In this document: positions 1 through 64,000 of the stretch, piece after piece
Layout: the number at the start of each line of letters is the position of its first letter
Numbering within the stretch: position 1 is the first letter of the stretch
Assembly (NCBI GenBank): GCA_017442855.1
Contig: JAFSPM010000028.1
Span: 1-64,000 of the forward strand
Direction: 5' to 3'
DNA: 64,000 bases
Origin: Bacteroidaceae bacterium
Lineage (GTDB): Bacteria > Bacteroidota > Bacteroidia > Bacteroidales > Bacteroidaceae
Program-made: the position numbers and the translations under genes
The notes under the pieces: generated by a model
The model's database searches: none
What the model saw: the letters and a program-made list of their open reading frames with translations, nothing else
Told to the model about the DNA's origin: nothing

Positions 1-140
1 CAGAGCCAAGCTTGCTTGAGCTATGCCGAGTCGCGACATGATAGCAGAAAATAAGAAAAGGTATTGGGAACAACCATTGTCGGACTTTTTGGAGCAGCGA
101 GGGCAGAGCCAAGCTTGCTTGAGCTATGCCGAGTCGCGAC
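1..140. repeat. 37-bp direct repeat pair, 103 bp apart
   Basis: The same 37 bases occur at 1-37 and 104-140, beginning cagagccaagcttgcttgag and ending gagtcgcgac. The spacer at 38-103 shows no gene. The left copy starts at the window edge, so the array may extend further left. It lies downstream of the minus-strand tRNA-Pro, and its identity is unknown. Confidence 0.8.
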
Positions 141-150
141 AAAATTGCCG

Positions 151-178
151 AAAAAAGCAGGATTAATCCTGCTTTTTT
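151..178 (-). terminator. terminator after tRNA-Pro(CGG)
   Basis: A near-perfect palindrome, AGCAGGATTAATCCTGCT, is flanked by A6 and T6. This is a rho-independent terminator that would work in either direction. It lies just past the 3' end of the minus-strand tRNA-Pro. Confidence 0.75.
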
Positions 179-179
179 G

Positions 180-252
180 TCGGAAAGAGGCGACTCGAAC
201 GCCCGACCCCTACGTCCCGAACGTAGTGCGCTACCAACTGCGCTACTTTCCG
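180..252 (-). tRNA. tRNA-Pro (anticodon CGG)
   Basis: The minus strand folds as a cloverleaf. The acceptor is CGGAAAG/CTTTCCG with discriminator A, the D-arm contains AGCGCAGTTGGTAGCGC, and the anticodon arm is CTACG-TTCGGGA-CGTAG, giving anticodon CGG. The T-loop is GTTCGAGTC. CCA is not encoded. It is probably cotranscribed with the tRNA-Phe 23 nt upstream. Confidence 0.95.
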
Positions 253-275
253 AAACACTCTTTATTATATTCCTG

Positions 276-348
276 TGGTGTCACCAGGAATCGAACCGGG
301 GACACAAGGATTTTCAGTCCTTTGCTCTACCAACTGAGCTATGACACC
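276..348 (-). tRNA. tRNA-Phe (anticodon GAA)
   Basis: Minus strand: acceptor GGTGTCA/TGACACC with discriminator A, D-arm AGCTCAGTTGGTAGAGC, anticodon arm AGGA-CTGAAAA-TCCT (anticodon GAA), and T-loop GGTTCGATTCC. CCA is not encoded. It is the first gene of a two-tRNA unit. Confidence 0.96.
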
Positions 349-369
349 AGTGGCTTGAAAAAGCGAATG

Positions 370-400
370 CAAAGTTAAAGAGTTTTTTCGATACGGCAAA
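370..400 (-). promoter_or_regulatory. promoter of tRNA-Phe/tRNA-Pro unit
   Basis: Read on the minus strand, TTTG (400-397), a 19-nt spacer and TAACTTTG (377-370) match the Bacteroidetes consensus TTTG-N19-TAnnTTTG. The predicted start lies about 15-20 nt before the tRNA-Phe. Confidence 0.75.
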
Positions 401-464
401 CGAGATAGAGGAAAAATTTGTTTTTCTTCAAACTTTACCGTATCTTCGTAGAAAAAAAATTGTT

Positions 465-1298
465 ATGGCTATTGAACTTGGGAAATACAATAAGCTGAAG
501 ATAGTAAAGGAGGTTGATTTTGGACTCTATCTGGACGGCGGCGAAGAAGGTGAGATTTTGCTTCCTGCCCGTTATGTGCCTTATAACTATGAGATAGGGC
601 AGGAGATAGAAGTATTTATCTACCTTGATAATGAAGAACGTTTGGTGGCTACTACCCTCAAGCCCTATGTGCAGGTGGGCGAGTTTGCTTATTTGCAGGT
701 ATCGTGGGTGAACCAATATGGTGCTTTCTTGGATTGGGGCTTGATGAAAGACCTGTTTTGTCCCTTCCGTGAACAGAAACGGAAGATGGAGGTGGGGCGC
801 AGCTATATCATTCACACCCATATTGACAATGAGAGCTTTCGTATCGTGGCATCTTCGAAGGTGGAAAAATTCCTCTCCACGGAAAAGCCTCCCTATGCCC
901 CTGATGATGAGGTGAATCTTTTGGTGTGGCAACATACCAACATGGGGTATAAGGTAATTATCGATAACAAATACCAGGGACTGGTTTACGACAACCAAGT
1001 GTTTAGGGATTTGGAGATAGGCGACAGTTTGAAAGGCTATATCATGCAAGTGCGCGAAGACGGCAAGGTAGATGTGGCTTTGCAGCGCTCGGGTAGGCAA
1101 CAGACACTTGATTTTGCCGATACCTTATTAAAATATATGGAGCGTAACGGCGGACGCTGTTATTTGCACGACAAGAGTCCGGCAGAAGAAATATACGACC
1201 GTTTCAAGGTGAGTAAGAAGGTGTTCAAGAAAGCGGTGGGCGACCTTTATAAGCGACGCCTAATCGAAATTACTGACCACGGACTGCAACTAAAATAA
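465..1298 (+). CDS. cvfB: CvfB/YitL-type S1 RNA-binding protein
   Basis: 277 residues with the layout of the CvfB (conserved virulence factor B, YitL) family. An N-terminal S1-like OB fold (about 1-60, with GLYLDGGEEGEILLPARYVP) is followed by further S1-like modules (about 65-135 and 145-210, the last with GYIMQVREDGKVDVALQ). A C-terminal winged helix follows (about 220-277). Members bind RNA and influence virulence or growth in other bacteria, but the exact role is unclear. It is monocistronic: a promoter-like TTTG-N20-TATCTTCG (417-448) precedes it and a terminator follows. Recognition is from fold order and motif similarity. Confidence 0.85.
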   Translation: MAIELGKYNKLKIVKEVDFGLYLDGGEEGEILLPARYVPYNYEIGQEIEVFIYLDNEERLVATTLKPYVQVGEFAYLQVSWVNQYGAFLDWGLMKDLFCPFREQKRKMEVGRSYIIHTHIDNESFRIVASSKVEKFLSTEKPPYAPDDEVNLLVWQHTNMGYKVIIDNKYQGLVYDNQVFRDLEIGDSLKGYIMQVREDGKVDVALQRSGRQQTLDFADTLLKYMERNGGRCYLHDKSPAEEIYDRFKVSKKVFKKAVGDLYKRRLIEITDHGLQLK

Positions 1299-1299
1299 A

Positions 1300-1325
1300 A
1301 ACTCCCCCGCCGGGGGAGTTTTTAT
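1300..1325. terminator. bidirectional terminator between convergent genes
   Basis: AACTCCCCCG/CGGGGGAGTT is a perfect hairpin with A-rich sequence on the left and T5 on the right. It separates cvfB (+) from the convergent outer-membrane protein gene (-) and can serve both. Confidence 0.85.
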
Positions 1326-2036
1326 TTATAGGATGCGACCAGCTATTCTGAACTTCAGCACTGGATAGACGGTCAGCTTGTTGACGACTTTAGAAATATC
1401 GTCTTGGGCTTCTACACCAAGCAACTTGGTGACATCGCCGTATGCAGAAGTCGGCACTGGTTTGCCATGCAGTTGAACACCCAGTTCAATACGGCATGCT
1501 ACACGTCCCTTAGGTACGGCGCGACCGTAACCAAGTCCGAAATAAGGACGTACTCCCTTTACTTCAATGGCACCATCTACCTTACCGTTTTTAACCGGTA
1601 TTTTATACTCACCGATTTCCAGATCACCGTCACCGATGTTGGCATTCTTACTTAGGTCACCTGTCAGTTTAGCCACCTTCTTGCCGCCGAAAGAAAGACC
1701 AGCTGTAACGAAGAAACCGTTGCCAAAAGGATAGGCATCAAAAGCCACGTCGATAGTTGTACGGCTGAACTTGCCCTCAACATCGAAATAAGCAGGTACA
1801 ATCAATCCACCTACGCTGATATCACCATTCATCGTATCACTCACTTTTATGCCAGGCATAAAGTTAACGCCTGCTCTAAATGCAGCATACTTGGTCAAGG
1901 TGGTAGCCACATCAACGCTAATACCCTGTGTGCCAACACCTGCACCAACTGCCAGATGGTTGAATACGCCAATTTGTGCCATCGCAGTGGTAGCGGATAA
2001 AACAAGGATAGTCAGTGAAATTAGAATTCTTTTCAT
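1326..2036 (-). CDS. secreted outer-membrane beta-barrel-like protein
   Basis: 236 residues. A clear signal peptide (MKRILISLTILVLSATTAMA, cleavage before Q) is followed by alternating hydrophobic and Gly-rich strands typical of small Bacteroidales outer-membrane barrels (FFVTAGLSFGG, PYFGLGYGRAV). The chain ends in strand-like sequence. I do not recognise a named family. A -7 box TATATTTG lies on the minus strand at 2069-2062, about 25 nt before the start codon, with no clear -33 match. Monocistronic; function unknown. Confidence 0.7.
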   Translation of the reverse strand: MKRILISLTILVLSATTAMAQIGVFNHLAVGAGVGTQGISVDVATTLTKYAAFRAGVNFMPGIKVSDTMNGDISVGGLIVPAYFDVEGKFSRTTIDVAFDAYPFGNGFFVTAGLSFGGKKVAKLTGDLSKNANIGDGDLEIGEYKIPVKNGKVDGAIEVKGVRPYFGLGYGRAVPKGRVACRIELGVQLHGKPVPTSAYGDVTKLLGVEAQDDISKVVNKLTVYPVLKFRIAGRIL

Positions 2037-2109
2037 AAGTAATTTTTTTGGGGTTCGTTTGCAAATATACTAATTCTTGTTTAATGATAGTTTTTTTTAG
2101 CCCAATATT

Positions 2110-2140
2110 TTTGTAGTGTATTCAAACTTTGCTAAATTTG
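2110..2140 (+). promoter_or_regulatory. promoter of glucokinase gene
   Basis: TTTTTG ends at 2113, followed by 19 nt and then TAAATTTG (2133-2140), a full match to the Bacteroidetes consensus. The start codon at 2180 leaves a leader of roughly 33 nt. Confidence 0.8.
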
Positions 2141-2179
2141 TGAACAGAATATTCATTTTAACTTTAAAATTATAATATC

Positions 2180-3166
2180 ATGAATTCATCTTTAAAAGTT
2201 GAGAAACCCTATGTAGTGGGTATTGATATCGGTGGTACTAACACCGTATTTGGTTTGGTTGACGCACGCGGTACAGTGGTTGATGTTGACAAGATCAAGA
2301 CTGGTAAGTATGAGAAGGCTGAGGATTATGTAGATGCTGTTTGCACAGGCCTGGAGAAACTGATCGAGAAGAACGGTGGTAAGGACAAGGTAAAGGGCAT
2401 TGGTATCGGTGCTCCTAACGGCAACTATTATACAGGTACTATTGAGTTTGCTCCTAACCTTCCATGGAAGGGTATCGTGCCACTGGCTCGTTTGTTCGAG
2501 GAGAGAATTGGCATCCCTACCGCATTGACTAACGATGCTAACGCAGCTGCTATTGGTGAAATGACCTACGGTGCTGCTCGTGGTATGAAGAACTTTATCA
2601 TGATCACCCTGGGTACAGGTGTTGGTAGCGGTATCGTTATCAATGGCCAGATGGTGTATGGTTGCGATGGTTTCGCTGGCGAGTTGGGCCACGTTACTAT
2701 CCGTCGTGACGGTCGTCTCTGCGGTTGCGGTCGCAAGGGTTGCTTAGAGGCTTACTGCTCTGCTACTGGTGTGGCTCGTTCTGCACGTGAGAAATTGGCT
2801 CAGAGCACAGAACCAAGTTTGCTGCGTGAGATTCCTGTAGATGACATTACCTCAAAGGACGTGTTTGATGCAGCAAAGAAGGGTGACAAGATTGCTAAGG
2901 AAATCTTCGAGTTCACGGGTCAGTTGCTGGGTGAGGCATTCGTTGACTTCATCGCTTTCTGCAGCCCTGAGGCTATCATCCTGTTTGGTGGTTTGGCTCA
3001 TGCAGGCGATCTGCTCTTCAAACCTATCCAGAAGACCGTTGACGCTAACGTAATGCCTATCTTCAAGGGCAAATGCAAGCTGTTGATGAGTGAATTGAAG
3101 GATGCTGATGCTGCTGTGCTGGGTGCAAGTGCACTGGGCTGGGAGCTGAAAGGACTGGATGCTTGA
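2180..3166 (+). CDS. glk: ROK family glucokinase
   Basis: 328 residues of the ROK family. The phosphate-binding motif GIDIGGTNT is at about 14-22, the catalytic region NDANAAAIGE at about 118-127, and TLGTGVGSG at about 145-153. The ROK zinc motif GH...CGCGRKGCLEAYCS is near 171-192. It phosphorylates glucose with ATP in the cytoplasm, feeding glycolysis; activity on related hexoses is possible. It has its own promoter and terminator, so it is a single-gene unit. The codon choice looks highly biased, as for an abundant protein. Confidence 0.9.
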   Translation: MNSSLKVEKPYVVGIDIGGTNTVFGLVDARGTVVDVDKIKTGKYEKAEDYVDAVCTGLEKLIEKNGGKDKVKGIGIGAPNGNYYTGTIEFAPNLPWKGIVPLARLFEERIGIPTALTNDANAAAIGEMTYGAARGMKNFIMITLGTGVGSGIVINGQMVYGCDGFAGELGHVTIRRDGRLCGCGRKGCLEAYCSATGVARSAREKLAQSTEPSLLREIPVDDITSKDVFDAAKKGDKIAKEIFEFTGQLLGEAFVDFIAFCSPEAIILFGGLAHAGDLLFKPIQKTVDANVMPIFKGKCKLLMSELKDADAAVLGASALGWELKGLDA

Positions 3167-3192
3167 TTGGCATCAGCAATAGCTTAATAATA

Positions 3193-3230
3193 AATTAGGG
3201 GGTACTTGAAAAAGTGCCCCCTAATTATTT
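3193..3230 (+). terminator. terminator of glucokinase gene
   Basis: AATTAGGGGG-ACTT pairs with AAGT-GCCCCCTAATT around a GAAA loop and is followed by a T-rich run. It lies between convergent glk and pepD and may also act for pepD. Confidence 0.85.
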
Positions 3231-3254
3231 TACTTGGTTCAGTTAGAACCTTTT

Positions 3255-4712
3255 TTATTTCTCTGGTACCTGTGCCAATGTAGCCACGAGGAAATCCCAG
3301 AACTTAGGAACACTCGGGATGAAAGCACGCTCTCCTGGGGTATGAGGAGACTCCAAGGTTGGACCGAAGGAAATCATATCCATCTTTGGATAGATAGCAC
3401 CAATGATGCCACACTCCAAACCTGCGTGGATGACCTTCACCAATGGTTCCTTGCCAAACTGCTCCTTGTAGCTTTTGCGCATAGCAGCCAAGATAGGAGA
3501 ATCCACATTGGGTTGCCAGCCTGAATAGCCACCGCTTGTCTCGGTCTTCAGCCCTGCCATGTTGAAGCAAGATTCCAGACAGTCGGTCAAGTAGTCCTTC
3601 ATGGCGTCATTTGAGCTACGAGCCAGAATCTTGATGGCTACATTACCACCGCCAATGTTGACGATAGCCAGGTTGGATGAAGTCTCTACTGTGTCGGGCA
3701 CAGTAGGAATCATACGCATGGCACCGTTCTGGCAAGCCATGATGACAGCGATGATGTTGTCTTGTATTTCTTCTGGCACCTTGGTAGCTGGTGTTTCAGT
3801 ATCCTCCATCTTCAGGTAAATGTCTTTCTCGATAGGATGGAATTCGGCATTCAGCTGAGCTTCATATTCCTGAATGTAGGTGTCAAGACCTTCCATGTCG
3901 TCAGGATTGAACAGCAGTACGGCTTGTGCCTCACGAGGGATGGCGTTGCGCATGTTACCGCCGTTGAATGATGCCAACTCACAGTCGAACTCAACCAACA
4001 GGTCGTGTACTACACGTGCCAGCTGCTTGATGGCATTGGCACGACCTTCGTTGATCTCCATGCCAGAGTGACCACCACGCAAGCCTTTCAACACAATCTT
4101 CTTGGCGATGAAGCCGGCAGTGGGGGTGGTCTCTTGGTATTGCATGGTAGAGGTGATATCAACGCCACCGGCACAACCGATGTAAAGCTCACCTTCTGAC
4201 TCTGAGTCGAGGTTGAGCAAGATATCCCCTTTCAATGTATCGGGACTAAGAGCAAAGGCTCCGTACATACCTGTTTCTTCATCTTTCGTAATGAGGGCTT
4301 CCAGCGGACCATGCTTGATGTCTTTAGATTCTAATACAGCCATGATGGCAGCTACACCCAGACCGTCGTCGGCACCAAGGGTAGTACCTTTTGCGCGTAC
4401 CCAGTCGCCATCAATCCATGTCTGGATGGGATCCTTGGTGAAGTTATGCTCCACATCCACCACTTTCTGTGGGACCATGTCCATATGGGCTTGCAGCACC
4501 ACACCCTTACGGTTCTCCATGCCTGGGGTTGCAGGCTTGCGTATTACCACATTGCCCGCATTGTCAATAAAAGATTCAAGGCCTAGGTTCTTTCCGAAGT
4601 TTACTAAATACTCACTCACTTGTTCGCAGTGTCCTGATGGACGAGGAATCTGTGTGAGAGCATGAAAGTTTTTCCATACCCCCTGAGGGGCTAAATCCAG
4701 AATAGTACTCAT
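3255..4712 (-). CDS. pepD: aminoacyl-histidine dipeptidase (PepD, M20)
   Basis: 485 residues, the usual length for PepD/Xaa-His dipeptidase. M20 metallopeptidase landmarks are present: the first metal His/Asp in QAHMDMVPQ (about 75-83), the bridging Asp in LGADDGLGVAA (about 113-123), the general-base Glu in TKDEETGMYGA (about 142-152) and a C-terminal HAGLECG metal His. A dimerisation domain sits in the middle. It hydrolyses dipeptides in the cytoplasm using zinc. No signal peptide. Monocistronic and divergent from the membrane regulator gene. Confidence 0.92.
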   Translation of the reverse strand: MSTILDLAPQGVWKNFHALTQIPRPSGHCEQVSEYLVNFGKNLGLESFIDNAGNVVIRKPATPGMENRKGVVLQAHMDMVPQKVVDVEHNFTKDPIQTWIDGDWVRAKGTTLGADDGLGVAAIMAVLESKDIKHGPLEALITKDEETGMYGAFALSPDTLKGDILLNLDSESEGELYIGCAGGVDITSTMQYQETTPTAGFIAKKIVLKGLRGGHSGMEINEGRANAIKQLARVVHDLLVEFDCELASFNGGNMRNAIPREAQAVLLFNPDDMEGLDTYIQEYEAQLNAEFHPIEKDIYLKMEDTETPATKVPEEIQDNIIAVIMACQNGAMRMIPTVPDTVETSSNLAIVNIGGGNVAIKILARSSNDAMKDYLTDCLESCFNMAGLKTETSGGYSGWQPNVDSPILAAMRKSYKEQFGKEPLVKVIHAGLECGIIGAIYPKMDMISFGPTLESPHTPGERAFIPSVPKFWDFLVATLAQVPEK

Positions 4713-4827
4713 AGATTAGTTTGTTATTTGGTTAAAATATATTCGCTTCATCCCTGCGAATATACGATTTTAATTTGGGATAATGCGTTTTCTTGCGTTT
4801 TTTTATGGCTATTTCACAATAAAACCC

Positions 4828-4835
4828 TAAATTTG
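4828..4835 (+). promoter_or_regulatory. -7 box of membrane-regulator gene
   Basis: TAAATTTG matches the -7 consensus; I see no good -33 match at 19-20 nt. It puts transcription start near 4841, which makes a TTG start at 4843 nearly leaderless and favours the ATG at 4858. Confidence 0.55.
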
Positions 4836-4857
4836 TCGTACCTTGAACCGAAAGAAC

Positions 4858-7479
4858 ATGAAAAGAACTCGCTATATATGCATCTGTTTGTGCTTGCTGA
4901 TAGGCTGCTGGCTGAACCCGACGAAGGCACAACAGCAGGCTTATGCCCAACGTATGTTGGACGTTGAGGCGGGTATTACCTATGCTGAAAGCCTCTTTGC
5001 TATTTCCAACTATTCTTGTCAAAATAGGTTCTCGAGGGAAACGGCCTCGGTAGAGGAACTGTTGCAACGACAGACGGATGGTTTCTATTTCTATTTACAG
5101 GAAGACAGTCGGACGAAACAGATCATGATGCGCAAGCCAGATGGCTCGTTTGCTCCGTTGAAGGTGGCATTGATGGCCATCAAACAGTCGCTGAGTGAGA
5201 ATGCCTATCAGTTTGTTACCCTTTTTTTAGACTTTAACATCGAGCTGAATCTGACTAAGGCGTTTGATGAGGTAGGGCTGACAGACTGTTTATATGAATA
5301 TGGTGAACGGAGCAACTGGCCCTCGCTAAAGGAGATGATGGAACAGGACAAGCGCTTGGTGGTGTTTGAGGTGCAAGGGCATGTGAACAGTCCGGAGTGG
5401 TTGCACAACATGAATGAAATGGTGGAGCATACCGATCCCGATTGGGGCAACGCCATGAACAGTGTGGAATCGCAAGAGGAGAAATCGAAAAAGCAACTCA
5501 GCGTCTTCACCGGCTTCAAGAATGTGGAGGCCATGCAACTCAGGGGAGGAAGCCTGTATGAGACGGCTCGCTATACCCCTTATTTGGTGAACCTTATCAA
5601 AGATATGTGGAGCAGTGAAGGAAAGGTGCCCAACTTTGTTCTGGTCGATCGGTTTGATGGCTGGGTACCGAGTACCTTGCGCAATGTGAGGGATTTCAAC
5701 CTGGTATATGGAGCCGTTATCAACAATGACGAGTTGGTGAACTATGTGAATTGGGAAGGCATGAGCAATGTTACTGCAGGACTCTATTGCTTCCCGTTGG
5801 AAAATGGTATGGAGTTGATGCTGAGTCCGATAGTGCCAGGTTACAAGGTACAACCTGAGAAAATGTATGCCAAAGGTAACCAGAAACGCATCATGATGGA
5901 TACCTTCCGAGCCACCCCTTTACCAATAGACGATGGGCTGGAAGCTTACCTGCCTTTTAATGGTGAGGTGAAAGATATGTCGTTGCGTAAGGTGCCCATG
6001 GAGGGTCAGGGAGTGGATTTCGAGTTCGAGATGAGTCGCGGGCAAGCAGCATCGTTTGCAGGGCAGAGTCGAATCAACTTGCCTACGGCACAAGATCTGC
6101 AACTGAGGGATCATGACTTCACTGTGCAGACTTGGCTGAAAATCCCTAAGTTTGTTGATGGCAAACAAGACTATTGTGTGTTGGGTTCGAAGAGCAGTGC
6201 TTACCAACAGGCGTTGCATTTACTGATTCGCAATGGCAAACCCTATATGGGCTTCTTCAACAACGATATTGAGGGGCATACGGTGATTGAACCCAACAAA
6301 TGGTATAACATTACCTGGCGATACAACAAGCAGAACGGCGAGCAGGCAATCTTCGTGAATGGCAAGCTGGATGCTGTGGCAACAGGCAGACCTGGGTATA
6401 TGGGTAGTGATAGCATCTATGTAGGTTATACGGGCTTTAGTCAGACCTCCTATTTCACGGGTATGCTTGACAATTTAGCTATCTGGTCAAGGGTGTTGAG
6501 CGACAAGGAGATCTTGGGCTTGAGTAATCAGACGATTGAGTTGCAACTGTCGGAGCGTCCTTCTATTTTTAAAGACAACGGATGGACGGTAGCCATCGTG
6601 TTGGCAATAGCTTTGTTGGCCGTTTTGTTGTTCGGACAAAGAAGGTGGAAACGCCATCATGCCAAGGGTCTTTCATCAGCACAAGACTTGGAAGAAATGT
6701 CGGAAGCTTCAATGAATGCTTATTCGAATATGCCTCCTACAGAGAAGAACTGCATCAGGTTGTTCGGCCAGTTCCAGGTGGTGGATAAGGACGGTGAGGA
6801 TATTACGGCCTTGTTTACGCCTAAACTGAAACGACTCTTTATCTTGTTGTTGGTAAACTCGACAAGAGGGAAGCATGGTATCAGCGGTAGTGAGATGAAC
6901 GACTTCATTTGGGGAAAAGACACCAAGAATGCCAAGAGTGTGAGGAGTGTATCGGTGTTGAAGCTCCGTAAGATATTGGAAAGGCTTGACAAGGTTGAGA
7001 TAGCCTTCAATGTTAACAAATACGCTGTGGTGATGAGTGGAAGCGTCTATTGCGACTACCTGCAATGCTTGGCCATGTTGGAGGGCAAGCGAGTGAACGA
7101 TCGTCAGGATTTTGAACGCTTCTTCGAAATCATTAGCCGCGGAGAGGCTTTCGAGGGTGAGTCGTTCGACTGGTTGGATGATGCCAAGGGCTATGTAAGC
7201 AATACGGCCGTGGATGTGATGGCACATTTCATTACAGATTACCAACTGGAAACAGAGGCTGACGCGATAAAGCACATTGCATCGAAGATGTTGGTGAACG
7301 ATCCTTGCAACGAGGAGGCATTGCAGTTCTTGACGAAGGCGTTGCTCAGCCAGAATAACTTTAAGCAGGCTCGCTATGCCTATGACAGCTTCTGCACAGA
7401 ATACCAGAAAGCCTATGGTGAGGAGTTCAAGATTGGCTTTGAGGAGCTTACTACAGGTGCAAAAGTAGGCGATAATTAG
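4858..7479 (+). CDS. transmembrane regulator: PLC-like, LamG, TM, SARP/BTAD
   Basis: 873 residues. A signal peptide (MKRTRYICICLCLLIGCWLNPTKA) is followed at about 40-285 by a region resembling the PI-PLC X-like phosphodiesterase fold (VTLFLDF, WPSLKEMMEQDKRLVVFEV, PNFVLVDRFDGW). The usual catalytic His positions are missing: AISNYS stands where THNS is expected. A LamG/concanavalin-like domain spans about 360-555 and one TM helix about 575-593, followed by RRWKRHH. The cytoplasmic part has an OmpR/SARP-type winged helix (about 630-730) and a BTAD-like helical region to the end. This predicts a one-protein sensor that binds a periplasmic ligand and acts on DNA. It lies upstream of Gfo/Idh genes, the likely targets (inference). 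The domain calls are mine from sequence pattern. Confidence 0.75.
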   Translation: MKRTRYICICLCLLIGCWLNPTKAQQQAYAQRMLDVEAGITYAESLFAISNYSCQNRFSRETASVEELLQRQTDGFYFYLQEDSRTKQIMMRKPDGSFAPLKVALMAIKQSLSENAYQFVTLFLDFNIELNLTKAFDEVGLTDCLYEYGERSNWPSLKEMMEQDKRLVVFEVQGHVNSPEWLHNMNEMVEHTDPDWGNAMNSVESQEEKSKKQLSVFTGFKNVEAMQLRGGSLYETARYTPYLVNLIKDMWSSEGKVPNFVLVDRFDGWVPSTLRNVRDFNLVYGAVINNDELVNYVNWEGMSNVTAGLYCFPLENGMELMLSPIVPGYKVQPEKMYAKGNQKRIMMDTFRATPLPIDDGLEAYLPFNGEVKDMSLRKVPMEGQGVDFEFEMSRGQAASFAGQSRINLPTAQDLQLRDHDFTVQTWLKIPKFVDGKQDYCVLGSKSSAYQQALHLLIRNGKPYMGFFNNDIEGHTVIEPNKWYNITWRYNKQNGEQAIFVNGKLDAVATGRPGYMGSDSIYVGYTGFSQTSYFTGMLDNLAIWSRVLSDKEILGLSNQTIELQLSERPSIFKDNGWTVAIVLAIALLAVLLFGQRRWKRHHAKGLSSAQDLEEMSEASMNAYSNMPPTEKNCIRLFGQFQVVDKDGEDITALFTPKLKRLFILLLVNSTRGKHGISGSEMNDFIWGKDTKNAKSVRSVSVLKLRKILERLDKVEIAFNVNKYAVVMSGSVYCDYLQCLAMLEGKRVNDRQDFERFFEIISRGEAFEGESFDWLDDAKGYVSNTAVDVMAHFITDYQLETEADAIKHIASKMLVNDPCNEEALQFLTKALLSQNNFKQARYAYDSFCTEYQKAYGEEFKIGFEELTTGAKVGDN

Positions 7480-7717
7480 CCCCCTTCAGAAAAATTTTAC
7501 TATTTCATTAAGATTTTCTTTTGTGTTGATAATGAAATATATGTATTATCAGTTAGCCCTAAAGTAGCCCTATATTAATAAGGTGTTAAACTAACCTTAA
7601 TTTTCTGTTAATAGGGGGTGTTGTAAATTAGCATTGCCTTGACATCAGTGGATGTTGGGCATAGGTTAATATTAGGTGAAAAACTATCAAAAGTTTAATT
7701 ATTTAAAATTTAAGTTT
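7480..7717 (+). promoter_or_regulatory. AT-rich regulatory region with 11-bp-spaced repeat
   Basis: This 238-nt gap between the membrane regulator and the first oxidoreductase contains TAGCCCT twice, at 7554-7560 and 7565-7571. These are seven-base direct repeats with a 4-nt gap (11-bp period), followed at once by TATATTAATAAGG. SARP-type regulators are known to bind heptamer direct repeats with 11-bp period. No confident TAnnTTTG box was found; TAATTTTC at 7598-7605 is the nearest. Confidence 0.5.
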
Positions 7718-9235
7718 ATGAGTAATTCAAATGATTCAATGATGTTCTCTCGCAGGAGCTTCGTAAAGACTGGCGCAGCAGCTGTAGCTGGTTTCACAAT
7801 CGCTCCAAGCGTAGTGCTGGGTAAGACCTATGGTCATGTTCCTCCCAGTGATCAGATCAACATCGCTGGTATCGGTTTCGGTAGCCAGGGTGGTGGTGAC
7901 TTGCAGAATATCGCTGATCCAGATGCTCCTGTAAAGCGCTCTGGTATGGGTGGTATGGCTTATGTACCTCGTCAGCCATACGCTGGCATTCAGCTTCAGC
8001 AACAGCGTCGTGCTTCTGACAACATCGTTCAGATGGGTGATTCTGGTAAGGCTCCAATCCACCATGCAAATATCTATGCATTGTGCGATGTGGATACTGA
8101 GTATGCTGCTCATATCTTCAACGCCTACTACAAGGCTAAGAGATATACCGACTTCCGTGAAATGATTGAGAAGGAAAAGGATATTGATGGTGTATTGATC
8201 GGTACTCCTGACCATACTCACGCTATCATCGCTGCTACAGCTATGAAGGCTGGTAAGGCTGTGTTCGTTGAGAAGCCTATGGCAAAGACCATCAAGGAGG
8301 TTCGCTACTTGGCTGAGTTGGCTAAGAAGACTGGCGTTGTAACTCAGATGGGTAACCAGGGTCACAACATCGAAGGTACCTATCAGACCGTTGAGTGGAT
8401 TCGCAGTGGTGTGATTGGAAATGTATCTGAGGTTCACATGTGGTCAAACCGTCCGATGTGGAGACAGGGTTACTTCGATCGTCCTGCAGGACAGGCTATC
8501 CCTCAGAACTTAGATTATGATTTGTGGTTAGGCCCGGCTCCTGAGAAACCATATAACCCAGCAGCACTGCACTTCTCTTGGCGTGGTCTGTGGGACTATG
8601 GTACGGGTGCTATGGGTGACATGGGTGCTCACACCTTCGATGCTCCTATCTGGGCACTGGGTCTGGGTATGCCTGACAAGATCATGGCTACTACCACTCC
8701 TTATAACAATGAATACTTGCCACAGGCTGAGGCTGTGAAGTATCACTTCCCAGCTCGTGAGGTTGACTCACTGGATGGCAAGAAAAAGATCAAGATGCCT
8801 GAGTGCGTTGTAACATGGACCGACGGTGGTATCAAGCCATACCGTCCATTTGAACTGGAGAATGGTCGTGCTCTGCGCGAGTGCCTCTATGTAGGCGACA
8901 AGGGCATGATGATGCACGGAACTCACGGTGCAAGTCCAGAACTCGTTCCTAACCGTCCTAACTTCAAGGAGCCTGCTAAGGTGCTCACTCGTCCGAAGAA
9001 CATCTACGTTGACTGGGTGGAGGCTATTAAGGAAGGTCGCAAGGCAGCCAACGACTTCGAAATTGCTTCTAAGTTGACTGAGATTATGTTGCTGACCAAC
9101 ATCGCAGTAGCAGCTCAGAACACCAACATCACCTTGGAGTACGACGCAGCTAACATGCGCATCACTAACCTTGAGGAAGCTAACAACTACTTCCACTACG
9201 AGTATCGTAAGGGTTGGGAATTACCAGCAATCTAA
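7718..9235 (+). CDS. Tat-exported Gfo/Idh/MocA oxidoreductase
   Basis: 505 residues from the ATG at 7718. A twin-arginine signal (SRRSFVKTGAAAVAGFTIAP) precedes the mature enzyme. Features of the Gfo/Idh/MocA family are an N-terminal NAD(P)-binding Rossmann fold (IAGIGFGSQGGGD), the GTPDHTHA segment, the EKPMAKT motif that carries the catalytic-site Lys, and a C-terminal alpha/beta substrate domain. Secreted family members in Bacteroidales act on sugars, and some (GH109-like) use tightly bound NAD for glycoside cleavage; the substrate here is unknown. About 70 percent identical by eye to the protein at 10598. First gene after the membrane regulator. Confidence 0.88.
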   Translation: MSNSNDSMMFSRRSFVKTGAAAVAGFTIAPSVVLGKTYGHVPPSDQINIAGIGFGSQGGGDLQNIADPDAPVKRSGMGGMAYVPRQPYAGIQLQQQRRASDNIVQMGDSGKAPIHHANIYALCDVDTEYAAHIFNAYYKAKRYTDFREMIEKEKDIDGVLIGTPDHTHAIIAATAMKAGKAVFVEKPMAKTIKEVRYLAELAKKTGVVTQMGNQGHNIEGTYQTVEWIRSGVIGNVSEVHMWSNRPMWRQGYFDRPAGQAIPQNLDYDLWLGPAPEKPYNPAALHFSWRGLWDYGTGAMGDMGAHTFDAPIWALGLGMPDKIMATTTPYNNEYLPQAEAVKYHFPAREVDSLDGKKKIKMPECVVTWTDGGIKPYRPFELENGRALRECLYVGDKGMMMHGTHGASPELVPNRPNFKEPAKVLTRPKNIYVDWVEAIKEGRKAANDFEIASKLTEIMLLTNIAVAAQNTNITLEYDAANMRITNLEEANNYFHYEYRKGWELPAI

Positions 9236-9245
9236 AAAACTATCA

Positions 9246-9282
9246 AAGGGGAAGGTCTCAGTTCAAAAAGGCCTCCCCTTTA
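9246..9282 (+). terminator. intergenic hairpin between oxidoreductase and isomerase
   Basis: AAAGGGGAAGGTC pairs with GGCCTCCCCTTT with one bulge and one G-U. It sits directly after the stop of the first oxidoreductase and within 5 nt of the next ATG. It may be a partial terminator or mRNA-end stabiliser that sets unequal expression of the two genes. Confidence 0.5.
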
Positions 9283-9285
9283 ATT

Positions 9286-10431
9286 ATGAAAAAAAGAATC
9301 ATGGATAAATCAAGACGTGCCTTTTTAGGCAAATCATTTGCAGCTATCGGTGCCGCTGCGTTGGCACCCCAACTGCTCTCTTCATGCGAAGGCAATGCAG
9401 CTGCTCCTGCAGCTGACGGCAAGCCAAATTCAGTGTTCAACGGTGTGGCTATAGGTACCATTACTTATAGCTGGCGTTCTATGCCTGGTGGCTTGGAGAA
9501 TATTGTTAAGTATTGCAAGGAAACAGGCATCAGTACTCTCGAGTTGATGAGTAATGACCTCGAGGCTTACCTCGGCATTCCAGAAAGTCCGATGCAGCGT
9601 ATCATGGCTGAGGCTAGAGCTGCTCAGGCAGCTGCTGCTCCTGCAGCTGCCGCTCCTGGTCCTGGCGGTCCTGGTGCTCCTGGTGCAGGTGGCCCAGGTG
9701 CAGGTGGTCCTGGTGCAGGTGGCCCTGGTGGTCCTGGCGGTTTCCGCCGTCCAAGTTTCACCCCAGAACAGCAAGCTGAGATTGACAAGTACAATGAAGA
9801 TGTGAAGAAATGGCGTGCCAATATTGATATGGACAAGGTGGCTGCTGCCAAGAAATATCTGGATGACAATGGCATCGAGGCTCACATCGTGAAGTTCTCT
9901 CCGGGCAACTGGGAACCTGAAATGATTGACTATGCATTCAAGGTAGCTAAGGCTATGGGTGCAAAGGGTGTATCTGATGAGTTGAGCGTTGAGTCTGCTA
10001 AGAACATGGCTCCTTTCGCTGAGAAGTATGGTTTGAAGGCTATCTTCCACAACCACATGCAGTATGCCGAGGATCCTAACGCTTGCGATCCAGTATTGGC
10101 AGTTTCTCCTGCTGTTGCCCTGAACTTCGATGCTGGTCACTTCTTTGGTTCAACAGGTCGTAACCCAATCGAAATGATCGAGAAGTACCACGATCGTATC
10201 GTCAGCATCCATATCAAGGATAAGACTGGTCCTCAGACCCAGCCAACTCCAAACCAGAATCAGGTATGGGGTCAGGGCGAGATGCCTTTGGCAGAAGTGC
10301 TGAACTACATCAAGGAGAAGAAGTATCCTATCTACTGCGATATCGAGCTCGAGTATGATGTGAAGCCTTGGTCTGACGCTGTAAAGGAGGTAAAGACTTG
10401 CGTTAATTATGCGCGTCAGATCCTTCTCTAA
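9286..10431 (+). CDS. Tat-exported xylose-isomerase-like TIM-barrel protein
   Basis: 381 residues from 9286 (an ATG at 9301 is also possible). A twin-arginine signal (KSRRAFLGKSFAAIGAAALAP) ends in LLSSC, so it may be a Tat lipoprotein. The mature part fits the sugar phosphate isomerase/epimerase (AP endonuclease 2-like) TIM barrel: IGTITYSWR, the metal-ligand strand AIFHNHMQYA, LNFDAGHFF, SIHIKDKTG and YCDIELEYD. An insert of Ala, Gly and Pro (about residues 112-155) interrupts the barrel. It sits between two oxidoreductase paralogues, so a shared role in modifying a periplasmic sugar is likely. The reaction is unknown. Confidence 0.85.
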   Translation: MKKRIMDKSRRAFLGKSFAAIGAAALAPQLLSSCEGNAAAPAADGKPNSVFNGVAIGTITYSWRSMPGGLENIVKYCKETGISTLELMSNDLEAYLGIPESPMQRIMAEARAAQAAAAPAAAAPGPGGPGAPGAGGPGAGGPGAGGPGGPGGFRRPSFTPEQQAEIDKYNEDVKKWRANIDMDKVAAAKKYLDDNGIEAHIVKFSPGNWEPEMIDYAFKVAKAMGAKGVSDELSVESAKNMAPFAEKYGLKAIFHNHMQYAEDPNACDPVLAVSPAVALNFDAGHFFGSTGRNPIEMIEKYHDRIVSIHIKDKTGPQTQPTPNQNQVWGQGEMPLAEVLNYIKEKKYPIYCDIELEYDVKPWSDAVKEVKTCVNYARQILL

Positions 10432-10460
10432 GAAAAACAAACTTTCCTTTTATCATGAAT

Positions 10461-10495
10461 AAGCCTCTCAACCCATGGTTGAGGGGCTTTTTCTT
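10461..10495 (+). terminator. terminator after TIM-barrel gene
   Basis: AAGCCTCTCAACC pairs with GGTTGAGGGGCTT (one G-U) around a 3-nt loop and is followed by TTTTTC. It separates the first two genes from the second oxidoreductase, which therefore needs its own promoter in 10496-10597. Confidence 0.85.
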
Positions 10496-10597
10496 TGTTA
10501 AATATAGAAGAAATAGCACAACGTATTTATTTTTTTATTACATTTACACCAAATTCGTACATTAACGGATCATTGTTTCATTTAATATAGTTTTATT

Positions 10598-12079
10598 ATG
10601 AACGTTACTCGTAGAAACTTTTTGAAGACAGGAGCAGCTGCTGTAGCAGGTTTTACCATTGCTCCAAACATCATCTTGGGTAAGTCTCATGGTCACATGG
10701 CTCCAAGTGACACTCCTAACATCGCAGCTGTTGGTGTAGGTAGTCAGGGTGGTGGCGATATCCAGAACATCGCTGACCCAGATGAGAAGATTGGCAGAAG
10801 ACCTAATCCAGACCGTAAGTACGGTGGTTGGGTATCTCCAAATTTCGCAGGTCTGGCACCTGAGAGAAGAATGGTTGATCAGGGTGTGCAGATGGGTGAT
10901 GCAGGCAAGCAGCCTATTCATCATGCTAACATCTATGCACTTTGCGACGTTGACTTGGACTATGCTGGTCATATCATGGCTGGCTATCCAAAGGCTAAGA
11001 GGTATCAGGACTTCCGCAAGATGCTTGATGAGATTGGTAAGGAAATCGATGGTGTATTGATTGGTACTCCTGACCACACTCACGCTCTCATCGCTGCTTA
11101 TGCTATGTTGCAGGGCAAGGCTGTATTCGTTGAGAAGCCTATGGCTAAGACTATCGAAGAGGTTCGCTACCTGCGCGATTTGGCTAAGAAGACTGGTGTT
11201 GTTACTCAGATGGGTAACCAGGGACACAACATCGAGGGTACTTACCAGACTGTTGAGTGGATCCGTAGCGGTGCCATCGGTGATGTAACCGAGGTTCACA
11301 TGTGGTCAGACCGTCCTGTATGGCGTCAGGGTGATTACAAGCGTCCTGAGGGTGAGGCTATTCCTAAGAATCTGGACTACGACCTGTGGTTAGGCCCGGC
11401 TCCTCTGAAGCCTTACAACCATGAAGCTTGCCACTTCGCTTGGCGTGGTATGTGGGACTATGGTACTGGTGCAATGGGTGACATGGGTGCTCACACCTTC
11501 GATGCTCCTATCTGGGCATTAGGTCTGGGTATGCCAGATACCATCCAGGCAACTACCACTCCGTTTAACGATGAGTATCTGCCTATCACTGAGCTTTGCG
11601 AATATCACTTCCCTGCTCGTACTGTTGATGGCAAGAAGATGCCTGAGGTTACAGTATATTGGACAGATGGTGGCGTTAAGTTGTCTCGTCCAAAAGAATT
11701 GGAAGCTAACCGCCAGTTGAAGGAGTGCTTGTACATTGGTACAAAGGGTATGTTGATGCACGGTACTCACGGTGCAACTCCTGAGTTTATCCCTGCTCGT
11801 CCAGGATGGAAGGAACCAGAGAAGACTCTGAAGCGTCCTAAGAACATCTATGTTGACTGGGTTGAGGCTATCAAGGAGAAGCGTCAGGCTGCTAACAACT
11901 TCGATGTAGCTGCTAAGCTGACTGAGATTATGTTGCTGACTAACATTGCAGTTTTGTCACAGCGTCGTAACATTACCTTGGAATATGATGCTAACAAGAT
12001 GCAGATTACCAATCTGCCTGAGGCTAATCAGTTCTTCCGTCGCGAATATCGTCATGGCTGGGAACTGCCTAAGTTCTAA
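10598..12079 (+). CDS. Tat-exported Gfo/Idh/MocA oxidoreductase, paralogue
   Basis: 493 residues with a Tat signal (TRRNFLKTGAAAVAGFTIAP). It has the same domain plan as the protein at 7718: Rossmann segment AAVGVGSQGGGD, GTPDHTHA, EKPMAKT, GNQGHNIEGTYQTVEW and a C-terminal substrate domain. Long identical blocks show a fairly recent duplication. The regions after the Tat signal and around RPNPDRKYGGW differ, which hints at different substrates. A terminator lies upstream and a strong one downstream, so it is a single-gene unit. No clear promoter box was found; TACATTTA near 10545 is a weak candidate. Confidence 0.88.
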   Translation: MNVTRRNFLKTGAAAVAGFTIAPNIILGKSHGHMAPSDTPNIAAVGVGSQGGGDIQNIADPDEKIGRRPNPDRKYGGWVSPNFAGLAPERRMVDQGVQMGDAGKQPIHHANIYALCDVDLDYAGHIMAGYPKAKRYQDFRKMLDEIGKEIDGVLIGTPDHTHALIAAYAMLQGKAVFVEKPMAKTIEEVRYLRDLAKKTGVVTQMGNQGHNIEGTYQTVEWIRSGAIGDVTEVHMWSDRPVWRQGDYKRPEGEAIPKNLDYDLWLGPAPLKPYNHEACHFAWRGMWDYGTGAMGDMGAHTFDAPIWALGLGMPDTIQATTTPFNDEYLPITELCEYHFPARTVDGKKMPEVTVYWTDGGVKLSRPKELEANRQLKECLYIGTKGMLMHGTHGATPEFIPARPGWKEPEKTLKRPKNIYVDWVEAIKEKRQAANNFDVAAKLTEIMLLTNIAVLSQRRNITLEYDANKMQITNLPEANQFFRREYRHGWELPKF

Positions 12080-12095
12080 TATTAGCGATAGAAAT

Positions 12096-12133
12096 AAAAA
12101 AGAAGGTAGTCCAATTGGGCTACCTTCTTTTTT
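12096..12133. terminator. bidirectional terminator between convergent genes
   Basis: AAAAAAGAAGGTAG pairs with CTACCTTCTTTTTT, with A and T tracts on both sides. It ends the oxidoreductase (+) and the VOC gene (-). Confidence 0.88.
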
Positions 12134-12522
12134 TATAGTTTCTCGCAAAACTCTATGATTTCTTTATTAGGGCCTTCAATTTTGAAGTACTTAATTCCTC
12201 GCTCCCAATAGGGCAATTCATGAATAGGCGAATCGCATATATAGAAGCCTTTCGATTTAACTACTTCATATAATCCCTCAATATTCTTTACGTCGATGGC
12301 TATATGCTCAAACGAACCTGCTTGCATGGCTGCTGGCTCTTTGTCGTAAGTTTCTATCTGTAAATTGCCAAGTTGTAGGAATGCAACTTGTTGCCCGTTG
12401 CCATTGGTACGCTGATATACCACCTCAAACCCCAAGGATTGATAAAAATCGATGGTCTTATTTATATCCAATGTGGGAACTCCAATATGTTGAAGCCCTG
12501 TGCAGAAATCTTTAATGTCCAT
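12133..12522 (-). CDS. VOC (glyoxalase-like) family protein
   Basis: 129 residues starting at the ATG at 12522. The upstream stop codon overlaps this start by one base (TAATG), the arrangement for coupled translation, so the longer frame from 12543 is rejected. The vicinal-oxygen-chelate fold is seen in GLQHIGVPTLDINKTIDFYQSLGFEVV and FEHIAIDV...IEGPNKEIIEF. His17-like, Glu and His residues can hold a metal as in glyoxalase I or dioxygenases. The substrate is unknown. Last gene of a three-gene operon. Confidence 0.82.
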   Translation of the reverse strand: MDIKDFCTGLQHIGVPTLDINKTIDFYQSLGFEVVYQRTNGNGQQVAFLQLGNLQIETYDKEPAAMQAGSFEHIAIDVKNIEGLYEVVKSKGFYICDSPIHELPYWERGIKYFKIEGPNKEIIEFCEKL

Positions 12523-12887
12523 TATTCCAGTGCCTTTTTCCATTCTTCAAAAAGAATACTCTCGGCTTTGTTCTCCACGCAGTCAGCATTGATGACATTG
12601 GTTACAAACTGACTGAGCGTTAACTTAATAACACTTTGTTCTGCTGGGTTGAAACCGCTGAGCAAATCTTTTGTATCATTCACGATATCTTCCAACTTGT
12701 AGTGCTTTTGAAGCGAACTTTCCAATTCAGCCTTAACATCATCAACAGGACCTATAGCTGCCAGTTTGTCAATGAATCCCTCAATGAAGTTCTTTTCACG
12801 CACATCATATCTCCCATCGGCGTGAGCAAAAAACAGACCTGTCTTGGCCACAAGCCATATCACTTTCTCAATAGGTTTGGTATCCAT
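12522..12887 (-). CDS. TerB-like protein
   Basis: 121 residues, all helical in prediction by eye. KTGLFFAHADGRYDVREKNFIEGFIDKL resembles the TerB/DjlA acidic helix motif, in which an Asp-Gly segment precedes a helix with Glu and Phe. The family binds metal and occurs with tellurite or stress proteins, but the biochemical role is unclear. It starts 8 nt after the repeat-rich protein and ends overlapping the VOC gene, so the three genes are one operon. The TerB call rests on pattern only. Confidence 0.6.
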   Translation of the reverse strand: MDTKPIEKVIWLVAKTGLFFAHADGRYDVREKNFIEGFIDKLAAIGPVDDVKAELESSLQKHYKLEDIVNDTKDLLSGFNPAEQSVIKLTLSQFVTNVINADCVENKAESILFEEWKKALE

Positions 12888-12895
12888 AATTGTTA

Positions 12896-13381
12896 TTATT
12901 TAGCGCTACCGAATGCATTTGATGCCATTCCGATAACAGAGATTACACTTTGAGCTATTTCACCGATATTAGCATTTGATAAGTTGCCCGCCAGACCGCC
13001 GCTAGGCTGAGAACCACCCACCAATGCACCTAATATAGAGCCGAGGTCTAAACCTCCGCTTTTACCTGTAGCAGCACCTAAAATACTTCCTAAGTCTATG
13101 CCGCCCTTACTTGTAGCTGCACCTAAGATACTACCCAAGTCGATACCACCTTTACTCTCAGTGCTAGCTGGGATACCGTTGATGGTGTCCAGTTCCTTTG
13201 AGATGTCAATCCCCTTGCGTGTGGGTTGCTGTGTCGTTGTCTTGTTGGTAGTGGTTGGTTTTTTGGTAGCCTGCTGGCTTGTCTGTCCGCCTAGTACCTG
13301 ACCTAAAATGTCGCCCAGTGCACCACTAGCAGCGCCGCCAGATGTGACAGAATTCAGAATATTACCTAATAGATCTCCCAT
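12896..13381 (-). CDS. repeat-rich hypothetical protein (GGIDLGSILGA repeats)
   Basis: 161 residues without a signal peptide. The N-terminal MGDLLGNILNSV...GALGDILGQVLGG looks like a DUF937-type start. A Thr/Lys/Gln-rich linker (about 35-55) follows, and then three tandem copies of S/G-K-GGIDLGSILGA-A/L (about 76-125). The C-terminal helix is AQSVISVIGMASNAFGS. The even Gly-Ile-Leu pattern suggests a self-associating or membrane-associating protein. First gene of the operon with TerB-like and VOC genes. I do not recognise a function. Confidence 0.6.
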   Translation of the reverse strand: MGDLLGNILNSVTSGGAASGALGDILGQVLGGQTSQQATKKPTTTNKTTTQQPTRKGIDISKELDTINGIPASTESKGGIDLGSILGAATSKGGIDLGSILGAATGKSGGLDLGSILGALVGGSQPSGGLAGNLSNANIGEIAQSVISVIGMASNAFGSAK

Positions 13382-13468
13382 AATGAACCATTATTAAAAG
13401 ATGAAACAATTTCGACCTTAAATATACACTTTATTTATAAATAATGAAAGAGCTGACATGGTTTTTAA

Positions 13469-14593
13469 TCAAAAATCTTTGAGATTCTCATCGTCACCTT
13501 GAAAGAAATGTTCCTCTTTGCTCCGTTTGAGATAGCCTTCAGCTGCTTCTATCCATCGTTTATATCTATCGGGGTTCGCACTCTTTTGAGCATTATTAAT
13601 GAACATCTTGAAATGTCTGTCTGCATTGGCTCTATCATGTATAATGGTGTAGAGGTATGCGATGTGATAGATATCAGTCAACCTATCAGGTTTGTAGGTT
13701 AGTGAGCGCTTGTAGTCATCAATAGCATCCTCAAATTTGAAAATGCGTATGTTGGCATTGGCACGAGTATTATAGAGTGACCACATTAGTGTCTCATCTG
13801 GCAATATCTTCTCAATAGCTTGAGAAATGATGTTCACTCCTTCCTGCTCGTTCCCGTTCAGCTTAGATGCCACAATACCATATTGCGCGAGGATATACTG
13901 ATTTTTGTATCGGTCTTTCCTAGCCGCTATCTTCAGGCAGTCGTATGACTCTTGCAAACTATCTACACGGGCGTAAGCCAGCCCCATATAGTAGTTGGTC
14001 GTTGTGGAGTTGTCGCCCGCATTTCTAAGTTTACGGTATTCTTCAAGTGATTCTTCATATTCTCCTGTTTGATATAGTAGATAAGCCTTCAAACCATTCA
14101 CTGCCATGTTCTCGTCATCATAGAGGCAGAAATCATCTAATACTACCAAGGCTGAGTCCGACATATCCCGATCTTCGTAGTTTTTAGCCAAATTGATAAT
14201 ATTGTTGGCATTCTCTATATTCTTCTTGGCTATAATCTTTTCATACACCAATGCAGAATCGGCGTTGTTCAATTTCTCATGGCTTTTAGCGATAAGAACA
14301 AGGTCTGCTTCCAAACTGTCTTTGTTGAGCAATGATTGACTGATATTGATACTCTTTCTATAAACTCCTCGGTCATAATATACACTGGCGATGTCGCGCA
14401 TGATGCTGTCGGAAGGATGTAGTTCGTATGCTTTTTCTAGAAGTTGTAGAGCCTTCTTGTTATTCGAAGCGTCCTTATATTTCATTCCTTGCAGATAGAT
14501 AGTTTGCCAGTCGTTTTCTTGAATAGAGTTTTGTCCCCATGCAGTGGAGAAACTCCAACAAATCAGTAGTGTGTAAATCAGATATTTTTTCAT
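13469..14593 (-). CDS. secreted tetratricopeptide-repeat protein
   Basis: 374 residues. A signal peptide (MKKYLIYTLLICWSFSTAWG) is followed by TPR helices throughout (for example KKALQLLEKAYELHPSDS, ALVYEKIIAKKN, EESLEEYRKLRNAGDNS, DAIDDYKRSLTYKPDR). TPR arrays are protein-interaction scaffolds, here likely in the periplasm. It follows the DUF6624 gene by 9 nt and is probably its operon partner. No catalytic domain is seen. Confidence 0.75.
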   Translation of the reverse strand: MKKYLIYTLLICWSFSTAWGQNSIQENDWQTIYLQGMKYKDASNNKKALQLLEKAYELHPSDSIMRDIASVYYDRGVYRKSINISQSLLNKDSLEADLVLIAKSHEKLNNADSALVYEKIIAKKNIENANNIINLAKNYEDRDMSDSALVVLDDFCLYDDENMAVNGLKAYLLYQTGEYEESLEEYRKLRNAGDNSTTTNYYMGLAYARVDSLQESYDCLKIAARKDRYKNQYILAQYGIVASKLNGNEQEGVNIISQAIEKILPDETLMWSLYNTRANANIRIFKFEDAIDDYKRSLTYKPDRLTDIYHIAYLYTIIHDRANADRHFKMFINNAQKSANPDRYKRWIEAAEGYLKRSKEEHFFQGDDENLKDF

Positions 14594-14603
14594 TTTGATC
14601 TCG

Positions 14604-15521
14604 TTATCTGTATATTTTCATCTTTCTTAGATAGTCTTTCAAAGGTTCCATGCCCATTTCACTTCGCCATTCATCCACTTTGGATTCGTCAAGCAACTGA
14701 TAGAGTCTTGGATTGCCACGCTCGTCTTCCTCGATCTGTGAACCATAGCGTTGAGGTTTTCCCTCAAACATATTAATTCGGTCCTCCATCATGGCTACAC
14801 CTTCTTTGGATATGTCGCCCTTTTTGGCTGCTTCATGAAACAAAGGTAAGTATTTTTTCTGAGTATTTACGTCTGAATGTTGTATGACAGCCCAGAATGT
14901 GCCGACGGCATTACCCACTTTGTCCCTTCCTACCAATCCTTTTGAATCTAAAATCTTGCATATTTGCTCTTGATTGATTTTATCTACCCGTTGCATTTCG
15001 TGCAAGGCTTCAGCTTCCGCGATGGAGTCGTGGGGTTGGCGGTTGTGTGCTGCCAAGAATGCTATCCTCACTTCTTGATCAGTCTTCATGATTATTTGAA
15101 GTCTGCGTCGTAAAGGCTTGTCAAAGTTTGCTTCAATACGGTGCTTCCTAGTACTAAGGCTGTCAAGCAAAATTTGCCATCGGCTATCTCCATGCAAAGA
15201 AATGAGGTCTTCGTCATTGGCAATATTATCAGAATACCAGTCCTTCTCTTGGTATAGTTTGGTATAGAGCCTGCTAAAAGCTGTCTCTGGGTCATTAGCC
15301 ATAGCTGCTGCGCAGGCTCCATTGTATCTGTGTTGAGGCTGTACAAATTCCGTCATCTGCAGGGCTTCACCGAATTCGTGGCTGGCAGCTTTGTATTCAC
15401 CTAACATAAACAGAGAGTCTGCCTTTATGGTCAACTCCACATACTTTCTACTGTATTGAGCTGTTGCCCAAGAAGGAATCACCAGTAGAATCAGTGTCAA
15501 GAGTGCTTTAACGTCAAACAT
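14604..15521 (-). CDS. secreted DUF6624-type protein
   Basis: 305 residues with a signal peptide (VKALLTLILLVIPSWATA). Residues 25-105 look TPR-like (AASHEFGEALQM). The rest fits DUF6624, with TDQEVR, VGNAVGTFWAVIQHSD, MMEDRINMFEGKPQRYGSQIEED. The conserved Asp, Gln-His and Gln near the end look like active-site residues, but no activity is known. First gene of a two-gene unit with its own promoter at 15550-15580. Confidence 0.7.
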   Translation of the reverse strand: MFDVKALLTLILLVIPSWATAQYSRKYVELTIKADSLFMLGEYKAASHEFGEALQMTEFVQPQHRYNGACAAAMANDPETAFSRLYTKLYQEKDWYSDNIANDEDLISLHGDSRWQILLDSLSTRKHRIEANFDKPLRRRLQIIMKTDQEVRIAFLAAHNRQPHDSIAEAEALHEMQRVDKINQEQICKILDSKGLVGRDKVGNAVGTFWAVIQHSDVNTQKKYLPLFHEAAKKGDISKEGVAMMEDRINMFEGKPQRYGSQIEEDERGNPRLYQLLDESKVDEWRSEMGMEPLKDYLRKMKIYR

Positions 15522-15549
15522 AATAGTTATATATGAAAGTTTAGTAATG

Positions 15550-15580
15550 CAAACTTACGATAATATCGTAACTATACAAA
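15550..15580 (-). promoter_or_regulatory. promoter of DUF6624-TPR operon
   Basis: On the minus strand, TTTG (15580-15577), a 19-nt spacer and TAAGTTTG (15557-15550) match the Bacteroidetes consensus. The leader is about 22 nt. Confidence 0.8.
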
Positions 15581-15633
15581 TAATTAGACGTTAATATTCG
15601 TTAACTCTGCAACTGATAGAACGTGATAGTAGT

Positions 15634-17586
15634 TTAAGACACTTTTATTTTCAATGCTCTCATGGCATTGAAAACAGCCAAAACAGTAACGCCCACATCG
15701 GCAAAGACAGCCATCCACATAGTGGCGATTCCGAAGGTAGCCAATATGAGTACGGCTATCTTTACACCGATGGCGAACAAGACGTTCTGTTTTGCAATAT
15801 TGATAGTTCTTCGGGCTATCCGGATGGCAAGTGGTATTTTTGAAGGTTTGTCATCCATCAGCACCACATCTGCTGCTTCGATGGCGGCCTCACTGCCTAA
15901 GCCACCCATAGCAATACCCACATCTGCTCGTGCCAGTACGGGTGCATCGTTGATGCCGTCGCCCACAAAGGCGAGGGTACTACCAACATTCTTTTCCTCC
16001 AGTAATCGCTCCACAATGGATACCTTGTCAGTAGGCAATAGCTCCGCATGATATTCTGACAGTTGCAGTTGCTTAGCCACATCTGCACCCACCTCTTTCC
16101 TGTCGCCTGTCAGCATCACGGTTCGTTTCACGCCCAAAGCCTGTAAGCGCTGAATAGCTTTCAAACTGTCGTCTTTTATCTTGTCATTAATCACGATATG
16201 TCCTGCATACTCCCCATTGATAGCCACATGAATGATGGTACCCACATGATGACAATCGTGCCATTTCGCCCCAATAGCCTCCATCATCTTTGGGTTTCCT
16301 ACGTACACCATGTCGTTTTCCACCTTTGCACGGATGCCTTGTCCGACTATCTCTTCCATTTCGCTCACCTCGCAACCATCAGTAGCTTCATTGGGAAAGG
16401 CATCTCTCAATGCTGCACCGATAGGGTGGGTGGAATAATGTTCCACATGAGCGGCCAAGTGCAACAGGTGGTGTTCGTCGCAGATTTCAGGATGAACGGC
16501 CGTCACAGCAAACTGTCCGTGGGTGAGGGTACCAGTTTTGTCGAACACCACCGTTCCTGTCTTAGCCAGAATGTCCATATAGCTGGCTCCTTTAATCAAG
16601 ATACCTTTGCGAGATGCCCCACCGATGCCTCCGAAGAAGGTAAGGGGAACGCTGATGACTAAGGCACAAGGACAAGAAACCACCAAAAACATCAGGGCAC
16701 GATAGAGCCAGGTGGGGAAGGTGTCCGTGAAATTGCCTGAGAGGATAGGAGGTAACAAAGCCAAGGCAATGGCGGCAAATACCACAATAGGGGTATATAC
16801 TTTGGCAAAGCGGGTAATGAAGGTCTCGCTCTTCGACTTCCGTTCGGTAGCATGCTCTACCAGGTTGATGATCTTGGAAACGGTACTCTCGCCAAAGTTT
16901 TTGGTGGTACGTATCGTGATGACGCCACTTAGGTTGATGCAACCAGAGATGACTTCGTCTCCTACATTCACATCGCGAGGCACACTCTCGCCTGTCAAAG
17001 CTACCGTGTTGAGCGACGACTGTCCTGTAATGATCACACCATCCAGAGGTACTTTCTCTCCTGGTTTTACTATAATCATCTCACCTATGCCCACCTCCTC
17101 AGGATGCACCTCTATTTCTTCGGCACCTCTTCTCACATGGGCTACATCAGGACGGATATCCATCAAGTGACTGATGCTCTCACGACTCTTACCCTCAGCA
17201 TAGCCCTCAAAGAGTTCGCCTACCTGGAAGAAAAGCATCACAAATACTGCCTCTGGAAATTGTGTCTCTGCCCCAGGCAAGAAGCCGATGCACAATGCGC
17301 CAATGGTGGCGATAGACATCAGAAAATGTTCGTTAAAGGCTTCGCCGTGGGTAATCCCTTCGACTGCCTCCTTCAATGTGTCGTGTCCTATTATTAAATA
17401 AGGTATCAGGTAGATGAGCAACAATTGCCAGGTTGGCAATTCAAAGCTATGCTCTATCCACACAGCAACGATTAACAGCAAAGCTGTGGTGATTATCAGT
17501 CCCAACTGCTCTTTCAGACTATGCTCATGATGATGCTCATGTTCATACTCGCAGCATTCGTGATGTTCATGTAAAGAATTTGCCAT
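15634..17586 (-). CDS. zntA: P1B-type Zn/Cd/Pb-exporting ATPase
   Basis: 650 residues. The N-terminus lacks a CXXC metal-binding domain and instead is His-rich (HEHHECCEYEHEHHHEHS, about 6-23). Landmarks are actuator TGES at 198-201, CPC at 305-307 in TM6, phosphorylation site DKTGT at 349-353, HP at 387-388, and GDGINDAP in the P-domain. Near the C-terminus, a Lys in GVKIAV (TM7) and an Asp in VFADVG (TM8) mark the P1B-2 group, which exports Zn(II), Cd(II) or Pb(II) from the cytoplasm. It has its own promoter region with a palindrome. No metal-responsive regulator gene adjoins it. Confidence 0.9.
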   Translation of the reverse strand: MANSLHEHHECCEYEHEHHHEHSLKEQLGLIITTALLLIVAVWIEHSFELPTWQLLLIYLIPYLIIGHDTLKEAVEGITHGEAFNEHFLMSIATIGALCIGFLPGAETQFPEAVFVMLFFQVGELFEGYAEGKSRESISHLMDIRPDVAHVRRGAEEIEVHPEEVGIGEMIIVKPGEKVPLDGVIITGQSSLNTVALTGESVPRDVNVGDEVISGCINLSGVITIRTTKNFGESTVSKIINLVEHATERKSKSETFITRFAKVYTPIVVFAAIALALLPPILSGNFTDTFPTWLYRALMFLVVSCPCALVISVPLTFFGGIGGASRKGILIKGASYMDILAKTGTVVFDKTGTLTHGQFAVTAVHPEICDEHHLLHLAAHVEHYSTHPIGAALRDAFPNEATDGCEVSEMEEIVGQGIRAKVENDMVYVGNPKMMEAIGAKWHDCHHVGTIIHVAINGEYAGHIVINDKIKDDSLKAIQRLQALGVKRTVMLTGDRKEVGADVAKQLQLSEYHAELLPTDKVSIVERLLEEKNVGSTLAFVGDGINDAPVLARADVGIAMGGLGSEAAIEAADVVLMDDKPSKIPLAIRIARRTINIAKQNVLFAIGVKIAVLILATFGIATMWMAVFADVGVTVLAVFNAMRALKIKVS

Positions 17587-17616
17587 ACTCTTGTATGTTT
17601 TTTTAGTTTAACGCTA

Positions 17617-17650
17617 CAAAAGTATGGCAAATGTTTCGCAACCAGGTTGC
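17617..17650 (-). promoter_or_regulatory. -7 box and palindrome upstream of ATPase
   Basis: TACTTTTG on the minus strand (17624-17617) is a -7 match about 30 nt before the start. A perfect 13-bp palindrome, GCAACCAGGTTGC (17638-17650), covers where the -33 element should be and could be an operator or activator site. Confidence 0.5.
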
Positions 17651-17667
17651 AAGTTTGTAATCAGGTC

Positions 17668-17907
17668 TTATTTCTTAAACAGAGAAGCAATCCAGAGCAC
17701 CACGATAGCGCCAATAGTACCAGTACCAATCTCGCCAATCAGGCCACCCCAATCGATACCTAACAAACCAAAGAGCCAGCTACCTACAGCACCACCCACA
17801 ATACCCAAGAGTAAGTTAATTAAAATGCCGAAGCCTCCACCTTTCATAATCTTGCCTGCCAAGAAACCGCAGACACATCCAATGATAATACTAATAATAA
17901 TTCCCAT
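17668..17907 (-). CDS. GlsB/YeaQ/YmgE family membrane protein
   Basis: 79 residues in three hydrophobic, Gly-rich helices (GCVCGFLAGKIMKGGGFG, LLLGIVGGAVGSWLFGLLG, GTGTIGAIVVLWIASLF), the pattern of the transglycosylase-associated/GlsB family. These small inner-membrane proteins are stress-linked, and no enzyme activity is shown for them. It is the last gene behind the sigma-factor operon, 30 nt after the DUF5056 gene. Confidence 0.85.
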   Translation of the reverse strand: MGIIISIIIGCVCGFLAGKIMKGGGFGILINLLLGIVGGAVGSWLFGLLGIDWGGLIGEIGTGTIGAIVVLWIASLFKK

Positions 17908-17937
17908 AATTGTATAGATTTAATGGTTCAACAATCA

Positions 17938-18261
17938 TCAAGCTTTCTGTAGTGCCTTTTGGGAGATGTAAAAGACAAAAGCGCACATCAATGCAAAGAT
18001 AACCCTAATGTCAACACCTTGCGTCAGCGTACTGTCTATATACTGATACAAAGCATTCTTAATGGCCGTAACCCCACCGAAAGCAACAAACAAGATGATG
18101 ACTGCCACTATCATAACCATGTTCCATATTTCTGCCAACCAGTCGCGCTGAGGCTTGCGCTCTGGCAAACCACGCATCACGCGCTCTGTGAAGCCGTCGT
18201 CGGCAATTTCCTGCCGGCTCTGCTTCATAAATTGCTCAATCAGTCTATCGTTATCTTCCAT
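17938..18261 (-). CDS. DUF5056-type membrane protein, possible anti-sigma factor
   Basis: 107 residues. The cytoplasmic N-terminal part (NDRLIEQFMKQSRQEIADDGFTERVMRGLPER) has the look of a short anti-sigma-type helix. Two TM helices follow (about 46-67 and 85-103). It overlaps the 3' end of the ECF sigma gene by 11 bp, so the two are translated together. The placement makes an anti-sigma role the best guess; the family itself is uncharacterised. Confidence 0.65.
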   Translation of the reverse strand: MEDNDRLIEQFMKQSRQEIADDGFTERVMRGLPERKPQRDWLAEIWNMVMIVAVIILFVAFGGVTAIKNALYQYIDSTLTQGVDIRVIFALMCAFVFYISQKALQKA

Positions 18262-18796
18262 ATCCGTTCTGCTTTAAGTAGTAGGCCATCTTTTCTTTCC
18301 CACGGCTCAGATGGCTTTTCACCGTTCCCTCTGCCAAGCCTGTTATTTCGGCAATTTTCTTGATCTCCAACTCCTCCATATAGAAAAGGGTGATGCAGGT
18401 CCTTTCGACTTCTTTCAGTTGCCCAAGTGCTGCATAAACATCCATCTTCTTTGCTAGATCTTGTTGTTCGTGGCTATATGCACTATCAGTAGTCACTACT
18501 TCCAAATCAGATGTAGGCTTCTGACTGCGAATATAATCAAAAAATATATTATATGCAATTCTGTAGAGCCAAGTTGAGAAATTTGCTGATCCTTTAAAAC
18601 TTTTTAAATTTGTATATGCTTTGATGAATGTGTCTTGTGCCAGGTCGTCACTGAGTTCCTTATCACCGCAAGTCTGGTTCAGGAAGAACCTTCGTACTTG
18701 CGATTGGTACTTCCTGACCAGCTGGTCGAATGCACTTTTATTGTGCAATACCACTACTTGGGTCACCAGTGATATATCACTCAGTGAATTAATCAT
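18251..18796 (-). CDS. ECF-type RNA polymerase sigma factor
   Basis: 181 residues. Region 2 (about 20-90) has FNQLVRKYQSQVRRFF-like sequence, DDLAQDTFIKAYTNLKSFKGSANFSTWLYRIAYNIFFDYIR, the core-binding and -10-recognition helices. Region 4 (about 125-178) has the HTH ELEIKKIAEITGLAEGTVKSHLSRGKEKM. It is flanked by a membrane protein upstream (7-nt gap) and a DUF5056 gene downstream, probably the sensing partners. The likely promoter of the operon has an ECF-like form, suggesting autoregulation. Confidence 0.88.
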   Translation of the reverse strand: MINSLSDISLVTQVVVLHNKSAFDQLVRKYQSQVRRFFLNQTCGDKELSDDLAQDTFIKAYTNLKSFKGSANFSTWLYRIAYNIFFDYIRSQKPTSDLEVVTTDSAYSHEQQDLAKKMDVYAALGQLKEVERTCITLFYMEELEIKKIAEITGLAEGTVKSHLSRGKEKMAYYLKQNGYGR

Positions 18797-18803
18797 CTCT
18801 CAG

Positions 18804-19499
18804 TTAGTCGTTGCTGTTAGTATCAATATTATTAGTGCTGTCCTCTTTAAAGATTTTGCCTTTGTGGTGGTAGTAAGAAAGGAGTTGGCTCACACCGTTG
18901 GCTACCACGAACAGACCGATGCAGGCAAGAAAGGCTGTCTTGGTCATTAACCAGAGGAAGATAGATAATGCAATACCTACTGCCACATTCTTCACACCTT
19001 TCTCAAACAGTCCTGCGTCTTCGTGGTATTCTTCTTTCAGGTCATTTAAGAAATTCTCAGGCAAAGGTTGCCCGCTCTCTAAAATCTTCTGCGCCAACTC
19101 ATACTTCTTCTTGCGGCTATAGTAGCGATATAAAAGTACTGCTGCTACAATCACGATAGGCAGAACCACGCAGATGATGCCTCCCAGTATCATGCCCCCC
19201 AATGCGGTAGGTACCCAGTCGGTGTCAATATCCATCTCACGCATGATTGACCTGATGTCTTCTTTCGTCAGTTCATAATTCTCTTCTCTACTTGCACGAT
19301 TGATGCTGTCACTCTTTGCCACACTCTGTGGATCAAATGTTGTAATGCTCAGCGTGTCACCCTTGGTGGCAGCTGCGTCGCTAATCTCATACACCACCTT
19401 GTTGCCGTTTTTGTCGGTGGTGGTTACCTCATGGCTTTGTGCCATCATTGCGGTCATTCCCATTGCGGCTACCGCCATTGTTATCATTATTCTCTTCAT
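18804..19499 (-). CDS. DUF6249-type membrane protein, first gene of sigma operon
   Basis: 231 residues. A signal peptide (MKRIMITMAVAAMGMTAMMA) leads to a short periplasmic segment (about 21-95), a TM helix (about 98-125, GGMILGGIICVVLPIVIVAAVLLYRYY), a cytoplasmic loop with YELAQKILESGQPLPENF, and two more TM segments (about 175-210). The Asn/Asp-rich tail is cytoplasmic. Its place in front of an ECF sigma gene suggests a role in the same stress circuit. Function unknown. Confidence 0.65.
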   Translation of the reverse strand: MKRIMITMAVAAMGMTAMMAQSHEVTTTDKNGNKVVYEISDAAATKGDTLSITTFDPQSVAKSDSINRASREENYELTKEDIRSIMREMDIDTDWVPTALGGMILGGIICVVLPIVIVAAVLLYRYYSRKKKYELAQKILESGQPLPENFLNDLKEEYHEDAGLFEKGVKNVAVGIALSIFLWLMTKTAFLACIGLFVVANGVSQLLSYYHHKGKIFKEDSTNNIDTNSND

Positions 19500-19533
19500 A
19501 TCTGCAATTGTTTTTGTTTCGTTATTTTGTACA

Positions 19534-19563
19534 TTAGACGCAACTCATGGCATTAAAAGTTGC
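19534..19563 (-). promoter_or_regulatory. ECF-type promoter, probably autoregulated
   Basis: On the minus strand, GCAACTT (19563-19557), a 16-nt spacer and CGTCTAA (19540-19534) have the AAC/CGTC form of ECF promoters, and no TAnnTTTG box is present. GCAACT...AGTTGC also forms an inverted repeat. The operon it drives encodes an ECF sigma factor, so self-activation is likely. Confidence 0.5.
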
Positions 19564-19604
19564 ATCTGTGATAGTTTTTTTTCACTATTTCCTTGCAAAG
19601 TTAT

Positions 19605-19612
19605 ATTTTTGC
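19605..19612 (+). promoter_or_regulatory. -7 box of rRNA methyltransferase gene
   Basis: TATTTTTG matches TAnnTTTG and ends 20 nt before the start codon at 19633. No -33 match was found at 19-20 nt. Confidence 0.5.
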
Positions 19613-19632
19613 AGACATAAATAGTTAGAAAG

Positions 19633-21060
19633 ATGAAAAAACTCGCTCCAGAATTCATGTCGCTGATGGATTCCCTCTTGGGAAAAGAAGAGTGTCAACA
19701 GCTGTTAGATGCCTTACAAGCGGAACAACCTGTCAGTATCAGGCTTAATCCTTTGAAGACGAAAGGGGAGGATGTTCTGGAACGAGTGCCTTGGTGCAGT
19801 GAAGGACGCTATCTCCATGAACGTCCACAATTTACTTTCGATCCATTGCTACATGCTGGATGCTACTATGTGCAGGAGGCTTCATCTATGTTTGTCAGTC
19901 AAGCTGTGCACCAGTATGTTGACAAACCAGTTTTCGCACTCGACTTGTGTGCAGCACCAGGAGGCAAGTCTACCTTGCTTCGCTCCTCTCTACCAACAGG
20001 AAGTATGCTTGTATGTAATGAAATCATGCGTAACCGCGCCCAGATATTAGCTGAGAATATGGTGAAGTGGGGCTATCCTGATGTGATGGTCACTAACAAT
20101 GCTTCTGAGGATTTCTCTGATTGTACCAATTGCTTTGACCTTATTCTTGCTGATGTGCCTTGCTCTGGCGAGGGCATGTTCCGAAAAGATGATGAGGCGA
20201 TAGCCAACTGGAGTTTAGAGAATGTGCAGATGTGCGCTGAGCGTCAGCGACACCTTATTAATAATATTTGGCCAGTGTTGAAGCCGGGAGGTATTTTGAT
20301 TTATAGTACCTGTACCTACAATGCAGAAGAAGATGAACACAATATTTCATGGATCATGCAGGAGTTTGGCGCAAGTGTCTTGCCAGTAGATGTGCCTGGA
20401 GGTTGCGATGTTATGGGCAATTTGATAGGCAGCGACTTCCCAGTTTATCATTTTATGCAGCATAAGGTGAGAGGGGAAGGGTTCTTCCTTGCAGTGGTTC
20501 GCAAGCCAGACGAACCAGGCTTCCGACCTTTCCATTTACCCGATATTTCTTCCTTTGATAAGGACAAGAAAAAGAAGAAAGATAAGAAACAAGTGTCATT
20601 GCCTGTAAAGGAAATACTTGGTGAAGTGCAACGCTGGATACTCCATCCAGAGAATTATTACTGGCAGGTAAATGAAGATGGTGTGCGAGCCTTACCTTTG
20701 TCAATGGCCTCGTTTTATCTTTGGGGAAAGAATAAATGCTTAAAGATATTGGAAGCAGGTGTTCAAGTAGCATCTTTAAAAGGGAAAGAACCTATCCCTG
20801 CGCATCCTCTGGCCATGAGTACTCAACTCAATACAGATGTTTTTGCTTGTCAGGAAGTGAACTATGCACAGGCCATTGCTTACCTGCGCAAAGAGTCGGT
20901 GGTATTGCCACCAGATACTCCCAAGGGCTATGTCCTACTCACTTATAGGAAATTGCCCCTTGGCTTTGTCAAGAACTTGGGTAACAGAGCCAACAACCTC
21001 TATCCCCAAGAATGGAGAATCAGAAGTAGTTATATTCCAGGACCGTTCAATGTTGTTTGA
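19633..21060 (+). CDS. rsmF: RsmF/NOL1-NOP2-Sun family rRNA cytosine-C5 methyltransferase
   Basis: 475 residues. The SAM-binding motif I is DLCAAPGGKST (about 102-112). Motif IV is ADVPCSGEGMFRKD (about 173-186), and motif VI is YSTCTYNAEEDE (about 223-234) with the catalytic Cys. These are the two Cys of m5C RNA methyltransferases. A Lys-rich linker (about 310-323, DKDKKKKKDKK) joins the catalytic domain to a C-terminal RNA-binding region ending with the PUA-like part. The RsmF-type architecture fits 16S rRNA modification; the target base is inferred. Confidence 0.88.
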   Translation: MKKLAPEFMSLMDSLLGKEECQQLLDALQAEQPVSIRLNPLKTKGEDVLERVPWCSEGRYLHERPQFTFDPLLHAGCYYVQEASSMFVSQAVHQYVDKPVFALDLCAAPGGKSTLLRSSLPTGSMLVCNEIMRNRAQILAENMVKWGYPDVMVTNNASEDFSDCTNCFDLILADVPCSGEGMFRKDDEAIANWSLENVQMCAERQRHLINNIWPVLKPGGILIYSTCTYNAEEDEHNISWIMQEFGASVLPVDVPGGCDVMGNLIGSDFPVYHFMQHKVRGEGFFLAVVRKPDEPGFRPFHLPDISSFDKDKKKKKDKKQVSLPVKEILGEVQRWILHPENYYWQVNEDGVRALPLSMASFYLWGKNKCLKILEAGVQVASLKGKEPIPAHPLAMSTQLNTDVFACQEVNYAQAIAYLRKESVVLPPDTPKGYVLLTYRKLPLGFVKNLGNRANNLYPQEWRIRSSYIPGPFNVV

Positions 21061-21152
21061 GTGAAGCTTGATTGTCAATTGGCTCCACCCAATTTGTCAC
21101 GAATCGGCATAGCTGATGCTAGCATCGCTTTGCCTCACTGCTCCAAAAGGTT

Positions 21153-22319
21153 TCAATTGTCAATATCTTCGTCTTCGTCGTAGAAGTCGTGCCAATCCTC
21201 CTCCTCTTCGTCCATAAAGATGGTGGTAGGAGTAATATCTTCATCCTCACCTTCTTCTTCCATCTCCTGCTGGAGGTAGGTAATCTCTTTGGGCCTATGT
21301 ACCAATGTCTCATTCGCCACAGGAACCTCTTTTTGCAGTTCGCTCCACAGTAAATCCTTCAGTTTTTGGATGTTCAGCCCCGTGATGGAGGAAATAAACA
21401 CATGCGGCACCCCTTCAGGCAGTGTCTGTTCCATCTCGGCCATCAGTTCCTCATCCAGCATGTCGCATTTGGTAATGGCCAACACACGCTGTTTGTCGGC
21501 CAACTCAGGGTTGAAGTTAATCAGTTCGTTGAGCAACAGGTCGTATTCCTTGCTCACATCATCGGCATCAGCAGGCACCATAAAGAGCAGCAACGAGTTA
21601 CGCTCAATATGACGCAGGAAACGGAAGCCCAATCCCTTGCCTTCGCTCGCCCCTTCGATGATGCCAGGGATATCGGCCATTACAAACGACTGGTTGTCAC
21701 GATAGGAAACGATGCCGATGTTCGGCACCAAGGTAGTGAAGGGATAGTTGGCTATCTTAGGCTTCGCAGCAGAAACCACCGAAAGCAAGGTAGATTTACC
21801 CGCATTGGGCAAGCCCACCAGCCCCACGTCGGCCAGCAACTTCAGTTCCATGATGACGGTCATCTCCTGCTCGGGCTCACCAGGTTGCGCATAGTCGGGT
21901 GCCTGACGTGTGGCAGTAGCAAAATGCCAGTTGCCCAATCCGCCTCGTCCGCCCTTCAGCAGCACCACCTCCTGACCATCATCGGTCACATCGCACACAT
22001 AGTCGCCCGTCTCAGCATTATACACCACCGTACCACAAGGCACTTCGATATATTTGTCCTCGCCCGCCTTGCCGCTCGACTTGTTCTGTGAGCCATGCTC
22101 GCCGTTGCCAGCTATCACATGACGGTTATACTTCAGATGCAGCAGCGTCCAGTAATTTCGGTTGCCACGCAAGATGACACTACCCCCACGACCACCGTCA
22201 CCCCCATCAGGACCACCCTTGGGGATGTACTTCACACGGCGCATGTGGGTAGAGCCTTTACCGCCCTTTCCCGAGCGGCAATAGATCTTCACATAGTCAA
22301 CGAAATTCGATTCCGGCAT
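21153..22319 (-). CDS. obg: Obg/CgtA GTPase
   Basis: 388 residues. The Gly-rich Obg fold (about 1-158) has the typical [20 protein letters not shown] and GGDGGRGG stretches. The G domain has P-loop [11 protein letters not shown] (about 166-176), [16 protein letters not shown] (G3) and TKCDM (G4). An acidic C-terminal tail ([19 protein letters not shown]) takes the place of the OCT domain. It binds the 50S subunit and couples growth to nucleotide state. Probably in one operon with hpt and adk, though 267 bp of repeats separate it from adk. Confidence 0.95.
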
Positions 22320-22368
22320 TTTTATTTAATCTTTACAGATGTTTTGACTTACCCCTCTGCCCTTCGGG

Positions 22369-22573
22369 CACCTCCCCTTTTCATGGGGAGGAGCTGTTGG
22401 CTTTTTAACACCTTCCCTTTTCATGGGGAGGAGCTGATGCCCCTTTAACTCTCTCCTTTTCATGGGGGAGGAGCTGTTGCCCCTTTAACTCTCTCCTTTT
22501 CATGGGGGAGGAGTGTTGGCTCTTTAACTCTCCCCCTAAGATAGGGGGAGTACGGCGAAGCCGGGAGGGGGTA
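22369..22573. repeat. four tandem 40-bp hairpin repeats plus a related end unit
   Basis: TTTTCATGGGG occurs at 22378, 22418, 22457 and 22497, a period of 39-40 bp. Each unit forms CTCCCC-type/GGGGAG stem-loops and ends in (c/t)cctttaac-like sequence. A fifth, different unit (22529-22573) has CTCCCCCTAAGATAGGGGGAG followed by tacggcgaagccgggag. The block lies between adk and obg on the minus strand. The end unit recurs at 26183-26341 inside another gene. Between 22320 and 22586 I see no gene. Confidence 0.88.
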
Positions 22574-22586
22574 TGCCAGTCTTCTA

Positions 22587-23159
22587 TTACTTGATTTTGT
22601 CAATAGCAGCACAGATATCAGCGAAGATACGGTCAAGTTCACCCAGACCATTTATGTGCTGATACTTGCCATCCTTCTTGTACCAGTCAATCAGCGGAGA
22701 AGTTTGTGAGTGATACACCACCAAGCGCTTTTTGATGGTCTCCTCGTTATCGTCGGCACGACCACTCATCTGACCACGCTTGATGAGGCGAGTCATCAGC
22801 TCATCCTCAGGTACCTCAAGGTCCAGCATCACGCTCACCTCCTGTCCACGCTCCTTCAGCATCTGCTTCAGTGCCTCTGCCTGTGGGATGGTACGAGGGA
22901 AACCGTCGAAGATAACGCCCTTGCTATCCTCGAAGCTGTCGAACTTGGCAGCCAGGATATCCACCATCAATGAGTCAGGAATCAGCTGTCCCTGATCGAT
23001 ATAACCCTTAGCGGTCTTGCCCAGCTCGGTGCCATTCTTGATTTCAGCACGCAACACATCACCCGTAGAGATGTGGTTGATGCCATACTTCTCTACAATC
23101 TTCTCACTCTGTGTTCCCTTGCCAGAGCCGGGAGCACCAAAAATCACAATATTCAACAT
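22587..23159 (-). CDS. adk: adenylate kinase
   Basis: 190 residues, the short form without a zinc-lid insert. P-loop GAPGSGKGTQSEK (about 8-20), NMP-binding STGDVLR, FDGFPRT (about 82-88), and the LID segment with RGQMSGRADDNEET. It interconverts ATP, ADP and AMP in the cytoplasm. It follows hpt by 19 nt and forms a nucleotide-metabolism operon with it. Confidence 0.96.
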   Translation of the reverse strand: MLNIVIFGAPGSGKGTQSEKIVEKYGINHISTGDVLRAEIKNGTELGKTAKGYIDQGQLIPDSLMVDILAAKFDSFEDSKGVIFDGFPRTIPQAEALKQMLKERGQEVSVMLDLEVPEDELMTRLIKRGQMSGRADDNEETIKKRLVVYHSQTSPLIDWYKKDGKYQHINGLGELDRIFADICAAIDKIK

Positions 23160-23178
23160 ACTTATCTATAATTATCAA

Positions 23179-23718
23179 TTATCCATTAACAACAGAGTAA
23201 ATGTCCTTATAATTACGCCCATATCCATCATAGTCAAGTCCGTACCCCACGATAAAGTCATTTGGAATCTTCATCGCCACATAATCGATGTTCAAATCTA
23301 CCTTCAGCTTCTCAGGCTTCATCAGCAACGTACAGATATGAATCTCTTTCGGGTTCTTTGCCTTCAGGCTATCCAACATATACTTCATGGTGGTGCCCGA
23401 CTCGATTATGTCTTCAACAATCACCACCGTCCTGCCCGTAAGGTCACCCTTCAGGCCAATCATCTCGTTCACCCTTCCTGTTGAGCTGGTGCCCTCGTAG
23501 GATGAGAACTTCACAAATTGCACCTCGCATGAGAAATTGATGCGTTTCATCAGGTCGGCAGTAAACATAAACGAACCGTTCAGCAAGCTGATGAACAATG
23601 GATCCTTGTCGGCAAAGTCGCGGTTAATCTCCTCTGCCACCCTGTCCACCTCTTTCAAGATTTCCTTTTCCCTAATGGAAATGGCGAACTTTTTGTCTCT
23701 AACCTGTATTGTTTCCAT
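23179..23718 (-). CDS. hpt: hypoxanthine phosphoribosyltransferase
   Basis: 179 residues. The PRPP-binding motif is VVIVEDIIESGTTMKYML (about 98-115), the catalytic loop region is KFSSYEGTSSTGRV (about 68-81), and the substrate-base region is DFIVGYGLDYDGYGRNY. It salvages hypoxanthine and guanine to IMP and GMP. First gene of hpt-adk-(obg), with a full consensus promoter at 23741-23771. Confidence 0.95.
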   Translation of the reverse strand: METIQVRDKKFAISIREKEILKEVDRVAEEINRDFADKDPLFISLLNGSFMFTADLMKRINFSCEVQFVKFSSYEGTSSTGRVNEMIGLKGDLTGRTVVIVEDIIESGTTMKYMLDSLKAKNPKEIHICTLLMKPEKLKVDLNIDYVAMKIPNDFIVGYGLDYDGYGRNYKDIYSVVNG

Positions 23719-23740
23719 GAAATACTTTTTTTGAATGGCA

Positions 23741-23846
23741 CAAAATTACGAATAAGCGAGAGAAAAACAAAATAATTTTTTTGAATTTCCGAGCGAGAGT
23801 AATTTCAACGAAGTTAAAATTACGAATAAGCGAGAGAAATGCCAAA
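23741..23846 (-). promoter_or_regulatory. promoter of hpt operon, within a 24-bp direct repeat
   Basis: On the minus strand TTTG (23771-23768), 19 nt and TAATTTTG (23748-23741) form a consensus promoter. Its -7 region and most of its spacer lie in a 24-bp direct repeat (23742-23765 and again 23816-23839, starting aaaattacgaataagcgag). The second copy also carries TAATTTTA with a TTTG 20 nt upstream, so it may be a duplicate promoter. Confidence 0.65.
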
Positions 23847-23853
23847 TTAATTG

Positions 23854-23884
23854 TTGGTAAAGTGCTACAGAATTCTTACTTTTG
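23854..23884 (+). promoter_or_regulatory. promoter of ridA
   Basis: TTG (23854-23856), a 20-nt spacer and TACTTTTG (23877-23884). The predicted start near 23890 leaves 22 nt to the ATG of the lipoprotein form at 23912. Confidence 0.65.
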
Positions 23885-23911
23885 CTCAACAGATTATTAA
23901 AACGATGTAGT

Positions 23912-24388
23912 ATGAAACTTGTACACTTAATCACTGGTGCCGTCTTGCTGTTGGCAGGATGCGCCCCAAAGAACGAGAACACAGAATTTACAATCAAAGA
24001 ACATCAAGATATGAAAAACGTAATCAGTACAGAAAAGGCTCCTGCTGCTATTGGGCCTTATAGTCAGGCCATCGAGGCCAACGGTTTTGTCTATGCATCA
24101 GGTCAGTTACCTATCGACCCGGCAACTGGTCAGTTCCCTGAGGGAGGCATCAAGGAGCAGACCCGTCAGAGCATCCTCAATGCCCAAGCTATCCTTGAAG
24201 CAGCTGGCCTTACCTTGGCCAATGTAGTGAAGACCACCGTCTTCTTGGCCGATATGAATGACTTTGCCGCCATGAACGAGGTTTATGCCTCTTTCTTCCA
24301 GGCCCCTTATCCTGCTCGCTCCGCCGTAGCAGTTAAGACCTTGCCCAAGGGCGCTATGGTCGAGATAGAGTGCATTGCAGCGAAATAA
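23912..24388 (+). CDS. ridA: RidA family deaminase with lipoprotein signal
   Basis: 158 residues from 23912. The core from residue 34 (ATG at 24011) is a normal 125-residue Rid[28 protein letters not shown], the catalytic Arg in PARSAVAV, and the terminal Glu in VEIECIAAK. RidA hydrolyses reactive imines and enamines. Upstream in frame is a lipoprotein signal ([17 protein letters not shown]) plus a short linker. The promoter placement favours the long start, but initiation at 24011 would give the usual cytoplasmic enzyme, so two forms are possible. Monocistronic. Confidence 0.85.
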
Positions 24389-24785
24389 AAAACACCGGAT
24401 TTTTTTTGCGCCCTAGTTAGGAAAAAAGTTTTTCCTGGTTATTTCGGCCATTTTGTGTTAAATTTTTTATTTTTTTGGATGTCATAGGACACCCAATTGG
24501 TTTTATTTGTAACTTTGTCGCGTAAACTACTAAAGATTGAGATTATATTTTAAAAATGTTTTGACAGAATTACTGAGGAAATGCAAGAATATGCACTAAA
24601 AATTCTTATCATTTGAGCCAATCTATTTGACCCGTGAAAGAGACTTTAACGCATCGGGGGGGGGTAGTTAACATTATTTAACGCAGTAATTAGCCAGATA
24701 ATACATTATTATATATATTTTTGTAACATGAAATACTATTTCCTTTCGCAAATAGGACGTTGTATTTCAAGAAAATAGAAAAATA
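24389..24785 (+). promoter_or_regulatory. long upstream region of the fimbrial locus
   Basis: A 397-nt gap without a gene. After ridA there is AGGAAAAA/TTTTTCCT (24419-24436), a weak terminator-like hairpin. TAACTTTG at 24510-24517 and TATTTTTG at 24716-24723 match the -7 consensus, but neither has a -33 at 19-20 nt. A G9 tract lies at 24656-24664. The motif acgcagtaattag at 24681-24693 recurs at 27541-27553, before the first fimbrillin gene. Confidence 0.5.
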
Positions 24786-26159
24786 GTGAGGCACTCGATA
24801 TATATAAGACAAATATTTTTGAAAGCTTTTGTAGGAGCATGTTTCCTAATAGCCTTCAGTTTGAAATCGGCAGCAATGCCACTCGATTTGTCTGAGGATA
24901 TGACAGGTGATACACCCGTGATGGCAATCGGAGAAGACCCTGTATTGGTGCCGATAGAGAACTACGTACCATACGATAGTACGCAGGTGTTACGCAAGGA
25001 CACCACCGTGATCTTTGTAAATTTTGAATATGACAAGGTAGAGCTTGATGAAAACTTCCTTGACAATGCCAAAGCACTGAACCACATTGTGCATAGCATA
25101 AGCCGTGTGACGGATGACCCCACGCTGGTGGTGCGTTGTGTGCAGATTGTGGGTATGGCTTCTTTTGAAGGCGCGGCTGACTATAACTATAATTTAGGTA
25201 TGCAGCGTGCCGAGGCGTTGAGAAGTTACTTTAAGCAGCATGTGCCTACGTTGGGCGATGAGGTGTTTGACCTCAACTCAGGGGGTGAGGCATGGACAGA
25301 GTTTCAGAGCCTGGTGGAAGATTCCGAGTTTGAAGGCAAAGCCCAGGTGCTGGACATTATCAAAAGCACCAAGAACCTGTGGTTACGAGAGTCACGCATC
25401 AAGCAGCTCAATGATGGCAAGGTGTATCAGTACCTCAAGGATAACCTGTTTGTGGGGCAACGCGTGGCGGGTTATATGCGCATCTATTATGATATGGTGC
25501 CACAACCCAAGTCTGTGCCTCAACCAGTAGTTGAGCCAGCACCAGAACCAGAGTCTATTGTCGAGCCAGAGCCAGTGCCTGTACCAGTGGTGGTAGCGCC
25601 AGAGGCGTATATCGACAACGAAGGCCCTTGGCGTTTGGCCGTTAAGACCAACCTTCTGTTCGATGCCGCTTTGGCACCCAATGTAGAAGTGGAGCGCTGG
25701 TTTGGCAAGAGCAACCGCTTTAGCGTGATGGCAGAAGTGTGGTTCCCTTGGTATGTGTGGAAAGGCAACAGCAGGGCTTACGAGGTGCTCAACATTGGTT
25801 TGGAGGCTCGTTATTGGCTCACCCACAGCAAGAAGCACTACAACCGACCCATTACAGGATGGTTTATCGGTGCCTATGCTGCTGGCGGTAAGTACGACCT
25901 TGAGTGGAACAGCAAGGGCTATCAGGGGGAATATACTTCCTTGGGTTTGAGCGTGGGTTACACATGGCGCATTGGTCGCAACCTCAACCTTGAAGCCAGC
26001 GTGGCTGGTGGATGGGTAGCAGGACCTTATCGCTACTACGAGGGCCGTTTTGACGACACCCACCTCATTTGGCAGCACAATGCTCAGCTCAACTACTTTG
26101 GTCCTACCAAGGCGAAGCTTTCATTAGTGTGGCTGTGGCCAGAAAGGAGGCGCAGATGA
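24786..26159 (+). CDS. OmpA-like/DUF3575 outer-membrane protein of fimbrial locus
   Basis: 457 residues from a GTG start at 24786; no suitable ATG precedes the signal peptide (FLKAFVGACFLIAFSLKSAAM). The N-terminal half (about 60-230) resembles an OmpA-type periplasmic domain (VNFEYDKVELDENFLDNAKALNHIV, QRAEALRSYF). A Pro/Glu/Val-rich linker follows (about 243-275). The C-terminal DUF3575 beta-barrel-like part starts at WRLAVKTNLLFDAALAPNVEVERWFG. Such proteins head many Bacteroidales fimbrial loci and may anchor or assemble the pilus base. The stop overlaps the next start (ATGA). Confidence 0.8.
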   Translation: MRHSIYIRQIFLKAFVGACFLIAFSLKSAAMPLDLSEDMTGDTPVMAIGEDPVLVPIENYVPYDSTQVLRKDTTVIFVNFEYDKVELDENFLDNAKALNHIVHSISRVTDDPTLVVRCVQIVGMASFEGAADYNYNLGMQRAEALRSYFKQHVPTLGDEVFDLNSGGEAWTEFQSLVEDSEFEGKAQVLDIIKSTKNLWLRESRIKQLNDGKVYQYLKDNLFVGQRVAGYMRIYYDMVPQPKSVPQPVVEPAPEPESIVEPEPVPVPVVVAPEAYIDNEGPWRLAVKTNLLFDAALAPNVEVERWFGKSNRFSVMAEVWFPWYVWKGNSRAYEVLNIGLEARYWLTHSKKHYNRPITGWFIGAYAAGGKYDLEWNSKGYQGEYTSLGLSVGYTWRIGRNLNLEASVAGGWVAGPYRYYEGRFDDTHLIWQHNAQLNYFGPTKAKLSLVWLWPERRRR

Positions 26160-27532
26160 TGAAGAGCTTGAAGTGCCTAAAGGCTCTCCTCCTTAGCAAG
26201 GAGGAGTACGGCGTAGCCGGGAGGAGGTATGATTATACCCCTCAGTCACTGCGTGACAGCTCCCCTACCTTATGGGAGCAGCCAGAAAAAGCTCTTCCCC
26301 TGATAGAGGGGGAGTACGGCAAAGCCGGGAGGGGGTATGCCCTTGGTGCAGCTCCGCGTATATATAGGAGCAGCTTTACGGCTTGGTTGTGCTTGGTAGT
26401 AGTGCTGTTGTTTGTAGCTTCCAGCTGCGACCGGCGTCAGTTAGAGGTGATGGAACCCACAAAGGCTCAGATTCGCATAGATGTTGACTGGCTCACCTAT
26501 TTTGGTGCACGACCTCACGGTATGACGGTGATGGTGTGGGGTGATGGATGGGAAAGGCCTTACACTACCTCAACCAACGATGTTGAATCTGTGAAAGTAG
26601 CACTTGACCCTGGTCACTATCGCTTGCTGATCTTTAACAAGAGCTTCGACGAGTACGGCTCCATGAAGTTCGCCGACACCGACAGCTACGAGCTGATATC
26701 TGCCAGAGGAAAAGATATCACGCAGTATGTACATGGCGACTGGGACAAGGATATCACCTACATGGCAGACCCTGAGAATATTGGCGTGGTGGTTGATGAG
26801 TTTACCATTACCGATGATATGCTGTTGGAACAGGTAAACTTCTACCCCTACGAAGATTGGATTGAGACGCATTATGGTACCACCCGATGGGTGATAGAGC
26901 CCGATGGCACCTATTCCATGACGGTAGAGGCAAGACCACAGATTACCAAGTTGAATGTGTGGGTACAGATAAAAGGCAGAAATAACATGCGGTCTATGAC
27001 AGGCAATATTTCCGGTATGGCAGACGGGTTCTATCTTTCACAGGTATGGCGCACTACCGACGAACGCTACATGCTGTTCGAGACCGATAAATGGTCGCCG
27101 TTTGTTGAAGATGACCAAGATGACAATACGGGCTATATGTTTTACACCATGCCTGTGTTTGGTTTGCCACACGGAAAGGAATATTTGTCTCAGCGTACGG
27201 AGGACAACAATGTGCTGAAGCTGCACGTCGTGCTGAGAGATGGCTCTTCGCTCGACTTTATCTACGATGTGGGAAAGATTATTCGCTACCGAGGACTGGA
27301 TGAACAAGTGGCGACGCGTTTGATGAATACTACCCGAGCTGACCTGGATACCAGTATTGATATAGACACCACTATCCTCTTGGATTTGCAGCTCGACCTG
27401 GTGATCAATATCGATACGGTGGACAATATACCAGAATTGCCCGATGTAGATCCGGAACCGCCCACCACAAGTGGCATTGATGCCCAGGTAGATCCTTGGG
27501 AAGATGGTGGCACAGTAGATGTAGGCTTATAA
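26156..27532 (+). CDS. DUF5119-type lipoprotein, N-terminus extended by repeats
   Basis: 458 residues if it starts at 26156, where ATGA overlaps the upstream stop. Its lipoprotein signal (AWLCLVVVLLFVASSC) lies about 80 residues in. The 80-residue lead is mostly encoded by intergenic hairpin repeats (26183-26341) that keep the frame open. The body fits DUF5119: IRIDVDWLTYFG, GMTVMVWGDGW, DPGHYRLLIFNKSFDEYGSMKF. DUF5119 proteins accompany type V fimbriae and resemble Mfa2-type anchors (inference). The true start is uncertain, since the long lead would hinder export; no in-frame ATG lies nearer the signal. Confidence 0.7.
   Translation: MMKSLKCLKALLLSKEEYGVAGRRYDYTPQSLRDSSPTLWEQPEKALPLIEGEYGKAGRGYALGAAPRIYRSSFTAWLCLVVVLLFVASSCDRRQLEVMEPTKAQIRIDVDWLTYFGARPHGMTVMVWGDGWERPYTTSTNDVESVKVALDPGHYRLLIFNKSFDEYGSMKFADTDSYELISARGKDITQYVHGDWDKDITYMADPENIGVVVDEFTITDDMLLEQVNFYPYEDWIETHYGTTRWVIEPDGTYSMTVEARPQITKLNVWVQIKGRNNMRSMTGNISGMADGFYLSQVWRTTDERYMLFETDKWSPFVEDDQDDNTGYMFYTMPVFGLPHGKEYLSQRTEDNNVLKLHVVLRDGSSLDFIYDVGKIIRYRGLDEQVATRLMNTTRADLDTSIDIDTTILLDLQLDLVINIDTVDNIPELPDVDPEPPTTSGIDAQVDPWEDGGTVDVGL
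26183..26341. repeat. two hairpin-repeat units inside the DUF5119 reading frame
   Basis: Unit 1 (26183-26230) has CTCCTCCTTAGCAAGGAGGAG followed by tacggcgtagccgggag. Unit 2 (26291-26341) has CTTCCCCTGATAGAGGGGGAG followed by tacggcaaagccgggag. Between them is a related piece, gtcactgcgtgac plus CTCCCC...GGGAG. They belong to the same family as 22529-22573 and 30797-30842. Confidence 0.85.
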
Positions 27533-27582
27533 AGATAATTACGCAGTAATTAGAAAATATTAACAACTAAATTACAACGATT

Positions 27583-29016
27583 ATGAGAGAAATGATGTTT
27601 TTTAGAATGGTTTTGGTAGCTGGAGCAGCCACAATGCTCGCAGCTTGCACTTCAGAGAGTGAGAATGGTCCTTCTGCAAACATCTCTTATGAGAGTATTG
27701 CAGCAACGCAACAAGTCCCTGTAACGTTTGGTACATATATGGGTGAACAGGCAATTACACGTGCAGGAATCGCTGGTAATATAGCAGATGATGGAACTAA
27801 CACAGCTGAAGCTAACTTAGTCGCTAAGGGGGGGGTTGGTGTGTTTGCTTATTATAATAATGCTGGTAATTATCCAGAAACATTAACGCCATCATTTATT
27901 GAGAATAATTCTTTAGAACCAAACTTTATGTATAACCAGTTGGTGAATGGCGATGTGAGCGGAGCTTATCCTTCTCAGACAGTTGCTTGGTCTTATACTC
28001 CTCTTAAATATTGGCCAAATGATTTTGCCAACAATGCAGCTGTGGATAATCAAAGTACTCCTGCTCAGGGTAGTAAGAATACCACAGTTAGTTTCTTTGC
28101 ATATGCTCCTTATGTTGCTACAGCCAGTGCAACAGGTCCTACAGGTATTACTGCTTTTACAGCAAATACCGATAAAAGCGATCCTAAGGTGTCATATACT
28201 ATAGCAACTACTCCTGACGCATCAGTTGATTTATTATGGGGTGTGGCCCCAACTTCTACTGCCTATACAATTACTACTGGTACAACACAGCCTGTGACTG
28301 CAGGTCTGCCTAATAAGAACTTAACAAAGCAAACTACAGGTGAGAAGGTTGACTTTAGTTTTAATCATGCATTGGCTCGTTTAGGCTTAACTGTTCGGGC
28401 TGCAAAAGACCAGGTAGGTGTAGGCGCTGCAGATGGTAAAGAATTATGGGATAGTGATGCTGCAAACAAGACTAGAATTTATGTTAATTCTGTAACAATT
28501 ACGTCTTCCATGAGTACATCTGGTAAATTGAATTTGAACAATGTAACAGCTAATACTGCTAAATGGGAGAACAAGAGTGCAGCTGCTTCAACTACATTAA
28601 ATGTTAATGGAAGTAATATTAATCCTGACTTGGTTTTCGATTTAGGTAAAGCTTTAGATGCAGGTGATCAAAAACCAGGTGTATTAGCTAAAAGCCCTAC
28701 CGACTTGATGGTTAATGGAACTACTAATGTATACTTTATGCTTATACCTCAAGATTTATCAGCTACTGGTACAAATCAGAATATAACAATTGTAATTGAT
28801 TACGATGTGAAGACACTTGATGCTAATTTGGCTGCTGGTATGTCAAGTGTTAATAATAGGATTACAAAGGTTATTAGTGGTATTAATTTCCAGAGCGGTA
28901 AGGCATATACTTTAAATCTTGTTCTTGGAATGAATAGTGTTGATATTAATGCAACTGTAGCTGACTGGGGTGCTGGAACAAATCATACAGTTGACCTGCC
29001 AATCAACGTAGAGTAA
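27583..29016 (+). CDS. fimbrillin family lipoprotein 1
   Basis: 477 residues. A lipoprotein signal (RMVLVAGAATMLAAC) is followed by the N-terminal segment PVTFGTYMGEQAITRAG. In type V pili, an Arg-directed protease cuts at such a site and frees the groove for the donor strand. Family motifs: GVFAYYNNAGN, PNFMYNQ, YTPLKYWPND, VSFFAYAPY, FSFNHALARLGLTV, and a C-terminal YTLNLVLGMNSVDINATVADWG. Likely a shaft subunit. The codon use is AT-richer than in its neighbours. A G8 run at 27828-27835 lies inside the coding sequence. Confidence 0.85.
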   Translation: MREMMFFRMVLVAGAATMLAACTSESENGPSANISYESIAATQQVPVTFGTYMGEQAITRAGIAGNIADDGTNTAEANLVAKGGVGVFAYYNNAGNYPETLTPSFIENNSLEPNFMYNQLVNGDVSGAYPSQTVAWSYTPLKYWPNDFANNAAVDNQSTPAQGSKNTTVSFFAYAPYVATASATGPTGITAFTANTDKSDPKVSYTIATTPDASVDLLWGVAPTSTAYTITTGTTQPVTAGLPNKNLTKQTTGEKVDFSFNHALARLGLTVRAAKDQVGVGAADGKELWDSDAANKTRIYVNSVTITSSMSTSGKLNLNNVTANTAKWENKSAAASTTLNVNGSNINPDLVFDLGKALDAGDQKPGVLAKSPTDLMVNGTTNVYFMLIPQDLSATGTNQNITIVIDYDVKTLDANLAAGMSSVNNRITKVISGINFQSGKAYTLNLVLGMNSVDINATVADWGAGTNHTVDLPINVE

Positions 29017-29080
29017 TCCTATCTTAGCAACCGTTCCTCTGCACCCATAGTGTGGGATGCAGCATAAATAAAACTTCCGA

Positions 29081-29117
29081 ATGCCGAAATAGCTATCAAA
29101 AGTGGTTATTTCGGCAT
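29081..29117 (+). terminator. intergenic hairpin after fimbrillin 1
   Basis: ATGCCGAAATA (29081-29091) and TATTTCGGCAT (29107-29117) form a perfect 11-bp stem with a 15-nt loop and no T-run. It could stabilise or partly terminate the mRNA, giving more of fimbrillin 1 than of the downstream subunits. The rest of 29017-29216 holds no gene. Confidence 0.55.
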
Positions 29118-29216
29118 GGGAAGAAATACTAAAGACTTTAGTTTTACAGGTCAACACAACTGTAATTACTTGTTTTTGGGATAGAGAAAAAACCTAGTTG
29201 ATTAAAATTTGGATTG

Positions 29217-30761
29217 ATGAAGAGAGTATTTTATTTAATATCATTTGTTTTGCTGGCAGCTATTACAAGCTGCACCAACGACCGCGATGCGGCGGCGCCA
29301 ATCAGCATTAGTGAGTACGTGGCTCAGAAGCCAGTGCCTGTCACTTTCGGCACCTACAATGCTAACGCCCCTATCACTCGTGCGGGTACTCCTGGCTCCA
29401 TCAACCTTGATGCTCAGCTCAAAACCAAGGGCTTCGGGGTTTTTGCCTATTACACAGAGAATACTAATTTTAATTATATGCCCATCGGTACACGAAACCT
29501 GATTCCAGATTTCATGTATAATGAGCACATCGCTTGGGACGGTACTAATAATAAGTGGGATTATTTCGACCCCGACGATCAAAAGTTCTGGCCTAACGAC
29601 TTTAACGGCAATGGCAACCCTGTTGACACCCACACTCCCGCTGCACCTGATGCCACAGGTACCAAGCTGAACTATATCAGCTTCTTCGCATACGCTCCAT
29701 ACGCAGGAGAATTTACGCAAACTTCTGCTACTACCAGAAGTGGTGCTACGCCTCCAACTACCAGCGGTGACGGAACCAATAGTGGTGTTATTGCAGCCAG
29801 TGGTAACGCTTTCAATGGCGACCCGTTCCTGACCTATCGCATGAGCAACGATGCTACCAAGGTGGTAGATCTGGTGTGGGGCACAGCCGGTGGAACAGAT
29901 AATGGTGATAATGTGGTGGGTACCGCCCAGAACGGCGGAATGGTGACCCGCTCGGTGGATAATGGTATAGCTACAGCAGTGTTTGCTGAAGATCCTACCA
30001 ATATTGATATGACCAAGCATGAGACCGACGGCAAGGTGAAGTTCAACTTCAAGCATGCGTTGGCAAAGGTGGGTGGCTCTGCTGATGGATCATCTGCTGT
30101 TAATGCTGGTCTTATGGCAGATTTGCTGATTGATACCGACGGCACTACAGCGACTGCTGACAAGCCCGCCACCACCAAGGTGACGATTAGGAGCATCACC
30201 ATTACGCATGATAACGCAAAAACAGGCACTGTGTTGACCTATCCTATGCCTAGTACAGGTGTGTTCAACTTGGCTACAGGAAAGTGGGATATAACAGCGG
30301 CTGATGCAACCGATGCCACTACCTATTTCACCATCAATCATGAGATTACTCAGTCTGGTGGTACACAGGGTAATACGCTGAATGCTGCTATTAAGGAGCC
30401 TGATACTAATCCAACAGCATGGACCGACCTTGATGGTATTGCCGGTGTGCAGACAGGGTCAAAGACCAATGTGTATGGTGTTGAAGCCACCCCGATACTC
30501 TTCCTCCCAGGCACCACGCCTCACTTGAAGTTTACCATCGAGTATTGCGTGCGTACCAAGGATACCAAGTTGGCAAAGGGCTTTACCGAGGTTTGGCAAA
30601 CCATCACTAAGACAGTGGCATTTACCGTCCCCGTGGTTCAAAATATGCAATATAACATTGTGATGCACCTGGGTCTCACTTCCGTGAAGTTTGATGCTTC
30701 CGTAAGTACTTGGGGCGATGGTGGCTCAACAGCAGTTGATTTGCCTATCAATGTAATGTAA
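29217..30761 (+). CDS. fimbrillin family lipoprotein 2
   Basis: 514 residues from the ATG at 29217. The lipoprotein signal MKRVFYLISFVLLAAITSC precedes PVTFGTYNANAPITRAGTPG with the Arg cleavage site. Shared motifs: KGFGVFAYYTENTN, PDFMYNEHIAWD, KFWPNDF, YISFFAYAPY, VDLVWGTAGG, KFNFKHALAKVG, and a C-terminal NIVMHLGLTSVKFDASVSTWGDGG. It is closely similar in plan to fimbrillin 1 but with GC-richer codons. Likely a shaft or accessory subunit. Confidence 0.85.
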   Translation: MKRVFYLISFVLLAAITSCTNDRDAAAPISISEYVAQKPVPVTFGTYNANAPITRAGTPGSINLDAQLKTKGFGVFAYYTENTNFNYMPIGTRNLIPDFMYNEHIAWDGTNNKWDYFDPDDQKFWPNDFNGNGNPVDTHTPAAPDATGTKLNYISFFAYAPYAGEFTQTSATTRSGATPPTTSGDGTNSGVIAASGNAFNGDPFLTYRMSNDATKVVDLVWGTAGGTDNGDNVVGTAQNGGMVTRSVDNGIATAVFAEDPTNIDMTKHETDGKVKFNFKHALAKVGGSADGSSAVNAGLMADLLIDTDGTTATADKPATTKVTIRSITITHDNAKTGTVLTYPMPSTGVFNLATGKWDITAADATDATTYFTINHEITQSGGTQGNTLNAAIKEPDTNPTAWTDLDGIAGVQTGSKTNVYGVEATPILFLPGTTPHLKFTIEYCVRTKDTKLAKGFTEVWQTITKTVAFTVPVVQNMQYNIVMHLGLTSVKFDASVSTWGDGGSTAVDLPINVM

Positions 30762-30796
30762 ATTATAATTCCCATAGCAGGGAAGAAAGAAATAAC

Positions 30797-30842
30797 TCCT
30801 CCCCTGACATAGGGGAGGTGCCCCAATGGGGCGGAGGGGTAT
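30797..30842. repeat. hairpin-repeat unit between fimbrillin genes
   Basis: CTCCTCCCCTGACATAGGGGAGG followed by gccccaatggggcggaggggtat. It is a member of the GC-rich hairpin family seen at 22369-22573 and 26183-26341. It lies in the 155-nt gap 30762-30916, which has no gene. Confidence 0.8.
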
Positions 30843-30916
30843 AGAAAGATTATTAGAAACGGTCAAACATCCCGTTTCGAGCAATGATATAAGGATTGGT
30901 GATAGTAACAACACGA

Positions 30917-32326
30917 ATGACCGTAAAGGGTTTGACATTAATGTTTTCTACTTTGCTCTTGGTAACAGGCTGTTCCAAGAGCGAAGTTGTTACATCCTAT
31001 GAGCAAGAGGTTGCAAAGCAAGATTATACTAAGCAGCAACCCACTCAGCAGGAGGTAAACAACCAGCCTGTGCCAGTGATCTTCGATGTTGTTTCAGAAG
31101 AACAAGCCACCACACGAGCCTTGACTACTGAGGATATCTTGAAACAAGATGGCAGTGGCTTTGGTGTGTTTGCCTACTACACGCATGGGGCATACCCTGC
31201 TTCCAATAGTAACAGTACATCTGAGGCTACGGATGTTGCCCCCAACTTCATGTATAACCAGAAGGTGTACTGGGATACGGATTTAGACCCTGATGCCTGG
31301 AATTATACCCCCACCAAATATTGGCCGAACGACTTCAGTACAGGTGCAGTAGATAACCAAGACCCTGCCGCCACTGGCTCAAGCACAGACAAACTCAGCT
31401 TTTTTGCTTACGGACCATACGCCAACCAAGTAACACTCAGTGCAACAACTTATACCCTTGAACCCTCCACTGGCAGGTTCAAGAACGGAAGTAACTATTT
31501 TGATGAACAGACAGGGGCATCCGGCATTTTGGGGTTCAAATCCAATTCAACTACCAGTGATCCCAAGGTGCATTTTAGGTTGGGCGCAGGAGCAGAGGAT
31601 CTGGTGTGGTCGAGCTTGAAAGACAAGACCAAGATGACGGGTACGCCACTGATCAATTATGTGCCAACCTTTGCGTTTGCCCATGCCCTCTCAGGTTTGA
31701 GGTTCGAGGTGGGTGGTAATTTTGACGCGGTGAGTGGTGGGCAGATAGCAGATGGCACCTATATCACCATTGAGTCGGTGTCTGTAGCTTCTGATGCGAT
31801 GCCCTATGACGGGTGGCTGAATCTAACTACCGGCACTTGGCAAGACCAAGCAACTGCTGAGGCTTCTACCTCTATCCTGTTAGATGATATTAATGAGAAA
31901 CTGCAATATAAAAGCAATGCCACCTTGGCATATAATAGCGGTGCGGCAGGGGAAGTGAATCAAGGCGTGGGACGTAATGATAATGGTACAGCTTCAGATG
32001 CCTTAACTACTCGGACTTTAATGAAGCAGGTGAACGGGGCTGACCAGTATCTGATGATTATGCCCAGTGCCACAGCAGTGACGTATAAGGTTACGTGCAA
32101 CTATCACGTGTGGACTTTCGACCCTCGTAATGCCGATGGCATTTCGAAAGTGGAAAATAATGTCACTAACAAAGTGTCGTTTGCACCAGATGGCAACAAG
32201 TTTTATACCATCACCATTTGGTTGGGGATGACATCAGTGGGGTTGGATGTGAAACAGTTTAATAATACAAATGAACATGATGTTTACTTCACTGACGTGT
32301 CATCTAGTTGGAATTTGCCTCAATAA
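30917..32326 (+). CDS. fimbrillin family lipoprotein 3
   Basis: 469 residues from the ATG at 30917 (GTG and TTG codons lie upstream in frame). The lipoprotein signal is LTLMFSTLLLVTGC. PVPVIFDVVSEEQATTRALTTED holds the likely Arg cleavage site. Shared motifs: GSGFGVFAYYTHGA, PNFMYNQKVYWD, YTPTKYWPND, LSFFAYGPY, AFAHALSGLRFEVGG, and a C-terminal YTITIWLGMTSVGLDVKQF. Followed by the next fimbrillin gene after 4 nt. Confidence 0.83.
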   Translation: MTVKGLTLMFSTLLLVTGCSKSEVVTSYEQEVAKQDYTKQQPTQQEVNNQPVPVIFDVVSEEQATTRALTTEDILKQDGSGFGVFAYYTHGAYPASNSNSTSEATDVAPNFMYNQKVYWDTDLDPDAWNYTPTKYWPNDFSTGAVDNQDPAATGSSTDKLSFFAYGPYANQVTLSATTYTLEPSTGRFKNGSNYFDEQTGASGILGFKSNSTTSDPKVHFRLGAGAEDLVWSSLKDKTKMTGTPLINYVPTFAFAHALSGLRFEVGGNFDAVSGGQIADGTYITIESVSVASDAMPYDGWLNLTTGTWQDQATAEASTSILLDDINEKLQYKSNATLAYNSGAAGEVNQGVGRNDNGTASDALTTRTLMKQVNGADQYLMIMPSATAVTYKVTCNYHVWTFDPRNADGISKVENNVTNKVSFAPDGNKFYTITIWLGMTSVGLDVKQFNNTNEHDVYFTDVSSSWNLPQ

Positions 32327-32330
32327 ATAA

Positions 32331-33908
32331 ATGGAAATGTACAGGAATATTAGTATATGGGTAATGTTGACTGCACTCCTATTAGTAGGATGCACAGACC
32401 ATGAAGTTCTGACAACCTACGAAGTGGTGAAGGAGACTTATAATCCCATACCTATATCATTTTCTCCTTACGTAGGCACAGAACAGGAAGTAGAGGCTAC
32501 TACTAGAGCTGACTTGAATTACCTTAGTTATTATATGAGGGATTTTAATATAAGCAATAATCAGTTTAGATATAGGAATATCCCTTTTTTAGGAGAACAA
32601 CGTTCTGGTCATACTAGAATTGGTCATGCAGCTTATAACAATTATATTGTTGGCGTTTATGGATTCTGGCACGATGGCAGCGACTGGGAAACCGATAAAG
32701 ACAAGACTACCTTGCAGGCCGACTTTATGACCAATCAACCCCTGTTGCACTTGTGGAAAAACAATACCGATGGTCCCTATTGGACATACAGTCCTTTGAA
32801 GTATTGGCCCAATAACAATGCATCAGGGGGTACCAATGGCTATAGCACTGAGACCGACAAAGTGACGTTTATCAGCTACTATCCCTTTCAGGATTACAGC
32901 GGTGGTGAATACTACAAAGATGGAACAGGGACAAGTACCACGGAGCCAGTTGCAACGCTTAAATCTAACACTGCAACGATACCGGCAGATGGTATTCAAT
33001 ATTGGACATTTGAAGACAACGCTGTATATAAAACGAAAAACAACATTAACCTCACTTGCATCACACCGCCTGCAAAGAATGCTACATGGAAAGCCGCCTA
33101 TACCTTTGGATTCCAGCAGAAAGCGGAAACCAAAGACCACTTGGACTTCATGCTGGGTATCAATGAAGATGTTACTAAGCAGAACATTGGAAATAATGTT
33201 ACCTTGAATTTAAGGCATGCTTTATGTGCTGTATATGTGAAGGTTAATTTCGATGGTTGGGCAAGGGAATCAAATAATGTCTATGTAGAAGAAATGCCTG
33301 ATAATGTAAAATGGACTATTAATTCTGTAACATTGGCTGGAGTGTACGACAAAGGAACCGTTACTCCTAAAACAACGGCCAATGGTACAGGTTTCGATTG
33401 GACGTTGATAACTGAAGATGAATTAGGGAATCCAATATCACCTGTGGATTATACTATCTTTACAGAAGATCCCCGACCAATTGGAAACTTTAACGTTTCA
33501 CTTAAAGATGATTATACTTCTGATAAACCGTTATCTCAGAAGTACAAGAGAACTACAGGTAGTGGATATCTTGAAAAAGATAATGTATATACTACTTCTA
33601 ATGGTGCTGGCTTAAAGTGGCTAATATTAGCATTGCCTCAAAAAGCCAATGAGAACACTTACTTGAAGATAGATTATGATCTGGAATATACATACAATAC
33701 AGGAATAGAACCATTAAAGGTCGTTTATAAAAATTGCAAAGAAAGCTATAAGCTACCAACGGGTACATTTGATTTCCCTGCGGGCAAGCGTGTAGTCTTT
33801 AATGTTTATTTCTATTTAAAAAGCGTTAGCATGGATGCCACCATGGCCGACTGGGATGAGGAGGAGTATTATAATATTGAAGAAGGTAAAGGTGTGGTGG
33901 AGGAATGA
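32331..33908 (+). CDS. fimbrillin family lipoprotein 4
   Basis: 525 residues; an ATG at 32337 is an alternative start. The lipoprotein signal is SIWVMLTALLLVGC. PIPISFSPYVGTEQEVEATTRADLN carries the Arg site. Motifs are more diverged: YIVGVYGFWHDGSDW, TNQPLLHLWKN, YSPLKYWPNNN, VTFISYYPF, LNLRHALCAVYVKVNF, and a C-terminal VFNVYFYLKSVSMDATMADWDEEEYYN. Probably a minor or tip-proximal subunit. The next gene overlaps its stop by 4 nt. Confidence 0.8.
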   Translation: MEMYRNISIWVMLTALLLVGCTDHEVLTTYEVVKETYNPIPISFSPYVGTEQEVEATTRADLNYLSYYMRDFNISNNQFRYRNIPFLGEQRSGHTRIGHAAYNNYIVGVYGFWHDGSDWETDKDKTTLQADFMTNQPLLHLWKNNTDGPYWTYSPLKYWPNNNASGGTNGYSTETDKVTFISYYPFQDYSGGEYYKDGTGTSTTEPVATLKSNTATIPADGIQYWTFEDNAVYKTKNNINLTCITPPAKNATWKAAYTFGFQQKAETKDHLDFMLGINEDVTKQNIGNNVTLNLRHALCAVYVKVNFDGWARESNNVYVEEMPDNVKWTINSVTLAGVYDKGTVTPKTTANGTGFDWTLITEDELGNPISPVDYTIFTEDPRPIGNFNVSLKDDYTSDKPLSQKYKRTTGSGYLEKDNVYTTSNGAGLKWLILALPQKANENTYLKIDYDLEYTYNTGIEPLKVVYKNCKESYKLPTGTFDFPAGKRVVFNVYFYLKSVSMDATMADWDEEEYYNIEEGKGVVEE

Positions 33909-35569
33909 TGATCATGAGAAAGTGTAGAGAATTTGGATGGATAATAGGACTGTTGCTTATAGTGGCATGCAGCGAGGGGAAAGACGAGCCCGAGGTGAAT
34001 AAGCCTGAGCAGCCAGAGCAAACCGCTGTGGGCAACCTGCCTGCGGATGGTGCCCCTATTGCCTTCTCAGCCAGCATCAATGAAGAGGCCGATACACGTG
34101 CGCTGACCTATGGCAACGACATCGTGTATTCCGCCATTACCAGAGACGGGGGCGGTGACGTTACTAGCATATCCTTCCACGATGGCATTGAGGACAATGA
34201 TGACCTTAAGCAGACAGGCTTTGGCGTCTATTCCTTCTATACGGGAGAGAAGCTAGTTGGTGGCACTGGTGATGATAAACCAACCATTGTCAAGGACAAG
34301 GAAATCGTGATGCTGAACCAACAAGTGACTTGGGATGCCGTCAATTCGAAATGGACCTACACGCCTATGCGTTTTTGGCCAGGCAGTGAGAACTATATGT
34401 CGTTTTATGCTTACGCACCGTGGAGCAGCACCATTTATCCTTCAATTGGTGATAAAGCTTCAGATGGTGATTATTCCAAACAGACGAGTACATCGTATGG
34501 AATGAAAGGAACATATACTTTTAACTATAATAAAGACATAAAAGTTCCTTCCGTTGTCTGGAACTTCGACGAACAGCAGGATGTGGTGTGGGGCATGAAC
34601 AGGGATACCAATAAACCTTTCCAGAACATCCACCGTTCGGATACCGACAATGGCACGCTGCACTGGAAATTCCAACACGAGTTGGCGCGCGTGAAGTTCA
34701 GCATCTTTAACTTCAAGGATATCTTGGATATCTATCAGGAAAGTACGGCAGGCGTAATACCTAATGGCTTGTCTGTGACTCCTAATGGCGGTACTGTAGG
34801 TGCTGGTGGCGTGGATGCATACTCTTTTCATTATACAGCTACTGGCGCAGATGGTGAAGGGCCTACTGGCTACTATGCCCGATTATATGAAAAGTCTGGG
34901 GAAAATGCCCTTTGCCATAAGTTTGAAGAACTGGACAATAGTGCCATGCTGATTATTACAAGCATTGAAATCAAGAACTTGGTGACGGGAGCCACACTGA
35001 ACCATGATGCAAGTGTTGATGGAGGCGTGAGCTGGAGTGATAAGACTACAACGACAACTTATGAAATACCGCCAGGTTTGCTGAATCCCAAGTTCTATAA
35101 GGCCTCAAGTGAAATCAGTAGCATTACCTTTGGTGACGACTGGTCGTCTTTCCCCTCATTGGGTGTTGAAACCCTTCCACTGACGGTGCCTACTGGTGAA
35201 GGTATGGACGGCAAGAGCCACTACTTCCTGATGGTGCCAAAAGAAGTTAATGCAAATACGGAGGACGAATTGGCGCTTGTCATTAAGTACAAGATTATCC
35301 GTAGGTTCAAACTGACGGGTAACTATACGCTTGACAATGAAGTGCCAAAACCAAATACAGGCGCTTTTGATTTTGAATGGACCGGGGTGCTTGGCACCAC
35401 ACTTGAACCGCAAACGCTTGAAGCCCCATTGAATGTGGCGTTCGAGGCCAACCATTCCTATCACATAGCCATCCGCTTGGGTAAGATGATGCAGGTAGAG
35501 TTTGAGGTAACCGACTGGGATGATAACGATGCAGGAGGCATTAACGTGTCAATACCCTCATTTGAATAA
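33905..35569 (+). CDS. fimbrillin family lipoprotein 5
   Basis: 554 residues. The start overlaps the previous stop (ATGA); other ATGs at 33908 and 33914 are possible. The lipoprotein signal is EFGWIIGLLLIVAC. APIAFSASINEEADTRALTYGND has the Arg site. Motifs: QTGFGVYSFYTGEKLVGG, LNQQVTWD, YTPMRFWPGSENYMSFYAYAPW, WKFQHELARVKFSIFNF, and C-terminal SYHIAIRLGKMMQVEFEVTDWDDNDAGG. Translationally coupled to its neighbours; likely a minor subunit. Confidence 0.8.
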   Translation: MMIMRKCREFGWIIGLLLIVACSEGKDEPEVNKPEQPEQTAVGNLPADGAPIAFSASINEEADTRALTYGNDIVYSAITRDGGGDVTSISFHDGIEDNDDLKQTGFGVYSFYTGEKLVGGTGDDKPTIVKDKEIVMLNQQVTWDAVNSKWTYTPMRFWPGSENYMSFYAYAPWSSTIYPSIGDKASDGDYSKQTSTSYGMKGTYTFNYNKDIKVPSVVWNFDEQQDVVWGMNRDTNKPFQNIHRSDTDNGTLHWKFQHELARVKFSIFNFKDILDIYQESTAGVIPNGLSVTPNGGTVGAGGVDAYSFHYTATGADGEGPTGYYARLYEKSGENALCHKFEELDNSAMLIITSIEIKNLVTGATLNHDASVDGGVSWSDKTTTTTYEIPPGLLNPKFYKASSEISSITFGDDWSSFPSLGVETLPLTVPTGEGMDGKSHYFLMVPKEVNANTEDELALVIKYKIIRRFKLTGNYTLDNEVPKPNTGAFDFEWTGVLGTTLEPQTLEAPLNVAFEANHSYHIAIRLGKMMQVEFEVTDWDDNDAGGINVSIPSFE

Positions 35570-35572
35570 AGC

Positions 35573-38500
35573 ATGAAGACGATGAATAAAAACATAATCC
35601 ATAAACTGTTGATGCAGTTGGCTAAAATGCTGCTGTGCCTTTTCGCACTGACCGGCTTGTCGTGCGAGCGAGATACTTTCTACATCAATGACATCCAACC
35701 CGGCGAACCCGTAGATATATTGCTGGGCTTTGAGTTGCCACTGAAGGATCAGGTAGCAGTGACACGCACGTTGACCGATAAGGAAGAACATCAGATCAAC
35801 GACTTCTACCTGTTGATATTCAATGAGGCCCAAGAGAAGATTTTCGGGAAATATTACACCTTGGAAGAGTTGCAAGGGAAAATCAGCTATGAAGGTGGTA
35901 CATGGTCATCGGTGTCCGATCATATAGATGACATGAAACAGGCCAACTCAACCCACGGCTATGTGCTGGCCAAAGCTGTTACGAGTACTTGTTACATCTT
36001 CGGCTTTGCCAATATAGGCAGTGACAACGAAGAGGACATGGCTGCTGACCCAAAGCTCGAGGGGGTGGCGGTGAAGGAAAACCTGAAGGAAGGACTGCAA
36101 TCCACCCGTTATAAGCTGGATCATCTCAGAACACTCGACCAGCTGTATGAGGTGCAGATGGATGCTATGTCTGGCGCCAAGACCGACATTCTGATACGTG
36201 ATACACCCAACTTGCTCTACAGCGGGGCGTGGAGAGCTTACGGTTCAGACTTAGAAACCAATAAAGAGCTTAACGGCAAGGTTGATATAGGGTATTTGAT
36301 AACTGCGGATCCGACTATAAACAACGACGGTAATATTGACCTGCGTAAGAAAGGGATGATTTATCTACGTACGCTCACATCCCACATAAATTTTAACATC
36401 AAGATCAACTCGGATGTGTTCACAGCCTTTGAGCCAGAATATTGGCAGGTGGTGAATCTTCCCCAGCGTGTGTATCTGATGGACCAAGGAGATAAGACTC
36501 CAGTAAAGAAAGCCGAGATTGAGTTTATGGAAAGTACGGAGATGACTAATAACATGGTTCACGACAATGGCATGTTTACTTTCGACTTCTGGATGTTTGA
36601 AAACCACAAGAAGGCAAGAAAGGCGTCTGATCTGACCAACACATTGAGTTACTCTGTTGTTACTTCTAATTATGTGTCATCTGCTAACACGTCAAATTCC
36701 GAGTTTAAGAATCAATATCTTTATGTGGCTGCACCAGATGAAAATGAGAAACTAGATGTAATTGAAGATGAAGATGATAACCCGGAAAATGATATCATTG
36801 GGTATTACAAGCATCACTTTGGTAATGAACTGAATCAGTGGGAGGTGACAGAGGGCTCAAATACCCCCTTACCCAAACTAAAGACCATATATGGTTATGG
36901 AGCCACTCTTGCAAAACAAGAGGCAGACTATGGCCTTACGAAAGGTACAGTTGACGAGAATAACGAAGAAGCCATTCAACAGTTCCTTTATTCTAAACGT
37001 GAGTTTCAGGTGAAACGCAGGTCGGTCAATACATCTGTGTGGAACAGGGCTGGTGACTATTATCCCAATGATGAAGGATATGGCCCTTGGGCATCTGCCA
37101 CCGATGAAATAAAAAACAACTACCTGAAGATGAAGTACAGCTCCAAGAAGTTTGTGTATGTGGATGACAAGGCTACCTACGTGATTATCAAGGGGCGGTT
37201 GAGAATGAAGAAAACAACGGACGAAGGCTTCAACCTGGTGAACTATGGCAGCAGTAAGGATGGTGATTACCTGACTTCGCAAACCGACACCTATCATGAC
37301 GGTTATGCCGATGTGACCTACACCATACACCTGGGCAATATTAATGAAAGCATTGACGATTTCAACTGTCTGCGTAATACGGAATACAACTATACGGTAA
37401 CCATCAACGGCATCAACAGCATCTATACCACCGTAGAGTCGAGCTTGGATAATGGCAGCGGCAGTCAGTATCGTGTGAAGAAACAGCCGGGTGCCGACGG
37501 CATGCTGAACCTGGCCAGAGGCACTGTATATAACACGGATGCACATTTCTGCCAGTTTAACATGATGCTTACCAAAGCCTCGCTCAACAACTTCTATTTC
37601 GAGATGCATACACCCTGGCGCACCTATAGCACGGAAGAGATTAAGACAGATATAACTGCGGGATATTCTTCTACAGAAGGAACTTCTGGTTATGAAAACT
37701 ATTTGGCGAAGTATGGCAACAATCCTGACTTCAACTGGTTTAAGTTCTCACCTAACGACGACCAGGCTGGCATGTTTGACGAAGAGAGCACTTATACCTC
37801 CAATGAGACCACATACAAGCAAACTCGGCGAACCACAAAGTATAATTCTACGGTTATGTGGAACCTCTTTACCTTTACGGAGACCATGATTGTCTTGGAA
37901 CAGGCTTCGGCAGCGGCTGCGCCTAAGCCAGATGAGACATCTGATGCAGCCGATACTAGGATGGCGAATTTGCTGGCCAGCACATTCGAGTGTTCGGTGG
38001 GTGGTAAGACATATCATGGCGACAAGGCACTGCCTTTCTTGCTGGATGAAGTGAAGTACGAGGTCAGCAAGGCCGTGTACGACAATGCGGTAAGTAACAA
38101 TAATTCTTATCAAACATGCACTGATGAAGATGGCAAATATTATATCACCGAAGACTATGTGAAATACTTCAAAGAACATTGTTCGCTGACGGATGAAGAA
38201 AAAGCACAGGTAACACATATCCGCCGCATGTTCTATACCGTCTATCTGGATGAGTACTACTATCATACGCAACCCTACGGAGTGACAAGTTGGACGAATC
38301 CCTATTGGAAACACTTTGCCAACCAGACTTCTCGCTTTGTCAACTTCGGTTATCATTCAACGGGTGAGGCATCATCGGTCAATGGCTATATATTGAGTCC
38401 CGACAAGCAGAGCGGTGTCATGCTGACGCAGCTGACTGTGGTGCAACCCAGCATCCAGACATTCTATTCGCAGGACAATGCAGCTGCCGAATCAGTGGCC

Positions 38501-39859
38501 ATCGGACTGGAGCATGTGAACGAGACGCATGACCCTCGTTGGACGGACCTTGGTGATTGGACGGGACATGAGATATCAACTACAAAGGCTGATGGAGTTA
38601 ATAACTACTATTCCTATAATGGATGGCTGAACACTATCAATTATGTGAACCAGGATATAACAGGACTAACCGGCACAACCCTGTGGGATTACTATGTCAG
38701 CGATTTGACGTATGATAGCCATAACGGATTGCAGAATAACGTAGCTATGAGGTTGAGTGGTAATACCTGGAATAACGATATGAGAAAAAGGACAGGTGAT
38801 GCCAGGAATGATATTCAGGAGAATCCTTATTTGGCAGGTGCCATACGCATGTGCCTGAACCGTAACCGTGACGAGAACGGTAATGGTAAGATTGACGAGG
38901 AGGAGTTGAAATGGTTCCTGCCAACTGCCAGACAATACGAGCTGGCCAACCTGGGACATTTCTCGCTGCAAGACCCGTTGTTGGAATACAATGACTATGT
39001 GCTTGCTGACGGAAGCCAACGTCTGCCATTGGCATCTGTGGCCGATAATGAATTGTGGGAATTCCGTTATGTTGCCAGCGATTACCAGATGCTGGCAGCG
39101 GAACAGATGACTAACTCTCCTGATTATACGGGTGCAAATTGGGTGACAGGCCCATACAATTTGCGCTGCATGAGAAACCTTGGCGGTGAAACGGAGCGTA
39201 ACGGAGATGGTAGTACCAAAACAAATATATCAAGTAACAGCCAGAGCTTAGTCTTCGCCTATGATTCAGGTGAGAAGGTGTTTACTGTCAATCTGTTTGA
39301 TTCCCGTAGCATGAGAAGCATCTATTATGATGCGGAAGAGTTGCCCGAGCACTATCTGTTCTCTGCCACTAACCTGCCTTACAGAAAGTTCAAGGTTGCC
39401 AAGAGTCCACTGACTGTGAATAAATCGGGTTATACCACCTTTAAAGATCTCATTGAACAGTCGAGACCTTGTCAGCAATATTCTGAGGATATGGGAGGTA
39501 ATGACTTAGGCTCATGGCGAGTGCCAAACCAGGCAGAGTTGGCATTGATGGTGATGCAGCTGCGTTCATATAACGAGAGCAAAGGCAGTAATAAGGTGGA
39601 GGAAGAAAGTAATCCATGGTTCTTCTTGGAAAAAGGAAATGCCGATACCAATTTCCTGACTGGTACGTCATGGAACTTTACAGGCTATTGGGGGCGCATG
39701 ATTACCGGCAACCATGACAGCGAGGGATGGGGTATGCACATGACTGGCGCTAAGCCAAACTCCAACAATATTGTCAATGGCAATTATACCACCTTCACAC
39801 CTTCTACGCTTGATGGAAAAAACTATTACGTGCGTTGCGTGAAAGATATCATGAATTAA
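35573..39859 (+). CDS. giant DUF4906-type lipoprotein, putative fimbrial tip
   Basis: 1428 residues. The lipoprotein signal LAKMLLCLFALTGLSC precedes a fimbrillin-like start (DILLGFELPLKDQVAVTRTLTDKEEHQINDFYLLIFN). Long middle regions are without motifs I know. An EF-hand-like loop, DENGNGKIDEEE, lies near 1105-1116 and is followed by LKWFLPTARQYE. The C-terminus (GSWRVPNQAELALMVMQL...YYVRCVKDIMN) looks like a FISUMP/DUF1566-type lectin-like domain. As the last and largest gene of the locus, separated by 3 nt, it is probably a tip adhesin (inference). Confidence 0.72.
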   Translation: MKTMNKNIIHKLLMQLAKMLLCLFALTGLSCERDTFYINDIQPGEPVDILLGFELPLKDQVAVTRTLTDKEEHQINDFYLLIFNEAQEKIFGKYYTLEELQGKISYEGGTWSSVSDHIDDMKQANSTHGYVLAKAVTSTCYIFGFANIGSDNEEDMAADPKLEGVAVKENLKEGLQSTRYKLDHLRTLDQLYEVQMDAMSGAKTDILIRDTPNLLYSGAWRAYGSDLETNKELNGKVDIGYLITADPTINNDGNIDLRKKGMIYLRTLTSHINFNIKINSDVFTAFEPEYWQVVNLPQRVYLMDQGDKTPVKKAEIEFMESTEMTNNMVHDNGMFTFDFWMFENHKKARKASDLTNTLSYSVVTSNYVSSANTSNSEFKNQYLYVAAPDENEKLDVIEDEDDNPENDIIGYYKHHFGNELNQWEVTEGSNTPLPKLKTIYGYGATLAKQEADYGLTKGTVDENNEEAIQQFLYSKREFQVKRRSVNTSVWNRAGDYYPNDEGYGPWASATDEIKNNYLKMKYSSKKFVYVDDKATYVIIKGRLRMKKTTDEGFNLVNYGSSKDGDYLTSQTDTYHDGYADVTYTIHLGNINESIDDFNCLRNTEYNYTVTINGINSIYTTVESSLDNGSGSQYRVKKQPGADGMLNLARGTVYNTDAHFCQFNMMLTKASLNNFYFEMHTPWRTYSTEEIKTDITAGYSSTEGTSGYENYLAKYGNNPDFNWFKFSPNDDQAGMFDEESTYTSNETTYKQTRRTTKYNSTVMWNLFTFTETMIVLEQASAAAAPKPDETSDAADTRMANLLASTFECSVGGKTYHGDKALPFLLDEVKYEVSKAVYDNAVSNNNSYQTCTDEDGKYYITEDYVKYFKEHCSLTDEEKAQVTHIRRMFYTVYLDEYYYHTQPYGVTSWTNPYWKHFANQTSRFVNFGYHSTGEASSVNGYILSPDKQSGVMLTQLTVVQPSIQTFYSQDNAAAESVAIGLEHVNETHDPRWTDLGDWTGHEISTTKADGVNNYYSYNGWLNTINYVNQDITGLTGTTLWDYYVSDLTYDSHNGLQNNVAMRLSGNTWNNDMRKRTGDARNDIQENPYLAGAIRMCLNRNRDENGNGKIDEEELKWFLPTARQYELANLGHFSLQDPLLEYNDYVLADGSQRLPLASVADNELWEFRYVASDYQMLAAEQMTNSPDYTGANWVTGPYNLRCMRNLGGETERNGDGSTKTNISSNSQSLVFAYDSGEKVFTVNLFDSRSMRSIYYDAEELPEHYLFSATNLPYRKFKVAKSPLTVNKSGYTTFKDLIEQSRPCQQYSEDMGGNDLGSWRVPNQAELALMVMQLRSYNESKGSNKVEEESNPWFFLEKGNADTNFLTGTSWNFTGYWGRMITGNHDSEGWGMHMTGAKPNSNNIVNGNYTTFTPSTLDGKNYYVRCVKDIMN

Positions 39860-40179
39860 GAATCTTTGAAACTACTATTTCGTGTTTTTATATCATCAAT
39901 CCTTATCATGCCATATCCTCTTCGGGGGGTATGGCATGGTTGCATTTTGTATCACTGCATAAAATGGCTTTAGTTGTGGGTGTTCCTGTATGCTGTTTAT
40001 ATTTTACAGCTACACTCCTCATGGAAAGAACTGGTTACGTCAGCATAATCTGTTATAAGTTCTAACACAGAAAAAAAAGATATGCCATAAAAGGTGCATA
40101 GTTACACTTCTCTTAAAATATAATGAAATCTATGTATTATCACGAGTGTATCTTCTAAAGGAAGTTACACTTTTTATCT

Positions 40180-40403
40180 ACGGATTGTTGCAGTATCTGT
40201 TACCAGTCGTCGCGATATCTTCTATCACCCGTCGCAGTATCTCCTATGAGTCATCGCAATATCTCCTTTACCCCCATAGGAGATATTTCTTTCACCCGTG
40301 GCAGATATCGCGACCACCCGTAGCTGCCATCCCTTTCCCCCGTAGATGCCTTTACTTCCACTCGTAGCAGGCTTTCCGTCCACCCGAAGCAGGCTTTCCG
40401 TAC
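40180..40403. repeat. ten-unit degenerate 22-bp tandem array
   Basis: Units start at 40180, 40202, 40227, 40249, 40272, 40294, 40316, 40338, 40360 and 40382. Lengths are 22 bases except 25 for the second and 23 for the fourth. The approximate unit is acccgtagcagatatctccttc. The last two units are nearly identical (c-g-aagcaggctttccgt), while the early ones share gcaatatctcc-like cores. Units vary too much for a CRISPR array, and 22 is not a multiple of three. Confidence 0.75.
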
Positions 40404-40460
40404 TTCAAGTACGAAGATTGGAAAGCTGATGAATACGCGAATCGAAAGAATTAAAAATAG

Positions 40461-40500
40461 AGAAGCTGAAGGTCAAACTTGACTTTCAGCTTCTTTGTTT
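40461..40500. terminator. terminator after tRNA-Pro(GGG)
   Basis: AGAAGCTGAAGGTCAA (40461-40476) pairs with TTGACTTTCAGCTTCT (40479-40494) with a single G-T wobble. It lies just beyond the 3' end of the minus-strand tRNA and has T-rich sequence on its plus-strand side. Confidence 0.7.
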
Positions 40501-40503
40501 GTG

Positions 40504-40578
40504 TCGGGGTGACTAGATTCGAACTAGCGACCCCACGCCCCCCAGACGTATACTCTAACCGGACTGAGCTACACCCCG
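40504..40578 (-). tRNA. tRNA-Pro (anticodon GGG)
   Basis: Minus strand: acceptor CGGGGTG/CACCCCG with discriminator A, D-arm AGCTCAGTCCGGTTAGAG, anticodon loop CTGGGGG giving GGG, T-arm CTAGTTCGAATCTAG. CCA is not encoded. The sequence ctacaccccgaa at its 5' end (40569-40580) is repeated at 40593-40604 in the precursor leader. Confidence 0.93.
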
Positions 40579-40630
40579 AAACAAATAATAAACTACACCC
40601 CGAACAACGAACTTACCCCTAAATGCGGTG

Positions 40631-40662
40631 CAAATGTAGTGCGTTTTTTCTAATCATGCAAA
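40631..40662 (-). promoter_or_regulatory. promoter of tRNA-Pro(GGG)
   Basis: Minus strand: TTTG (40662-40659), 20-nt spacer, TACATTTG (40638-40631). Transcription would start near 40625 and give a leader of about 47 nt before the tRNA. Confidence 0.65.
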
Positions 40663-40677
40663 TTTTTCACTGATTTG

Positions 40678-40708
40678 TTTGCGCATAACATATTATTTCC
40701 TACCTTTG
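40678..40708 (+). promoter_or_regulatory. promoter of leader RNA and orphan lipoprotein
   Basis: TTTG (40678-40681), exactly 19 nt, TACCTTTG (40701-40708): a full consensus match. It is divergent from the tRNA-Pro promoter. The start codon of the first large gene is 214 nt downstream, so the leader is long. Confidence 0.82.
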
Positions 40709-40712
40709 CCCC

Positions 40713-40921
40713 CGTTAATTCATCAACAACAATGAAGGCTATGAATTTAAGAACAACTCACATCTCTCTTGCGGAAGAAACCATCCGCCTTGGCAGTCAA
40801 CAACGACTGCACATCATTTACCATCTCTTGATTTAGCAAACCAACATTGCCTTCCGCAAAGTGGAGTTGCGGCCTGTCGTTGTTGTGATGTTATTGTTTT
40901 ACTAATCATTAATCAAGAAAA
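40713..40921 (+). ncRNA. structured mRNA leader with competing hairpins
   Basis: Several pairings compete. TTGCGGAAG (40769-40777) can pair with CTTCCGCAA (40851-40859), but CCGCAA (40854-40859) can also pair with TTGCGG (40867-40872). GCAGTC-AACAAC-GACTGC (40793-40810) is a hairpin whose loop and right arm can pair with GTCGTTGTTG (40876-40885), crossing the first helix. This has the form of an RNA switch, attenuator or pseudoknot. I do not recognise a known riboswitch class. Confidence 0.5.
40732..40836 (+). CDS. possible 34-residue leader peptide
   Basis: An ATG at 40732, about 18 nt after the predicted transcript start, opens a frame of 34 codons (MKAMNLRTTHISLAEETIRL and 14 more residues) ending at TAG 40836. 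It overlaps the first strands of the structured leader, as leader peptides of attenuators do. It could instead be chance; no similarity is recognised. Confidence 0.35.
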   Translation: MKAMNLRTTHISLAEETIRLGSQQRLHIIYHLLI

Positions 40922-41803
40922 ATGAAAAAGAACTTTTTAGGCATTGCCCTGTGCGGTGCCATGATGATGCTGGCCGCTTGCGAGAACCAGATAGCTGACA
41001 AGAACGAGAATGATAACAAGGAAGTGCTGCAAGAGATTACCTTTAGCGTGCTGGACTTTGAGCAGACACTGAAGAAAATGGGGGTGAGCATGGCCGATAC
41101 ACGTGCTGCGCTGAGTGGCAACGCTACCTACCTGAAGGTGGCGCTGTTTCTGGATGGAACGAAGAAATATGAGTTTGCACAGACATCGGCTGATGAGGAT
41201 TTTGGTTCCATCACTGCCCTGGTGGTGCCGGAGAATTATGACATGGTGGTGATTGCCTCGAAAGCTGAGATGACCATTGAGGCACTGACCAATATCTATC
41301 CAACAGGGGGTAAGGTGAACGATACCTTTTATTATTATGGGGCCTTGACGAAGGCCAACTTAGAGGCTGGAGCCGTGACGGTAGAATTGGATCGTGCTGT
41401 GGCACTGTTTGAGTTTCAGACAGATGCCAAGCCGTCGGAGGTGGCATCGTTCACCTTGGAACTGACGGGTGGCAGTAATGTGTTCAATGCCGTGACGGGA
41501 CTGGCCGCTGGCAGCACCACGCTTACCAGTACGTTTGACCAAACGGGCAGGGCAACGGTGCATTGCGGCATGTATGTGTTCTTGCCATCGGCCAATGCCA
41601 CCGTAACGGTGAAGGCCACTGCCTATGATGCCAATGAGAAGGTGGTGAAAACCTACACCTTCAACGATGTGCAGATGAAACCGCAGTATAACACCTATTG
41701 CAATGGCAATTTTTTTCAGATTAACGGGTCGTGGACCATTACTATCAACAATGTGTCGTGGCCCGATCAGATCAATGTGCCTTACGACTTGAGTAATTTG
41801 TAA
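40922..41803 (+). CDS. FimB/Mfa2-like lipoprotein
   Basis: 293 residues. Lipoprotein signal FLGIALCGAMMMLAAC. Two beta-sandwich-like halves: one with YLKVALFLDGTKKYEFAQTS and VVPENYDMVVIASKAE, the second after VELDRAVALFEFQTDA. This fits the FimB/Mfa2 anchor-like fold of type V fimbriae, although MADTRAAL also recalls fimbrillin cleavage sites. It stands alone, 1.1 kb after the fimbrial locus, and could serve as its anchor. It is preceded by a long structured leader. The family call is tentative. Confidence 0.6.
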   Translation: MKKNFLGIALCGAMMMLAACENQIADKNENDNKEVLQEITFSVLDFEQTLKKMGVSMADTRAALSGNATYLKVALFLDGTKKYEFAQTSADEDFGSITALVVPENYDMVVIASKAEMTIEALTNIYPTGGKVNDTFYYYGALTKANLEAGAVTVELDRAVALFEFQTDAKPSEVASFTLELTGGSNVFNAVTGLAAGSTTLTSTFDQTGRATVHCGMYVFLPSANATVTVKATAYDANEKVVKTYTFNDVQMKPQYNTYCNGNFFQINGSWTITINNVSWPDQINVPYDLSNL

Positions 41804-41810
41804 GAGAAAA

Positions 41811-41842
41811 TTTTGCACTGCCCTCAACTTTCCTTATCTTTA
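41811..41842 (+). promoter_or_regulatory. promoter of fbp
   Basis: TTTTG (41811-41815), 19 nt, TATCTTTA (41835-41842), one mismatch from the -7 consensus. The leader is about 15-20 nt. Confidence 0.7.
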
Positions 41843-41862
41843 CGGCACTAAACTAAATACAG

Positions 41863-43863
41863 ATGATTATGACAGGCAACCTGACACCCGAAGATATTGT
41901 GGATGATGTGAAGTATTTGCAGCTTCTGGCACGTAGTTTCCCTACGGTGGCAGCTGCCAGTTCGGAAATCATCAACCTGGAGGCTATACTGAACCTGCCC
42001 AAAGGCACAGAGCACTTCCTGAGCGATGTGCATGGTGAGTATGAGGCGTTTCAGCATGTGCTGAAGAATGCCTCTGGCACCGTAAAGCGCAAGGTGGAGG
42101 AGATATTTGCCCATTCGTTGCGCGACCAGGAAATCAAAGACCTCTGCACACTGATATACTATCCTGAGGAGAAGCTGAGACTGATCAAGAAGCAGGAGGG
42201 GAATCTGGACGACTGGTACCGCATCACCCTGAACCGCTTGGTGAAGGTGTGTCAGAACGTATCGTCGAAATATACGCGTTCGAAGGTGCGCAAGGCCTTG
42301 CCTAAGGATTTTGAGTACATCATTCAGGAGTTGCTGCACGAATCGAGTGGCGACCATAATAAGGAGGCTTATCTGGAGGTGATTATCACCACCATCATCT
42401 CTACCCGCCGTGCCGATGCTTTCATCGTGGCCATGTGTAACCTGATACAGCGGTTGTGCATCGACTCACTGCATATTGTGGGTGATATCTTCGACCGAGG
42501 CATGGGGGCGCATATCATCATGGATACGTTGTGCGAATACCATAACTTTGATATTCAGTGGGGCAACCACGATGTGCTGTGGATGGGTGCCGCTGCGGGC
42601 AACACGGCTTGCATCGCCAACGTGATACGTATGTGTATGCGCTATGCCAACCTCACTACGTTGGAAGATGGCTACGGCATCAATCTGTTGCCGTTGGCCA
42701 CCTTTGCGATGGATGTCTATAAGGATGACCCTTGCACGCAGTTCCAGCCCCTGCTGAGCGAGTATAGCGACAACAAGCCCGATGAGAAGACGGCACGGCT
42801 GATTGCTCAGATGCACAAGGCCATTACCATCATACAGTTCAAGTTGGAGGCAGAGATTATCCGTCGCCATCCTGAGTATAGGATGGAGGACCGCCTGCTG
42901 CTGGATAAGATTGATTTCCAGAAGGGTTCCGTGAGGATAGACGGCAAGGACTATGTGATGCTGGATAGCTTCCTGCCCACTGTTAATCCTGCCGATCCGT
43001 ATGCACTGACCGACGAGGAGCGCGACCTGATGGACAAGATTGTGGCTTCGTTCCTGAACAGCGAGAAGTTGCGCAAGCACATGCATTGCCTGTATAGCAA
43101 CGGCAGTATGTTTAAGGTGACCAACAGCAACTTGCTGTTCCACGCCTCAATACCGCTGAATGCCGACGGCACGTTCAAGCATGTGCGTATCGGACAGAAG
43201 GAGTATTGGGGCAAGAGCCTGATGCTGAAAGCCGACCGTATGTTGCGTGCGGCCTACTACGAGTACCACGACAAGCAGAAGAAGCGCGATGCGATGGACT
43301 ATGTGTGGTACTTGTGGTGTGGGGCTGATACACCTACCTTCGACAAGAGCAAGATGGCTACCTTTGAGCGTTATTTCGTGGCCGACAAGGAAACCTACAA
43401 GGAGGAGAAGGGCTACTACTACGAGTTGCGCGACCAGGCCGACGTATGCGACAATATCCTGCGAGAGTTTGGCATCGAACCAGGGTCGCACTCGCATATC
43501 ATCAACGGACATGTGCCGGTGCGTACCATCAAGGGCGAGAAGCCTGTGAAGGCTGATGGTAAACTGTTGGTGATTGACGGTGGTTTCTCAAAAGCCTATC
43601 AACCCACGACAGGCATTGCGGGCTACACGCTGGTATATCACAGTCATGGTTTTGAGCTGGTGCAGCACGAACCCTTTGAGAGTAGGGAGAAAGCCATCAA
43701 GGAGGGGCTCGACATCAAATCTACCACCTTCCTGGTGGATTATACCCGTCGCCGCATGATGGTGAAGGATACGGACAAAGGCCGTGAGTTGAGGGAGCAG
43801 ATCAACGAATTGCAAAAACTATTAGTAGCATTCCGTAGCGGTCTGGTGCAAGAGAAGGACTAA
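41863..43863 (+). CDS. fbp: fructose-1,6-bisphosphatase, class III
   Basis: 666 residues, the usual length of the Firmicutes/Bacteroidetes class III enzyme. Metallophosphatase motifs: FLSDVHGEYEAFQHVL (about 46-61), VGDIFDRGMGAH (about 205-216), WGNHDVLWMGAAAGN (about 227-241), and HIINGHVPVRTIKGEKP near 545. It makes fructose 6-phosphate in gluconeogenesis. MTGNL at 41869 is an alternative start. Monocistronic, with promoter and terminator. Confidence 0.96.
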   Translation: MIMTGNLTPEDIVDDVKYLQLLARSFPTVAAASSEIINLEAILNLPKGTEHFLSDVHGEYEAFQHVLKNASGTVKRKVEEIFAHSLRDQEIKDLCTLIYYPEEKLRLIKKQEGNLDDWYRITLNRLVKVCQNVSSKYTRSKVRKALPKDFEYIIQELLHESSGDHNKEAYLEVIITTIISTRRADAFIVAMCNLIQRLCIDSLHIVGDIFDRGMGAHIIMDTLCEYHNFDIQWGNHDVLWMGAAAGNTACIANVIRMCMRYANLTTLEDGYGINLLPLATFAMDVYKDDPCTQFQPLLSEYSDNKPDEKTARLIAQMHKAITIIQFKLEAEIIRRHPEYRMEDRLLLDKIDFQKGSVRIDGKDYVMLDSFLPTVNPADPYALTDEERDLMDKIVASFLNSEKLRKHMHCLYSNGSMFKVTNSNLLFHASIPLNADGTFKHVRIGQKEYWGKSLMLKADRMLRAAYYEYHDKQKKRDAMDYVWYLWCGADTPTFDKSKMATFERYFVADKETYKEEKGYYYELRDQADVCDNILREFGIEPGSHSHIINGHVPVRTIKGEKPVKADGKLLVIDGGFSKAYQPTTGIAGYTLVYHSHGFELVQHEPFESREKAIKEGLDIKSTTFLVDYTRRRMMVKDTDKGRELREQINELQKLLVAFRSGLVQEKD

Positions 43864-43913
43864 CCGGACACATTAGTAATGTGATAGGTTAAACGATACT
43901 ATTATAAAGGTCT

Positions 43914-43958
43914 AAACGATAGTAATGTTCATTTGCAAACATTGCTATCGTTTTTTTG
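43914..43958 (+). terminator. terminator of fbp
   Basis: AAACGATAGTAATGTT (43914-43929) pairs with AACATTGCTATCGTTT (43938-43953) with one mismatch, and is followed by T-rich sequence. Confidence 0.85.
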
Positions 43959-43989
43959 TGATTACGCTGCTTTATTTAGAGAAAAGTTG

Positions 43990-43997
43990 TAATTTTG
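43990..43997 (+). promoter_or_regulatory. -7 box of B12 operon
   Basis: TAATTTTG matches the consensus and ends 5 nt before the first riboswitch helix. No clear -33 element was found. Confidence 0.55.
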
Positions 43998-44001
43998 CAT
44001 C

Positions 44002-44172
44002 TGCTTTGTTCTACATGCCTTTTTTCGAGTCATGTGGATGAAAAAGGGAATCGGGTGAGAGTCCCGAACAGTCCCGTTGCTGTATTTTCCGATTGTTGTG
44101 CATACCACAATGCCACTGCCTGATAAGGTGGGAAGGCCATGCACAGGAATAAGTCAGAAGACCTGCAAAGCA
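44002..44172 (+). ncRNA. cobalamin riboswitch
   Basis: Closing helix TGCTTTG (44002-44008)/CAAAGCA (44166-44172). Core elements in order: GGGAATCGGGTGAGAGTCCC with ACAGTCCCGTTGCTGT, then GCCACTG...GGTGGGAAGGC, and the B12 box AGTCAGAAGACCTGC (44152-44166). These are the conserved parts of the AdoCbl/MeCbl-sensing family. When corrinoid is bound it should repress translation or transcription of the btuB-btuG-btuF-btuC operon that starts 47 nt later. Confidence 0.93.
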
Positions 44173-44219
44173 CTGTTGTTGAATACGTCATGCGAGGACG
44201 TGCGTAATTCGTTACCGAT

Positions 44220-46256
44220 ATGAATGGAATCTGCTACTTTGTGGGTAAATCTATGAGACATGCCTTGCTGACACTTGGCATGATTGTAGCCGCTGGACAG
44301 GGGGCGTTGACCTATGCCCAGAGCGATACCATCACCAGTAAGGTGCATGTCATCGACGAGGTGACGGTAAGCACCACAGGTCGTAGCCGAAACGTCATCA
44401 GTACGGCGCCTACACAGTTGGTCACCCAGAAGCAGTTGCTCTCGCAGGGTGTGACGGACCTGAGTGATGCCTTGCGCAGGTTCTCGGGCGTGAATGTCAG
44501 GGACTATGGCGGTGCTGGTGGTGTAAAGACCATCTCGGTGCGAAGTTTAGGTTCCCAACATACGGCGGTGGCGTATGACGGCATCACCATTACTGATGCA
44601 CAAAGCGGTCAGATTGACCTATCCCGCTTTTCGTTGGACAATATCCGTTTGCTTTCCCTGACCATTGGTGATAACGATGATGTCTTCCTTCCGGCACGAA
44701 CAGTAGCTTCGGCGGCATTATTGCGCCTGCAGACAGAGGTGCCCGACTTTACGGAGAAGTTTTATCGCATCAAGGTGGAGGTGAAGACGGGTTCGTTTGG
44801 CTTGCTGAATCCTTACTTGCGTTACGACCAGCGGTTAAGCGAACGTGTCAGCCTCTCTGTGAACGGCGATTATATGCGTGCCGACAATCGCTATCCTTTC
44901 CGCTTGGTGAATGGCAAGTATGTCACCACAGAGAAGCGCAACAACAACTTTATTGAGACCTACCGTGCTGAGGCTAACCTCATAGTGCATACTTCCGAAA
45001 AAGGTTTGCTACAGGGCAAGGCCTATTATTATGACTCGTTCAGGCAGTTACCGGGGGCTGTGGTGCTTTATAACAACGAGAACCACGAGAAAGAGACCGA
45101 CCGTAATTTCTTTGTCCAGCTGCATTACCAGACGCTCTTTGGGAATCAGTGGCACCTACAATTGAATGGCAAATTCAACTGGGCCTATACCAATTATTCG
45201 GACGAGGGCAACCAATACCCGGGTGGCAAGTTGAGCAATTACTATTACCAGCGTGAGTATTATGCTTCGGGTACGTTGATGTACACGCCGACAGATCATT
45301 GGGCGTTGGCATACGCTGCCGACTATGCCTACAACAACTTCAACAGCAATACAACTGCTGGGGTGAGGCCGTATAGGAATACGCTATTGCAAACGCTGAC
45401 GGCCAAGTACCAGGACAAGCACTGGCTGGTGACGGCTCGTTTGTTGGCATCTGTCTATGAGAATGGGGCCAAGGGCGGAACTTCCTCTATGGATGCCAGA
45501 CGATTGTCGCCATCGGTGTCGTTGTCGTGGAAACCTATAGCGGGGCAAGACTTTTATCTGCGTATGGCCTATAAGGATATCTTCCGTGTGGCTACCTTTA
45601 GCGAGAATTATTTTGCCAGATACAGCAGTCGTGACCTTAAACCTGAGATTGCGCGACAGTATAATGTGGGTGTGACCTACGGCTTGCAGCAACCTGATTC
45701 CTGGCTGTCGAGCGTGAATGTTACGGCTGACGGCTATTATAACCGTGTGACGAACAAGATTATTGCGGTTCCTTTCAATATGTTCTTCTGGACAATGATC
45801 AATCTGGGACGTGTAGATATTTGGGGTGCCGATGTGAATATAGATACTACGGTTGACTTGGGTAAGGGGCATCAGTTGCTGTTGAACGGTTCTTATACCC
45901 TGCAATCGGCCAGGAACATGACCGACCCTACCTCGCTTTATTATAAGAACCAGATAGTCTATACACCTAAGAACTCGGGCTCGGCATCATTGGCATGGGA
46001 GAACCCATGGGTGAATTTGGCATTACACACTACCATGTCGAGTGCCCGCTATACAGTAGAAGACCATAAACCCAGCAACCGCTTGCCTGGTTATGGCGAG
46101 TGGGGTGCTTCGTTGTATCGCTCTTTTAGTTTCCGCTCATTTGAGGTGGTTACCCGCTTGGATGGCATCAACCTCGGTAACAAGCAATACAGCATTGTGA
46201 AAAGTTACCCCATGCCTGGGCGTTCTTTCAAATTTACGATAAGTGTAACAATTTAA
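44220..46256 (+). CDS. btuB: BtuB-type TonB-dependent corrinoid receptor
   Basis: 678 residues; ATG 44253 (MRHALLTLG) is an equally good start, giving a cleaner signal peptide. After cleavage near TYAQS comes a TonB-box-like VIDEVTVST. The plug domain has LSDALRRFSGVNVRDYGGAGGVKTISVRSLGSQHTAVAYDGI (about 77-118), followed by a 22-strand barrel ending in FKFTISVTI. No carboxypeptidase-like extension is present. The upstream cobalamin riboswitch and the downstream btuG-btuF-btuC genes identify the substrate class as corrinoids. Confidence 0.9.
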   Translation: MNGICYFVGKSMRHALLTLGMIVAAGQGALTYAQSDTITSKVHVIDEVTVSTTGRSRNVISTAPTQLVTQKQLLSQGVTDLSDALRRFSGVNVRDYGGAGGVKTISVRSLGSQHTAVAYDGITITDAQSGQIDLSRFSLDNIRLLSLTIGDNDDVFLPARTVASAALLRLQTEVPDFTEKFYRIKVEVKTGSFGLLNPYLRYDQRLSERVSLSVNGDYMRADNRYPFRLVNGKYVTTEKRNNNFIETYRAEANLIVHTSEKGLLQGKAYYYDSFRQLPGAVVLYNNENHEKETDRNFFVQLHYQTLFGNQWHLQLNGKFNWAYTNYSDEGNQYPGGKLSNYYYQREYYASGTLMYTPTDHWALAYAADYAYNNFNSNTTAGVRPYRNTLLQTLTAKYQDKHWLVTARLLASVYENGAKGGTSSMDARRLSPSVSLSWKPIAGQDFYLRMAYKDIFRVATFSENYFARYSSRDLKPEIARQYNVGVTYGLQQPDSWLSSVNVTADGYYNRVTNKIIAVPFNMFFWTMINLGRVDIWGADVNIDTTVDLGKGHQLLLNGSYTLQSARNMTDPTSLYYKNQIVYTPKNSGSASLAWENPWVNLALHTTMSSARYTVEDHKPSNRLPGYGEWGASLYRSFSFRSFEVVTRLDGINLGNKQYSIVKSYPMPGRSFKFTISVTI

Positions 46257-46268
46257 ATAGCAAACATT

Positions 46269-47426
46269 ATGAAGACAAGAGATTTTTTGAAGCTTTTAGT
46301 AATGATGTTGGCAGTACCTTTTGTATTTGCTGCCTGTAGTGATGACGATGGTCCAGTGCCTAGTCCAACTCCGGAACCTACACCAGTGCCAGACCCAGAG
46401 CCAGATTATTCCGTCCCTACTGACCAACAGGGATTGTATGTTTTCAACGGTGGCAACCAGGGAAAGAGCATCGATGGGTCTTTGTCATTCATCAATTTCT
46501 CAAAACAAGAGGTAAGCAACAATGTCTTTGCAGCAAAGAATAACCGTAGTTTAGGTGCTACTGTTCAAAATGGCGCTGTTTTCAAAGGCAGTCTGTTCAT
46601 TGCCGTATATGGCTCTAAGACCATTGAAGTGGTAGATAAACTCACATTGGAAAGCATCAAGCAGATAACTACTCCGTCAACATCTGATGGCCCGAGGTAT
46701 GTAGTGGCTGATGATCAATATGTGTATGCATCACTCTATAGTGGTGAGGTGATTCGCATCAATCCTGCCACCAACGAGATTGACAAAACCATTAGCGTAG
46801 GTCCTAATCCGGAAGAAATGGTGATTGTCAATGGATTCCTCTATGTAGTGAACTCAGATGGCTTGAACTATGACAACGGATATGTCAATGGTAAGAGTGT
46901 TTCTAAAATAGACTTGTCGTCATTTACTGAGGTGAAAAAGATTGAAGTAGGAGTAAATCCTGCTCGCATAGCTACCGATGGTACTAATGTTTATGCCCTT
47001 TGCAACGGCGACTATTACACTATGCCATCTACGATTTATAAGATCGCTCCTGATGACTCTACTACAGACTTGAAAGTAGAGGCAGCTTGGTTGGCTGTGA
47101 ACAATGGTATGCTTTATACTATCAGTTCGGTATGGACCAGTGATGCTGACGGTAATTGGTACACGATTGATGCTTATACACAGTATGACCTGAGCGATAT
47201 GAGTGTTAAGAATAGCGCTTATTTAGGTGAGGATGTTGTGGATGCTCCAGCTGGTATCGCTTTTGATGCCGAAGGCAGTCAGCTGTTTGTGTCATCCTAT
47301 AGTAAAGTGGAGGGTAACACTTCTTACGATACCGATGGCTATGTGAACCAATATGATTTAAATGGCAAGCTGGTGAAGAAGTATGATGTAGGTGTTGGTC
47401 CTTGCTATATGTTAGTGCTGAGTTAA
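46269..47426 (+). CDS. btuG: BtuG-like surface corrinoid-binding lipoprotein
   Basis: 385 residues. Lipoprotein signal (VMMLAVPFVFAAC) then SDDDGPVP and a Pro-rich linker, typical of surface-exported Bacteroidales lipoproteins. The rest is a YncE/DUF5074-type beta-propeller (GLYVFNGGNQGKSIDGSLSFI, ISVGPNPEEMVIVNGFLYVVNS, IEVGVNPARIATDGTNVYALC). In Bacteroides thetaiotaomicron, BtuG proteins of this type bind cobalamin very tightly and cap BtuB. Riboswitch and gene order agree. 12 nt after btuB. Confidence 0.85.
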   Translation: MKTRDFLKLLVMMLAVPFVFAACSDDDGPVPSPTPEPTPVPDPEPDYSVPTDQQGLYVFNGGNQGKSIDGSLSFINFSKQEVSNNVFAAKNNRSLGATVQNGAVFKGSLFIAVYGSKTIEVVDKLTLESIKQITTPSTSDGPRYVVADDQYVYASLYSGEVIRINPATNEIDKTISVGPNPEEMVIVNGFLYVVNSDGLNYDNGYVNGKSVSKIDLSSFTEVKKIEVGVNPARIATDGTNVYALCNGDYYTMPSTIYKIAPDDSTTDLKVEAAWLAVNNGMLYTISSVWTSDADGNWYTIDAYTQYDLSDMSVKNSAYLGEDVVDAPAGIAFDAEGSQLFVSSYSKVEGNTSYDTDGYVNQYDLNGKLVKKYDVGVGPCYMLVLS

Positions 47427-48557
47427 ATGAAGCGTGCGGGCTATATAGTTGCAGCCATCCTAATGTTTGTTTCCCTGGTAGCATGCCAGGGAAACAAACA
47501 GGGTGGGGTATCTTCAGGAGGAGATACCCTTGCCGTGGATTATGCCCAACTACTCACCATTGTTGAATATGATGGCTATAGCGTAGCAAGCATTCGTGAC
47601 CCCTGGAACAAAGGCCGTATGTTGCATGAGTATGTGTTGCTGCCAAAGGGCACTGAGGTACCATCTGGTTTTGAAAAGGCCACGATAGTACGTACTCCTG
47701 TAAGTAATGCATTGATATACACCGCGGTGCATAGTGCGCTGGCCATAGAGCTTGGAGCAGGAAAACAAATCGGGGGCGTGTGTGACTTCCAGTATATACA
47801 TTCGCCTTTTATTATCGATGGGGTACATGATGGTAGCATCAAAGACTGTGGCGATGCTATGACTCCCGACTTGGAACGCATTATTGACTTGGAGCCCGAT
47901 GTGGTGTTGCTATCTCCATTTGAGAACAGTGGTGGCTACGGCAGGGTAGAGGAACTGGGTGTACCTTTGATAGAGTGTGCCGATTATATGGAAACATCAC
48001 CACTGGGCAGGGCTGAATGGATGAAGTTCTATGGTAGGCTGTTTGGTGTGGGTGATGAGGCTGACCAGCTGTTTAGACAGGTGAATGACGACTATCTCCA
48101 GATGAAAGCTAAGGCAGCCGATGCTAATGAAAAGCCTTCGGTGATAGCCGATATGAAAATAGGTTCGGTATGGTATGTACCTGGTGGGCAGAGCACTCAG
48201 GGTAAGTTGTGGGCAGACGCCAATGCGGTCTATCCCTATGCTGATGACAACCATAGCGGCTCGTTGGCGTTGGCGTTTGAGGCAGTGTTCGACAAAGCTG
48301 GCGACGCTGATATCTGGGTGATTCGTTACAATCAGCCTGTAGCATTGACTTATCGCCAGTTGGCTGCCGACTATCATGGTAATGCCGAGTTGAAGGCATT
48401 CAAGGAACGCAGGGTGTATGGGTGTAATACTGGCCATACTGCTTTCTATGAGGAGACGCCGTTTCATCCTGACAGACTTTTGCGCGACTATATCCAGATT
48501 TGTCATCCGGAAATGGAGCTGGGTGGGCTGAATTACTTTGAGAAAATAGAGGAATAA
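47427..48557 (+). CDS. btuF: BtuF-type ABC substrate-binding lipoprotein
   Basis: 376 residues. Lipoprotein signal AAILMFVSLVAC. Class III binding-protein fold with two Rossmann-like lobes joined by a helix: GAGKQIGGVCDFQYI, DLERIIDLEPDVVLLSPFEN, ELGVPLIECADYMETSPLGRAEWMKFYGRLFG. It takes corrinoid in the periplasm to BtuC. The start directly follows the btuG stop. Confidence 0.85.
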   Translation: MKRAGYIVAAILMFVSLVACQGNKQGGVSSGGDTLAVDYAQLLTIVEYDGYSVASIRDPWNKGRMLHEYVLLPKGTEVPSGFEKATIVRTPVSNALIYTAVHSALAIELGAGKQIGGVCDFQYIHSPFIIDGVHDGSIKDCGDAMTPDLERIIDLEPDVVLLSPFENSGGYGRVEELGVPLIECADYMETSPLGRAEWMKFYGRLFGVGDEADQLFRQVNDDYLQMKAKAADANEKPSVIADMKIGSVWYVPGGQSTQGKLWADANAVYPYADDNHSGSLALAFEAVFDKAGDADIWVIRYNQPVALTYRQLAADYHGNAELKAFKERRVYGCNTGHTAFYEETPFHPDRLLRDYIQICHPEMELGGLNYFEKIEE

Positions 48558-48584
48558 GAAAAGGAGAAATTATTATAAGGAACC

Positions 48585-49619
48585 ATGCTGAAGGGTAAAG
48601 GACTGAGATATGGTGTTGGCCTGGCAGTGATAATCATGCTGCTGTTCTTGGCAAACTTGCTAGTGGGGTCGGTATCCATCCCTGCCGAGGATGTGGTGCG
48701 TATACTCATGGGTGATGAAGCAAGCAAAGCCAGTTGGCGGTTCATTGTTTGGCAGAGCCGTTTGCCACAGGCACTGACTGCCTTGCTGTGTGGAGCCTCA
48801 TTGGCGGTTTGCGGTTTGTTGCTGCAGACGGTGCTGAAAAATCCACTGGCAGGGCCCTCAATCTTGGGTATAGACGCTGGTGCCAGTTTAGGTGTTGCTT
48901 TGGTTATGCTGGCTTTTGGCGGTAGCATTACTACAGCTGCTTTTAGTATCTCTGGATTCTTGTCTGTCATGCTGGGTGCTTTTGTAGGAGCTATGGCCAT
49001 CATGGCACTGATTCTGTTTTTCTCTACATTGATTCGCAGTAGTGTGATGCTCTTGATAACGGGCATCATGGTGGGCTATATCGCCTCGTCAGCTATTTCG
49101 TTGCTCAACTTCTTCGCGACAGAAGAAGGGGTGCAGTCGTATTTGGTGTGGGGATTGGGCAACTTTGGTGGTGTGTCTATGCAACAGATGCCATCGTTCG
49201 CTGCTGTAGTACTGCTAGGACTGCTCTGCTCTATCTTGCTGGTCAAGCCACTGAATGCTATGTTGCTGGGTGAGCGTTATGCTTCCAACCTAGGCGTGAA
49301 TACTTGGCGATTGCGTAATTATCTACTGGTTATTACAGGATTGCTCACCGCCATCACCACAGCCTTCTGTGGTCCGATCGCCTTTATTGGTTTGGCAGTG
49401 CCCCATGTGGCACGATTGATACTTGGCACAGAGAACCATCACTCTCTCTTGCCTGTCACCATGCTTACAGGCAGTGCCATAGCTTTGCTTTGCAATCTTA
49501 TTTGCGTTTTACCTGGTGAGAATGGCATCATCCCCCTTAATGCAGTTACGCCTGTCATAGGTGCCCCTGTCATTATTTATGTTATCATGAGTCAGCGTGG
49601 CACCCAGCAGATGAACTGA
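48585..49619 (+). CDS. btuC: BtuC-type FecCD permease
   Basis: 344 residues with nine to ten TM helices. FecCD/BtuC signatures: WRFIVWQSRLPQALTALLCGASLAVCGLLLQTVLKNPLAGPSILGIDAGASLGVAL (about 43-100), and in the coupling region CGPIAFIGLAVPHVARLILG. Inner-membrane channel for corrinoid import. No ATPase gene (btuD) follows: the next gene is trpB on the other strand. Confidence 0.9.
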   Translation: MLKGKGLRYGVGLAVIIMLLFLANLLVGSVSIPAEDVVRILMGDEASKASWRFIVWQSRLPQALTALLCGASLAVCGLLLQTVLKNPLAGPSILGIDAGASLGVALVMLAFGGSITTAAFSISGFLSVMLGAFVGAMAIMALILFFSTLIRSSVMLLITGIMVGYIASSAISLLNFFATEEGVQSYLVWGLGNFGGVSMQQMPSFAAVVLLGLLCSILLVKPLNAMLLGERYASNLGVNTWRLRNYLLVITGLLTAITTAFCGPIAFIGLAVPHVARLILGTENHHSLLPVTMLTGSAIALLCNLICVLPGENGIIPLNAVTPVIGAPVIIYVIMSQRGTQQMN

Positions 49620-49637
49620 CAGGATGCTGCAAAATAT

Positions 49638-49674
49638 AACGGCTGGACTTAGGAATAACCCTGGTCCAGCCGTT
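49638..49674. terminator. terminator between btuC and trpB
   Basis: AACGGCTGGAC (49638-49648) and GTCCAGCCGTT (49664-49674) form a perfect 11-bp stem between convergent genes. Confidence 0.8.
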
Positions 49675-49694
49675 TCTATATAAACAATAATCTT

Positions 49695-51065
49695 TTACTT
49701 GTTCAAGGCATCAGCATCTGCCATTGACTTCTTCAGATCCTCATCGGTTACACGATAGTTCTGCAGGTTACCAGCAATATACTGGTCATAAGCAGCCATA
49801 TCGATAAGACCATGACCTGAGAGGTTGAATAGAATCACTTTCTCCTCACCAGTCTCTTTGCATTTCAAGGCTTCGCGAATGGTAGCCGCGATAGCATGAC
49901 TTGACTCTGGAGCAGGGATGATACCTTCGGCACGAGCAAACAGTGTACCAGCTTCAAATGTCTCTAATTGAGGGATGTCAACAGCTTCCATGAGACCGTC
50001 TTTCAGCAACTGAGAGATAATTACACCAGCTCCATGATAGCGCAAGCCACCAGCATGGATGTTAGCAGGGCGGAAGTTGTGTCCCAGGGTGTACATAGGC
50101 AGCAATGGAGTATAGCCAGCTTCGTCGCCAAAGTCGTATTCAAACTTGCCGCGTGTCAACTTAGGACATGAGTCGGGCTCAGCTGCCACATAGCGTGTCT
50201 TCTTGCCTTCCAGCAAGGTATGGCGCATGAATGGGAATGCCAGACCACTGAAGTTGGAACCGCCACCGAAGCAAGCAATCACTACATCAGGATATTCGCC
50301 AGCCATTTCCATCTGCTTTTCTGCCTCTAAGCCGATGATGGTTTGATGCAAACCCACGTGGTTGAGTACAGAACCCAAGGTGTATTTACACTTAGGAGTA
50401 GTGGTAGCCAACTCGATAGCCTCAGAGATGGCCGTACCTAAAGAACCCTGATGGAAGGGGTCACGGGTAAGGATGTCCTTGCCGGCACGGGTAGACATAG
50501 AAGGAGAAGGAGTAACCTGAGCTCCGTAAGTCTGCATGATGCTACGGCGATAAGGCTTCTGCTCGTAACTGATCTTCACCTGATAAACGGCAGCCTCCAG
50601 ACCAAACAAGCGGGCTGCATACGACAAAGCAGCACCCCACTGACCAGCACCAGTCTCCGTGGTGACGTTGGTGGTGCCTTCCATCTTAGCATAATAAGCC
50701 TGTGGCAAAGCGGAGTTCAGTTTGTGAGAACCCATTGGGCTCACGCTCTCATTCTTGAAATATATATGTGCAGGGGTGCCCAATGCTTTTTCCAGACCGT
50801 AGGCACGTACTAACGGTGTACTGCGATAATACTTATACATGTCGCGCACCTCTTCTGGTATCTCAATCCACTGGTCAGTTTGATTCAACTCCTGGCGGCA
50901 GCACTCTTCTGGGAAGATAGGATAGAGGTCTTCAGCCTTCAAAGGTTGCTTGGTGGCTGGGTGAATGGGTGGCAGAGGCTTGTTTTTCATGTCTGCCTGA
51001 ATGTTGTACCAGTAATGTGGTATTTCCTCTTCAGGGAGGATAAATCTTTTAGTTTTGTTACTCAT
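49695..51065 (-). CDS. trpB: TrpB2-type tryptophan synthase beta chain
   Basis: 456 residues, longer than TrpB1 (about 400), with the N-terminal extension of TrpB2. PLP lysine in SPMGSHKLNSA (about 109-119). Phosphate-binding CFGGGSNFSG near 268-277. Glu in TETGAGQWG. TrpB2 makes tryptophan from indole and serine, often without a TrpA partner. It stands alone, not in a trp operon, so indole salvage is the likely use. A -7 box TATTTTTG (51101-51094, minus) precedes it. Confidence 0.9.
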   Translation of the reverse strand: MSNKTKRFILPEEEIPHYWYNIQADMKNKPLPPIHPATKQPLKAEDLYPIFPEECCRQELNQTDQWIEIPEEVRDMYKYYRSTPLVRAYGLEKALGTPAHIYFKNESVSPMGSHKLNSALPQAYYAKMEGTTNVTTETGAGQWGAALSYAARLFGLEAAVYQVKISYEQKPYRRSIMQTYGAQVTPSPSMSTRAGKDILTRDPFHQGSLGTAISEAIELATTTPKCKYTLGSVLNHVGLHQTIIGLEAEKQMEMAGEYPDVVIACFGGGSNFSGLAFPFMRHTLLEGKKTRYVAAEPDSCPKLTRGKFEYDFGDEAGYTPLLPMYTLGHNFRPANIHAGGLRYHGAGVIISQLLKDGLMEAVDIPQLETFEAGTLFARAEGIIPAPESSHAIAATIREALKCKETGEEKVILFNLSGHGLIDMAAYDQYIAGNLQNYRVTDEDLKKSMADADALNK

Positions 51066-51139
51066 ATTTGTTTCTTTTAGTGTTAAACAGCCACAAAAAT
51101 AATGATTATTTTTAAGTTTGGCGCTTTTTGTTCTCTTTT

Positions 51140-51171
51140 TTTGCTTATAATCTTACTTTTGATTAAGTTTG
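51140..51171 (+). promoter_or_regulatory. promoter of trkH-trkA
   Basis: TTTG (51140-51143), 20 nt, TAAGTTTG (51164-51171). Transcription start near 51177 supports the ATG at 51197 over the GTG at 51188. A second -7-like TACTTTTG is at 51154-51161. Confidence 0.6.
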
Positions 51172-51196
51172 CTCATTATTTGTTTTTGTGCAATTC

Positions 51197-53026
51197 ATGA
51201 AATTATCTGACAACAAATATCTGCTGTATCGTCATCGTTGGATTTATCCCTATGTGAAGATACTGTTGGGCACCATCCGCTTTTTGGCTATAGTGGCATC
51301 TTTGCTGCTGATAGTGGCTTTTATCTATGAGCATGGTTTCGTGATTTCATATGCCGATGTAGAGACGTTGTCAAAAGTATATCATGGTGTATGGATCGTC
51401 TTCCTGGTTGATATTATTTCCCATCTGTTGTTGCGCTTTGGTAGTACGAGGCAGCAGATGAACATCATGTCGTGGCTATTGGTGACATTATACCTGCTGA
51501 CGTTGGTTCCAGTAATATTTCATCAGCCTGACGATGGCCCGATAAAGCAGTTCTGGTTGCTCATGAATAGTCGCACATACCGTTTGGTGATGAGCATGCT
51601 GCTGGCGTTTGTCACTCTTTCGGGCGGCTTATCACGATTACTGAGTCGGAAGGCAAATCCTTCAGTTATATTAGCCATCAGTTTTCTGTTCATCATTCTT
51701 GTGGGGACAGGATTGTTGTTATTGCCACGATGCACCTATAATGGCATATCGTGGATTGATGCACTGTTCCTTTCCACCAGTGCTGTGTGTGTAACGGGCA
51801 TGAGTCCCATCGACATAACGCAAACTTTCACAGAACCAGGACTGGCGGTGCTGATGGCGTTATTCCAGATAGGTGGCTTGGGTGTGATGACATTCACCAG
51901 TTTCTTTACCTTGTTCTTTATGGGCAATACCAGCATCTATAATAGCATGATGGTGCGAGATATGGTAAGCGGCAACTCGCTTAATTCTCTGCTTTCTACC
52001 CTGCTTTATATCCTCAGTTTCACGATAGTCATTGAAGCAACTGGAGCATTCATGATATGGTCAGACATTCATGGCACTTTGGGCTATGAACTAACCGACG
52101 AAATAAAATTCTCTGTTTTCCATGCCGTGTCAGCTTTCTGTAATGCAGGCTTCAGTACGTTGCCCAATGGCTTGGCCAATCCGCTGGTGTTTAGTAGTCA
52201 TGCACCATTCTACATCTATTTGTCGATACTGATCATGCTGGGAGGCATAGGCTTCCCCATTCTGGTGAACTTCAAGGACACGATTATAAGTTTTCTGCAT
52301 AGGGTATGGACGTTGCTGCGCTACCATCATTGGGAGGGTCGCAAGCTCTATCATGCTTATAACCTCAATTCACGTATAGTGCTGATCATGACAACCTTTT
52401 TGCTCATAGTGCCGACCATTTGCTTTGCCGTGTTGGAGTGGAACGGCGCATTGCTGGGCCTTACAACAGAAGATAAGCTCACACATGCATTCTTTATGGC
52501 TGTGTGCCCCCGATCGGCAGGTTTTGCCTCCATTGATCCTGTCACTTGGAGCACCTCGTCGATGATCATGTTTGCCGTACTGATGTGGATTGGTGGTGGT
52601 GCTCAATCTACGGCTGGAGGTGTCAAGGTCAATACCTTTGCTGTGATGCTGCTCAACCTGCGTTCTATGCTACGAGGCTCCGATCGTGTGGAGGTGTTTC
52701 ATCGAGAATTGTCGCACAGCTCCATCAGACGAGCCAATACTACGGTATTGCTGTCTATAGCGGCATTAGGACTCTCCATATTCATCATGAACATGCTGGA
52801 GCCAGAAGTGCCGTTGCGATCGGTGTTCTTTGAATGTTTGGGTGCCCTCTCTACTGATGGCGTAAGCTTGGGCGCCACATCTATGCTACACGACGAGGGC
52901 AGGCTATTTATGATTCCCTTGATGTTTATAGGCCGTTTAGGTGTGCTTACCATCATGATGGGATTGGTGAAACAAAAGAAAATAGTGAACTATCGCTATC
53001 CGAGCGGTGAGATTATAATAAATTAA
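51197..53026 (+). CDS. trkH: TrkH/KtrB-type potassium transporter subunit
   Basis: 609 residues. About four extra N-terminal TM helices precede the four M1-P-M2 units. The filter Gly residues are in STSAVCVTGMSP, VSAFCNAGFSTL, CPRSAGFASID and GALSTDGVSLG. Fourth-unit ending RLGVLTIMMGLV. Transports K+ (possibly with Na+) across the inner membrane, gated by the TrkA partner encoded 28 nt downstream. The intergenic stretch has repeated atcaatta motifs. Confidence 0.9.
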   Translation: MKLSDNKYLLYRHRWIYPYVKILLGTIRFLAIVASLLLIVAFIYEHGFVISYADVETLSKVYHGVWIVFLVDIISHLLLRFGSTRQQMNIMSWLLVTLYLLTLVPVIFHQPDDGPIKQFWLLMNSRTYRLVMSMLLAFVTLSGGLSRLLSRKANPSVILAISFLFIILVGTGLLLLPRCTYNGISWIDALFLSTSAVCVTGMSPIDITQTFTEPGLAVLMALFQIGGLGVMTFTSFFTLFFMGNTSIYNSMMVRDMVSGNSLNSLLSTLLYILSFTIVIEATGAFMIWSDIHGTLGYELTDEIKFSVFHAVSAFCNAGFSTLPNGLANPLVFSSHAPFYIYLSILIMLGGIGFPILVNFKDTIISFLHRVWTLLRYHHWEGRKLYHAYNLNSRIVLIMTTFLLIVPTICFAVLEWNGALLGLTTEDKLTHAFFMAVCPRSAGFASIDPVTWSTSSMIMFAVLMWIGGGAQSTAGGVKVNTFAVMLLNLRSMLRGSDRVEVFHRELSHSSIRRANTTVLLSIAALGLSIFIMNMLEPEVPLRSVFFECLGALSTDGVSLGATSMLHDEGRLFMIPLMFIGRLGVLTIMMGLVKQKKIVNYRYPSGEIIIN

Positions 53027-53054
53027 TTATCAATTATCAATTCTCAATTAAGAT

Positions 53055-53741
53055 ATGAAGTACATTGTAATTGGTTTGGGAGACTATGGTTTTGCGCTGG
53101 CTGACGAGCTGGCTACTGTAGGGCATGAGGTGATAGGTGTGGATAATAAGGCCTCTCACGTGGAGCCACTGAAGGAAAAGTTGGCCGCTGCTTTTGTGAT
53201 GGATGCCACTGATGAACAGGCATTATCGGCCTTGCCATTGAATAATGTGGATGCCGTGATAGTGGCTATTGGCGAGAATTTTGGCGTTTCTGTGCGAGTG
53301 ACAGCGTTACTGAAACTGCATAAGGTGGAGCATATCTTTGCCCGTGCCAACGATGAGGTACACCGTTCCGTTATGCAGGCGTTCAATATAGAAAAGATTT
53401 TGTCGCCTGAGGTCGATGCTGCCCATAAGTTGGTGGAAATTATTGAGTTTGGCTACGACTTTGAAGTCTTCCATGTGGACAAGGACCATGCAGTGGTGAA
53501 ATTCAGTGTGCCTAACAAGCTGATTGGTTATTCGGTGCCTCAGTTACGTCTGACAGAGGAGTTCGGACTCAAGCACATTGCGACCATTCGTGGCAAGGTG
53601 CAGAAGAATGCATTAGGCATTAAATATACGGAACACAATGTATTGATGGATGCACCTGATGATATGGCGTTGGAGGAGGGCGACCAACTGACATTCTTTG
53701 GTAAGTATAGCGATTTTCGCCGTTTCTGGAAAGCGTTGTGA
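53055..53741 (+). CDS. trkA: TrkA/KtrA regulatory subunit
   Basis: 228 residues: RCK_N Rossmann domain (KYIVIGLGDYGFALADELATVGHEVIGVD, about 2-30, nucleotide-binding GxGxxG variant GLGDYG) and RCK_C domain from about 140 (DDMALEEGDQLTFFGKYSDF). A single RCK pair, as in KtrA rather than the double TrkA. It binds nucleotides and gates TrkH. Confidence 0.92.
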   Translation: MKYIVIGLGDYGFALADELATVGHEVIGVDNKASHVEPLKEKLAAAFVMDATDEQALSALPLNNVDAVIVAIGENFGVSVRVTALLKLHKVEHIFARANDEVHRSVMQAFNIEKILSPEVDAAHKLVEIIEFGYDFEVFHVDKDHAVVKFSVPNKLIGYSVPQLRLTEEFGLKHIATIRGKVQKNALGIKYTEHNVLMDAPDDMALEEGDQLTFFGKYSDFRRFWKAL

Positions 53742-53770
53742 CGTTAATTGTGAAAATAAATGCCAAAACA

Positions 53771-53802
53771 TTTGCTAATCCCAAAACTTTAGCCTACCTT
53801 TG
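53771..53802 (+). promoter_or_regulatory. promoter of tRNA-Ser
   Basis: TTTG (53771-53774), 20 nt, TACCTTTG (53795-53802). The tRNA begins about 20 nt past the predicted start. Confidence 0.75.
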
Positions 53803-53829
53803 CCCCGCATTTGAGCGCAAGTGCGGATT

Positions 53830-53916
53830 GGAAGTTTGGGTGAGTGGCTGAAACCAGCAGTTTGCTAAACTGCCGTACGGGTAACCGTACCGGGGGTTCG
53901 AATCCCCCAGCTTCCG
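53830..53916 (+). tRNA. tRNA-Ser (anticodon GCT)
   Basis: Acceptor GGAAGTT/AGCTTCC with discriminator G, anticodon arm GCAGT-TTGCTAA-ACTGC (GCT), long variable arm GTACGG-GTAA-CCGTAC typical of class II tRNA, T-arm GGGGGTTCGAATCCCCC. CCA is not encoded. Confidence 0.96.
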
Positions 53917-53923
53917 CAAGTAC

Positions 53924-53955
53924 AAAGGCTGGATTACTATCCAGCCTTTTTTTGT
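53924..53955 (+). terminator. terminator of tRNA-Ser
   Basis: AAAGGCTGGAT (53924-53934) and ATCCAGCCTTT (53939-53949) form a perfect stem followed by T-rich sequence. Confidence 0.9.
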
Positions 53956-54017
53956 TTTTGTTTCGTGAAAGCTTGCTTTCAAACGAAATAAAAGGAAAAA
54001 GGATGAAGGCACGAAGT

Positions 54018-54143
54018 GCCGCCTTTGTGCTTTCAGCGGCCCCACGGGAGTGTTGGGGATGCACGAAGTGAATTCCCCAGTAAGCCGCCTTTGTGTTTAC
54101 AGCGGCCCCACGGGAGTGTTGGGGATGCGCGAAGCGAATCCCC
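54018..54143. repeat. two tandem 66-bp repeats
   Basis: gccgcctttgtg... begins at 54018 and again at 54084. The copies share cagcggccccacgggagtgt and differ at a few bases (gcacgaagtg versus gcgcgaagcg). No gene lies in 53956-54144. The block ends at the 3' end of cdd. Confidence 0.85.
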
Positions 54144-54144
54144 T

Positions 54145-54627
54145 TTATTCCATATTCTCCGCCGTAAAGCACAGGGGCAATAAATCTTCTACGCGGTCCA
54201 GTTCGTACGTGCATTCGTTACCATACAACAAGATACGCAGAGGCCTGCCGCCACGCCACTGACTTTCGAGCATCACTTGGCGACATGCACCGCAGGGCGA
54301 TACGGGTTGCTCCACAAACTCACCACTTTCGTTGCGAGCAGCTATGGCGATGGTGGTTACTGCCACATCGGGATATTGTGAATTGGCGAAAAACAGGGTG
54401 GTGCGCTCGGCACAGAGTCCGGAAGGGTAGGCGGCATTCTCCTGGTTGGAGCCACATATTGTTTCACCATTGGACAACAACACAGCTGCACCCACCGAGA
54501 AATGCGAGTAGGGGGCATAGCTGTGATTGGTCATCTCCTTGGCTTTGTCCACCAGTTGGCGGTCGGCATCGCTCAACTCTTCGTAGGCATATACTTTGAG
54601 CGGAATTTCAATCTTGCGTTCTTTCAT
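54145..54627 (-). CDS. cdd: cytidine deaminase
   Basis: 160 residues. Zinc and catalytic motifs CAERTTLFF (Cys and Glu, about 72-80) and PCGACRQ (about 111-117). Substrate site NEENA-like SNQENAAYPSG. Homotetrameric-type enzyme that turns cytidine and deoxycytidine to uridine forms. Its promoter on the minus strand is TTG (54680-54678), 19 nt, TATATTTG (54658-54651). Confidence 0.94.
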   Translation of the reverse strand: MKERKIEIPLKVYAYEELSDADRQLVDKAKEMTNHSYAPYSHFSVGAAVLLSNGETICGSNQENAAYPSGLCAERTTLFFANSQYPDVAVTTIAIAARNESGEFVEQPVSPCGACRQVMLESQWRGGRPLRILLYGNECTYELDRVEDLLPLCFTAENME

Positions 54628-54650
54628 GGTTTCTGTTGTTTTTTATGTTA

Positions 54651-54680
54651 CAAATATAAGAAAGGAATTGCATATTTCAA
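54651..54680 (-). promoter_or_regulatory. promoter of cdd
   Basis: Minus strand TTG, 19-nt spacer, TATATTTG: a full consensus match about 24 nt before the start codon. Confidence 0.78.
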
Positions 54681-54726
54681 TTATTTTGCTCAATTTTGTT
54701 ACCTGAAACTAAAACTACTTATCAGC

Positions 54727-55647
54727 GTGAAGCATTTCATACGTTATATCATTCTGGCATGCTGCTTGATGGTGGTCACTGCTGCCACTGCACAACGTCG
54801 CCAGACCAGTTACAACAACTACATTAAACAATATGCACCCTTGGCGGTGGAACAGATGAAGCAGCACAATGTGCCTGCCAGCATCACCTTGGCACAAGGT
54901 CTGTTGGAGAGTGGTGCCGGATTGAGTACGCTGGCCCTCAAGAGTAACAATCATTTTGGCATCAAGTGTGGCAATGGGTGGCGAGGCAGGAGCGTGCGAG
55001 CGAACGATGATGCTCCCAACGAATGCTTCAGGGCCTACCGCAAGGTGGAAGACTCCTACGAGGACCATTCGCTGTTCTTAGTGGGTAACCAACGCTATGC
55101 GTCGCTGTTCAGGTTGAATAAAACCGATTATAAAGGGTGGGCGCGTGGCCTGAAGAGGGCGGGCTATGCCACTGATCCTTCGTATGCCAACAAGCTGATA
55201 ACCATTATCGAGACGTACGACCTGTATAAGTATGATACCGACGGATTGAGCAAGCGGGAGGCTCGCAAGTGGGAGAAATTGATTAAGAAACAGCCTTGGC
55301 TGGTTAATCCTCACCAGGTGCTGATAGGCAACGGACTGGCATACGTGGTAGCACGCGATGGTGATACCTTCCAGCTGTTAGGCGGCGAGTTTGATATCAA
55401 TTGGAAGAAGCTTGCCAAGTATAACGACCTGCAACGTGACTATACTTTGGAAGAGGGTGACATCATCTACTTAAAGGAGAAGAACAAGAAGACAGTGGCG
55501 GATGTCATCTATCACGAAGTGCGTGAAGGCGATTCCATGCACACCATCTCACAGATGTACGGTGTTCGCCTGAAGACTTTGTATAAGCTTAACCGCATGG
55601 CCAACGACCATATTCCTGAGATAGGTGAACGTGTGTGGTTAAAATAA
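54727..55647 (+). CDS. secreted glucosaminidase with LysM domain
   Basis: 306 residues from a GTG start at 54727, chosen because it opens a signal peptide (VKHFIRYIILACCLMVVTAATAQ) and avoids overlap with cdd. GH73-type mannosyl-glycoprotein endo-beta-N-acetylglucosaminidase domain about 30-175: QHNVPASITLAQGLLESGAG with the catalytic Glu, SNNHFGIKC, and YEDHSLFL. A degenerate LysM-like segment (about 200-250) and a clear C-terminal LysM (VREGDSMHTISQMYGVRLKTLYKLN) bind peptidoglycan. Probable role in cell-wall turnover. Confidence 0.86.
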   Translation: MKHFIRYIILACCLMVVTAATAQRRQTSYNNYIKQYAPLAVEQMKQHNVPASITLAQGLLESGAGLSTLALKSNNHFGIKCGNGWRGRSVRANDDAPNECFRAYRKVEDSYEDHSLFLVGNQRYASLFRLNKTDYKGWARGLKRAGYATDPSYANKLITIIETYDLYKYDTDGLSKREARKWEKLIKKQPWLVNPHQVLIGNGLAYVVARDGDTFQLLGGEFDINWKKLAKYNDLQRDYTLEEGDIIYLKEKNKKTVADVIYHEVREGDSMHTISQMYGVRLKTLYKLNRMANDHIPEIGERVWLK

Positions 55648-55659
55648 AGACACAAAAAG

Positions 55660-55691
55660 TTTGGTTTTGCTTACATTTTGCACTATTTTTG
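55660..55691 (+). promoter_or_regulatory. promoter of aminotransferase-permease operon
   Basis: TTTG (55660-55663), 20 nt, TATTTTTG (55684-55691). The start codon at 55720 follows after about 22 nt of leader and confirms that start over a TTG at 55678. Confidence 0.7.
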
Positions 55692-55719
55692 TACCCAATT
55701 ATTAATACGCAATACATTT

Positions 55720-56919
55720 ATGCCGAAAATTTCCATACGAGGCACCGAGATGCCCGCATCTCCTATTAGGAAATTGGCTCCATTGGCTTATGCAGCTAAA
55801 GAAAGGGGAGTCAAAGTTTATCACCTGAATATCGGACAGCCGGACCTGCCTACACCGCAGTGTGCCATCGATGCCATCAAGAACATCGACCGCAAGATAC
55901 TGGAGTATAGTCCCAGTCAGGGTTACAAGAGTTACCGACAGAAGCTTACTGGCTATTATGCCAAATTCAATATCAACTTGACGGCGGATGATATTATCAT
56001 CACCTCGGGTGGTTCGGAGGCGGTGCTCTTTGCTTTCTTATCATGCCTCAACCCAGGTGACGAGATTATCGTTCCTGAACCTGCCTACGCCAACTATATG
56101 GCGTTTGCCATTTCGGCCGGTGCCAAGATACGCACGGTGACCACTACCATTGAGGAGGGTTTCTCCCTGCCCAAGGTGGAGAAGTTTGAGGAGCTGATTA
56201 ACGAACGCACCCGTGCTATCCTGATTTGCAACCCCAATAATCCTACGGGTTATCTCTATACACGTCGCGAGATGAATCAGATACGTGACCTGGTGAAGAA
56301 ATACGACCTCTTCCTCTTCTCCGACGAGGTGTATCGTGAATTTATCTATACGGGTTCGCCCTATATCTCGGCTTGTCACTTGGAGGGTATCGAGCAGAAC
56401 GTAGTGCTGATTGACTCGGTATCGAAGCGTTACTCTGAGTGCGGTATCCGTATCGGTGCGCTGATTACCAAGAATGCTGAGATACGTGCGGCTGTGATGA
56501 AGTTCTGCCAGGCACGATTGAGTCCTCCATTGATTGGTCAGATTGCCGCTGAGGCTTCATTGGATGTACCAGAGGAATACCTGCGTGAGACTTACGATGA
56601 ATACGTGGAACGACGCAAATGTTTGATTGACGGCTTGAACCGTATTCCAGGTGTGTATTCTCCTATCCCTATGGGCGCTTTCTATACAGTAGCCAAACTG
56701 CCGGTGGATGATGCCGAGAAGTTCTGCATGTGGTGCCTGACTGATTTCAACTTTGAGGGTGAGACAGTGATGATGGCACCTGCATCGGGCTTCTATACCA
56801 CGCCTGGTATTGGCAGGGATGAGGTGCGTATTGCCTATGTGCTGAAGAAGAATGATCTTTTCAGAGCCTTGTTCGTGCTGCAGAAAGCATTGGAGGCTTA
56901 TCCGGGAAGAACCATCTGA
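55720..56919 (+). CDS. class I/II pyridoxal-phosphate aminotransferase
   Basis: 399 residues. Fold type I signatures: NIGQPDLPTP, SPSQGYKSYRQKL, CNPNNPTGYLYTRREM (about 178-193), SDEVYREFIY with the PLP Asp and Tyr, SVSKRYSECGIRIG with the PLP Lys (about 241), and the substrate-carboxylate Arg in GRDEVRIAY. Subgroup of aspartate/aromatic aminotransferases; exact substrate not decided. The stop overlaps the next start by one base (TGATG). Confidence 0.9.
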   Translation: MPKISIRGTEMPASPIRKLAPLAYAAKERGVKVYHLNIGQPDLPTPQCAIDAIKNIDRKILEYSPSQGYKSYRQKLTGYYAKFNINLTADDIIITSGGSEAVLFAFLSCLNPGDEIIVPEPAYANYMAFAISAGAKIRTVTTTIEEGFSLPKVEKFEELINERTRAILICNPNNPTGYLYTRREMNQIRDLVKKYDLFLFSDEVYREFIYTGSPYISACHLEGIEQNVVLIDSVSKRYSECGIRIGALITKNAEIRAAVMKFCQARLSPPLIGQIAAEASLDVPEEYLRETYDEYVERRKCLIDGLNRIPGVYSPIPMGAFYTVAKLPVDDAEKFCMWCLTDFNFEGETVMMAPASGFYTTPGIGRDEVRIAYVLKKNDLFRALFVLQKALEAYPGRTI

Positions 56920-58163
56920 TGAACCTGCCTGTTTTCCTTGCCCAACGTATCTATAAAGGTCCTGCTCTTTCCAAGCAGGTCTCTCGTCCGGCTGTCATCA
57001 TATCAATGATTGGCATCGCCATTGGTTTGGCGGTGATGATTATAGCTGTGTCGGTGATTACCGGCTTTAAAAGTGAGATACGCGACAAGGTAACGGGCTT
57101 CGCTTCCCATTTGCAAGTTACTGATGCCAATGCGGTATTGGGCAACGAGACCACTCCTATAGTTTATAACGACAGCCTGAAGGCCCTACTGACTGCCCAC
57201 CCACAGGTAACGCATGTGCAACGCTATTCAGAAAAGGCGGGGATGATAAAGACCGCCGACTCCTTTCAAGGGGTGGTGGTGAAAGGTATAGGGCCTGACT
57301 ACCAGACCGACTTCCTGCAGCAGCATATCCAGCAAGGTGCGTTTCCTCAGTTTAGTGACACGGTGGCTTCCAATAGTGTGGTCATCTCGCAGACGTTGGC
57401 CGACAAGTTGCAGCTGCAGGTGGGAGATAAGGTGGATACTTATTTCTTTGACGAGAACATCAGGGCGCGGAAGTTGCTGGTAGCTGGTATCTACGAGACA
57501 CACTTTTCCGCTTATGACGGGACTTATGTGTTTACTGACCTAAATCTGGTGAACCGTCTGAACCGTTGGGACAATGATGAGGCTTCGGGGGTGGAGATTA
57601 CCATCAATGATTATGCCAAGTTGGAGAATGCCACCTTTGAGGTGGGGACTTCGCTCAATGGTTTTACCGATAGAAACGGCACTGTTTATTGCGCTTTGAA
57701 TGTGGAACAGCAAAACCCTGCCGTGTTCTCTTGGTTGGAGGTGTTGGATGTGAATATCTGGGTAATCTTGGTGCTGATGATAGGCATCGCAGGCTTTACG
57801 ATGATTGCCGGTTTGCTGATCATTATCATCGAACGTACGCAGATGATCGGTGTACTGAAATCGTTGGGCGCCAATAATACCACCGTAAGGCACTTGTTCT
57901 TGTGGCTCTCGGTATTCCTGATTGGTCGGGGCATGTTGTGGGGCAATGTCATAGGTCTTACTTTCTATTTCATACAGAAATACACGGGCGTCTTTACGCT
58001 CGATCCAAGTACTTATTATATGGACAAGGTGCCAGTATCGCTGAGCTTCCCTGTATGGTTGCTCTTGAACATTGGCACCTTGCTCATCTCCGTCTTGATG
58101 CTGGTAGGTCCTTCTTATATCGTGGCGCGTATCCTTCCTGCCACTTCTATGAGGTATGAATAA
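56919..58163 (+). CDS. LolC/E-type FtsX-family ABC permease
   Basis: 414 residues: TM1 near 28-48 (AVIISMIGIAIGLAVMIIAVSVITGF), a long periplasmic MacB-PCD-like domain (about 50-270), and three C-terminal TM helices of the FtsX domain (LMIGIAGFTMIAGLLIIIIERTQMIGVLKSLGAN). LolC/E proteins release lipoproteins from the inner membrane for outer-membrane sorting. The partner ATPase (LolD) is not next to it. Translationally coupled to the aminotransferase. Confidence 0.85.
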   Translation: MNLPVFLAQRIYKGPALSKQVSRPAVIISMIGIAIGLAVMIIAVSVITGFKSEIRDKVTGFASHLQVTDANAVLGNETTPIVYNDSLKALLTAHPQVTHVQRYSEKAGMIKTADSFQGVVVKGIGPDYQTDFLQQHIQQGAFPQFSDTVASNSVVISQTLADKLQLQVGDKVDTYFFDENIRARKLLVAGIYETHFSAYDGTYVFTDLNLVNRLNRWDNDEASGVEITINDYAKLENATFEVGTSLNGFTDRNGTVYCALNVEQQNPAVFSWLEVLDVNIWVILVLMIGIAGFTMIAGLLIIIIERTQMIGVLKSLGANNTTVRHLFLWLSVFLIGRGMLWGNVIGLTFYFIQKYTGVFTLDPSTYYMDKVPVSLSFPVWLLLNIGTLLISVLMLVGPSYIVARILPATSMRYE

Positions 58164-58168
58164 AAAAA

Positions 58169-58198
58169 GAAGTGTGTTTTGCAAAAAAACACACTTCA
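58169..58198. terminator. terminator between permease and receptor genes
   Basis: GAAGTGTGTTT (58169-58179) and AAACACACTTC (58187-58197) make a perfect stem between convergent genes, with A-rich and T-containing flanks. Confidence 0.8.
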
Positions 58199-58233
58199 AA
58201 TATTTATGAGGTACGAGTAAAAGAAGAATAAGC

Positions 58234-60471
58234 TTAGAATTTCAGTGATGCTGTCAGTTCCATTGTGAACGGACGGATGTAAGTACCCGACATCAAGTAG
58301 TGTTGTTGGTAATCTTTCACGTCAGTTGCCAAGTCAGCTGCGGGGATGCTGCCACTGGCCCCTTTCTGGTTCAGGATATTGATGACATTCAGTGAGAGTG
58401 ACAAGTGCTTGTTCACCTCATAGTCGATTCCTCCAAAAGTTTCCCAACGGCCCTTGAAATACAATGTGTTAGTGCGGTTGATGTACTGCTTGCTCTGGTA
58501 GCGGAAACTGAGCCACACACGCCATTTGTCCCACTGATAAGAGGGGTCAAGCTCCATGATGAGCTTCGACATGGCAATCACATTCTTGTCGTTGAAATCG
58601 TAGAGCTGGCCAGGACCGTCGCTGAACACAGGCTGGAAAGTGAAGTTCTTATATTTCGGGTTTTGCAGCGTCAGCAGTCCGTGGAAGCTGAAGCCCTTAT
58701 AGGTGAATACCGCATCGGTGGTCCATCCCAAGGTCTGCACATCATTCACGATAGGCAGGATAATCGTTTCGCTCTGGTCTTTTGGGTTGGTAAACTGCTC
58801 ACGGAACTTATAGTTCGTCTGGTTGATGAAGGTAATCTGTGAGGTCAGCTGCATCCAACTGTTGTTCCAGTAGATACCTCCCTTAGCCATGTGGACATTG
58901 ATAGGATCCATCAACGGCATATACGGTCCGGCATAATCTTGTAGGTTAGGACGTTGCTTAGAATACACATATTCACCTACCAAACCAAATCCTTTGGCGA
59001 TGGTGTAACGGAAATTGAAGGTGGCAGATGGGTTGAACCAGCTGTAGTTACCAAAGCGGTTTTTCACGCCTTGTTTGAGGTTGAACATATACACGCGCTC
59101 GTTTTTAGGCTCAATAACCTGACCGTCTGCGGTATAGGCCAATGCAGCACGTCCACCTTGTGTCATCCATTCCAAACGCACGCCAGCTGACAACCACAAG
59201 TTCTTGTTTACATCCCAGTCATCGGAAGCAATCAAAGCCAAACGGTTCTCATGACCATTGTAGTACTCGCTTCCATCATTGTAGGAAGAACCTTCCTCGC
59301 CATCTTTCAACAAACGTGATGGAGATGCCTTGGCTTCATGTGCATAGACGCCTGTCTCCGTATAGATGCCAGCACGGTTGTACCATTCGTTCAAAGCCAG
59401 TCGCCAACTGTGATTATTGTTCTTGCCAGTCAGCTGGGCAGTCGTCATCCAGCTTTTCTCAAAGCCTTCAAAGTAAAGCATGTAGCGGTTCTGGATGACA
59501 CCTGCATAGGGAACACCTGTGGTATAGGTGTAGCCATCGTCGGCTGTAGCCGTAAAGATGCCGGCCAGTTTCATCATTACCTTGTTCATGTCGGCAAACT
59601 TCACCTTACTGCTGATATCCAACTTAAGGTTGTCGTTGAAGTTGTAGTCAAGGTTGAAGGTAATCTGGTGATTCTGCACGGTATTGGCGCGCCTCATGGT
59701 TCTTCTAACTCGACTGCCATCGCGCACGTCTATATAATTAATGTATTGGTAGTCGGCCAACAATTGGTCACGACCTAAATTGAAATCATCCAGCTCATCC
59801 ACGCTACCATCCTTGCCGTTGTAGTAGAACAGGCCATAATTATCAGGCATAGAAACGTAGTTGGCGTATTTATAGAGCAAGCTTACACCACCTTTTCCAT
59901 TGGCAAATCGATTGTTGATGCCTACCTTGTATATCTGCATTTGGTCTTGGGGATCCAAAGCATCGAGGCGGTTGCTTTGTGGGTCAAAACCTAAGTAGGC
60001 ACCTGCCATATAGCCCCAACCTTTGGCGATGGGGCCTGACACATTCAAGTCAGCTACCTGCTTGCCAAAAATATTGGTAGTATAGTTCACCAAACCTTGG
60101 AATTTTTCCCCTGCTTGCACAGTAGTAGAGTTGAGCATATAGCCCACTTTGCCGTATTGCAATGTACTCTCACTGAGCGATAGCAGACTCTGGGATGCCG
60201 TGCTCACGCCTCCGCGCCAAGAATAATAGGGATAGTCGGGCCAGAAGAGATAGCTCACGGGTGTGCCGTCCTCCATGATATCCACCGCCTCTCCATCAGG
60301 CAAGCCGATAGAAATCTGTCGGGGTTGGTTATCGCTCGATGCATTTAGCATCACGTTACGGTTACGTTCTTCTTTGGTTTGGGGTACAGAGTCTTTCACA
60401 GCTGTCTCTTGTGCCAATACTGTTGTTGTCAGGCACAGAGCAGAAAGAAGTAAGGTGATTCTTGCTTTCAT
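58234..60471 (-). CDS. TonB-dependent receptor-type outer-membrane protein
   Basis: 745 residues with a signal peptide (ARITLLLSALCLTTTVLA). RNVMLNASSDNQPRQISIGLPDG and DGTPVSYLFWPDYPYYSWRGG mark a shortened, plug-like N-terminus without a carboxypeptidase-like domain. The rest is a large beta-barrel that ends in ELTASLKF with the C-terminal Phe of outer-membrane barrels. No SusD-like partner is adjacent. The ligand is unknown. Its promoter carries an FNR-type box at about -42. Confidence 0.82.
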   Translation of the reverse strand: MKARITLLLSALCLTTTVLAQETAVKDSVPQTKEERNRNVMLNASSDNQPRQISIGLPDGEAVDIMEDGTPVSYLFWPDYPYYSWRGGVSTASQSLLSLSESTLQYGKVGYMLNSTTVQAGEKFQGLVNYTTNIFGKQVADLNVSGPIAKGWGYMAGAYLGFDPQSNRLDALDPQDQMQIYKVGINNRFANGKGGVSLLYKYANYVSMPDNYGLFYYNGKDGSVDELDDFNLGRDQLLADYQYINYIDVRDGSRVRRTMRRANTVQNHQITFNLDYNFNDNLKLDISSKVKFADMNKVMMKLAGIFTATADDGYTYTTGVPYAGVIQNRYMLYFEGFEKSWMTTAQLTGKNNNHSWRLALNEWYNRAGIYTETGVYAHEAKASPSRLLKDGEEGSSYNDGSEYYNGHENRLALIASDDWDVNKNLWLSAGVRLEWMTQGGRAALAYTADGQVIEPKNERVYMFNLKQGVKNRFGNYSWFNPSATFNFRYTIAKGFGLVGEYVYSKQRPNLQDYAGPYMPLMDPINVHMAKGGIYWNNSWMQLTSQITFINQTNYKFREQFTNPKDQSETIILPIVNDVQTLGWTTDAVFTYKGFSFHGLLTLQNPKYKNFTFQPVFSDGPGQLYDFNDKNVIAMSKLIMELDPSYQWDKWRVWLSFRYQSKQYINRTNTLYFKGRWETFGGIDYEVNKHLSLSLNVINILNQKGASGSIPAADLATDVKDYQQHYLMSGTYIRPFTMELTASLKF

Positions 60472-60498
60472 TGTTTATCAGTTTTTTGTTTCTGGATG

Positions 60499-60542
60499 CA
60501 AAATTATATGATTTGAACGAGTTGACAATTGATATAGGTCAA
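60499..60542 (-). promoter_or_regulatory. receptor promoter with FNR-type box
   Basis: Minus strand: TAATTTTG (60506-60499), 19-nt spacer, TTG (60528-60526), and directly upstream TTGACCTATATCAA (60542-60529), one base from TTGAT-N4-ATCAA. The box centre is about 42 bp before the predicted start. Confidence 0.75.
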
Positions 60543-60595
60543 GAAAAAGGATGTGCATGGCACATCCTTAATATTATCAATATGGTGTAATCCAT

Positions 60596-61297
60596 TTAGA
60601 AAAGCTTTGCAGCTACGGATTCCAGATTTTCCGCACCTTTCAGTTTTGGATAAGCCTTGCTCATAGCTGCCACGAATTCTTCGGCTGATGAGCATTTTTC
60701 CATATTCTTCTTAACATCACGCAAGTAGTTTAACACAAAGCCCTGAGCAGCTTGGTTACTGTAATCGCCATATTGCCCCAAATAATACAGGCATTTCTTG
60801 CTAAACGCCTTTTGTGCAGCCTCGAATTCAGCATTTACTGCTTCACGGCTATTCAGGCGATCAGCAGAGAGATGCTCTCTGACTGGAGCATAACGACTAT
60901 AATAGATCTTGCCCCCGATAATCAGAGCTGCTTGGTAGTCAATGGTTTCTGTACCTTCTGTAAAAATGAACTTCATGCCGCCTTTGCTTACATTTCCACC
61001 AGCTTTCACTTCTGTAGGAACACCTTCACCGCTTGGCTTGAAGTTATTGATCTCCATCAATACAGGCATGTAGAAATTAGTGAGTTGCTCTTCAAAAGCA
61101 GGAGAGGATTGTGGACGGTCAATCACTACCAAGCCTTTATCGCCTTCCACAATCAGAGCCTTTGGCTGTGATGCATCGGTGGGTTCATACACGTGTACCT
61201 TATAATAACCTGAGGTTAAAGTACTGAAGTTACCTTGCGCTGTTGCACTCATTGTCAGGGCGATTATTGCCACTGCTGATAATAACACCTTTTTCAT
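60596..61297 (-). CDS. secreted protein, possible inactive metallo-beta-lactamase fold
   Basis: 233 residues. Signal peptide MKKVLLSAVAIIALTMSATA. KALIVEGDKGLVVIDRPQSSPAFEEQL resembles the opening strands of metallo-beta-lactamase folds, but the HxHxDH metal motif is absent. An alpha-helical C-terminal third (EFEAAQKAFSKKCLYYLGQYGDYSNQAAQGFVLNYLRDVKK) follows. I do not recognise a function. Divergent from the PHP gene and under its own FNR-box promoter, so likely part of the same response. Confidence 0.6.
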   Translation of the reverse strand: MKKVLLSAVAIIALTMSATAQGNFSTLTSGYYKVHVYEPTDASQPKALIVEGDKGLVVIDRPQSSPAFEEQLTNFYMPVLMEINNFKPSGEGVPTEVKAGGNVSKGGMKFIFTEGTETIDYQAALIIGGKIYYSRYAPVREHLSADRLNSREAVNAEFEAAQKAFSKKCLYYLGQYGDYSNQAAQGFVLNYLRDVKKNMEKCSSAEEFVAAMSKAYPKLKGAENLESVAAKLF

Positions 61298-61330
61298 AAT
61301 TGTATCTTTATTAAGTTAAACATTTACGTT

Positions 61331-61497
61331 TGTCATCAGTTGACAGGACAAAGGTCTATGTTTACAGGAAAACTTCAATTGATTTATATCAACTTGTGTT
61401 TCAAGCTCTTCATTTCTTGATGTATGTCAATTATCCAATCTGTTTTGCGTTTCTTGATATAAATCAATTGACAAAATTGGAGGTTTGTCTTACTTTG
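61331..61497. promoter_or_regulatory. divergent promoter region with three FNR-type boxes
   Basis: Boxes: TTGATTTATATCAA (61379-61392), TTGATGTATGTCAA (61417-61430) and TTGATATAAATCAA (61454-61467). The first and third are perfect TTGAT-N4-ATCAA. Plus-strand promoter: TTG 61468-61470, 19 nt, TTACTTTG 61490-61497, box 3 just upstream. Minus-strand promoter: TTG 61378-61376, 19 nt, GACCTTTG 61356-61349, box 1 just upstream. Boxes are 37-38 bp apart. TGTCA-TCAGT-TGACA (61331-61345) covers the minus start site. Confidence 0.82.
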
Positions 61498-61527
61498 CAA
61501 CAGCAAATAACTTAAAAACTGATAATC

Positions 61528-62376
61528 ATGAAACGTAAAGAATTTCTCAGGAACTCAGGATTGATGATTGCTTCATTGGGATTGGGTGGAGGTTTCCAGC
61601 AGGTAAAAGCTACTCAACAATCTACAACATATCAACCTCAAGATGCAAATTCCTTCCCTTTGTACGACCTGCATGTGCATACTTCTCAATCTCAAACACA
61701 GGAGCAGATTGTAGAGAAAGCCAAGGTCAACGGCATTGAGATGTATGGCTTGATGCAGAATGTGGCACCTTGGGGGATTCGTACAGATGAGGACTTAAAG
61801 AAGCATTATGAGTCGGTAAAGAACTTTCCTGGCTTCATAGCCCTGCAACCTGTGTATATTGGCTGGAGCAAGAATCTCTCAAAGGAGACCATTGACAAGT
61901 TCGACTATGTACTGATGGATCCACAGTGGATTCCTAATATGAATAAATACGGTGACCAAGGCGAAGTGTGGGACCATAACTGCTATGTTCCTGATGAAGA
62001 AGCTTTCATGGAGCGTAATATGGAGTTCTATTTAGAGGTTATCAATAACCCTGAGCCACTGGACATCTTTGGCTGGCCGCTCTATTTGCCACCATCAATT
62101 GCTCGCGACTATTATCGTCTGTGGACCAAGGAACGTATGGAGATGATAATCGAGGCAGCAGCCAAGAGAGGTGTAGCTTTCGAAATTAACGACCTGGCTC
62201 GTACACCTCATGCTGAGTTTATCCTGATGGCCAAGAAGGCTGGTTGTAAGTTCACTTTTGGTAGTGATACCCGCGACCATCGCACATTCCGATTGGATTA
62301 TTGCAAAGAGGTTGCTAACCTGTGTGGCTTGACCCGTGATGATTTCTATATTCCAACCAGAAAAGAAAGAAGATAA
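61528..62376 (+). CDS. exported PHP-domain protein
   Basis: 282 residues. An N-terminal signal with one KRKEF motif and a hydrophobic stretch (SGLMIASLGLGGGFQQV) suggests export (Tat-like or Sec). The PHP fold is seen in LYDLHVHTSQS (metal HxH, about 46-56), later FEINDL, and the C-terminal GSDTRDHRTF with a metal Asp/His. PHP enzymes hydrolyse phosphoesters using two or three metals; the substrate here is unknown. Overlaps the VOC gene by one base (TAATG). Confidence 0.78.
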   Translation: MKRKEFLRNSGLMIASLGLGGGFQQVKATQQSTTYQPQDANSFPLYDLHVHTSQSQTQEQIVEKAKVNGIEMYGLMQNVAPWGIRTDEDLKKHYESVKNFPGFIALQPVYIGWSKNLSKETIDKFDYVLMDPQWIPNMNKYGDQGEVWDHNCYVPDEEAFMERNMEFYLEVINNPEPLDIFGWPLYLPPSIARDYYRLWTKERMEMIIEAAAKRGVAFEINDLARTPHAEFILMAKKAGCKFTFGSDTRDHRTFRLDYCKEVANLCGLTRDDFYIPTRKERR

Positions 62377-62765
62377 TGAAAATAGATCACGTTGCATTGT
62401 TCTGTAGCGACTTAGAAGGCATGAAGGATTTCTTCATGCACTTCTTCGCCGCAAAAACTAACGAGCTGTATCACAATCCTCATACGGGCTTGCAGACTTA
62501 TATTCTATCGTTTCCCGATGGAGATACCCGCTTGGAGATTATGCATCGCCCTGATGTAGAAAGTTTGATAGGTGATGAGTATTGCCACATGGGCTATATA
62601 CACTTATCTTTATCCGTAGGAAGCAAGGAGCAGGTTGATTTCCTGACCTTATCGCTAAAAGAGGCTGGCTATCAGGTGTTGAGTGGTCCTCGTACTACAG
62701 GAGATGGCTACTATGAGAGTTGTATTGTGGGTCCAGAGAAAAACCTGATTGAGATAACAATTTAG
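62376..62765 (+). CDS. VOC (glyoxalase-like) family protein
   Basis: 129 residues: KIDHVALFCSDLEGMKDFFMHFF with the first metal His, HMGYIHLSLSVGS with the second, and RTTGDGYYESCIVGPEKNLIEITI with the last Glu. A bleomycin-resistance/glyoxalase-like metalloprotein of unknown substrate. Coupled by TAATG to the PHP gene, so the two are expressed together under FNR-box control. Confidence 0.86.
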   Translation: MKIDHVALFCSDLEGMKDFFMHFFAAKTNELYHNPHTGLQTYILSFPDGDTRLEIMHRPDVESLIGDEYCHMGYIHLSLSVGSKEQVDFLTLSLKEAGYQVLSGPRTTGDGYYESCIVGPEKNLIEITI

Positions 62766-62873
62766 GTTCCAAAGTTAATGTCAATATAACAACCATACTG
62801 ATGAAGATTCTTGTGCAGCATTGCACGTAATCAGTTTTTTGTTCGGGGGGATGCATCGTGAGGTGCATCCCTT

Positions 62874-63467
62874 TTATACTGCCCCAGCCCTGATACGGCT
62901 TAAGGTTTCGGGAGTCATGAGGAGATAGGAGGCGATGTGCTGTAGGGGAGCACGTTTGGCGGCTTCTGGATATTCCTTCACGAAGCGCTCATAGCGCTCG
63001 CGGGAACTCTCGAAACGGAAGGCATCGGCCTTGTGCTGGGTAATGATGAGGTCGTCTTCCTGAAAGACACGGTAGTATTTGGCAATGCCCCACGATTTCT
63101 CTGTCAGTTCTATAAACTTGTTGTAGTTATGCAGCCAGAGGATACAGGGCTCTAACGCTTCTGCCAGCAGGTGATTTGTAACACCGGCATATAGGCTCTC
63201 GATACTCATTACAGTATCACCTTCGGTAGAGAAATGCTCGGTCACATCATGCCCGTTTTTATAATAATACTGGCGTACTAATCCCTTCTCTATATAAATA
63301 TGGTCATGACATATTACACCGTCGGGGATGATGATTTCGCCTCGCTTTACTTCCTTGCGCACCAGAATACTGGCCAATAGCTGGAGGTCAGCATCATTTA
63401 GATGCACAAACCGTTCGGTCATCTCACGAGCTATCTCAACCGCTGTCTTTTTACTTGTTGCTCCCAT
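62874..63467 (-). CDS. Crp/Fnr family transcription regulator
   Basis: 197 residues from the ATG at 63467 (a TTG at 63488 is too close to the predicted transcript start). Cyclic-nucleotide-binding-like beta-roll about 20-130 (RGEIIIPDGVICHDHIYIEKGLVRQYYYKNGHDVTEHF). Dimer helix, then a short HTH with APLQHIASYLLMTPETLSRIRAG. The recognition helix reads ETLSR; FNR uses Glu, Ser and Arg at these positions to read TTGAT. No N-terminal Cys cluster, so not an FNR-type oxygen sensor. Likely controls the FNR boxes nearby. Confidence 0.88.
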   Translation of the reverse strand: MGATSKKTAVEIAREMTERFVHLNDADLQLLASILVRKEVKRGEIIIPDGVICHDHIYIEKGLVRQYYYKNGHDVTEHFSTEGDTVMSIESLYAGVTNHLLAEALEPCILWLHNYNKFIELTEKSWGIAKYYRVFQEDDLIITQHKADAFRFESSRERYERFVKEYPEAAKRAPLQHIASYLLMTPETLSRIRAGAV

Positions 63468-63485
63468 GGCGCTTTTTATTCTTTG

Positions 63486-63493
63486 CAAAGATA
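63486..63493 (-). promoter_or_regulatory. -7 box of Crp/Fnr gene
   Basis: TATCTTTG on the minus strand. Start of transcription near 63479 leaves about 12 nt to the ATG at 63467. No -33 match was found and no FNR box lies near. Confidence 0.5.
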
Positions 63494-63518
63494 AAAAGTT
63501 TAGACATAATAAAAAAGA

Positions 63519-63555
63519 AATCCCCGAAGATTTCGCCTCGGGGATTCCATAGTCA
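63519..63555 (-). terminator. terminator of rightmost oxidoreductase gene
   Basis: AATCCCCGA (63519-63527) and TCGGGGATT (63538-63546) form the stem. Read on the minus strand it is followed by TTTCTTTTTT, a good terminator for the gene at 63574-64000. Confidence 0.85.
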
Positions 63556-63573
63556 TCTTTCTAACGACTGTCA

Positions 63574-64000
63574 TTAGCAACGCTTGTCAAGATATGGCAA
63601 TACGTATGGACGACGATAGTCGTAGTAGTACAGACGGTGAGCAGCTGCTTCCTTGTCATTAACAAATGTACGGGTAGCAGGATTCCACTTCACTGAACGA
63701 CCCAGCTCGTATGCGATGTTGCACAAGCAGCAGAATACTGCAGAGCTTGTACCAGCCTCAACTGGAGCAATAGGATTCTGACGGCTGCGAACGCAGTCGA
63801 TGAAGTTCTGCATGTGAGGTGAGCTGGTTTCAAAGTTCTGAGCAGCCTGACGCTGACCACCACGCTCAGCCTGAGCAGCACGCTTACGATATTCCTCGAA
63901 CATCTTAGCACGCTCTTCAGCAGTCATCATACGAGGCTTGTTGCCGCGCAGGTTGTCAGGAACGAGTGAGTTGTCTGAGCACTCCAGATAACCACGAGCT
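63574..64000 (-). CDS. Gfo/Idh/MocA oxidoreductase, C-terminal part only
   Basis: The last about 142 residues of a gene whose 5' part lies beyond the window. Reading in frame from the edge gives ARGYLECSDNSLVPDNLRGN, then a charged segment (EERAKMFEEYRKRAAQAERGGQRQ), MQNFIDCVRSRQNPIAPVEAG, and SVKWNPATRTFVND. This fits the substrate domain of Gfo/Idh/MocA proteins in Bacteroidales. It differs from the paralogues at 7718 and 10598 and is a third member in the region. Confidence 0.8.
   Translation of the reverse strand, partial: ARGYLECSDNSLVPDNLRGNKPRMMTAEERAKMFEEYRKRAAQAERGGQRQAAQNFETSSPHMQNFIDCVRSRQNPIAPVEAGTSSAVFCCLCNIAYELGRSVKWNPATRTFVNDKEAAAHRLYYYDYRRPYVLPYLDKRC

Follow-up and report, generated by a model that had tools for sequence, protein, structure and literature searches.

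Genes and promoter boxes at the locus

The window, a stretch of 64,000 nucleotides from a contig of a gut Bacteroidaceae bacterium akin to Bacteroides, holds near its end a gene for a TonB-dependent receptor, a gene for a secreted protein, an operon encoding a PHP-like and a VOC enzyme, and a gene for a Crp/Fnr-family regulator (Table 1). The receptor shares 89–90% identity with counterparts in three relatives of the same genus, G306, G313, and G324. The secreted protein, initially annotated as unknown, turned out to be related to the Vmh-type MBL-fold secreted proteins of 277–301 aa but shorter than these; in three alignments the longer relatives match along its length around a missing stretch of ∼43 residues. 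It scores far below the cut-off of the Vmh MBL-fold hydrolase NCBIfam model (22.2 versus 430 bits), and searches of Pfam and the PDB returned no match for it. The product of the first operon gene is called PHP-like here because it reached 12.6 bits against the PF02811 cut-off of 26.4. Its N terminus appears Tat-like by eye, and an HxH motif and several acidic residues are conserved in 12 aligned proteins. A scan for related loci with this protein as query gave no matches.

Table 1. Genes and predicted promoter elements at the locus (window coordinates)
Feature	Position	Strand	Remarks
TonB-dependent receptor, 745 aa	58234..60471	-	Pfam PF00593, E 7.3e-8
TonB receptor promoter, -7 element TAATTTTG	60499..60506	-	22 nt from box
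TonB receptor promoter, putative activator box TTGACCTATATCAA	60529..60542	-	1 mismatch to TTGATNNNNATCAA
Secreted protein, 233 aa	60596..61297	-	NF040580, partial match, E 7e-5, far under cut-off
Secreted-protein promoter, -7 element GACCTTTG	61349..61356	-	1 departure from TAnnTTTG
Secreted-protein promoter, putative activator box TTGATATAAATCAA	61379..61392	-	0 mismatches; kept in G306
Middle box	61417..61430	.	1 mismatch; neighbours at 38 and 37 bp
PHP-VOC promoter, putative activator box TTGATATAAATCAA	61454..61467	+	0 mismatches; kept in G306
PHP-VOC promoter, -7 element TTACTTTG	61490..61497	+	1 departure from TAnnTTTG
PHP-like enzyme, 282 aa	61528..62376	+	PF02811, E 0.17; NF006251, E 5e-7, under cut-off
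VOC/glyoxalase-I-like protein, 129 aa	62376..62765	+	PF00903, E 1e-13; PDB 3e5d, E 3.5e-33
Crp/Fnr-family regulator, 197 aa from ATG	62874..63467	-	PF00027; PDB 3dn7, E 1.4e-15

A scan of the window with TTGATNNNNATCAA recovered all four boxes that the initial annotation had placed in two gene-free gaps, two of them perfect and two with one mismatch. That annotation had also set three of them against a -33 element, and the arrangement proved tighter than claimed: at the TonB, secreted-protein, and PHP-VOC promoters, the box runs straight into the TTG of the -33 element, and exactly 22 nt separate the end of the box from a -7-like octamer. With start sites predicted from TAnnTTTG, this gap puts the box centres near -41.5, the position of a class II Crp/Fnr activator. 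Neither strand carries a -7 element 22 nt from the middle box, and our architecture scan found no box at the window's own crp promoter.

A single site means little: the window has perfect sites within coding sequence too (5170 and 61047), and its total of 59 sites with up to two mismatches is only a modest excess over the shuffle mean of 46.3, with 3 of 100 shuffles reaching that count. For the two gaps, 0.003 boxes would be expected and four are present, although the gaps were picked after the fact. Across the 2.76 Mb of the window's own genome (80% complete), TTGAYNNNNRTCAA occurs 24 times versus 6 for the backward pattern. On the other contigs, 17 of 18 sites lie within open frames; the exception, the intergenic C21:322, lacks the box/-7 geometry and lies 295 bp ahead of a gene judged argR-like by eye.

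The regulator and its relatives

The regulator combines a cNMP-binding-like effector domain with a C-terminal DNA-binding domain, the composition of the Crp/Fnr superfamily. Its match to PF00027 (E 8.2e-6) lay just under the cut-off of 27.5 bits in one search (26.2 bits) and above it in a second (27.8 bits); the C-terminal part drew no Pfam match. A PDB search found one solved relative, the cyclic nucleotide binding regulatory protein 3dn7, with residues 25–201 covered; CrpPg (2GAU) was absent from the matches. The recognition helix reads PETLSR, all of whose residues except Thr are invariant in two alignments (18 and 34 rows), and Glu, Ser, and Arg stand at the FNR-type positions as first proposed. 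The window's genome contains three Crp/Fnr genes, and these residues occur only in the adjacent one, the other two helices reading TTSNAIRT and TRPSLSR; because the genome is 80% complete, a further Crp/Fnr gene may be unseen.

FNR proper was ruled out. The four conserved cysteines that hold a 4Fe-4S cluster are lacking, and the two cysteines of the window protein are poorly conserved, with Cys at those columns in 9/18 and 8/18 rows of one alignment and in 15/34 and 9/34 rows of the larger. At another position, Cys in 30 of the 34 rows, the window protein has Ser. The sequences thus support the original view that this regulator would carry no FNR-type iron–sulfur cluster. Crp proteins that bind cAMP have Arg-Ser in the phosphate-binding cassette; by eye, no Arg-Ser was seen at that position in the alignment. 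In a tree of 82 rows, drawn up without the G401 and G032 regulators and with the label "box" for every locus where a strict box, even a coding one, lies <3 kb from crp, the window clade forms a long branch, weakly placed, separate from MATE-linked Bacteroides members.

FNR and DNR proteins have a Glu-x-x-Ser-Arg helix and act from the class II position. The window family resembles them in both respects and in its box, the proteobacterial one being given as TTGATnnnnATCAA in PMC1274295, but it differs in lacking conserved FNR-type cysteines, in its targets, and in its Bacteroidetes-type TAnnTTTG promoter. HcpR2 of Bacteroides and Clostridia is likewise of the Crp/Fnr family, with very small regulons; according to that paper, it has Pro at the Glu position, hcp as its target, and the motif GTAACnnnnGTTAC, from which the window box differs, and we rejected the identity on that ground. 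We also rejected the regulon of Cur/BT4338 (MalR in PMC8510549), a Bacteroides Crp-family regulator of sugar utilization genes with probable autoregulation, whose 22-bp motif wwwTATGTTnTAnAACATAwww is not the window box (PMC3878776). In Porphyromonas gingivalis, a member of the Bacteroidota, the Crp/Fnr proteins PgRsp and CrpPg bind the promoters of their own genes, and what they sense is uncertain; the portions of their descriptions available to us contain no box of the window type (PMC6955866, PMC12040651). A literature search of titles and the beginnings of abstracts, with most subscription journals and supplements outside its reach, found no description of this regulator or its box in Bacteroides.

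Conservation, targets, and purpose

We scanned 9–12 kb of the window and of its two closest relatives, G306 and G313, for a box with up to one mismatch, a gap of 22 or 23 nt, and a -7 element ending in TTTG. All results sit at promoter-compatible places: TonB, secreted protein, and PHP-VOC in the window; crp, secreted protein, TonB, and a broken PHP gene in G306; and crp, TonB, and a Nim-like gene set in G313. The geometry is thus kept in both relatives at TonB (gap 22) and crp, and the expectation set beforehand, that the boxes be conserved in relatives with the same genes, was borne out. G306 has three boxes spaced 36 and 37 bp. It reads GAACTTTG at the -7 place of the secreted-protein promoter and is identical to the window at the -7 element of the PHP slot, where G313 has TTCCTTTG and the box precedes Nim-like, nitroreductase, and VOC genes. 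The Nim-like genes of G306 and G313 fall short of the NimABCDEF cut-off of 260 bits (88.3 and 82.6 bits). In G324, Crp, VOC, PHP, and the secreted-protein gene are lost at the locus (no crp match at E 1e-10), yet a perfect box stands before TonB at gap 23, the gap also found at TonB in G032.

The same architecture extends across the genus. TTGAYNNNNRTCAA-N22-TANNTTTG has 129 matches in 77 of 149 same-genus genomes versus 1 for the backward control. In 41 genomes searched with any gap between 8 and 36 nt, matches numbered 91 versus 7 for the control, and 22 nt dominates (35 matches, with 8 at 23 nt and 16 at 8–10 nt). Seventeen of 30 matches examined have a nameable target: eight MATE pumps, five SDR proteins, two VOC proteins, one MFS transporter, and one YiiX-like lipoprotein. 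In several Bacteroides, a gene of the regulator family has a MATE pump gene and a gene for a YiiX-like lipoprotein as neighbours, with 22-nt boxes at both; in B. cellulosilyticus (L121), boxes stand at MATE, crp, and the YiiX-like gene. The lipoprotein of these crp loci is called YiiX-like only, scoring 25.7 bits with PF05708 (cut-off 27) and 38.7 bits with NF007458 (cut-off 216). VOC was weighed as a possible core member: at 3 of 30 VOC loci a box lies no more than 300 bp upstream, with gaps of 21 or 22 nt and, in one case, a mismatch. Further VOC cases with a box are L091 and L251.

Judged from these genes, the wider theme in the genus looks like efflux and detoxification: related bacteria also have the arrangement close to regulator genes of this kind, often ahead of genes of these types. 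To our knowledge, a defined site has been assigned to few efflux and detoxification regulators of gut Bacteroidales. A tentative extension is a widespread Bacteroidales stress regulon in which a cluster-free Crp/Fnr activator, itself the direct sensor of a toxic small molecule, sits at a rigid class II position and turns on multidrug efflux, Nim-like and nitro-reducing detoxification, and glyoxalase-type enzymes, together with a dedicated TonB receptor in the rumen lineage. Were this true, one switch would couple drug and xenobiotic tolerance of gut commensals with outer-membrane uptake.

The uptake-and-processing response originally suggested survives in part. Because the TonB receptor recurs as box target or neighbour in relatives, an uptake arm exists in this lineage, of which the receptor is the stable candidate target and the PHP-like and secreted proteins are variable ones; as a general purpose, the suggestion does not fit the targets named elsewhere (pumps, SDR, VOC, MFS, and YiiX-like proteins). 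A specific form, compatible with the other readings and possible rather than probable, is that TonB imports a glycoside, the exported PHP-like enzyme acts on it, possibly with a GFO/Idh/MocA oxidoreductase, and the activator senses the product. The 3-keto-glycoside route is a possible setting for such a pair of enzymes. Five TonB homologues (55–60% identity) lie divergently to a lipoprotein gene whose product includes a PHP-like part (26–29% identity), fused to a 3-keto-disaccharide hydrolase domain in both of the two scanned among the five; PHP orthologues in G405 and G326 adjoin a GFO/Idh/MocA gene and one that by eye resembles a sugar isomerase; and among the genes around TonB are GH92 in G401 and, in G032, genes for a carboxylesterase and GH78. 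However, none of these five TonB homologues has a strict box in the stretches examined, and PHP is broken in G306 and gone with the secreted-protein gene in G313, whereas both genomes retain the boxes, TonB, VOC, and crp. Five other PHP orthologues of the genus also lack a strict box in the stretches examined, and PHP was rejected as a core member of the regulon.

Linkage to crp and a model for the regulon

Forty of the 129 matches, in 31 genomes, lie <3 kb from a homologue of the adjacent crp (E up to 5.5e-33), versus ∼0.17–0.2 expected by chance for an assumed mean genome of 3.7 Mb. At 80 named crp loci (624 kb), there are 50 boxes versus 3 backward; box/-7 pairs number 23 at gap 22, spread over 16 of the 80 loci, and 19 at gaps 8–11. 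A strict box occurs in the 220 bp before crp at 21/80 loci, and one with up to one mismatch at 31/80, versus 0/80 and 1/80 in reversed sequence; the corresponding numbers for other genes of these loci, some of them targets, are 21/353 and 42/353. The best explanation overall, in which we have good confidence, is that the adjacent 197-residue protein, the regulator initially proposed, acts as the local class II activator of the boxed promoters.

It is unlikely, in our estimate, that the boxes are real class II sites whose main regulator is a different Crp/Fnr paralogue, the neighbouring gene being a bystander or second user. Other Crp/Fnr proteins may use the box, since 89 of the 129 matches are >3 kb from a strong crp homologue and 15 fall in 12 genomes without one; many genomes contain several related crp genes, and the TonB box of G324 persists without this crp. 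Further observations count against the adjacent protein as local activator: the strict architecture is absent from 41 of 106 genomes with a strong homologue, 51 of the 80 family loci lack any strict box, 49 have no box before crp even with one mismatch, the window's own crp promoter lacks the box that both close relatives have, and the window clade branches apart from the MATE-linked members. Against a paralogue stand the linkage to this crp family, the strict boxes before crp itself, and the helices of the two other Crp/Fnr genes in the window's genome, which lack Glu-Ser-Arg. That FNR-like palindromes arose by chance in AT-rich promoters is extremely improbable, the coding sites and the modest excess in the window notwithstanding, and was rejected given the fixed 22-nt geometry genus-wide, the linkage to crp, and conservation in relatives. 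A scan of viral contigs for one box with its flank gave no match.

With the adjacent protein as activator, a regulator dimer would bind the FNR-type box TTGA(T/C)-N4-(A/G)TCAA. The box end is fixed 22 nt upstream of TAnnTTTG, and its centre therefore falls near -42, where the bound protein could touch RNA polymerase as class II activators do and turn on the PHP-VOC operon and the genes for the TonB receptor and the secreted MBL-like protein. A second dimer probably sits on the middle box and serves both divergent promoters. In several Bacteroides a box with a gap of 8–11 nt covers the -33 position of the crp promoter, a hint of autorepression there. Rather than oxygen sensed through an FNR-type 4Fe-4S cluster, the signal would probably be a small compound that is toxic or redox-active. 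CprK-type proteins are Crp/Fnr activators that sense xenobiotics and, by analogy, would be a model. The short promoter rule of box, 22 nt, and TAnnTTTG opens the signal of this Crp family to direct testing and flags candidate targets in the 77 genomes, including MATE pumps of Bacteroides species such as B. cellulosilyticus, B. oleiciplenus, and B. clarus.

Boxes and promoters at the window end

At its end, the window carries the TonB-receptor and secreted-protein genes on the minus strand, PHP-like and VOC genes on the plus strand, and then a convergent Crp/Fnr gene (crp). The two intergenic gaps in this region contain four 14-bp FNR-type boxes, TTGA(T/C)-N4-(A/G)TCAA, all located where the initial annotation had them. 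TTG stands directly 3′ of each of the three promoter-proximal boxes, and TAATTTTG, GACCTTTG or TTACTTTG follows exactly 22 nt past the box. This spacing at three promoters agrees with the class II activator position near −41.5 claimed earlier: the box centre would lie near −42 if TAnnTTTG (the −7 element) is placed as the E. coli −10 hexamer, which is our assumption. Only the TonB promoter has the strict −7 element. The middle box is separated from its neighbors by 38 and 37 bp; in the relative G306, the corresponding divergent gap contains three boxes at spacings of 36 and 37 bp.

Genes at the window end
Gene	Coordinates	Strand	Length
TonB receptor	58234..60471	minus	
Secreted protein	60596..61297	minus	
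PHP-like	61528..62376	plus	
VOC	62376..62765	plus	
Crp/Fnr regulator (crp)	62874..63467	minus	197 aa

The four boxes compare with 0.003 expected in the two gaps, which were chosen after the fact. Across the own genome (2.76 Mb, 80% complete), TTGAYNNNNRTCAA occurs 24 times vs. 6 for the backward (reversed-pattern) control; other contigs account for 18 of these sites, 17 of which fall within open frames. The strict architecture (box, 22-nt gap, TAnnTTTG), searched in 149 of the 158 genomes of the window's genus, gave 129 matches in 77 genomes and 1 backward match. When the gap was allowed to vary from 8 to 36 nt in 41 genomes, 91 matches were obtained vs. 7 backward: 35 at 22 nt, 8 at 23 nt, 16 at 8–10 nt, and the rest scattered, no other gap having more than 4. 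In a family-wide sample of 301 genomes, 20 had a match (13/22 of the window's genus and 7/279 others).

The locus in relatives

The closest relatives, G306 (a roe-deer-rumen assembly) and G313 (sheep rumen), have regulators 90% and 88% identical to the window's. We scanned for boxes with at most one mismatch, a gap of 22 or 23 nt, and a −7 element ending in TTTG with small departures. The window end gave three places (TonB, secreted, PHP-VOC), G306 four (crp, secreted, TonB, and upstream of a broken PHP gene), and G313 three (crp, TonB, and a Nim-like gene with nitroreductase and VOC genes downstream of it on that strand). Boxes are conserved beside the same genes in these two relatives, as the initial annotation's proposal required: at TonB in both, and at the intact secreted gene and the broken PHP gene in G306. 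G313 is without PHP and secreted genes, the Nim-like and nitroreductase genes occupying the slot. In a third relative, G324, the scan gave TonB alone, with a perfect box at a gap of 23 nt. Its locus (L248, 3195–7483) shows the same synteny, Crp, VOC, PHP, and secreted genes having been lost between TonB and a GFO/Idh/MocA gene, yet the TonB box is kept. In G032, a more distant species, a crp homologue (35%) directly precedes a TonB homologue (about 51%); two boxes are present, one of them with a gap of 23 nt. The homologues in G401 are convergent neighbors, with no strict box there. Strict boxes were found upstream in 5 of the 20 fetched TonB loci (the window, G306, G313, G324, and G032).

Which regulator reads the box

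The FNR-type Glu/Ser/Arg recognition helix attributed to the adjacent protein is indeed present (PETLSR), in it alone among the three Crp/Fnr genes found in the 80%-complete own genome. Strict matches lay within 3 kb of a strong crp homologue (E up to 5.5e-33) in 40 of 129 cases, in 31 genomes, against 0.17 expected by chance if genomes are assumed to average 3.7 Mb. The 80 named loci around the crp family contained 50 boxes vs. 3 backward, with at least one box in 29 loci and none in 51. A strict box stood upstream of crp in 21/80 loci (reversed control, 0) and one with at most one mismatch in 31/80 (control, 1); for other genes of these loci, some of them targets, the figures were 21/353 and 42/353.

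Two gap classes were prominent in these loci. The 22-nt class (23 box/−7 pairs in 16 of the 80 loci) precedes MATE pumps and YiiX-like lipoproteins, and crp and TonB in the rumen clade. The 8–11-nt class (19 pairs) is found mainly upstream of crp in Bacteroides; the box there overlies the −33 position, an arrangement that suggests autorepression. By our own reading, 7 of the 16 matches at 8–10 nt in the 41 genomes are just upstream of a crp homologue and 9 are not.

We favor a local class II activator: the adjacent protein would bind the box as a dimer and activate from it, probably in response to a small toxic or redox-active molecule. Several observations count against crp as sole reader. 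The TonB box of G324 is kept without crp, 15 strict matches occur in 12 genomes that have no strong crp homologue, a strict match is absent from 41 of the 106 genomes that have one, and 51 of the 80 crp-family loci are without a strict box; moreover, the window's own crp has lost its box, and the window's tree position is weak and long-branched. A second regulator may, therefore, share the box. At column 89 of alignment A2 (numbered from 0), 30 of 34 regulators have a cysteine and the window protein has serine; a switch at that cysteine is, therefore, excluded as the mechanism for this species. HcpR2 and Cur were rejected, the motif of each differing from the box. Among the papers that literature searches listed, none seems to describe this regulon, judged from titles and the starts of abstracts; the regulon is new, but of a known kind.

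The other proteins and targets elsewhere in the genus

The VOC protein resembles glyoxalase I. By profile, the PHP-like enzyme is weakly assigned, but HxH and several acidic residues are conserved across an alignment of 12 proteins. Five TonB-receptor relatives (55–60% identity; L258–L262) stand divergently to a lipoprotein that includes a PHP-like part; in the two lipoproteins scanned (L259, L262), this part is fused to a 3-keto-disaccharide hydrolase domain. This pairing may mark a glycoside-uptake module and offers the best lead toward reading the window's TonB-PHP pair as glycoside-processing. The secreted protein, a shortened Vmh-type relative, lacks about 43 residues found in relatives of 277–301 aa and, therefore, could be an MBL-fold pseudoenzyme or binding protein.

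Of the 129 strict matches, 30 were examined; the gene immediately downstream of the box was nameable in 17, with no clear gene found in 13. The targets were 8 MATE pumps (two kinds), 5 SDR oxidoreductases, 2 VOC proteins, 1 AraJ-like MFS transporter, and 1 YiiX-like lipoprotein; apart from these VOC proteins, each kind was represented by one example in scans against family libraries, the rest being named by likeness. Several targets, far from crp, may belong to other Crp/Fnr proteins. Of 30 VOC loci checked, only 3 had a box directly upstream of VOC, and the fetched stretches around five other same-genus PHP orthologues held no strict box. An SDR gene recurring in five genomes of the genus (L083, L085, L086, L092, L103) has the box with its 22-nt gap at sites remote from crp. 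Four genomes (L101, L102, L106, L107) show this architecture downstream of FecCD-like permease genes (identified by eye), and two of the four (G403, G420) are without a strong crp homologue; this is probably another Crp/Fnr regulon.
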